DNA of 35,332 bases from Synechococcus sp. AG-670-A05. GTDB lineage: Bacteria; Cyanobacteriota; Cyanobacteriia; PCC-6307; Cyanobiaceae. Under the pieces are notes generated by a model. That model worked only from the letters and a program-made list of their open reading frames with translations, made no database searches and had not been told where the DNA came from. This document shows, in pieces, positions 1 through 35,332 of this stretch (position 1 is its first letter; every line of letters starts with the position of its first letter). A program made the translations under genes and the position numbers. The stretch spans positions 1 through 35,332 of the forward strand of contig QCSJ01000011.1 in the NCBI GenBank assembly GCA_003211535.1, in the 5' to 3' direction.

Positions 1-2
1 AT

Positions 3-1325
3 GCCTGGTGGTCTGGCAACGCCCGTCTAATTAACCTATCTGGCCGTCTGCTTGGCGCCCACGTGGCGCACGCTGGCCTGATGGTGTTCTGGGCCGGCGC
101 AATGATGCTTTTCGAGGTGAGTCATTTCACCTTCGACAAGCCCATGTACGAACAGGGCTTCATCTGCATGCCCCACGTAGCCACCCTCGGCTACGGCGTG
201 GGCCCCGGCGGTGAGGTCACTGATCTCTTCCCATTCTTTGTGGTCGGTGTTCTGCACCTGATCAGTTCCGCCGTACTTGGCCTCGGTGGTCTGTACCACG
301 CCCTGCGCGGTCCGGAAATTTTGGAGAACTATTCCTCCTTCTTCTCCCAGGACTGGCGTGACAAGAATCAGATGACCAACATTATTGGGTATCACCTGAT
401 ACTTCTGGGCGTCGGCTGCCTGCTGCTGGTCTTCAAGGCAATGTTTTTCGGCGGCGTCTACGACACCTGGGCTCCCGGCGGCGGTGACGTCCGCATGATT
501 ACCAACCCGACACTCGATCCGGGAGTGATCTTCGGTTATCTGACCCGTGCCCCCTTCGGCGGTGAAGGTTGGATTATTGGTGTGAACTCCATGGAGGACA
601 TCATCGGTGGCCACATTTGGCTAGGACTGACTTTGATCTTCGGTGGCATCTGGCACGCCATCACTAAGCCCTTCGGCTGGGTGCGTCGCGCCTTCATCTG
701 GAACGGTGAGGCCTACCTGAGCTACAGCCTCGGCGCTCTGAGCTTCATGAGCTTCATCGCCTCGTCCTACATATGGTTCAACAACACCGCCTACCCCTCC
801 GAATTCTGGGGCCCCACAAACGCTGAGGCGTCCCAGGCTCAGAGCTTCACCTTCCTGGTGCGTGACCAGCGCCTCGGAGCCAACATTGGTTCCGCCATGG
901 GCCCCACCGGTCTAGGTAAGTACCTGATGCGTTCGCCAACTGGTGAGATCATTTTCGGTGGAGAAACCATGCGCTTCTGGGATTTCCGTGGTCCCTGGCT
1001 GGAGCCCCTGCGTGGCCCCAACGGTCTCAGCCTCGACAAGCTGCAGAATGACATTCAGCCCTGGCAGGTGCGCCGTGCGGCTGAGTACATGACCCACGCT
1101 CCCAACGCCTCAATCAACTCTGTGGGAGGCATCATCACCGAGCCCAACTCGGTGAACTACGTGAACCTTCGCCAGTGGCTGGGTGCAACACAGTTCGTGC
1201 TCGCCTTCTTCTTCCTGGTTGGTCACCTCTGGCACGCCGGCCGCGCCCGCGCTGCTGCTGCTGGCTTCGAGAAAGGTATCGACCGCAAAGCTGAGCCTGT
1301 GCTCGGCATGCCTGACCTCGACTGA
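3..1325 (+). CDS. psbC: Photosystem II CP43 chlorophyll apoprotein, 5' end outside window
   Basis: Frame is open from base 3 ([34 protein letters not shown]...), then [25 protein letters not shown] and a C-terminus [27 protein letters not shown], all typical of CP43. The supplied ORF start at 63 is internal. Confidence 0.97.
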
Positions 1326-1474
1326 CCAAACGGTTCAATCACAACGATCGCCATCAACCTCTGCCAAACAGCAGGGGTTTTTTGTTGGCACATAATATCC
1401 ACCGAATTGAATTGATATTCACTCGATTTCGTGCTTCCCCGATTTCTTAGCCTGTCCTGATCGACGGCGCGGCA

Positions 1475-2617
1475 GTGAACGAAGGCATCAGCACCCGGGT
1501 GATCCACCACGGCGCCAGCTTCGCGGCGGAGACCGGCACGGTGATGCCGCCGATCTTTCCCACCAGCACCTTTGCCCATGGCAACGCGGGCGGATTTGAT
1601 TACACCCGTTCCGGCAACCCCAACTTCCGCATCCTTGATGGGGTGCTCGCCTCGGTGGAAGGCTGCGCCCACGCCACCGTCTTCGCCTCCGGCGTCAGCG
1701 CCATCACCGCTGTAGTCTCCCAACTGAAGCAGGGCGATCTGGTGCTCTGTGAAGAGAACCTCTACGGCTGCACCGTGCGGCTGTTCGAGCAGGTGTTCGC
1801 CAAGTTCGGGGTGAAAACGGCTTGGGTTGACTTCACCAAGCCGGCCGCATTGGAACAGATCCAAGCCCAGAAGCCGGCGATGGTATGGCTGGAGAGTCCC
1901 ACCAACCCTCTGCTCAAAGTTATAGACCTGGATGCGATCTGCGCCATCACCCAACCCCTGGAAATCCCCGTGTTGGTGGACAACACCTTCGCCACCGCCC
2001 TGGTGCAGCGACCCCTGGATCTCGGCGCCACCCTCTCGCTCACCAGCACGACCAAATACATCAACGGCCACTCTGATGCCCTCGGCGGAGCGGTCTGCAC
2101 CAACGATCCCGAGTGGCACCAGAAAATGGTTTTCTCCCAGAAAGCCCTGGGCCTGCAGCCCTCCCCTTTTGATTGCTGGCTGATCACGCGGGGCATCAAA
2201 ACCCTGCCGCTGCGGCTCAAGCAGCAGATGGCCAATGCCGCGGCCCTGGCCGATCAACTGGCGGGGCACGCCAAGGTGAACTGGGTGCGTTACCCCCACC
2301 GCAGCGATCACCCCCAGCATCAGGTGGCGACCCGTCAGATGCGTGCAGGTGGCGCCATCGTGACGGTGAGCTTCAACGCCAGCCAGGAGCAGACCTATGC
2401 CCTCTGCAAACAACTGCGCTGGTTCACCATGGCCGAAAGCCTGGGTGGCATCGAAAGCCTGATATGCCACCCCGCCACCATGACCCACGCCGCTGTATCG
2501 GACGAGGTGAAGGCCAAGCTGGGCATTGACGATGGCCTGGTGCGCTTCTCGGTGGGCTGTGAAGACCTCGCCGATCTTCAGGCCGATCTGAACCAGGCCC
2601 TGGAGCTGCTGGCGTGA
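1475..2617 (+). CDS. Trans-sulfuration PLP enzyme (cystathionine gamma-synthase/lyase family)
   Basis: Cys/Met metabolism PLP family: VIHHGASFAAETGTVMPPIFPTSTF, FDYTRSGNPN, PLP-lysine motif LTSTTKYINGHSDALGG, C-terminal RFSVGCEDLADLQADLNQAL. Confidence 0.88.
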   Translation: MNEGISTRVIHHGASFAAETGTVMPPIFPTSTFAHGNAGGFDYTRSGNPNFRILDGVLASVEGCAHATVFASGVSAITAVVSQLKQGDLVLCEENLYGCTVRLFEQVFAKFGVKTAWVDFTKPAALEQIQAQKPAMVWLESPTNPLLKVIDLDAICAITQPLEIPVLVDNTFATALVQRPLDLGATLSLTSTTKYINGHSDALGGAVCTNDPEWHQKMVFSQKALGLQPSPFDCWLITRGIKTLPLRLKQQMANAAALADQLAGHAKVNWVRYPHRSDHPQHQVATRQMRAGGAIVTVSFNASQEQTYALCKQLRWFTMAESLGGIESLICHPATMTHAAVSDEVKAKLGIDDGLVRFSVGCEDLADLQADLNQALELLA

Positions 2618-4065
2618 GCCCTCGCAATCTGCTCAGCGATCCGGCCTGGCAGGGTTCTGATCTCGGCCATCCCCTACCGGACTCCCCCCATGCGGTGTCT
2701 GTGGCGCTGCCGCGCTGGCGTGATGTGGTCGCCTACGAGGAGAAGGATCCGGCCTGCCGCGATGCCCTTAAAACCATTTACCCCCGCTTCGGTTTTCACC
2801 CTCTGCTGCAGACGCTGTGCCACCAGGTGGCCATCGAGGGACTGACCGCTTGGCCTTATGCCACAGAATCCGCGGCCCGCGCCGCCAAAGCCCACTGTCG
2901 CCTGAAGGCACCGCAGGCCCATACCCAGCTGAGAAGCACTGGGCCTCTGGTGGCTTTGCACACTGATGCCAGTGCAACTCCCCATGCCAAAGCCTTCTGG
3001 CAGCACACCGGTCTCGGCGCCTCCTCCCGTCAGGCAGCTGTGGCACTGGGGCTGGAGTCAGCCCCTTCAGCAGCGGAGGCGGAAGCAGCCCGCCGTGCCA
3101 TTCGAGAGCGGCTGGCTGCCATCCATGGCGTCGACGTCCAACAGATCAGCTTGCATCCGGCGGGCATGGCCGGCCTGCATGCTGCATTGAGAGCCATTCA
3201 GACGTTACGTCCAGGTCGGCCCACCCTGCAGCTGGGCTTTCCCTACGTGGATGTGCTCAAACAGCCGCAGGTGGTGTTCCACGGCGGCGAGCTCTTGCAG
3301 ACCAGCGACCAGGCGGAACTGGCGGCAGCCTTGGAACGGCTCGACCCCGCGGCCGTGATTGTGGAGCTGCCAAGCAATCCGCTGCTGCGCTGTGTGGACC
3401 TGCCAGTGGTGAGCGAGATGACGCATTTGCGAGGGATTCCTGTGATCGCGGACGACACCATCGGCACCGGCCTCAACCTTGATGCCCTGGGGCATGTCGA
3501 CCTGATCTTCACCTCCCTCACCAAGAGCTTTTCCGGCCGCGGGGATGTGATGGCCGGCAGCCTGCTGGTGAGCCCCCACTCCCGCTGGAGCACAGACCTG
3601 CTGGAGGCCATCACCCTTCCGGCGCCTTTGGGGGATGGCGACGCCATGGCGCTGGAGCAGGCCAGTCGTGATGTGACCGAACGCGTTCCACGACTGGACC
3701 GCCACTGCCTGGAGCTGGCGCAACGGCTTTACCACCACTCTGCGGTGCGCCAGGTTCTACATCCCAAGGACTGCCCAAACTTCAGGGACCTGATGCGCCC
3801 TGATGCCGGCCACGGCTGCCTACTCTCCTTTGTTCTCAACGACGCCACCAGGACGCCACAGGTGTTCGATGCCCTGCGAGTGAGCAAGGGTCCCAGCCTG
3901 GGAACCCACTTCACCCTGGCCTGCCCTTACACCCAACTGGCCCATTACGACGAGCTGGACTGGGCCGCCGATTGCGGCGTACCGGCCCATCTGCTGCGGG
4001 TCTCAGTCGGCCTGGAAGATCCAGATGAGCTCTGGCAACGGTTTGAACGAGCCCTGGAATCCTGA
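2614..4065 (+). CDS. Second, divergent trans-sulfuration PLP enzyme (cystathionine gamma-synthase-like)
   Basis: GTG start overlaps the upstream stop by 4 bp. Family motifs: VIVELPSNPLLRCVDLPVV, IPVIADDTIGTG, lysine motif IFTSLTKSFSGRGDVMAGSLL, C-terminal LLRVSVGLEDPDELWQRFERAL. Extended N-terminus. Confidence 0.8.
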   Translation: MSPRNLLSDPAWQGSDLGHPLPDSPHAVSVALPRWRDVVAYEEKDPACRDALKTIYPRFGFHPLLQTLCHQVAIEGLTAWPYATESAARAAKAHCRLKAPQAHTQLRSTGPLVALHTDASATPHAKAFWQHTGLGASSRQAAVALGLESAPSAAEAEAARRAIRERLAAIHGVDVQQISLHPAGMAGLHAALRAIQTLRPGRPTLQLGFPYVDVLKQPQVVFHGGELLQTSDQAELAAALERLDPAAVIVELPSNPLLRCVDLPVVSEMTHLRGIPVIADDTIGTGLNLDALGHVDLIFTSLTKSFSGRGDVMAGSLLVSPHSRWSTDLLEAITLPAPLGDGDAMALEQASRDVTERVPRLDRHCLELAQRLYHHSAVRQVLHPKDCPNFRDLMRPDAGHGCLLSFVLNDATRTPQVFDALRVSKGPSLGTHFTLACPYTQLAHYDELDWAADCGVPAHLLRVSVGLEDPDELWQRFERALES

Positions 4066-4148
4066 GCGAACAGCCGAGACTCTGAAAAAGCCCTTAACAA
4101 CAGCGCTGAACGGGGATTCCGATGCCTAGTTTGTTTTCTTCGGGCCCT

Positions 4149-5153
4149 TCTACTGCCAGCAGCCTTATGTCCCGCATTTACGACGACAACAGCCTCGCCA
4201 TCGGCAACACCCCGTTGGTGAAACTTAACTGCGTCACCAAGAACTGCAAAGCCACCGTGCTGGCCAAGGTAGAAGGCCGCAACCCGGCCTACAGCGTGAA
4301 ATGCAGGATCGGCGCCAACATGATCTGGGACGCCGAGAGGAGCGGCAAGCTCACCAAAGATAAGGTGATTGTCGAGCCCACCTCCGGCAACACCGGCATA
4401 GCTCTGGCCTTCACAGCGGCGGCCCGCGGTTACAAGCTGATCCTCACGATGCCCGAATCGATGTCGATCGAGCGTCGCCGGATGATGGCCGTTCTCGGCG
4501 CTGAGCTGATCCTCACCGAAGCTGCCAAGGGCATGCCGGGCGCCATCGCCAAAGCGAAGGAAATCGCTGAAAGCGATCCCTCCAAGTACTTCATGCCGGG
4601 CCAGTTCGACAATCCCGCCAACCCCGAGATCCACTTCAAAACCACCGGTCCAGAGATCTGGAACGACTGCGACGGCGCCATCGATGTGCTGGTGGCCGGC
4701 GTTGGCACAGGCGGCACCATCACCGGTGTCTCCCGCTACATCAAGAACGAAGCAGGTAAGGCGATCGAATCCGTCGCCGTGGAGCCCACCAATAGCCCGG
4801 TGATCAGCCAGACCATGAAAGGTGAGGCTCTCAAGCCCGGTCCCCACAAGATCCAGGGCATCGGTGCCGGCTTCATTCCCAAGAACCTCGATCTGTCGGT
4901 GGTCGACAAGGTTGAGCAGGTCACCAACGAGGAATCTGTCGAGATGGCTCTGCGTCTGGCCAAGGAGGAAGGTCTGCTGGTGGGCATCTCCTGTGGAGCC
5001 GCCGCTGCTGCTGCCATTCGCCTGGCAGAGAAGGATGATTACGCCGGCAAAACCATCGTGGTGGTGCTGCCCGACCTGGCCGAGCGTTACCTCTCCTCGG
5101 TGATGTTCGCTGAGGTGCCCACCGGCATCATCGAACAACCGGTGGCGGCTTGA
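4149..5153 (+). CDS. cysK: Cysteine synthase A (O-acetylserine sulfhydrylase)
   Basis: [21 protein letters not shown]..., [42 protein letters not shown]. Exact start uncertain (ATG at 4122 or an internal start; 4149 is approximate). Confidence 0.92.
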
Positions 5154-5179
5154 GTCGCCCTTAGACCATCAGTCTGTTC

Positions 5180-5205
5180 AGCCCCTTGGCAACACGGGGC
5201 TTTTT
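5180..5205 (+). terminator. Probable Rho-independent terminator after cysK
   Basis: AGCCCC-TTGGCAACAC-GGGGCT followed by a T run, 26 bp past the cysK stop. Confidence 0.75.
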
Positions 5206-5212
5206 GCTGCCA

Positions 5213-6313
5213 TTAATCCCTCACCGGTTCCGCCTGAGACAACACAGCCTCCGGTGAGATCCACATCGCATCGCCGTAGGAGAAAAAGCGATAATCTCCC
5301 TTAATGGCTGCCCCATAAAGCGCTAACAACCGTTCACGGCCAATCAAGGCACTCACCAACAACAACAGCGAGCTTTTGGGAAGGTGGAAGTTGGTCAGCA
5401 ACCCCTGCACCACACGAAACCGATAGCCCGGCTGAATCACAAGGTTGACGGGTCCCGTGAAGGGTTGAAGCACGCCACCATTCCGTTGAGCCGCCCCCTC
5501 CAAAGCCCTCACACTGGTGGTGCCCACGGCAATCACCCTGCCCTGGCATTGCTGAATCGCATCGACCACCGATGCACTCACTTCAATCCATTCACTGTGC
5601 AGCTCCAGTTGAGTGAGATCTTCCGTGTCCACAGGGCGGAAGGTGCCAAGTCCGACGTGAAGGGTGATGCGTGCCAGCTCGACACCCTTGCGTTGGAGGC
5701 TTGCAAGCAGTTCATCGCTGAAATGCAAACCAGCTGTGGGAGCGGCAACCGCTCCAGGCCTTTCGGCGTAGCGAGTCTGATAACGATCGACATCCTTGGG
5801 ATCGTGCCGATCGATATATGGGGGGAGTGGAACCTCGCCCCATTGGTTCAGGAGAGTCTCAATCGTCTCCGCATCGCGGCAGTCTGTCGGGAACTGAACC
5901 AGACGCCCTCTACTGGCTGCATCTTCGTCCAGCACCGTAAGTCTGATGGACGTTCCATCGATCGTAAGCATATCGCCGGGCCGCATGCGTTTTGCCGGTC
6001 TTGCCAGACAGAGCCAACGCCCGTCACCGCGCGGCTCCAGCACCAACAGCTCCGATATCCCACCACCCGAGCGACGCACCTTCAGCCTCGCTTTGAGCAC
6101 CCGGGTGTCGTTCACAACCAGAAGATCACCGGGCTGCAACTCCTCCAGCAGATCCCAGACCAACCCATGCCTGGCAGCCTCGGGCCCATCCGCCGCTGGA
6201 GGCACCATCAGCAGGCGAGCACTGTGGCGCGGCTCTAAAGGGGCCTGGGCAATCCGCTCGTGGGGCAGCAGATAGTCGTAACTGCTGAGCTGCAGGTCCC
6301 TGGGGTCGGGCAC
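5213..6313 (-). CDS. queA: S-adenosylmethionine:tRNA ribosyltransferase-isomerase
   Basis: [80 protein letters not shown]. Confidence 0.96.
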
Positions 6314-6318
6314 CCCGA

Positions 6319-7626
6319 TCAGAGGGCCAGGCTTTCGGGCCGATGTTCGATCAGCTCGGCCAGATCCTTGAGGAAGGCCGCCCCGTCAGCGCCGTAGATC
6401 ACTCGGTGATCAGCGGTAAGGTTCACTTGCATCTGTTGTTTTACGGCAATGGAACCATCCTTGCCGGCAACCACGGTAGGGCGGGAAGCGGCCACCGCCA
6501 GTATCGCGCCCGTGCCAGGAGGCAGGATCGCATCGAAGCGATCCACACCGAACATGCCCAGATTAGAGAGAGTGAACGTACCGCTGCTGTATTCCTCAGG
6601 CTGCAGCTGCTTGCTGCGGGAGCGCTTCACCAGATCCTTCCACTGACGTGACATCTCGTAGAGATCAGTGCGGTCGGCGTTACGAAGCACAGGAGTGATC
6701 AGCCCACCGTCCTCCATGGCCACAGCAATGGCCACGTTCACGTCAGCGGGATAGGCCATGCCGGCGGGAGTGGTGGCGGCATTCACCTGCGGGTGGCGCG
6801 CCAGGGTGATGGCAACGGCCTTGGCTAGCAGTGCCGTCATCGTGACGCCCTTGGGCTTCACCAACTTGGAGAACGCATCCAGCTTGTCGGTGGTGATGGT
6901 GTAACCGACTCGGAAGCAGGGCACAGCCAGGCTAGTTTCCATGTTCCGATTCACCGCCCCTTGGAGGGTGTTGAAGGCAACGGTGTCGCCGGGGCGCCCG
7001 AAGCTGTTGCCCGCAGGAGCGCTGGGGGGTATAGCCGCAAGGGCTGCGCTGCTCGAAACAGCAGGGGCCGTTCCCTCGGCAACCCTGGGAACGGAAATGG
7101 GCTGACCGGCGGCCTGTTCCACGTCCTCAGCCTGGATGCGGCCGTGGGGGCCACTACCGCGCACGGTGCTGAGATCCACGCCCATCTGGGATGCCAACTT
7201 CTTGGCGCGAGGGCTGGCCACCACGCGTCCGTTCGTCACCTGCGGCGCAGGGACAGCCGCGGCAGCGACTGGTTCTGAAGTGGGTGCTGGGGCTGCAGTT
7301 GGAGCTGGTGTCGGGGCCGGTGCCTGGGGAGCCGCTGCAGGCGAGGCACTGGGGGCCTTGGCCTGGGCGTCAGGGATCTCCGCTTCGGTCTCCACGATCA
7401 GGCCAATTGTTTCACCTACAGGAGCCGTGCTGCCGGCGGGCATCAGCACCGCAGCGAGGTAGCCGTCCTGGAAGGCCTCCACATCCATATCAGCCTTGTC
7501 GGACTCTACGACGAGTACCGACTCACCCCGACCAACCTTGTCGCCCGGTTGCTTAAGCCATTCCACGATCTTGCCCTCCGTCATGGTGGAGCTGAGGGCA
7601 GGCATGAATATGTCTGTGGTTGCCAA
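6319..7626 (-). CDS. pdhC: Pyruvate dehydrogenase E2 (dihydrolipoamide acetyltransferase)
   Basis: N-terminal lipoyl domain with [12 protein letters not shown], Ala/Pro linker, E3-binding domain ([36 protein letters not shown]), catalytic domain ending [20 protein letters not shown]. Confidence 0.95.
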
Positions 7627-7681
7627 AACCGTCTCCGAGAGGGCAAGTCAGGGGAGTTTACGAGTCAGCTGAATACTGCGT

Positions 7682-8125
7682 TCAGGCCTCTTCGATCGAC
7701 TGGATCACGCCGTCCTTGACGACGATGGCCACCTGCATCTTCTGAACCAGGTTGTCGCCAACCTTGATCTCGCAGCTGCTTTCCAACTGACCCTGCTCCA
7801 CGATCTGATCCATCTCCAGTTCACGCACCTGGGACTGCTGCTGGAGAAGATTGCGCTTTTGTTCTTCAATCTCGGAACGCTTTCCAGCCACCTGCTGCTG
7901 GATGTTGGCCACCTGTTCCTGCACACGGGGGTCGAGGGGGTTAGCGCTCTGACGACGCACCTGATCGACAACGTTCTGCCCTTCCTGCTCCAGCTGTGCC
8001 AGTTGCTGATCCGCGTTGGCGATACCGTTGCTGATCTCGCGTTCGGCTTCTCCCTTCCAGATGGGCGTCACAACCGCACGCACCGTGATCGGGCGCTTGA
8101 TCGTGAGGATGGTGCCGTCGGACAT
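7682..8125 (-). CDS. YlqD-like family protein
   Basis: 147 aa with a central coiled coil (NADQQLAQLEQEGQNVVDQVRRQ...) and a C-terminal KVGDNLVQKMQVAIVVKDGVIQSIEEA. Family assignment from memory of cyanobacterial YlqD-type proteins. Confidence 0.6.
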   Translation of the reverse strand: MSDGTILTIKRPITVRAVVTPIWKGEAEREISNGIANADQQLAQLEQEGQNVVDQVRRQSANPLDPRVQEQVANIQQQVAGKRSEIEEQKRNLLQQQSQVRELEMDQIVEQGQLESSCEIKVGDNLVQKMQVAIVVKDGVIQSIEEA

Positions 8126-8197
8126 GAATCTTTAGGAGATGGCGTCAGCGTCTCAGTGCAGCGCTCTGGGGTCAATCACCGGAGAACCGAACGGTAT

Positions 8198-10111
8198 TCA
8201 ACGGCCGTAGATCCGCTCGATCACAGCGGCATCGCGGCGGCCGATACGGTCACGCCGCTGCTTCAGGGTCTGGGTCAAGAGGCCGTTTTCGATGCTGAAA
8301 GGCTCCACCAGACCAACACCGCACAGCCGCTCATCACCACGGGCCCCAGGCCGCAGCTGCAGCATGCGGTTACAATTTCGCATTAGCAAGGTCAGCAGCG
8401 CTGGATCACCCGGTCGTCCGCCGAGGTCCTCTGGCACGGATAAGCCCTGATCCTGAGCCCAGGCACGGATCGGCTCCACCCGGGGTACCAGCAGCGCCCC
8501 GAGCTGGCGTTGGTCCTGCCCCACCAGCATCACCTGCTCGATCAGCGGACTGGCCACCAGGGCTTCCTCGAGAGGGCCCGGTTCGATGTTCTCACCACTG
8601 CTCAGAACAATGGTGTCCTTGGCCCGCCCGGTGAGCGCCAACGAACCATCAGGCAGCAGCATGCCCAGATCACCGGTGTCGAACCAGCCGGCAGCCGACA
8701 GCACCTTGGCACTCCCCTCCGGTTTGCCCAAATACCCCCCCATCACCTGAGGGCCGCGCACCAGCACCCGACCCCGTTCACGAAAGCCCAGCGCTGCCCC
8801 CGATTCGGGATCGACGATGCGGAACTCCGTGCCCGGCATCGGCAGACCGGAACTCCCACGGATGTTGCGCCAGGGCCTGCGGCAGCTCACCACAGGACTT
8901 GTCTCGGTCAGTCCATAGCCCACCAGCAGCTCAATCCCCACCGCCTCGAAGAAGGCGTCGATGTGGGGAGCAATGGCACCACCCCCGCTGATCGGGTAGG
9001 CCAGCTGGCCGCCACTGAGCTGCAACCGCAGCTTCGGCCAGATCAAGGCTGACGCCAAGGCATGCAGAGGCCAGCGCAGGGCTGCCGCGGCAGCAGCAGC
9101 CACGCGACCTGAGACTGAGACCGGCTCGAGAGACAGATTGCGGGCCGTCCGCAACGACCTTCGCTGGGCTGCGCTGTTGGCCAGGGCAGCACGCAGCAGC
9201 CGCTGACGGGACGGCGGGAAAGTTTTGAGCACATCCTCGAAACCGGCCTGAACCGACTCCCACAACCGCGGCACGGTGGCCATGGCGATCGGTTTCACTC
9301 GCGGAAGGTCCTTCTTCAGCTGCTTGATCGTGGTGTAGGTCTGCGTGCAGGCGCAGGACAGGAAGTAGTAGCTAGCGCTGCGCTCGTAGGCATGCCAGAT
9401 CGGCAGCACACTCAACACCGGTGCGCCCGGCTGCGGATGGGCCACACAGGCCAGGGACTGCATCTGATGCAGAAGATTGGCGTGCGTGAGGGGAACACCC
9501 TTGGGCTGACCGGTGGTGCCAGAGGTGTAGAGAACGGTGGCGATGGCCCTGCGGTCATTCCGAGGTGTCAACGTCTGCTGCCCAGCGCCGGATGCGAGAA
9601 AGGTCTCCCAGCCGAGAACGCCCTGCCCCGGCTCCCCCTCCAACTGCAGCACCAGTCGCAGCCCTTGCCGCTGCGCCGCCGACAGATTCAGACGACACCA
9701 CAGATCAGCGTTCTGCACCACGAGTGCGGTGGCGTTGCAGTCCTCAAGGATGTAGCGAAGCTCTTCCACAGGAGCCGCGGCGCCACGCACCGCATCAGCG
9801 GCACCGCACCGCATCAAACCCTGATCTGCTACTAGCCAGCGGGGACTGTTCTCCGCAAACAGGGCCACCACATCTCCCTCCTGCACACCCTGTCGGCGGA
9901 ATGCAGCCGCCGCCGTGGCGATTCGCTTGTCCAGTTCGGCGAAGCTGAAACGCTCCGGATGGGCGGCGTGGGGGGCATCAAGGGCGGTGATAGACCCGTG
10001 CCGTGACGCCAGCCAGGACCAGACCGCATCGACCCGCTCCAGAGCTTGAACATGGCCGTGCCGCTGCAGGGCCTCCTGTTCACGGGCCGTGGGCGTCCAG
10101 CTTGCAGTCAT
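8198..10111 (-). CDS. AMP-dependent synthetase/ligase (long-chain acyl-CoA/ACP synthetase type)
   Basis: AMP-binding motif VLYTSGTTGQPKGVPLTHANLLHQ, VGYGLTETSPVVSCR, GWFDTGDLGMLLPDGSLALTGRAKDTIVLSSGENIEPGPLE. Confidence 0.9.
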   Translation of the reverse strand: MTASWTPTAREQEALQRHGHVQALERVDAVWSWLASRHGSITALDAPHAAHPERFSFAELDKRIATAAAAFRRQGVQEGDVVALFAENSPRWLVADQGLMRCGAADAVRGAAAPVEELRYILEDCNATALVVQNADLWCRLNLSAAQRQGLRLVLQLEGEPGQGVLGWETFLASGAGQQTLTPRNDRRAIATVLYTSGTTGQPKGVPLTHANLLHQMQSLACVAHPQPGAPVLSVLPIWHAYERSASYYFLSCACTQTYTTIKQLKKDLPRVKPIAMATVPRLWESVQAGFEDVLKTFPPSRQRLLRAALANSAAQRRSLRTARNLSLEPVSVSGRVAAAAAAALRWPLHALASALIWPKLRLQLSGGQLAYPISGGGAIAPHIDAFFEAVGIELLVGYGLTETSPVVSCRRPWRNIRGSSGLPMPGTEFRIVDPESGAALGFRERGRVLVRGPQVMGGYLGKPEGSAKVLSAAGWFDTGDLGMLLPDGSLALTGRAKDTIVLSSGENIEPGPLEEALVASPLIEQVMLVGQDQRQLGALLVPRVEPIRAWAQDQGLSVPEDLGGRPGDPALLTLLMRNCNRMLQLRPGARGDERLCGVGLVEPFSIENGLLTQTLKQRRDRIGRRDAAVIERIYGR

Positions 10112-10141
10112 CCAACATCTGCATCCAATGGCCCAGGCCTA

Positions 10142-10837
10142 TCACGCATCACCGCACCAGACCAGATGGAAGCGGGCAGCCAAGGCATCCCGCAGCAGCG
10201 GCTGCACCTCAGCGAGGCTCAACCCGGGGATCCAGTCCACCAGGCGCCCCACCGCTCGACCCGTGAGGCCACAGGGGGTGACCTGATCGAAGCCCGCCAG
10301 ATCGCAATCGACGTTCAGAGCCAGCCCGTGCTGGGTGATCCAGCGGCGACAGCCCACACCAATGGCCGCCACCTTGCGGTTGTCCAGCCAGAGGCCTGTC
10401 AGGCCTGGGAAGCGCTCCCCACGCAGGTCGAGCTGCGCCAGAACATCGATCAGCACCTGCTCCAGCTGGCGCAGGTACCAGTGCAGGTCGGGCTGACGTC
10501 GCCGCAGATCCAACACGGGGTAGGCCACGAGCTGACCGGGCAGATGATGGGTCACCTCACCACCACGGTCGATCCGGTGAACAGGCGCCGGCGGTTGGTC
10601 CGGGGAGAAATGAAGATGAGCGCTGCTGGCCCCGCGGCCCAGGGTGTAACAAGCCTCGTGCTGCAGAAGCCACACCGCCTCCGGCGCCTCCGGATTCTCT
10701 AGAAGACGCTGCTGCCATTGACGTTGATCGGCCCACGCCTGCTCGATCGGCAGGGGCTCGGTGGGCTCAACAAGAATTGCGGAGCCGGGGTGTGCCGAAT
10801 CGACAGGCGTAACTAGTTTGCCGATATCAACCGGCAC
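10142..10837 (-). CDS. lipB: Octanoyl-(acyl-carrier-protein):protein N-octanoyltransferase
   Basis: [73 protein letters not shown]. Confidence 0.94.
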
Positions 10838-10848
10838 AGGAGCGAGGC

Positions 10849-11436
10849 ATGAAGTTGCTGATCCATGGTCGCAACCTAGAGATCACGCCGGCCCTGAGGG
10901 ATTACACCCAGACCAAACTCGAACGGGCCACCCACCATTTCGGCGATGCCGTCCGCGAAGCGGACGTGCATCTGTCCGTCGCCCGCAATCCCAGGGTTCC
11001 GCAGCAGACCGCTGAGGTCACGGTTTTTGCCAATGGCACCGTGATCCGGGCCCAGGAACGCAGCGAAAATCTTTACGCCAGTATCGACCTGGCCGCCGGC
11101 AAGCTGGCCCGTCAACTGCGGCGCTGGAAGGAGCGTCATAGCGATCACCACCACAGCCACGGCCACAGCGCCAGCAATACACCGGCCACGGACGCTGTCA
11201 CCGACGACAGCCAGGTGGAAGGCTCATTGCTGCAGGGCCGTGAAGCCGAGCTCCCCGACCCCGGTGTTCGCCGCAAGTACTTCGCCATGCCGCCGATGAG
11301 CCTGGATGAGGCCCGACGACAACTGGATCTGATCGATCACGACTTCTACCTGTTTCGCGACGAAGACAGCGATCAACTCCAGGTGATCTATTGCCGGAAC
11401 CATGGAGGCTACGGCGTGATTCAGGCTCGAGGCTGA
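10849..11436 (+). CDS. hpf: Long-form ribosome hibernation promoting factor (light-repressed LrtA type)
   Basis: [31 protein letters not shown]..., second domain [53 protein letters not shown]-like. Confidence 0.93.
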
Positions 11437-11450
11437 GATCGACTTCTTCC

Positions 11451-12128
11451 ATGGCTGACCCACGGCAGGATCAATCAGACCTGCCCTCCTGTCTGGACCA
11501 GGCGGTGCTAGATCCCCTGCTCAGCCTTGAGCAGCTGAACGAACGCTGCGATGCCGGTCGGCAGGAACGGGTGCGTGCGATCTGCACCAGCCTGCGCCAG
11601 CTTCCTTTACTGCGGGAACGACTGGGGGGCCAGGGGGGGACGAAGCTGATCGCCGCCATCGGCTTCCCCTTCGGCGCCATTCCCGCAGAACTACGGCTGG
11701 CGGAAGCGGCATGGGCTGCTGCCCATGGCGCCGACGAGCTGGACGTTGTGCCGGATTTCAGTGCCTTGGTGAGGGGGGACAGCGATGGTTTTGCCGAGGA
11801 TTTAGCGGCCATCTCCGGTCTGGGCCTGCCGGTGCGTGTGGTGCTGGACATTGCCCGGTTGCCGGAGGAGCTCCTGGCGATTGCCGTGGAAGCCTCCATC
11901 GATGCCGGCGCGGCAGGGGTGCAGAGCGGCAATGGCTTTGGTCCCACCTGCCAGGTTGAGCAGGTGTCGGCTCTAGCAGGGTTGTGCCGCGGCCGTTGCG
12001 CCATCAAGGCCGCCGGGGGGATCCATCACCCTGAGCTGGCCCTGGATCTGCTCGAAGCCGGGGCATCTCTGCTGGGCACCAGCAGCGCCCCCGAACTGCT
12101 GCAGGCACTCCGTCGACCGATCGCCTGA
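11451..12128 (+). CDS. deoC: Deoxyribose-phosphate aldolase
   Basis: LDQAVLDPLLSLEQLNERCD, AAIGFPFGAIPAELRLAEA, GADELDVVPDFSALVRGD, IKAAGGIHHPELALDLLEAGASLLGTSSA. ATG at 11451 preferred over ORF start 11391, which overlaps hpf. Confidence 0.88.
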   Translation: MADPRQDQSDLPSCLDQAVLDPLLSLEQLNERCDAGRQERVRAICTSLRQLPLLRERLGGQGGTKLIAAIGFPFGAIPAELRLAEAAWAAAHGADELDVVPDFSALVRGDSDGFAEDLAAISGLGLPVRVVLDIARLPEELLAIAVEASIDAGAAGVQSGNGFGPTCQVEQVSALAGLCRGRCAIKAAGGIHHPELALDLLEAGASLLGTSSAPELLQALRRPIA

Positions 12129-12935
12129 ATGTCCGAGCGCACGCTGGTGGGGTTGGCCCTCAAGGTAGGGCCGCTGGGCGAGCACGATCGGCTTCTCAGC
12201 CTGCTCAGCGATGCGGAGGGGGTGACCCGTGTGGCCGTTCCCGGTGCCCGGCGGCCGAAGAGCAGCCTGGCCGCGGCAGCTCCCCTGACCCTGCTGGAAC
12301 TGCAGGTGGGCGGCCGCAGTGGTATTGCCCGCGTGCGCCAACTGCGGGTGCTTCGGAGCCATGCCGGTCTCGGCCGCCAGCTGGAAACCCTGTCCGCCGC
12401 TCAGGCCTTATGTGACCTCTGCCTGCAGCTGGCGAGAGAGGATCCGGTGGATGGACTTCTCGCTACTCTCCAACTGCACCTGGAACGACTTGAGCAGCTC
12501 AGCGACTGCCTAGATGAGGTGCTGGCCAGCAGCGTGCAGGGGGCCAGCCATCTGCTAACCCTGGGGGGGTACAGCCTGCCACTGCAGAGCTGCTGCCTCA
12601 GCGGTGCTCCCTTGGAACCTCCGATCGGAGAGTGGGAGTGGCGCTGCAGCCTTTTGCCGATGGACGGCTTTGCCATCGATCTACAACCCGGAGCAGCGAT
12701 GACATTAAATCCCTCGGAGCTGGCACTGCTGCAGCGGCTGCCCAGTGCCGATCTGCCGCGCCGCCGCGATGGAGTGTTGATGGGGCCGCAAGCGGTGTGG
12801 CTGCGGTTGCTTGACGTGGTTGAGATCTGGATCCGAACCCATCTGCAACGCGGAAACCCTGCCCTAGCGATGCTACGGGAGTGCGTCACCGCACCGCAGG
12901 TAAGCCAACATGGCGCCGATGCAAGAAACAGTTGA
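12129..12935 (+). CDS. recO: DNA repair protein RecO
   Basis: MSERTLVGLALKVGPLGEHDRLLSLLSDAEGVTRVAVPGARRPKSSLAAAAPLTLLELQVGGRSGIARVRQLRVLRSH. Starts immediately after the deoC stop. Confidence 0.85.
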   Translation: MSERTLVGLALKVGPLGEHDRLLSLLSDAEGVTRVAVPGARRPKSSLAAAAPLTLLELQVGGRSGIARVRQLRVLRSHAGLGRQLETLSAAQALCDLCLQLAREDPVDGLLATLQLHLERLEQLSDCLDEVLASSVQGASHLLTLGGYSLPLQSCCLSGAPLEPPIGEWEWRCSLLPMDGFAIDLQPGAAMTLNPSELALLQRLPSADLPRRRDGVLMGPQAVWLRLLDVVEIWIRTHLQRGNPALAMLRECVTAPQVSQHGADARNS

Positions 12936-14287
12936 GCGGATCCGCAGCCAGCGCTCCTGAGACCAATCGGAAAGGTCTGCAGGCGGTGATCCGTCTGGAC
13001 GGGTTCCGTCGACTATGGCTAGGGCAGATCTTCTCCCAGCTGGCGGACAAGTTCTACATCGTGTTGATGGTGTTCCTGATCGCCCAGTACTGGGTGAGCA
13101 GTGACCCTGTCAGCATTGGTCCGCTGGCGGACATGGCGTCAGCCATCCGCATGGACATCGAAACGCGGGCGGAACGCATCACTCTTCTGGCCACCGGCAT
13201 CTACGTGGCCAATACGGTTCCCGCCATCTTGCTGGGGATGTTGGCCGGCGTCTGGGCGGATCGCTGGCCCAAGCGCCGGGTGATGGTGGCCTCCAACGCC
13301 GTGCGCGCCCTGCTGGTGCTGTTGGCACCGTTCTGCCTGGTGCCGGGCCCATTGTTTCTGGGTCTTAGCTGGGGCTACTGGGCCCTGCTGGTGATGACCT
13401 TTTTCGAATCGGTGCTGACCCAGTTCTTTGCACCGGCGGAGCAGGCAGCAATTCCCCTCCTTGTGCCACGGGAGCTGCTGCTGGCTGCCAATTCCCTCTA
13501 TCAGGCCACCAGCATGGCGGCGACGATCGTGGGCTTCGCCCTGGGGGAACCGATTCTGAGGTTGCTCAATGGCGCCTTTCTCCAACTCGGCCTCGCCGGC
13601 GGTGAGTTTCTGCTGCTCCCCTTCTGCTACGGGCTAGCAGCGGTGAGCCTGAGCACGATCCAGATGCAGGAAGCGCCAAGGCAAACAGGGGATGTCGGCA
13701 TTCTCGAAGAGGTCCGAGAAGGGCTGCAGGTGTTGGTGAAACGCCCCACAGTGCGTCGGGCCATGCGCAACCTGGTGTTGCTCTACAGCCTCCTGGCCGC
13801 AATGTACGTACTGGCCATCAGCCTGGCCGGATCGATCAACAGCCTTGGCCCCACCGGCTTCGGCAGCCTGCTGGCAACGAGTGGACTCGGCATGGCCATC
13901 GGAGCCGTCCTTACGGCGCAGGTTGGCCACCGGATCAGCCGTCATCACCTTGGAGCCACTGGCCTAGCCAGCATCACCTTCTGCCTGGTGATGCTGGGGC
14001 AGTTCCAGGGTCGACTGCTGATAACCCTGTTTCTCTGCACCGTCCTGGGAATCGGGGCAGCGTTGGTGGCAATCCCTGCCCAGACAACCCTGCAGGAGGA
14101 CACGCCTGAGCGAGAGCGTGGCCGGGTATTCGGACTGCAGAACAACCTGACTAACATCGCCCTGAGTTTGCCGTTGGTGCTGGCCGGGACTCTGGTGAGC
14201 AGCGTCGGTCTTGAACCCGTCCTGCTGTTGCTGGCTGCGATGGCCCTCGTGGCGGCAGTGCTCGAACGCCCCTGGAAGCGCTGCTAA
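12881..14287 (+). CDS. MFS transporter
   Basis: Multi-TM protein: FRRLWLGQIFSQLADKFYIVLMVFLIAQYW, GMLAGVWADRWPKRRVMVASNAVRA, 12-TM-like layout. True start is probably internal (about 12960-12990), since 12881 lies inside recO. Confidence 0.85.
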   Translation: MRHRTAGKPTWRRCKKQLSGSAASAPETNRKGLQAVIRLDGFRRLWLGQIFSQLADKFYIVLMVFLIAQYWVSSDPVSIGPLADMASAIRMDIETRAERITLLATGIYVANTVPAILLGMLAGVWADRWPKRRVMVASNAVRALLVLLAPFCLVPGPLFLGLSWGYWALLVMTFFESVLTQFFAPAEQAAIPLLVPRELLLAANSLYQATSMAATIVGFALGEPILRLLNGAFLQLGLAGGEFLLLPFCYGLAAVSLSTIQMQEAPRQTGDVGILEEVREGLQVLVKRPTVRRAMRNLVLLYSLLAAMYVLAISLAGSINSLGPTGFGSLLATSGLGMAIGAVLTAQVGHRISRHHLGATGLASITFCLVMLGQFQGRLLITLFLCTVLGIGAALVAIPAQTTLQEDTPERERGRVFGLQNNLTNIALSLPLVLAGTLVSSVGLEPVLLLLAAMALVAAVLERPWKRC

Positions 14288-14322
14288 TTTGCCGGTTCGC
14301 CTGAGGAGGGCAGTCACGCTTG

Positions 14323-15489
14323 GTGCAGATTGCCTGGCTGGGGAAGAAAACACCGTTCTGCGGGAACGTCTCCTACGGCCTCAGCACGACAGAGGCACTG
14401 CGTGAGCGGGGGCATCAGACTCACTTCATTCATTTCGATAACCCCCGCAATCCCGAAATCGGCGAGACGTCTTTGCTGGCCAATGATCCGGACGTCAGCC
14501 TGCCGTATCTAGTCAAATCGCAGGTCTACACCATTCCCTCACCAGGTGCGCAGCGGGAGCTGCGAGACTCTTTGGAGCGGCTGAAGCCAGACATCGTTCA
14601 TGCCAGCCTAACCCTCTCCCCGCTGGATTTCCGCCTGCCGGACCTCTGCCAGCAGCTTGGTGTGCCACTAGTGGCCACCTTTCACCCCCCCTTCGATGCA
14701 GGGCTGCGCAACATCACCGCCGGTACCCAGCAGCTCACTTATCAGCTCTATTCCCCTGCCCTAGCTCGCTTTGACCGGGTGATCGTGTTCTCTCAGCTGC
14801 AGGCCGATGTGCTGGTCCGCCTCGGTGTGCCGGAGCAGCGTCTGGTGGTGATTCCCAATGGTGTGGACACGGAATGCTGGGCCCCCGCCACCCCGGGCGC
14901 CAGCACTCCGACCCTTCAACGGGTGCGCGAACGGCTTGGTTCCCAGCGGATCTTTCTGTACATGGGACGGCTAGCCACTGAGAAAAACGTCGAAGCGCTG
15001 TTGCAGGCCTGGCGACTCACCTCACCTGTCGGATGCCGATTGGTGATCGTGGGCGACGGCCCCCTGCGCAGCGGATTGATGAACCAGTTCGGCAATGCTG
15101 ATGTGCTGTGGTGGGGCTATGAACCCGATCTGGAAACCCGGGTGGCGCTGCTGCAGTGCGCCGAGGTCTTCGTTCTGCCCAGCCTCGTCGAGGGGTTGTC
15201 CCTTGCGTTGCTGGAAGCCATGGCCAGCGGCACCGCCTGCGTGGCCACCGATGCCGGTGCCGATGGGGAGGTGCTGGAGGGTGGAGCAGGGATCGTTCTG
15301 AGCACCCAGGGGGTCACCACCCAGCTCCGCACCCTCTTGCCTGTGCTGCGTGATCAGCCTGTGCTCACCGCAGAGCTGGGGCGACGGGCCCGCCAGCGAG
15401 CCCTGGAGCGGTACACGATCAGCCGAAACATCGACGCCATCGAAGCGCTCTACGGCTCTCTGGTCCATACCAGTCAACAAGCGGCCTGA
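14323..15489 (+). CDS. Glycosyltransferase family 4 (GT-B)
   Basis: PDIVHASLTLSP, VIPNGVDTECWAP, FLYMGRLATEKNVEALLQAW, VIVGDGPLRSGL, VLPSLVEGLSLALLEAMASGTACVATDAGADGEVL. GTG at 14323 preceded by a purine-rich GAGGAGG; TTG at 14320 is also possible. Confidence 0.92.
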   Translation: MQIAWLGKKTPFCGNVSYGLSTTEALRERGHQTHFIHFDNPRNPEIGETSLLANDPDVSLPYLVKSQVYTIPSPGAQRELRDSLERLKPDIVHASLTLSPLDFRLPDLCQQLGVPLVATFHPPFDAGLRNITAGTQQLTYQLYSPALARFDRVIVFSQLQADVLVRLGVPEQRLVVIPNGVDTECWAPATPGASTPTLQRVRERLGSQRIFLYMGRLATEKNVEALLQAWRLTSPVGCRLVIVGDGPLRSGLMNQFGNADVLWWGYEPDLETRVALLQCAEVFVLPSLVEGLSLALLEAMASGTACVATDAGADGEVLEGGAGIVLSTQGVTTQLRTLLPVLRDQPVLTAELGRRARQRALERYTISRNIDAIEALYGSLVHTSQQAA

Positions 15490-15490
15490 G

Positions 15491-16303
15491 TCAGGCCAGT
15501 CCTCTGCTTCGTTCGGCAGCGGCAATGACCGCCTCCATGAAGGCGGATCGGGCTCCAGCTCGTTCCAGAGCCCGCACTCCCGCAATGGTGGTGCCGCCGG
15601 GGGACGTCACCATGTCTTTCAGCGTGGCGGGATGAAGCTGCCGCTGATCCAACAACGCAGCCGTTCCAGCCAAAGTGCGATGGGCCAGCCGATGGGCCAG
15701 ATCCCGCGGCAGACCAGCCGCCACCGCACCATCCGCCATCGCTTCCGCCATCATTGCCACAAAGGCCGGGCCTGAGGAGGTGAGGGCAAGAAAGGCATCA
15801 AGCTTCGCTTCAGGCAGCTCCAGCACCTCACTGACGCCGGCGAACAACGCACGCACTTGGAGCTTCTGCTCAGAGCTGAGCGCCTCTCCCCAGGCCAAGG
15901 CCGTCAGGCCTTCCCCCACAAGGGCTGGAGTATTCGGCACCGCGCGCACCACACGATGCCCAGGGAACAGGCGCTGCAAGCGAGCCAGACTGACACCGGC
16001 CAGAACCGACACCAGCAGGGGGTGGTTGTCGACGGTGGGTGCGGCCGCAGCGATCCTGTCTATCTGCTGCGGTTTGATGGCCAGCAACTGCACTGGAGCA
16101 GACCAGACCTGCTGCGCCTCGGAGCGGTCCGACGGGTGGATTGACACGGCCTCAAAGGCCCCCTGGCGCAAACTCTCGGCAGTGGCAGCCGTCCCAACAA
16201 CCGCCAGCACCTGATCGGCCGAGCACGCCTTGCTGCTCAACAGTGGTTCCACCAGGGCCTGGGCCATCTGGCCCAGGCCGATCACACCGAGGGAAGGAAC
16301 CAC
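15491..16303 (-). CDS. proC: Pyrroline-5-carboxylate reductase
   Basis: LGVIGLGQMAQALVEPLL, LLAIKPQQIDRI, VRAVPNTPALVGEGLTAL, ALTSSGPAFVAMMAEAMADGAVAAGLPRDLA, MVTSPGGTTIAGVRALERAGARSAFMEAV. Confidence 0.96.
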   Translation of the reverse strand: MVPSLGVIGLGQMAQALVEPLLSSKACSADQVLAVVGTAATAESLRQGAFEAVSIHPSDRSEAQQVWSAPVQLLAIKPQQIDRIAAAAPTVDNHPLLVSVLAGVSLARLQRLFPGHRVVRAVPNTPALVGEGLTALAWGEALSSEQKLQVRALFAGVSEVLELPEAKLDAFLALTSSGPAFVAMMAEAMADGAVAAGLPRDLAHRLAHRTLAGTAALLDQRQLHPATLKDMVTSPGGTTIAGVRALERAGARSAFMEAVIAAAERSRGLA

Positions 16304-16313
16304 AGGAGGGGAA

Positions 16314-16880
16314 TCAAAGGGCTGTGGCGCCCCAGGCGGGGGACGGAGCCGCCGCGGCTTCCTGCTGTTGCTCTACTTCCGCATCACGGCTAACCACCGT
16401 GGGGGTGGAGGCCTCGTCGTGGCTGGTGTTGGTAACGGTGACGCAACTGGGGGCAAAAAGGAAGATGCTTTCACCCACCCGCTCCTGGTGACCGTCGATG
16501 GCGAAGGTGCCACCGGCCACGAAATCCACCGCACGCTGAGCCTGGTCGGGCTCCATCATTGTGAGATTGAGGATGACGGTCTTACGCTCACGAAGAGCCT
16601 GAATTGCCCGGGGCATTTCATCGAAGCTGCGGGGCTCCATCAGATTCACTTCGGCGGCGGCGGTGCTGATGCCTGGCATGCCGATCACGTTGGAGGCAGA
16701 GAAGTTATCGCCCAGATCGAAGGGGTTGCTGTCGCCGATGGTGGCCAGAGCACCACCATCAGAGTGGCTGGCCCGCTGATCCTGGGCGGGCTGATCATCG
16801 TCGTAAACCAGATCATCAAGATCGCCATCGAGGTAGTCGTCACCAGCGACGACGGCACGCAGGCGGGAAATCAGCGACAC
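16314..16880 (-). CDS. sepF: Cell division protein SepF
   Basis: [28 protein letters not shown]..., [68 protein letters not shown]. Confidence 0.95.
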
Positions 16881-16976
16881 CTTGAAACTCCTTTCGGGCT
16901 GAGACGTAAGGGGGAAGTCCTCGCGTCGGGACCACCCTGTCCTTGAATAACGTTTAAGCGAGGTCTCAGCAAGTCA

Positions 16977-17636
16977 TCAAGCAGCTGGTGATGCTGATGG
17001 CCGAGGTCCAAAGAGCACTGATCCAAGGCGCAGCCAGGTGCTGCCCGCTGCGAGCGCTTCATGCCAGTCGCCACTCATCCCCATCGAGCACTCGCCCAGC
17101 TCCAGATGATCGGCCAGCTCACGGCATTCCCTGAACAGGGCCTGTCGCTCGTCTGCTTCGCAGCCCATCGGGGCCATGGTCATCAGGCCAACTACGGTCA
17201 TCGATGGCAGAGATCGCAGCTCCGACCAAGCCAACAGCAGCTCTTCACGCAGTAAGCCGCCTTTGTTGGCATCGGGTCGCAGCTTCACCTGCAGCAGCAC
17301 CTCCGGCCTTTGCGCTTCCTCGCCGGCGATCCGCGACAGCCGCTGCGCCAGAGCCAGGGAGTCCACGGAATGAATCACCGGAAAGGCACGCACCACAGAT
17401 CGCACCTTGTTGCTCTGCAATCGGCCGATGAAATGCCATCGCAAGGACAGATCCGCCAACAACTCCTGCTTCGGAAGTGCTTCCTGCAAACGACTTTCAC
17501 CGAAGTCCCGCTGGCCGCTCTCCGCCAGCGCACGGATCGCCTCAGCAGGTTGCCCCTTGCTGACGGCGAGCAGCCGAGCCGTGGCCGGCAACTCCGCCTG
17601 CAGAGCGGTCCAGCGATCAAAGAGGGGGGCTGACAA
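16977..17636 (-). CDS. pipY: YggS/PipY family PLP homeostasis protein
   Basis: ARLLAVSKGQPAEAIRALAESGQRDFGESRLQEALPK, LRWHFIGRLQSNKVRSVV, VIHSVDSLALAQRL, LGECSMGMSGDWHEALAAGSTWLRLGSVLFGPR. Confidence 0.93.
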   Translation of the reverse strand: MSAPLFDRWTALQAELPATARLLAVSKGQPAEAIRALAESGQRDFGESRLQEALPKQELLADLSLRWHFIGRLQSNKVRSVVRAFPVIHSVDSLALAQRLSRIAGEEAQRPEVLLQVKLRPDANKGGLLREELLLAWSELRSLPSMTVVGLMTMAPMGCEADERQALFRECRELADHLELGECSMGMSGDWHEALAAGSTWLRLGSVLFGPRPSASPAA

Positions 17637-17646
17637 GGCTCAGTCG

Positions 17647-17913
17647 TCAGATGAAGGTTTGATCAAACAGCTGCCTCCAGTTTTCGAGCTCCTCGGAACC
17701 GGCACGTTGGCAGCGCTGCAGATTGACGTCGGCATGATGACGGGCATCCCCATAGGGAATCACCTCGAACTGCGCCCCGCGGGGCTGCAGGGTCACCAGA
17801 AAGAACATGCGCTGGGCGTACAGCGTGGCGTAGATGTCCCGACCTTCACCGGCCGGTGCCACCCGGTACAACATTCCGAAGGTGGGGTGGTTGAGATAGC
17901 GCTCGGCAGCCAT
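17647..17913 (-). CDS. pipX: PipX, NtcA coactivator / PII-binding protein
   Basis: MAAERYLNHPTFGMLYRVAPAGEGRDIYATLYAQRMFFLVTLQPRGAQFEVIPYGDARHHADVNLQRCQRAG..., 88 aa, directly upstream of pipY. The supplied 225-aa ORF is over-extended into ecfT. Confidence 0.93.
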   Translation of the reverse strand: MAAERYLNHPTFGMLYRVAPAGEGRDIYATLYAQRMFFLVTLQPRGAQFEVIPYGDARHHADVNLQRCQRAGSEELENWRQLFDQTFI

Positions 17914-17927
17914 TGATGCAGCCTCCA

Positions 17928-18806
17928 TCACAAAGCACCGTACCGAGTCCTCAGACCCAGAACGGCCAAGAGGAACAGCAAAGCCAGCGCATTCAGCAGC
18001 GGAGCCGGCCGCTCGTCCGGGAGCCGGAAGCCTGCAGGACCGGAGACCAAGCCGCCGCGAGCCACCAGAGCATCGGCTCCCTGTTCCGCCCGCAGAAGGA
18101 TGTTGGCCAGCAGCCGTTCCCCTACGGCCAGCACAAGCCCAAAGGATGCCTTGAACCCAAGTCGCCGCAGGTTGACGGCCCGACTGGCCAGGGAACGCAG
18201 CAGATTCTGCAATTCCTCCTGCACTAAAGGCAGGAAACGCAAAGCCAGCAACAGCTGAAACCCCAACCGTTCCATCGGCAGGCCGAGACGGTTCAGGGGT
18301 GCCAGCCACCAACTCAGGGCCCACACAAGGTCCTCAGGCGGGGTGCTGATCAACACCAGATTGACGCTGTGAATCACAGTGAAGATCAGAGTGGACGTGC
18401 GCAGTCCCAGCAGCAGCGAGGCCCGGTCCACCGAGAGCGGTCCCAGCTCGAACACAACCCAGGACGGGCCCTGGGGCAGGGCATCCGGCAGTTCCTGAGG
18501 ATCACGCAACGCCAACGCCGCGGGCGGATCAGCAGCAGGCAGCAGCATCGAAAGGGTGCCGACCGCCAGAGCCAGCAGCGCCAGTACCACCAGGGAACGC
18601 CACCAGATCCTGCGGGGCAGGCCACTGATCAGGGTGAGCAGGAGCAGGCCCAGCACCAACGCAACACGCCACAACGGTCCCGCCAGTACTGGGGTGAGCA
18701 GAAAAACCAGGGACCAGGCCAGCTTCAGGCGGGCATCCAGGCGACGCAGCCAGCCCTCGCGCCCGTCAACGAACTGCCCCATCGGGATCTGCCGCAGCCA
18801 GTCCAT
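17928..18806 (-). CDS. Energy-coupling factor (ECF) transporter transmembrane protein, CbiQ/EcfT family
   Basis: PMGQFVDGREGWLRRLDARLKLAWSLVFLLTPVLAG, multi-TM, VEELQNLLRSLASRAVNLR / GERLLANILLRAEQGADALVARG coupling-helix region. Confidence 0.85.
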   Translation of the reverse strand: MDWLRQIPMGQFVDGREGWLRRLDARLKLAWSLVFLLTPVLAGPLWRVALVLGLLLLTLISGLPRRIWWRSLVVLALLALAVGTLSMLLPAADPPAALALRDPQELPDALPQGPSWVVFELGPLSVDRASLLLGLRTSTLIFTVIHSVNLVLISTPPEDLVWALSWWLAPLNRLGLPMERLGFQLLLALRFLPLVQEELQNLLRSLASRAVNLRRLGFKASFGLVLAVGERLLANILLRAEQGADALVARGGLVSGPAGFRLPDERPAPLLNALALLFLLAVLGLRTRYGAL

Positions 18807-18809
18807 TGC

Positions 18810-20178
18810 TCAACTCTGGCGGTTCTGATGGCTCACCATGTCCCGTTCAGCATCGCGCTGCTGCTTGCCACGCCAGTACAACTTCACAGGGGTGCCATCG
18901 AAACCGAGGCCCTCCCGGATCTGACGCTCGACATAGCGGCGGTAGGTGTCACCGAAGAGCTTCGGGTCGTTGACGAACAGCGTAAAGCTGGGGGGCCTGC
19001 TTGCCACCTGGGTGCCGTAATACAGACGCCCTTGGCGGCCGCCGCGGGTGGTGGGGGGGGCTGCGCCAGCTCAGGGCCTCCTTTAGCACCTCGTTAACAA
19101 CGGAAGTGCTGACGCGCCGGCGATGCTGCTCCACCGCCAGGGATGCCAAGGCAAAAATGCTGTCCACCCGCTGACCGGTGAGGGCCGACGTGAACAGCAT
19201 CGGTGCCCAGTCGAGGAAATACAACTTGGCGCGGAGATCCTTCTCCATGGCAGTCATGGTGTAGCTGTCCTTCTCCACGGCATCCCACTTGTTCACCACC
19301 ACCACACAGGCGCGACCGTCCTCCTCGATCCGCCCCGCCAGTCGCTGATCCTGTTCGGTGACGCCATCGAGGGCATCGATCACCAGCACGCAGACGTCAC
19401 TGCGATCAATCGCTTTGAAACTGCGGTTGATGCCGAAGAATTCAGGCCCGTAGTTGACACTCCGCCGCCGGCGGATTCCCGCGGTGTCGACCAGCCGCCA
19501 GGGACGGTTTTCGCGAACGATATTCGTGTCAATGGTGTCCCGGGTGGTGCCGCGAATGGGGCTCACGATCGCCCGCTGCTCACCACAGATGGCATTGAGC
19601 AGGCTAGATTTGCCGACGTTCGGTCGACCGATAATTGCCAACTGGATCGGCTCTTCCTTGTCCCGCTCCTGGTCTTTAGGGGGCAGAAAGGTCAGCACCT
19701 GATCCAAAAGATCCCCGGTGCCAACACCATGGATGGCGGAGATCGGATGGGGTTCTCCCAGACCAAGGCTCCAGAATTCAGCCGCCATCGCCAGACCTTG
19801 CTCCGGCGACTCGCATTTGTTGACAGCCAGCAGGGTCGGGCAAGGACTTCTGCGCAGGAACTCCGCGATGGATTCATCCGCGGCCGTTATGCCCTGCTGG
19901 CCATCAACGATCACCACCGCGACGCTGGCTTCCCCCATGGCAAGAGCCGCCTGCTCGCGGATCTCCGGCAGAAATTCGCTGTCGTCATCGAACACCAGAC
20001 CGCCGGTGTCGACTACTTTGAATTCACGGTCTCCCCAGTAACCATCCTGGTAGGTGCGGTCACGGGTTACGCCGGGCTCGTCATGCACAATAGCCTCGCG
20101 GCTGCGGCACAACCGGTTAACCAGGGTCGACTTACCGACATTGGGGCGTCCGATGATCGCAACGACAGGACGCGCCAA
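18810..20178 (-). CDS. der: GTPase Der (EngA) as sequenced with a frameshift at a G8 tract (19053-19060)
   Basis: Main ORF 18949-20178 has both G domains ([52 protein letters not shown]). After EALSWRSPP the frame degenerates, and the expected C-terminus ([48 protein letters not shown]) lies in another frame at 18810-19007. Confidence 0.9.
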
Positions 20179-20232
20179 GAGGTGGAGCTTCGATCAATCC
20201 TTGACCCTACAGACCCGGTGTCAAGGAGCGGT

Positions 20233-20709
20233 TCAAGCCACTGGCAGGTCGCCGGGATGTCCGGCGACAGGATCGAGGGGCACCGGCCGCTGGGGAGCCA
20301 GCGGACCCTGCTCCACCAGCGGAGCTTCCCTCTGAGCCAGCCAGGCCAGCAACCAGCTCACGGCGGTGGCACGCCGGGTCCGTCGCGGATAGAGCTCACC
20401 TATGCGGTAACCCTGAAACTGCAGTTGCTGCTTCAGCAATTGCTTGTGCCGCTTCGGGATCGATCGGGTCAGACGCACCGAGGCGGGTCGTTCAGCAATC
20501 ACCTGCGGCCCCTGAGGGAAAGCCTCCACCCAGTCGCGGGCTGTCTCAGGACCAGCGCTCCAAACACCGTCTGAGTCGATGTAACCCAGACGCTCCCAGA
20601 TCCGCTCACAGACGAAACGGTCGCTGCAACGGTCCTCAAGGATCTGCAGGAGCAATGCCCGGCTTAGGGGCCAGAGGTTGGTCACATGAGTCGGCAGCAT
20701 GGTGATCAT
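20233..20709 (-). CDS. DUF1823-like cyanobacterial protein
   Basis: MITMLPTHVTNLWPLSRALLLQILEDRCSDRFVCERIWERLGYIDSDGVWSAGPETARDWVEAFPQGPQVIAERPASVRLTRSIPKRHKQLLKQQL. Start at 20709, 20700 or GTG 20685; the 20904 start is inside dus. Confidence 0.65.
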   Translation of the reverse strand: MITMLPTHVTNLWPLSRALLLQILEDRCSDRFVCERIWERLGYIDSDGVWSAGPETARDWVEAFPQGPQVIAERPASVRLTRSIPKRHKQLLKQQLQFQGYRIGELYPRRTRRATAVSWLLAWLAQREAPLVEQGPLAPQRPVPLDPVAGHPGDLPVA

Positions 20710-21700
20710 GCTCGCCTCCGTTCCACTGGAGCTTTCCGGGTCCGGCACAGCGCGGCGGCTGGAGTGCCGCGTGCTGCAGTCCCCCCTAGCCGGTGTCAGC
20801 GACCGGGTGTTCCGGCATCTGGTGCGCCGCTGGGCGCCGGATGCGCTGCTGTTCACCGAGATGGTGAATGCCACCAGCCTTGAGCTGGGCTTCGGGCGCG
20901 GCAAGGTGGAAGAGCTCAGCGAAGAGCAGGGGCCGATCGGCGTGCAGCTATTCGATCACCGTCCTTGCGCCATGGCTGAAGCGGCCCGCCGGGCGGAAGA
21001 CGCTGGGGCGTTCCTGATCGACATCAACATGGGTTGCCCGGTGCGCAAGATCGCCCGCAAGGGCGGAGGATCCGGACTGATCCGCAATCCCGATCTCGCC
21101 AGCCGGATCATCGAGGCCGTAGCCCGTGCCGTGCGGTTGCCCGTCACGGTGAAGACACGACTCGGCTGGTGCGGCAGTGACGCCGACCCTCAGACCTGGT
21201 GCCGGCAATTGCAGGATGCCGGTGCGCAGTTGCTCACCCTGCACGGGCGAACTCGCGAACAGGGGTTCAAGGGCAAAGCTGACTGGGCTGCCATCGCCGC
21301 GGTCAAGCAGACCCTCACGATCCCCGTGATTGCCAACGGTGACATCAACACGCCTGAGGATGCCCAGCGCTGCCTGACCGAGACCGGCGCCGATGGCGTC
21401 ATGGTGGGTCGCGGAACCATGGGAGCCCCCTGGCTAGTGGGGCAGATCGATGCGGCGCTCAAGGGCCTGTCGGTCCCTGCCACCCCTGGCCCCGCAGCTC
21501 GCCTAGCCCTGGCCCGGGAGCAGCTACTGGCACTAGTGGAGGCCCGCGGTGACCAAGGACTGCTGATCGCCAGAAAGCACATGGGCTGGACCTGCACTGG
21601 CTTCCCAGGAGCGCCGCAGTTGCGCCATGCCCTGATGCGCGCCTTAACCCCGCAGGAAGCCCTAGCCTTGTTGGACAATCAACGCTTGGCCCTGGAGTGA
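20699..21700 (+). CDS. dus: tRNA-dihydrouridine synthase
   Basis: LQSPLAGVSDRVFRHLV, TEMVNATSLELG, DINMGCPVRKIARKGGGSGLIRNP, LTLHGRTREQGFKGKADW, IPVIANGDINTPEDA, DGVMVGRGTMGAPWL. Confidence 0.95.
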   Translation: MVIMLASVPLELSGSGTARRLECRVLQSPLAGVSDRVFRHLVRRWAPDALLFTEMVNATSLELGFGRGKVEELSEEQGPIGVQLFDHRPCAMAEAARRAEDAGAFLIDINMGCPVRKIARKGGGSGLIRNPDLASRIIEAVARAVRLPVTVKTRLGWCGSDADPQTWCRQLQDAGAQLLTLHGRTREQGFKGKADWAAIAAVKQTLTIPVIANGDINTPEDAQRCLTETGADGVMVGRGTMGAPWLVGQIDAALKGLSVPATPGPAARLALAREQLLALVEARGDQGLLIARKHMGWTCTGFPGAPQLRHALMRALTPQEALALLDNQRLALE

Positions 21701-23757
21701 GCCTGTTGCTGCTGCTCTGGCCTCTGGCGTTAACCCAGCGACCGGAGGCGGAGTCTCCGCTCTGGGCCCGACGCAGCTTGATCCTATTGATCAGCGGCCT
21801 GACCCTTCGTTATCTCTACTGGCGCTGCACCGCCAGCCTTAATCTGGACAGCCCTTTGTCCGCCGGCCTCAGCGGCCTGTTACTGCTGGCGGAGAGCTGG
21901 TTGCTGATCACCGGTCTGCTACCGCTATGGCTGGCCTGGCGCCGCTTCCCCGATCGACGCCTGGAAGTCCAGACACGCAATCAGGACTGGCAGGCCTCGA
22001 ACTGGAGGCCCCATGTGGACGTCCTGGTGCCCACATGCGGCGAGCCGCTGGCGGTGCTGCAGCGCTCGCTTCTCGGCTGCAGGCAGCAGAGCTATCCCCA
22101 CACCACCATCTGGGTGCTCGATGACAGTGGCCGTAGAGAGGTGAGGCAACTGGCCAAGCGACTGGGCTGCCGCTATCGGCATCGTCCCGTACGACGGAAT
22201 GCCAAGGCAGGCAACCTCAATGCCGGCCTCCGTTGCTGTCATGGCGAGCTGGTAGCCGTGTTCGATGCGGACTTCATCCCCCAGCATCGCTTCCTGGAAC
22301 GCAGCATCGGCTTTCTGCTGGAGCCCGACGTGTCGCTGCTGCAGACACCGCAGTCGTTCATAAACGCCGATCCGGTGATGCGCAACCTGCATATGGAATC
22401 GTGGCTCTTGCCGGATGAGGAGAGCTTCTACAGCTGGATCGAACCGGTGCGGGACGGCTGGGGGGCCGTGGTCTGTGCCGGCACCGCTTTCATCGTGCGC
22501 CGACGCGCCCTCGATCAGGTGGGTGGCTTCGTTGAGGGTGCTCTTTCGGAAGACTTCGTCACCGGCATCGCCTTGCGAGAACAAGGCTGGAGGTTGCTTT
22601 ACCTGCAGCAGAAACTCAGTGCTGGACTCGCCGCAGAATCCATGGAGGACTTTGTGCGGCAGCGGCAACGTTGGGCCAACGGCACCCTGCAGAGCCTGCG
22701 CTTGCCCCAGGGGCCTCTGCGAGCACACGGCCTCAGCCTGGGCCAACGACTTGCATATCTTGAAGGCGTGGTCCACTGGCTGAACAACCTGCCCAGGTTG
22801 ATGCTGATGCTGATGCCGCTGAGCTACGGCCTGCTTGGCATTGCACCCATTCTTTTGAACCAGCAGGCGATCATCGAATTGATCCTGCCTCTATGGGGCA
22901 CGGTGCTGCTCAGCGTCGGCTGGCTGAACCGCAACAGCCGCTCAGCCCTGCTGACTGAACTGACCAGCTGGGTGCTCACAGTTCCGCTGGTGGCGACCCT
23001 GATCAGCCACATGTTCGGATCCTCCATGGGTTTCCGGGTCACCCCCAAGCATCGCCAGCCGTCCCAGGGGGGATGGGCCTGGTTTCTGGCGCTTCCCCTG
23101 ATCCTGCTCAGCCTGTTCAACCTGGCGAATCTGCTATCGCTGGTCCAAAAGCTGATGCTTCAGGGCTGGGGCGAACTCGGGCCACTGCAGCTGGGGCTGG
23201 TCTGGGCCGTTCTCAATCTGCTGGGCACCCTGGTGGCCCTGCGCGCTTGCTGGGACCCGCCCCAGTGGGATCCCTCACCCTGGCTCAGCATGAATCACCC
23301 CGCCGAGCTGACCGCTGCCGAAGGTCATCGCCATCCGTGCCGGATCACCGCCATCAGCGAGAACGGCGTTGAGCTGGCCTTCGCCACGGAGCTCCCGCCC
23401 CTGGTGGCCACCAGTCAGCTGAGTTGGAGTGCCGAAGTACTTACTCTGCCGGTCGTGTTGCGGCAAACACAACAGCACCGGGCGGCTTTTGACTGGGGAG
23501 ACCTTAGTCAGCGGCAGGAGCACAGCCTCATTCGCTGGTTGTTCTGCAGCGATGGGATCTGGCCGGAACGGCAGCCGAAGCCAGAGCTACTCGGACTAAC
23601 AATGTTGTGTCGCGGTTTGTTGCTGGGACGTCCATCCATCGGCCCTTTTCAGAGATGTCTCGTCACAAGACGGAACCGTGGACCCATACGACAGATGGAC
23701 GGGAGTCCACAAGAGAGATTTAGCTATATACAAGCCATAGAGACCCTGTACCCATGA
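21697..23757 (+). CDS. Cellulose-synthase-like membrane GT2 glycosyltransferase with PilZ-like C-terminal segment
   Basis: N-terminal TM helices, VDVLVPTCGEPLAVLQ, VLDDSG, VFDADFIPQ, TxAIVRRRAL, ALSEDFVTGIALREQGW, QRQRWANGTLQSLRLP (QxxRW), then further TM helices. HRHPCRITAISENGVELAF resembles a PilZ core. Confidence 0.9.
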   Translation: MSLLLLLWPLALTQRPEAESPLWARRSLILLISGLTLRYLYWRCTASLNLDSPLSAGLSGLLLLAESWLLITGLLPLWLAWRRFPDRRLEVQTRNQDWQASNWRPHVDVLVPTCGEPLAVLQRSLLGCRQQSYPHTTIWVLDDSGRREVRQLAKRLGCRYRHRPVRRNAKAGNLNAGLRCCHGELVAVFDADFIPQHRFLERSIGFLLEPDVSLLQTPQSFINADPVMRNLHMESWLLPDEESFYSWIEPVRDGWGAVVCAGTAFIVRRRALDQVGGFVEGALSEDFVTGIALREQGWRLLYLQQKLSAGLAAESMEDFVRQRQRWANGTLQSLRLPQGPLRAHGLSLGQRLAYLEGVVHWLNNLPRLMLMLMPLSYGLLGIAPILLNQQAIIELILPLWGTVLLSVGWLNRNSRSALLTELTSWVLTVPLVATLISHMFGSSMGFRVTPKHRQPSQGGWAWFLALPLILLSLFNLANLLSLVQKLMLQGWGELGPLQLGLVWAVLNLLGTLVALRACWDPPQWDPSPWLSMNHPAELTAAEGHRHPCRITAISENGVELAFATELPPLVATSQLSWSAEVLTLPVVLRQTQQHRAAFDWGDLSQRQEHSLIRWLFCSDGIWPERQPKPELLGLTMLCRGLLLGRPSIGPFQRCLVTRRNRGPIRQMDGSPQERFSYIQAIETLYP

Positions 23758-25040
23758 CAGTCGTCGCCATCGTGGACACTGGAATCAATCTTCAGCATGT
23801 TGATTTTCAGAATAAACTCTGGATAAATCCGTTTGAAATAGCCGGCAACGGTGTCGACGACGACGACAATGGAGTCGTTGATGATATTCACGGTTACGAC
23901 GTAATCACAGGTCAAGCTCTTTCAAGGGTTGAAGACCCTGAGGGTCACGGCACTCACGTCGCGGGAATCGTTACGACGACCTCACCCGGGGCTGAAATCA
24001 TGGGAGTTCGACTGCTAGATGCCAGCGGTGGCGGCAGCCTCTCTGATGCAATCGATGCTTGGAGCTACGCACTAATTCATGGGGCACAAGTTATTAACAA
24101 CAGCTGGGGAGCTCTTGGCGTCAAGCCATCAAACGTTGAATTTCTCAAAGAAGTGATTGCCATCGGTGAAGAGGAGTTTGACGCGGTGTTCATTGCAGCC
24201 GCTGGCAATGAATCCACAAATACCGACCGCGTACCCAATACTCCGTCCAACGCGCCAGGAATGATCTCAATTGGAGCTTCTACCAGAAAAGGTAATCCGG
24301 CCAGATTTTCCAACTACGGCCAAACAACCGTGGACATTTTCGCTCCTGGCGTCAACATTCTCAGCGCTGACGCATTTTCAACCACAGGAAGGCTCCGGCT
24401 CAGCGGGACCTCCATGGCGTCTCCTGTTGTCGCCGGGGCTGCAGCCACTCTCCTCGATCGCCAGCCCTTGGCCACGCCAGCAACGATCAAGCAGCAAATC
24501 CTCCAGAATGTTGTGCCAAGACGTCGGCTGACGTCATTGTCAGTAACGGGTGGAGTTCTATCCAATGAATTCACAGCACCATTCACCAGATCACTACGTC
24601 AAAACAAAAAGATGAACTCAACCAACCCAAATTCCATTAATGAGGGTACGAATCCAGATACAGGCACAGCAACGTCTAAGAAATCATCTCCAGGCAAGAA
24701 AAACTTCAAGAAAATCATCTGCATCTTGGACCAACCGCTTAAAGATGAGAAAATGGATATTTGGAACGAATTAATTGCCGAGCCTTACACTAAAAAAGTC
24801 GCTTGGCCGGAGGCTTTTAGCGACCGAATCTGCGTCTTAACAGTTCGCAAACGCCACCGAGGCAAATCTGATCGGAAAGATGTCATCAGATCCATGCGTT
24901 CATCCGGACATTTCGAGTCAGTCGAGTGGGATCGCAAAATTGGCATCACCACCATGAGTTCTGACTCACATAACAGCGACCTTGGCTCTTCGACAGCAAC
25001 AATTCCGACAATTACCGACCCAAACTTCTCTTTGATCTGA
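23754..25040 (+). CDS. Subtilase (S8) peptidase with no N-terminal signal or propeptide
   Basis: Catalytic motifs: VVAIVDTGINLQHVDF (Asp8), EGHGTHVAG (His65), FIAAAGNES (Asn152), LSGTSMASPVVAGAAA (Ser220). ATGA overlap with the upstream GT. In-frame stop TAG at 23721-23723 blocks N-terminal extension. Confidence 0.93.
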   Translation: MTVVAIVDTGINLQHVDFQNKLWINPFEIAGNGVDDDDNGVVDDIHGYDVITGQALSRVEDPEGHGTHVAGIVTTTSPGAEIMGVRLLDASGGGSLSDAIDAWSYALIHGAQVINNSWGALGVKPSNVEFLKEVIAIGEEEFDAVFIAAAGNESTNTDRVPNTPSNAPGMISIGASTRKGNPARFSNYGQTTVDIFAPGVNILSADAFSTTGRLRLSGTSMASPVVAGAAATLLDRQPLATPATIKQQILQNVVPRRRLTSLSVTGGVLSNEFTAPFTRSLRQNKKMNSTNPNSINEGTNPDTGTATSKKSSPGKKNFKKIICILDQPLKDEKMDIWNELIAEPYTKKVAWPEAFSDRICVLTVRKRHRGKSDRKDVIRSMRSSGHFESVEWDRKIGITTMSSDSHNSDLGSSTATIPTITDPNFSLI

Positions 25041-25042
25041 GA

Positions 25043-25837
25043 TCAAGGCAAGACGTCTGGCCAAGCCTGACGTATCAATAGCAATGAAAAATATGGCCTC
25101 GACGAGGCCATTACATTTTCAGCATTTTCGATAGTTTGGTTGTGCCAACCAACTCTTTCTGCAAAAAGGGAGCTTTTTAGGAGGTTCTTCTCGTCCAGAA
25201 GTCCCCTCACCCATCTCCAACGATGACCGAGTTTCATCAATGCGAGAACACGAGACCGCCGTGCTGCTTCAGCAAGTTCTGAAGCAAGGTCGTCAGGTCG
25301 ATCTGGGCATGGCATCACGAGAATCTGGTCCTGTTGCAGCGCGAGGGGCCAGGATGCCGCTGCGGCAGCAGCAGAAATGGCTGTGATGCCGGGGATCACC
25401 CGCGTGGGGCAATCGGGATGCCGCTGCTTCAGCGCCAGCAGGACATAACTGCCAGTAGCGAACAGGGAGGCATCTCCCTCACAGAGCAGTACCACCGCCT
25501 GCCCACCGCTCACTTCAGCGGCGAGGACATCCGCCGCTCGGTACCAGGCCTCTTGCCGGGGAGCCGCCGCCGCCGCCATGGGAAACAGCAAGGGAAGCTG
25601 CCGCTGCTGCGGACGGATCCACCGGGACGCAATGGTGGCAGCCATGCTGGCTGCCCCCTCGCGAGCAACCGGTGTCGCCACCACATCGGCCTGCTCGATC
25701 GCGCGAATGGCCGCGATCGTCAACAACTCGGGATCGCCGGGGCCAACTCCTACCAGCGTGAGTCCGGGAGGAACGGGCGGGTTGATGATGGACAGCGGAA
25801 CGGTCCTCCGGAAGGCGGAAATGAGTCGTCTCAGCAT
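25043..25837 (-). CDS. cobI: Precorrin-2 C20-methyltransferase
   Basis: LTLVGVGPGDPELLTIAAIRAIEQADVVATP, QAVVLLCEGDASLFATGSYVLLAL, TRVIPGITAISAAAAAASWPLA. Start taken at the ATG encoding MLRRLISAF; exact start uncertain. Confidence 0.85.
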   Translation of the reverse strand: MLRRLISAFRRTVPLSIINPPVPPGLTLVGVGPGDPELLTIAAIRAIEQADVVATPVAREGAASMAATIASRWIRPQQRQLPLLFPMAAAAAPRQEAWYRAADVLAAEVSGGQAVVLLCEGDASLFATGSYVLLALKQRHPDCPTRVIPGITAISAAAAAASWPLALQQDQILVMPCPDRPDDLASELAEAARRSRVLALMKLGHRWRWVRGLLDEKNLLKSSLFAERVGWHNQTIENAENVMASSRPYFSLLLIRQAWPDVLP

Positions 25838-26378
25838 CTTTCCAGACCACTGCGATGGCGATGGAGAAGCGCCCACGCCGATGCTGGTCTGCAATGACCC
25901 GGTCTCGATCCAGGCTGAACTGGCCCAACGGGGCATCAGCCTTGAGCGGTGGCCTGTGGCCCACGCCCTGCCCCCAAGGGCAGACCAGAGCACGATCCTG
26001 GCGACCTATGCCAACGAGGTGGCCAGGGTCCAAGGGAATGGCGACTATGAAACGGTGGATACCATTCGAATGACGCCGGATCACCCGGACCGCGTCGACC
26101 TCCGCAGCAAATTCCTGTCGGAGCACACCCATTTCGAAGACGAGGTGCGCTTCTTCGTGGAAGGCCAGGGGCTGTTCTCACTGCACATCGCCGGGGAGGT
26201 GCTGGTGGCGCTGTGTGAGCGCGGTGACCTGATCAGCGTCCCGGCTGGGACCCGCCACTGGTTCGACATGGGAGCAACCCCATCGTTCTGTGCCCTGCGC
26301 TTCTTCAACAACAGCGAGGGCTGGGTGGCGAACTTCACGGGCGACTCCATCGCAGATCACTTTCCACGCCTCGACTGA
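25821..26378 (+). CDS. mtnD: Acireductone dioxygenase (ARD/cupin)
   Basis: MSRLSIFPD..., RSKFLSEHTHFEDEVRFFVEGQGLFSLHI (metal-binding HTHxEDE), DLISVPAGTRHWFDMG, FFNNSEGWVANFTGDSIADHFPRLD. Confidence 0.92.
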   Translation: MSRLSIFPDHCDGDGEAPTPMLVCNDPVSIQAELAQRGISLERWPVAHALPPRADQSTILATYANEVARVQGNGDYETVDTIRMTPDHPDRVDLRSKFLSEHTHFEDEVRFFVEGQGLFSLHIAGEVLVALCERGDLISVPAGTRHWFDMGATPSFCALRFFNNSEGWVANFTGDSIADHFPRLD

Positions 26379-26411
26379 ACGATGGATTGCCCCGTTGCCA
26401 TTAGATTGATA

Positions 26412-26755
26412 ATGATGAGGCTGACTCTGATCGCGCCAACCGTGGCTGCAGAGCTCATGGCACCGGAGACGATCCGAAAGGTGGCGCGCCTCGAGCTGGC
26501 CCGCAGCATCCGCGCCTTTGCTGCCAGTTCGCTGGCCAATGGCGAGTGCCTGGTGCGCGACGGTCAACTTTCCAAAGAGCGGCCAAACAAGCCACTGCCA
26601 TTGCCCTAAAGGTGATGGGCATCAGAACTGCTGTGCTGGGGAACCCCCAGTTCCAAAAGGTAGCCAAACTGCTGCGTGCCGAGCTGAAGGACAGCTGCTC
26701 CCTGAGCTCACTCGACGACAAGACCGCCCGTCAATTGGTTCAGGATGAGCTCTAA
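26412..26755 (+). pseudogene. Small ORF apparently split by a frameshift near 26574-26581
   Basis: Frame 0 gives MMRLTLIAPTVAAELMAPETIRKVARLELARSIRAFAASSLANGECLVRDGQLSKE. Frame 2 then gives AAKQATAIALKVMGIRTAVLGNPQFQKVAKLLRAELKDSCSLSSLDDKTARQLVQDEL. Both halves are protein-like and join without a gap. Confidence 0.5.
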
Positions 26756-27296
26756 GAAAAAGGAGTTAATTGGGATGTTCTCGGGCTGGGGAATGAGCTG
26801 GGGAGGCTGGATCGACAACCGCCGCGGCGAATGGTGGTTGATGGCCCAACTGCTGTTGATAACGGCACACCTGCTGCCGCCCTGGCCAGCACCGGTCGAC
26901 TTGGGGTTAAACACCTGGCCACTATCCATTTTCATGGTCGGGGTGCTGCTGTTGCTGGGCGGTTTGGTGATGGCAGCCCAGGCCTTTGCCGCCCTCGGCA
27001 GCAGCCTGTCTCCGTTACCGGCAGCCAAGAAGGGGAACCGCCTGATCTGCAAAGGGCCCTACCAACGATGCCGGCACCCGATTTATCAGGCAGTGCTGCT
27101 GTGTTCCCTGGGGGTGGTGCTTGCCTTGGGAAGCCTGCTGCATCTGCTGCTTCTACTGGTGCTGGTGGCTGTGCTGGGAGGCAAAGCACGCCGGGAGGAA
27201 GGTTCTTTGCTCCAGCTCCATCCGAACTACGCGGCTTACCGGTCCTTAACCCCTGCCATCGCTGCAGGTTTGCCATGGCTCGACTGGCGTGAATGA
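26745..27296 (+). CDS. Isoprenylcysteine carboxyl methyltransferase (ICMT)-like membrane methyltransferase
   Basis: Multi-TM protein with GPYQRCRHPIYQAVLLCSLG and REEGSLLQLHPNYAAYRS, matching the C-terminal motif of ICMT/PEMT-like proteins. Confidence 0.82.
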   Translation: MSSKKKELIGMFSGWGMSWGGWIDNRRGEWWLMAQLLLITAHLLPPWPAPVDLGLNTWPLSIFMVGVLLLLGGLVMAAQAFAALGSSLSPLPAAKKGNRLICKGPYQRCRHPIYQAVLLCSLGVVLALGSLLHLLLLLVLVAVLGGKARREEGSLLQLHPNYAAYRSLTPAIAAGLPWLDWRE

Positions 27297-27352
27297 TCTG
27301 GAACGATCAACTGTTCTCCCTGTGCTGAAATACCACCACCTTTTTGGGGATT

Positions 27353-28294
27353 GTGAGTCAACCTTCGCGCCGCAAAGGAATTATTTTGGCCGGGGGCACT
27401 GGCACGCGTTTGCACCCGATCACCCAGGCAGTCAGCAAGCAACTGCTGCCGGTGTACGACAAGCCTATGATCTATTACCCGCTTAGCACCTTGATGCTGG
27501 CGGGTATTCGTGAGGTGTTGATCATCACCACCCCCCACGATCAGGAGGCATTTCAGCGATTGCTTGGAGATGGTAACCGCTGGGGAATGACCATCGAATA
27601 CGCCGTCCAGCCCAGCCCGGACGGGTTGGCTCAGGCTTTCATTATTGGAGCTGAGTTTCTGGATGGAGCACCCACAGCCCTGGTGTTGGGGGACAACCTG
27701 TTCCACGGTCACGACTTGGTGCCGCAGTTGGTTAGGAGCGATGGGCGGGACAAAGGTGCGACGGTTTTTGCTTATCCAGTAAGCGACCCTGAGCGCTATG
27801 GCGTTGCGGAATTCGATGCCGATGGACGTGTGCTGAGTATTGAAGAGAAGCCCCAGCAGCCGAAAAGTCGCTATGCCGTAACGGGACTTTATTTCTATGA
27901 CTCCACGGTGGTGGATCGAGCCCGACAGGTGCAGCCCTCAGCCCGCGGTGAGATTGAAATCACTGATCTTAATCAGATGTATCTGGATGACGGCCAACTC
28001 AAGGTGGAATTGATGGGACGTGGAATGGCCTGGCTCGACACTGGCACCTGCGACTCCCTCAACGATGCCGGTGGCTACATCCGCACGCTGGAGCACCGCC
28101 AGGGCCTCAAGGTGGGCTGCCCGGAAGAGGTGGCCTGGCGTCAGGATTGGATTACCGGTGCGCAACTGGAGTCCCTGGCGCGGCCCCTGAAGAAGAGTGG
28201 CTACGGCACATACCTATTGCAGTTGCTCGAGGAAAGCCTCAGTGATCACGCAGCCTTGCAGAGCAGCCTGGAGGTGCCGGCACATGCAGGTTGA
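27353..28294 (+). CDS. rfbA: Glucose-1-phosphate thymidylyltransferase
   Basis: [93 protein letters not shown] start at 27353 likely. Confidence 0.97.
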
Positions 28295-28874
28295 TCAGCT
28301 GCAGTGCCCTCAAGGGATGATCATCAAAGGGCCCTTGCTGATCAGCCCACAGGCCTTCGGCGATGAGCGAGGCTGGTTTTATGAAAGCTGGAATCAGCGC
28401 AAATTTGATCGGGCCATGGGAGAGGCGGTGGTGTTTTCCCAGGACAATCACTCTCGCTCTGTGCAAGGGGTTATGCGGGGACTTCATTACCAACTCTCCC
28501 CGGAGCCTCAGGCCAAGCTGGTGCGAGCCAGCATCGGTGAGATTTTTGATGTGGCAGTTGACATCCGCCAGGGTTCAGCCACATACGGGCGGTGGGTGGG
28601 TGCCCACTTGAGTGCGGAAAACAAGCAGCAGCTATGGGTGCCAGAGGGCTTTGCCCATGGATTTCTGACCCTGAGCGCCGTGGCTGAAGTGCAGTACAAG
28701 GCCAGGGGTTTCTGGAACAAGGCCTGCGAACGCGCCATCCGCTGGGACGACACAACGATCGGCATCCAATGGCCCTTAGATCAGCTCGGAAGAGCTGAAC
28801 TGAGCCTGTCGGGCAAGGATGCAGACGCCCCGACGCTGGATCAAGCCAAGGCAGCTGGAGAGATCTTCCAATGA
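28284..28874 (+). CDS. rfbC: dTDP-4-dehydrorhamnose 3,5-epimerase
   Basis: [75 protein letters not shown]. Overlaps the rfbA 3' end. Confidence 0.96.
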
Positions 28875-29776
28875 AGGTGCTGCTCACCGGTGCAGCGGGA
28901 CAGCTGGGCCAGGCTTTGAGCGCAGCGGCCCCGGATTGGATGGAGCTGCTTCCCAGCTGCCGCGACGGTAGGAACGGTCTGTTGGCCCTCGATCTTTCCG
29001 ACGCCACTGCGTGCAGAAAGGCAGTGGAGGAACACCGCCCCGACTGGGTGCTGAATGCCGGTGCTTACACCGCCGTTGACAAGGCAGAAGCAGAGCCGGA
29101 GCTGGCACATGCCGTGAATGGAGGTGCCCCACGTGCTTTGGCGGACGCGATCCGCGAGCACGGCGGCAGAATGTTGCAGCTGAGCACCGATTTTGTATTC
29201 AACGGTCGGCAGGGATCGCCCTACCGGGTGGGTCAAAGCCGTGATCCATTGGGGGTTTACGGCGCCAGCAAAGCCAGCGGTGAAGAGGCTGTGGAGGAGC
29301 TGCTTGGTACCAGTGGCCAAGGGGTGGTGCTGCGTACCAGCTGGGTGATGGGTCCTGTGGGCAAAAACTTTGCGCTCACGATGCTGCGGCTGCATCGCGA
29401 CAAAGAGGCGTTGGGGGTGGTGGCCGATCAAGTGGGCTGCCCGAGCAGCACCTTGAACCTGGCCAAGGCTTGCTGGAGGGTGATCAGTGGCAGCAGCGAA
29501 GGAATGCCCCCCCCCCTGTTGCATTGGTGTGATGGTGGTGCCGCCAGTTGGTACGACGTATCGGTAGCGGTGGGTGAGCTGGCTGTGGAGCTGGGCCTAC
29601 TGAAAAGTGCCGCCAAGGTCAATCCAATCAGCACCGCCGACTACCCAACCCCAGCAACCCGGCCGGGCTATTCGCTTCTGGATTGCCAGGGCAGCCGAGC
29701 GGCGCTGAAGCTCGAGGCCCAGCCCTGGCGTGCAGCCCTCAGGGATGTGCTGCAGGCCATCCCCACGAACCCTTGA
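28871..29776 (+). CDS. rfbD: dTDP-4-dehydrorhamnose reductase
   Basis: [84 protein letters not shown]. Confidence 0.96.
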   Translation: MKVLLTGAAGQLGQALSAAAPDWMELLPSCRDGRNGLLALDLSDATACRKAVEEHRPDWVLNAGAYTAVDKAEAEPELAHAVNGGAPRALADAIREHGGRMLQLSTDFVFNGRQGSPYRVGQSRDPLGVYGASKASGEEAVEELLGTSGQGVVLRTSWVMGPVGKNFALTMLRLHRDKEALGVVADQVGCPSSTLNLAKACWRVISGSSEGMPPPLLHWCDGGAASWYDVSVAVGELAVELGLLKSAAKVNPISTADYPTPATRPGYSLLDCQGSRAALKLEAQPWRAALRDVLQAIPTNP

Positions 29777-29781
29777 TAACG

Positions 29782-30852
29782 ATGACCAACTCAATGCCGA
29801 CTGCTGCAGAACTACTGGGATCTCGCCGGCGGGTCCTGGTGACCGGTGGAGCCGGCTTCATCGGTGGGGCAGTTGTCCGCCGCCTGCTACGCGATACCGA
29901 CGCCACAGTGTTCAATCTCGACAAGATGGGCTATGCCAGCGATCTGACGTCGATTGAGGAGGTGCTGACGAGCCTCAACGATGGAGCAGATGAGCGCCAT
30001 GTCCTGCAAAAGCTGGATCTTGTCGACGCAAAGGCCGTGAGAGAAGCAGTGCAAAAGGCGGATCCCGATCTGGTGATGCACCTGGCAGCCGAAAGTCATG
30101 TGGATCGATCGATTACAGGCCCTGGTGTATTCATCGAGAGCAATGTGACCGGGACCTACAACCTGCTGCAAGCGGTCAGGGAGCATGTCGATGGATTAAG
30201 TGGAGAACGACGAGACAACTTCCGGCTGCATCACATCAGCACCGATGAGGTGTTCGGCTCTCTCGGGGGAGAAGGTCGCTTTTCTGAAACAACCCCCTAT
30301 GACCCACGGAGTCCGTATTCATCCAGCAAAGCGGCTAGCGACCACCTGGTGAGCGCCTGGCATCACACCTATGGCCTGCCGGTCGTTTTAACCAATTGTT
30401 CCAACAATTACGGTCCGTGGCAATTCCCCGAGAAGCTGATTCCCGTGGTGACACTCAAAGCGGCAGCAGGTGAGTCAATCCCCTTGTATGGCGATGGGCT
30501 GAATGTGCGGGATTGGTTGTACGTGGAAGACCATGTTGATGCACTGCTCCTGGCCGCATGCAAAGGGGCATCAGGTCGTAACTACTGCGTTGGAGGCTAT
30601 GGAGAACGAACCAACAGTGAGGTAGTGGAGTGCATCTGCAGCCACATGGATCAATTACTACCATCCCAAAAACCACATTCCAAGTTAATACAAATGGTGA
30701 CTGATCGGCCGGGACACGACCGACGATACGCCATCAATCCACAAAGAATCGAATCTGAACTTGGGTGGAAACCACGCCACGATTTCCCTACAGCAATAGC
30801 CAAAACTGTCGAGTGGTACGTCTCACATTACGCGAAAAAGACCAGTAAGTAG
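29782..30852 (+). CDS. rfbB: dTDP-glucose 4,6-dehydratase
   Basis: RVLVTGGAGFIGGAVVRRLL, MHLAAESHVDRSITGPGVFIESNVTGTYNLLQA, HISTDEVFGSLG, YSSSKAASDHLV, TNCSNNYGPWQFPEKLIPVV. Confidence 0.97.
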   Translation: MTNSMPTAAELLGSRRRVLVTGGAGFIGGAVVRRLLRDTDATVFNLDKMGYASDLTSIEEVLTSLNDGADERHVLQKLDLVDAKAVREAVQKADPDLVMHLAAESHVDRSITGPGVFIESNVTGTYNLLQAVREHVDGLSGERRDNFRLHHISTDEVFGSLGGEGRFSETTPYDPRSPYSSSKAASDHLVSAWHHTYGLPVVLTNCSNNYGPWQFPEKLIPVVTLKAAAGESIPLYGDGLNVRDWLYVEDHVDALLLAACKGASGRNYCVGGYGERTNSEVVECICSHMDQLLPSQKPHSKLIQMVTDRPGHDRRYAINPQRIESELGWKPRHDFPTAIAKTVEWYVSHYAKKTSK

Positions 30853-30857
30853 AAAAG

Positions 30858-33230
30858 ATGCAAAGTCAAACCAACAAATACCAGATCATTAGACAAGATT
30901 GGGTTCGATCCAACATACGATTCATCAATAACGGACAATACTACGTAGACCAAGCGGATGGATACTTCGAAACACGAAAAGGACTACCCAAAGGCTATTA
31001 CACACTTCGCCTGTCGATTAATGCAGAAAACAGAGGCATAGTTTGCTCAGTTTCCATAGAGCCAGTCGGCACCAACAAAATATCGAATAAAACATTCATG
31101 GTACCTGTCCTGAACGCAGAAACAGATCAATGCCTAACCTTACCAATAGTCCTCACGCAAAGAAGCAGAATAAGAATCAAACCGAATTGCCAACCAGGGA
31201 TCATCGAAACAGCCTTCTCAATATTACAAACAAACTCCAATACATTACTCACTCTCTTGAGACAATGGACGACAAGGAAGCCCAAGGAGAGTGACAAATT
31301 AGCCAACAATGAAGGCCAGTCAACTCAACAAGAAATTTCCTGGCGCACGGAACAGATGTACAGAATGAAACAGGTAAGACATCAAGCCTGGCCAAAAGAA
31401 CTATTGCCCGAAGGCAACAAAAGCGATATCGATAAAAAATACAACGCCTACTTGAATGAGCTCGAGCCATTACTCGAGCATGATGCAGACACAATCAAAC
31501 AATGGCTAGACCTAAATCGGGATGCACCGCTAATAAGCATCATCGTTCCAACCTACAACACAAACAGCACTCATTTGCGAGAATGCATCGAAAGTGTACG
31601 ACGTCAACGATATCAAAATTGGGAACTCTGCATCAGCGATGACTGTTCAAGCTCAAAACATATTCATAGTATCCTAAGAGATTATCAATCAAGAGATCAT
31701 CGAATCAAGCTAATCATTCGAAAAAGCAATGGCCACATATGTAAGGCGAGCAATGATGCACTCAACTTGGCAACAGGCGAGTATGTAGCACTATTAGATC
31801 ACGATGACATACTCTCAGACAACGCTCTCTATTGGGTTGCACGTGAATTACAGAAAAAACCTTATGCCAACCTCATCTACAGCGATGAAGACAAAATCGA
31901 CGACAATGGAGCACGTTCATGCCCCCATTTCAAACCTGCATTTAACCTGGACTTACTACTTTCTTATAATTTTATTTCCCACCTTGGTGTCTACAGAAGG
32001 GATGTCATCACCAAGATTGGTGGATTTAGAGCAGGCTTAGAGGGAAGTCAAGACCATGACCTTGCACTACGAACAGTCCTCGAGTCTTCATCGGATCAAA
32101 TTGTCCACATCCCCAGAGTCTTGTATCATTGGCGCGCTCACCCAGAATCAACAGCTAGCACCCCGGACAGCAAAGATTACACAACCGAGAGCGGCCTTAA
32201 GGCTGTGCAGCATTACTTGGATAAACAGCATGAACGAGGTGGCGTAGAAGCAACAGCCAGAGTACAAGCCAAAAATCGCTTTTACTGTCAATGGCAAATG
32301 CCCAAAGAACAACCATCGGTGGAGTTAATTATCCCTACTCGAGATCAAGCGGAAGTTTTAAAACTTGCAATCAATTCAATTATAAGCAAAACAGATTACC
32401 AAGACTATACCATCACAATCGTCGATAATCAAAGCACACAATCCTCCACTAGGAAACTTTTCGAAAAAATAACAGCCAAACATCCTGAAAAAATAAAAAT
32501 AATCAAATACAACAAGAAATTCAATTATTCGGCTATTAATAACTTTGCGGTTGCCAGGTCAAGAGCAGACATCATAGTGTTGGTCAATAATGATGTTGAG
32601 GTGATTTCGAAAAACTGGCTCAGCGAAATGGTATCCCATGCAAGTAGGCCAGACGTGGGTTGCGTCGGGGCAAAGTTATATTATTCAAATGGGACAATTC
32701 AGCACGGTGGAGTCATCATTGGCATCGGTCAAGTGGCCGGCCATGCACATAAATACTTCCCGGGAGACAGTCCCGGTTATGTGGACAGACTTCAATACGC
32801 ACAGCAGGTGACAGCTGTAACAGCTGCGTGCCTAGCCATCAGAAGAAATATTTATAACAATGTTGGAGGACTGAACGAACAAGATCTAACAATCGCATTC
32901 AATGATATTGATTTTTGCCTCAGAGTTCACGCAAGAGGATTTCGAAATATATTCGCACCAAAGGCCGAGTTATACCACCACGAATCTATATCTCGTGGCA
33001 GCGAAGACTCACCTGAAAAGCAAAAAAGATTCAAGAGGGAGATCGACTATATGTTAAGGCAATATGATATACAAGATAACGAGGAGCTGCCTAGCGATAT
33101 ATTTTATAATCCAAATCTAACCAAGATACACGAAAATTTCGACATTAATACTTCACCTAAGAGCGTAAGCGACGCACTTGAGCTAAGATCAAACTATCGG
33201 ACATTCAGGAATTACTACCAACGCCAATAG
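30858..33230 (+). CDS. Family 2 glycosyltransferase with two tandem GT2 domains and an N-terminal extension
   Basis: Domain 1: PLISIIVPTYNTNSTHLRECIESVRRQRYQNWELCISDDCS...YVALLDHDD. Domain 2: SVELIIPTRDQAEVLKLAINSIISKTDYQDYTITIVDNQST...IIVLVNNDVEV, IAFNDIDFCLRVHARGFRNIFAPKAELYHHES. Confidence 0.93.
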   Translation: MQSQTNKYQIIRQDWVRSNIRFINNGQYYVDQADGYFETRKGLPKGYYTLRLSINAENRGIVCSVSIEPVGTNKISNKTFMVPVLNAETDQCLTLPIVLTQRSRIRIKPNCQPGIIETAFSILQTNSNTLLTLLRQWTTRKPKESDKLANNEGQSTQQEISWRTEQMYRMKQVRHQAWPKELLPEGNKSDIDKKYNAYLNELEPLLEHDADTIKQWLDLNRDAPLISIIVPTYNTNSTHLRECIESVRRQRYQNWELCISDDCSSSKHIHSILRDYQSRDHRIKLIIRKSNGHICKASNDALNLATGEYVALLDHDDILSDNALYWVARELQKKPYANLIYSDEDKIDDNGARSCPHFKPAFNLDLLLSYNFISHLGVYRRDVITKIGGFRAGLEGSQDHDLALRTVLESSSDQIVHIPRVLYHWRAHPESTASTPDSKDYTTESGLKAVQHYLDKQHERGGVEATARVQAKNRFYCQWQMPKEQPSVELIIPTRDQAEVLKLAINSIISKTDYQDYTITIVDNQSTQSSTRKLFEKITAKHPEKIKIIKYNKKFNYSAINNFAVARSRADIIVLVNNDVEVISKNWLSEMVSHASRPDVGCVGAKLYYSNGTIQHGGVIIGIGQVAGHAHKYFPGDSPGYVDRLQYAQQVTAVTAACLAIRRNIYNNVGGLNEQDLTIAFNDIDFCLRVHARGFRNIFAPKAELYHHESISRGSEDSPEKQKRFKREIDYMLRQYDIQDNEELPSDIFYNPNLTKIHENFDINTSPKSVSDALELRSNYRTFRNYYQRQ

Positions 33231-33235
33231 GCCAT

Positions 33236-33253
33236 ATGTTCTCTAAAGAACAT
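33236..33253. terminator. Hairpin between convergent genes (possible bidirectional terminator)
   Basis: Perfect inverted repeat ATGTTCT-CTAA-AGAACAT in the 25-bp gap between convergent stop codons. No T run, so termination is unproven. Confidence 0.35.
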
Positions 33254-33255
33254 CA

Positions 33256-34536
33256 TTAGCTGCCTGCCAAAAACTGAATCCATTTACTTCTAGATTTATC
33301 CAACGCTCTATCAAGCTCATGACTCGGACGCTCAAATAGTCCGTAAATATGATCTGCCAATGAGAGTAGATTGGCTAAATCAGGATTTTTTTCTAAAAAA
33401 GAGTCCCTAACAGAGGTACTCTTTGTACGATATAGAGAAGGTCTGAGGAAGGATTTAGCTTCAAGGGAAATCAATTCAGTAAAGCTCACGCCCCATAATA
33501 GGCCACAGGAATCTAAAATAGAATCAGGAGATTCAAGAAGCTGTTGATACGTGAAAACCATTCGAGAATAATGTCGCGACAGATATTCCGAGCGTAGAAC
33601 AGAACCGATCCACAGATGAAGAGCATGGCGGGATGATATATGCTCGGCTTTACATAAAGAAATAACAGATTCGACCGGGGGGCGCAATATCAATAGAAAA
33701 TCTAATTGCATAAGTGACCTATCAATACAGGGAATCATGCCCTCAAAAAGTATGCATAGACGTGGATCTTTCAGGACAAAATGGCTATCGATACTGTATA
33801 CATATTGCAGATCATTCCAAAAAGAATCAATCCACTCCACCGAATCCTTAGATTTCCACCAACCAGATGGCCAAGTGTAAAGTTCGGACCAATGACTATT
33901 CTGATCAGATAGAAATTTATCAGAAGAAGTCACTAAAGATTTCGATTCCCAATATCCCAAAAGATTGTTTTCTGTGGCACCTAAAGCATCAGTAGGCCCA
34001 GAGACACCTAAATTACCAAGTAATCCAGTTAGAGCTGATGTTCCACTACGATGCATACCCAAAACAACTGTCATTCTGTTAGGTAATGACCCATTAAATC
34101 TGCGACGATAGGAAATATAAAATAATTGGACACTGTGACTCAGTGTTGTATAGGATTCAGGCTGTAAAAAGAAATCACTAATCAGAAGAAAATCGTCCTC
34201 TGCTACGAATAATTCATGTAAGCGAATACAGAACAATTGTATTTTGTATTCAAATTGTAATTCTCTGCCGATAGAAAGATCATTCAAAGCACCAAGCATA
34301 TGAGTTGCACAATATCGAAGACGAGAATCAGTAAGAGAATTTCGATGTCCCATCAAGGGTGGATTCCAATCATCCCTTAACACCTGTATCGGCAAAAAAG
34401 AGCGTAAAATCTTCGCAAAATCACTATAGATCAAGCTATTATCAGTAGTCGCCGCAGAGTTTATTTTTTCCCAACGACCACATACATAATCATTCGTTAA
34501 AGTTCGGCATAATAGTAGTTGTTCTTCCTGATGCAT
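33256..34536 (-). CDS. Sulfotransferase-like protein
   Basis: P-loop-type PAPS-binding motif MTVVLGMHRSGTSALTGLLGNLGV, FVLKDPRLCILFEGMIPCI, FLLILRPPVESVISLCKAEHISSRHALHLW. Confidence 0.82.
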   Translation of the reverse strand: MHQEEQLLLCRTLTNDYVCGRWEKINSAATTDNSLIYSDFAKILRSFLPIQVLRDDWNPPLMGHRNSLTDSRLRYCATHMLGALNDLSIGRELQFEYKIQLFCIRLHELFVAEDDFLLISDFFLQPESYTTLSHSVQLFYISYRRRFNGSLPNRMTVVLGMHRSGTSALTGLLGNLGVSGPTDALGATENNLLGYWESKSLVTSSDKFLSDQNSHWSELYTWPSGWWKSKDSVEWIDSFWNDLQYVYSIDSHFVLKDPRLCILFEGMIPCIDRSLMQLDFLLILRPPVESVISLCKAEHISSRHALHLWIGSVLRSEYLSRHYSRMVFTYQQLLESPDSILDSCGLLWGVSFTELISLEAKSFLRPSLYRTKSTSVRDSFLEKNPDLANLLSLADHIYGLFERPSHELDRALDKSRSKWIQFLAGS

Positions 34537-34552
34537 TTAAAACTCCTAAATC

Positions 34553-35332
34553 CTACGAACCAGTAATCAGCTTTTGCATGGCGCCAATCTGAGCATTAGA
34601 ACACAACAAAAGCTGCTCTAACTCACGAACGCGAGCTGTTAGCGTTTTATTTCTTAAGTCAAAGTCTTTCATGTTTTCATTTAGCATAATATGCTGAAGA
34701 TTTTTTTCTGACAGATCAATACCCTCATGTTGGCCGAATTGCCAAAAGTGATTCATTATTTCTCTATTAGACATTTGTGAGAGATCTGGTCTCTGTGATC
34801 GATAGAATTCAAAAGGAAAGATAGATTGCAATAATTGAAGCGAAGGATCTTCCTCAGTTATTTCAGAAAAAGGAGTAGGCATCCGACGAACTCTTTTGTC
34901 CATCTGCTCAGCGACCTCTTTAAAATTAGACTGCGAAAGCCAGTGATTCATCAATTCGATATCTGCCATCTCCTTTAACTCGGGATATAATTCTCGATAC
35001 GCATCCGCATTGAATAATGCCAAAAGTCCTTGTTGATCCAACGAATTACGAATACTTTTTTCCATCTCCCTAGCAATCTCTCTAAAATCAGACTGCGAGA
35101 GCCAGTGATTCATCAATTCGATATCTGCCATCTCCTTTAACTCGGGACGTAATTCTCGATACGCATCAGCATTGAATAATGCCAAAAGTCCTTCTTGATC
35201 CAATGAATTACGAATACTTTTATTCATCTCCTTAGCAACCTCTCTAAAATTAGATTGAGAAAGCCAATGATTCATCAATTCGTCATCTGGCTTCTGCTTT
35301 AACTCGGGATATACTTCTCGATATATATCAGA
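34553..35332 (-). CDS. Repeat protein with 54-aa modules and C-terminal coiled coil; 5' end outside window
   Basis: Frame stays open to the window end (reads ...YREVYPELKQKPDDELMNHW). Repeats of ELMNHWLSQS(N/D)FRE(V/I)A(K/R)EM.KSIRNSLDQ.GLLALFNADAYREL.PELKEMADI, then a diverged unit and NKTLTARVRELEQLLLCSNAQIG. Confidence 0.75.
   Translation of the reverse strand, partial: SDIYREVYPELKQKPDDELMNHWLSQSNFREVAKEMNKSIRNSLDQEGLLALFNADAYRELRPELKEMADIELMNHWLSQSDFREIAREMEKSIRNSLDQQGLLALFNADAYRELYPELKEMADIELMNHWLSQSNFKEVAEQMDKRVRRMPTPFSEITEEDPSLQLLQSIFPFEFYRSQRPDLSQMSNREIMNHFWQFGQHEGIDLSEKNLQHIMLNENMKDFDLRNKTLTARVRELEQLLLCSNAQIGAMQKLITGS
34938..35332. repeat. 162-bp tandem repeat, about 2.4 units visible, continuing past the window
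   Basis: AGCCA(G/A)TGATTCATCAATTCG recurs at 34938, 35100 and 35262 (exact 162-bp spacing), with near-identical intervening sequence (ATATCTGCCATCTCCTTTAACTCGGGA...ATTCTCGATACGCATC.GCATTGAATAATGCCAAAAGTCCTT.TTGATCCAA.GAATTACGAATACTTTT). Confidence 0.92.

Follow-up and report, generated by a model that had tools for sequence, protein, structure and literature searches.

The window analysed here, that is, the whole 35,332-nucleotide stretch of Synechococcus sp. AG-670-A05 contig QCSJ01000011.1, contains the gene for an S8 peptidase, or subtilase, whose parts are collected in Table 1. The start codon of this gene overlaps the stop codon of a gene for a cellulose-synthase-like glycosyltransferase (21697-23757) in the four letters ATGA (23754-23757), which suggests either coupled translation or a recent junction. 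Both the open reading frame and the C-terminal segment at issue (residues 317-398) lie exactly where the original prediction had placed them.

Table 1. Parts of the window subtilase gene, by position in the window.
Feature	Positions	Strand	Basis
Whole gene, S8 peptidase of 428 aa, stop codon included	23754..25040	+	ORF; Peptidase_S8 match
Catalytic domain, residues 1-278	23754..24587	+	Pfam, alignments, AF2
Catalytic Asp D8	23775..23777	+	Invariant in 22 subtilases
Catalytic His H65	23946..23948	+	Invariant in 22 subtilases
Oxyanion Asn N152	24207..24209	+	Invariant in 22 subtilases
Catalytic Ser S220 (SGTSMASP)	24411..24413	+	Invariant in 22 subtilases
Hypervariable linker, residues 279-314 (predicted disorder 280-312)	24588..24695	+	6-17% identity; pLDDT <50
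C-terminal I9-like domain, residues 315-399	24696..24950	+	AF2, conservation, profile searches
b4 signature FESVEWD, residues 387-393	24912..24932	+	Alignments; hhalign register with N-terminal prodomains
I396-T399, proposed P4-P1 in the active-site cleft	24939..24950	+	D+3 to D+6; analogy with subtilisin propeptide ends; AF2; inference
Variable disordered tail, residues 400-428, ending ..NFSLI	24951..25037	+	pLDDT <50 at 402-428; 12-31% identity

A subtilase without an N-terminal propeptide

Residues 2-253 of the protein match Peptidase_S8 (PF00082, E 2.1e-45) in Pfam, and D8, H65, N152 and S220 are all invariant across the alignment of 22 subtilases, which accounts for the catalytic triad and the oxyanion Asn; from general knowledge of S8 peptidases we take D8 to be the catalytic Asp. 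A Foldseek search with the full-length AF2 model returned the S8 fold, with an E of 4.9e-27 to deseasin MCP-01 (3vv3), which at 36% identity is the closest solved catalytic domain among the matches listed. All of the matches listed for this model are to the catalytic domain, as is expected from a permuted order of domains. The match takes in the MCP-01 chain only from residue 45 onwards, the window subtilase being without that N-terminal part, and stops short of the C-terminal domain.

The N-terminus carries neither a signal peptide nor a propeptide, and the catalytic domain opens directly on the strand that bears the catalytic Asp. This architecture is shared by a close family of eight members from six genomes of the genus, to which the genome of the window also contributes a paralogue and G027 a tandem pair. 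All eight start at M-x-x-V-A-x-V-D-[ST]-G, and in each the reading frame is closed by a stop 3-33 codons before this Met, which leaves no in-frame room for a signal peptide and propeptide. The absence of an N-terminal propeptide, on which the original prediction had built, is thereby borne out, and a propeptide hidden by a frameshift or a wrong start can be ruled out on the same grounds together with the common start of the eight members. The stretch of about 44 residues with which the MCP-01 chain (3vv3) begins, and which other S8 mature domains also have, is missing from all eight.

The C-terminal domain and its distribution

The segment spanning residues 315-399 is the sole conserved part of the protein beyond the catalytic domain. 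It shares 56 and 55% identity with the two nearest relatives, as against 72 and 67% for the catalytic domain, 17 and 6% for the linker and 12 and 31% for the tail. Its dN/dS, measurable in a single sufficiently close pair, is 0.07 and equal to that of the catalytic domain. Six residues of the segment (L24, W35, P36, F39, F71 and D77 in segment numbering) are invariant in the eight members, each of which has kept the domain, and conservation among homologues was thus found where the original prediction had directed attention. We conclude that the domain is genuine and evolves under purifying selection; its conservation rules out sporadic C-terminal junk.

The domain extends well beyond the close family. 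Among 40 S8 genes from 34 genomes of the genus (a split gene being taken once and one short fragment omitted), 22 carry it, a count reached by starting from the C-terminal end of L052, another Synechococcus subtilase, and then collecting the S8 genes; in all 22 it lies C-terminal to the catalytic domain, that is, at the opposite end from the N-terminal location of I9. On the catalytic-domain tree the carriers form three groups, namely the window type, L052/L119 and proteins containing a PPC domain. The domains of the window type and of the long-protein group are homologous, since the hhalign score that joins them (34.8, probability 88.6%, E 2.7e-6) lies far beyond the maximum of 17.8 among 200 column shuffles. 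When the A4 profile of 17 members was run against 390 cyanobacterial genomes it found matches in nine, all of this genus; the matches are thus confined to one of 159 cyanobacterial genera, and each lies inside an S8 gene, with the proviso that distant versions elsewhere could escape the profile. The remaining 18 S8 genes of the genus are without the domain, and because the genus is also without PF05922, a recognisable prodomain is evidently not needed by all of its subtilases.

Filamentous cyanobacterial subtilases without the domain interleave with the PPC-containing group on the catalytic-domain tree. Most of them stop right after the catalytic domain, and L014 has a different tail. They were considered as possible donors of an N-terminal domain that was later relocated and were rejected, their N-termini giving no convincing match to either profile. 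Viral copies were likewise set aside, as the viral matches, with 24-45% identity, are confined to the catalytic domain.

Several carriers are built in unusual ways. The 1401-aa subtilase L119:1770-5975 consists of W-rich repeats, the catalytic domain, the I9-like domain and then RTX calcium repeats. In L104:1893-4472, L112:1269-4841 and L108:1343-3076 the PPC domain is N-terminal to the catalytic domain and the I9-like domain C-terminal to it; PPC stands for "pre-peptidase C-terminal," and accessory domains are usually found in the opposite order. An L052-type subtilase, L124:1503-3295 (G020:C1:1340005-1341194), is split between two frames that overlap (396 and 216 codons), apparently through a frameshift.

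Predicted fold, kinship and placement of the domain

The original prediction had described, by eye, a beta-alpha-beta-beta-alpha-beta pattern resembling I9, and had named disorder or another fold as the contrary outcome. AF2 predicts a ferredoxin-like fold with the I9 order of elements, both for the isolated domain modelled from the eight-sequence alignment (E4-9 H14-25 E30-34 E43-48 H55-67 E71-76) and for the full-length protein (b1 316-325, a1 330-342, b2 346-350, b3 359-364, a2 371-383, b4 387-397). When the PDB was searched with the domain in Foldseek, it brought up ferredoxin-like folds of a generic kind (ribosomal S6 permutants, the periplasmic domain of FtsX, HMA and Lrp/AsnC); none fell under E 1e-3, and I9 chains are absent from the 50 matches listed. 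As I9 has a ferredoxin-like fold too, this supports the fold and not the family. A search of the PDB with profile A1 gave nothing meaningful.

Sequence kinship to known prodomains is correspondingly faint. No match to Inhibitor_I9 (PF05922) was found in any of the eight members even at E 10, nor in any of the 59 genomes of relatives searched, and simple membership of that family is not supported. Against 22 myxobacterial I9 domains and BPN', the profile of the C-terminal domain reached a global hhalign score of 11.6 (null maximum 8.7), with the local score inside the null tail; the window group alone reached 10.87 globally (null maximum 10.19), again with the local score inside the null tail, and this comparison, its global score barely above the null, was not used as evidence. 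The best profile similarity is to the fervidolysin-type prodomains (PF22148), which are N-terminal where the Synechococcus domain is C-terminal. Against a set of these, drawn mostly from a Verrucomicrobiota search, the local score was 19.9 (null maximum 14.9) and the global score 18.8 (null maximum 9.1), and the alignment keeps the strands in register all the way from b1 to b4, the FExD/AEPN motifs included. However, ribosomal S6, a control of the same general fold, scored 19.3 locally and 7.2 globally against the same prodomains, and since it equals the local score we regard the similarity as suggestive; the window-type group alone gave no significant similarity to the PF22148-type prodomains. 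The HMM of the C-terminal domain also matches the N-terminal prodomain of L034 (Akkermansiaceae) with 14.5 bits, over a stretch ("..LIKKMHQSGLFEYVEPD") close to that of the window subtilase ("..VIRSMRSSGHFESVEWD"). Judged by its alignments, the FESVEWD of the window subtilase appears to be the counterpart of the V-x-x-V/I-E-x-D found in subtilase prodomains, and homology of the domain to S8 prodomains is plausible at the level of sequence; that it was relocated, as originally worded, we infer. The likeness to I9 consequently stands as regards predicted fold, order of elements and conservation, and falls short as regards PF05922, which gives no match, and profile similarity to I9, which is marginal.

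The models are more informative on where the domain may sit. Alone, it yielded one model with a pLDDT of 82.3 and four with just 42-55, while the full-length protein reached a pLDDT of 83.9 and a pTM of 0.83, with three models at 82-84 and blocks of the C-terminal domain at 84-96 (about 90); in these predictions the domain is better defined with the catalytic domain than without it. Simple arithmetic on the pTM (L = 428, d0 = 7.43, an error of 1-2 Å for the catalytic domain and 60 disordered residues at 25 Å) gives 0.64-0.70 if the C-terminal domain is undocked (15-25 Å), and 0.83 only if its error is about 3 Å or less. Because the observed value is attainable only with the domain placed rigidly, the summary confidence scores point to its being docked on the catalytic domain and are likewise our guide to the docked face. 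Residues 396-399 (80-83 of the domain) have a pLDDT <50 in isolation, and the full-length model places them in a block with a mean of 84; b4 also extends from 387-392 to 387-397, low confidence setting in only from 402. Segments 93-95 and 119-121 of the catalytic domain, which by our own alignment mapping we take to be the counterparts of the substrate-binding edge strands of subtilisin, are assigned as strands in the full-length model, as would be expected if another strand sat between them.

Chain ends, proposed mechanism and known systems

The propeptide chains of subtilisin (1spb_P and 1scj_B) end in "..YVEEDHxAHxY," six residues past the motif Asp, and 11 of the 22 Synechococcus carriers end at exactly this distance past their motif D/E (D+6). 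Their termini are FEMDSNVAAF, FQFDQPINLV, FEVDTQMQMI, LEKEQQFSIV, FEFDQTFTAL, FEFDQTYTIV, FEMDQQFSIV, FEVDQQFSIV, FEVEQKFSIV, FEFDQAWTVA and LELEQTWTVG; the members are related, so these are not 11 independent events, but the D+6 end is present in two catalytic lineages. Position D+3, which would correspond to P4, is hydrophobic in nearly all carriers. By analogy, then, the D+6 end of half of the carriers would be the position at which excised subtilisin propeptides end (P1), and both these ends and the model confidence are in keeping with a placement of D+3 to D+6 in the S4-S1 subsites of the protease. In the window group the chain continues for 4-33 residues beyond D+6, and in L119 the domain is followed by RTX calcium repeats (PF00353).

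We consider it probable that residues 315-399 are a C-terminal, cis-acting analogue of a prodomain, which covers the substrate-binding face with D+3 to D+6 in S4-S1 and keeps the enzyme inactive. This reading draws on the conservation of the domain, its exclusive linkage to S8 domains, the want of an N-terminal propeptide, the I9-type order of elements and the P1-like chain end in half of the relatives. The domain would fold back across the linker of ~35 residues and pack on the substrate-binding face, and b4 with residues 396-399 would insert between the edge strands (about G92-S95 and S117-A120) in the manner of substrate P4-P1. Cutting of either the tether or the domain would presumably end this inhibition in cis. 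Carriers ending at D+6 would require no cleavage; in the window type the tail would be lost through cleavage after about T399, and the domain would stay tethered until the linker, too, is cut. That the domain also assists the folding of the N-terminally truncated catalytic domain is a suggestion for which the case is nearly evenly balanced, and autocleavage after about T399 is one that we advance somewhat more tentatively. The tail itself (400-428) is proposed as the shed piece or as an export signal.

The same domain might instead be a structural, targeting or partner-binding module of a common ferredoxin-like fold that touches the catalytic domain without inhibiting it, the D+6 ends being a coincidence inherited by lineage. 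The many unrelated ferredoxin-like domains returned by Foldseek, the failure of Pfam to recognise an I9 signature and the mutual relatedness of the carriers with D+6 ends would all sit comfortably with such a module. We nevertheless think it unlikely, as the domain occurs only behind S8 catalytic domains across the 390 genomes, the D+6 end recurs in two catalytic lineages and the residues following b4 gain order in the AF2 model when the catalytic domain is present.

Least probable, indeed improbable, is that the conserved region serves chiefly as a signal for a type I (ABC) exporter that reads hydrophobic chain ends: the window type has no N-terminal signal, most chains do end hydrophobically (..FSLI, ..DVF, ..GLI, ..VLC, ..SIV), L119 has RTX repeats after the domain and type I substrates carry C-terminal signals (PMC4648471), but this leaves unexplained a folded domain of 85 residues that is predicted to be docked on the catalytic domain, the domain is internal in L119, the tails are poorly conserved and HlyD-profile matches occur in all 34 genomes. 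The HlyD profile was for this reason dropped as a marker of type I export. RTX repeats are present in L119 alone and not in the window subtilase, and exporter genes are found in genomes of the genus with no linkage to these proteases.

An export signal could, all the same, coexist with a cis-acting prodomain analogue. HlyA leaves its type I exporter C-terminus first (PMC4648471), and with export of this kind a prodomain at the C-terminus would come out ahead of the enzyme, as an N-terminal prodomain does on the Sec route. It is conceivable, if doubtful, that in this class of marine Synechococcus subtilases the inhibitor or chaperone is C-terminal for this very reason, a C-terminus ending at P1 then acting as a product inhibitor from the outset, with no cleavage required. 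The window subtilase may also have a cytosolic role.

The proposed prodomain analogue has partial counterparts among known subtilases. It resembles the N-terminal propeptide of subtilisin and Inhibitor_I9 (PF05922; 1spb_P, 1scj_B) in the order of its elements, its similar size and the E-x-D at the end of b4; unlike that propeptide it is C-terminal, goes unmatched by Pfam, shows profile similarity that is marginal at best, and in window-type chains extends beyond P1. We take the helper of Aeromonas ASP to be a separate protein. ASP has been named as a subtilase without a propeptide, and the 2022 survey of the family describes the N-terminal propeptide as an intramolecular chaperone with ASP as the exception (PMC9549277); Myxococcus PopC is controlled by a complex-forming partner, PopD (PMC6434023). 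In both systems the helper is separate, whereas the window subtilase would carry it in cis, as a C-terminal fusion. In the CspB protease of Clostridium the prodomain stays bound with P3-P1 in the active site (PMC3567191), and the principle proposed here, a prodomain retained on the enzyme as gatekeeper, is the same; the CspB prodomain, however, is N-terminal and cleaved off. In the open-licence literature searched, no subtilase with an I9-like domain at its C-terminus has been described to our knowledge. Should the proposed reading be true, a conserved family with a C-terminal prodomain-like inhibitor would imply that the position of the helper is not fixed, would raise the testable question of whether prodomain position tracks the direction of export, and would offer a supply of proteases inhibited in cis by a domain that already terminates at P1.

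As to its surroundings, the subtilase gene lies within a dip in G+C content (0.46-0.54 at 23500-25250, vs. about 0.60-0.66 on either side), and the neighbours of the family differ between genomes: a glycosyltransferase and a tetrapyrrole methylase in the window, an apparent psbA in G012, and an apparent dnaB with an AraC-type regulator in G022 and G023. From the dip and the varying neighbourhoods, it looks like a mobile accessory gene. Further along the window, beyond what by eye are apparent dTDP-sugar synthesis genes (27344-29776), the G+C content falls to 0.37-0.46 (30500-35332), as it might at the border of an island of surface-glycan genes.
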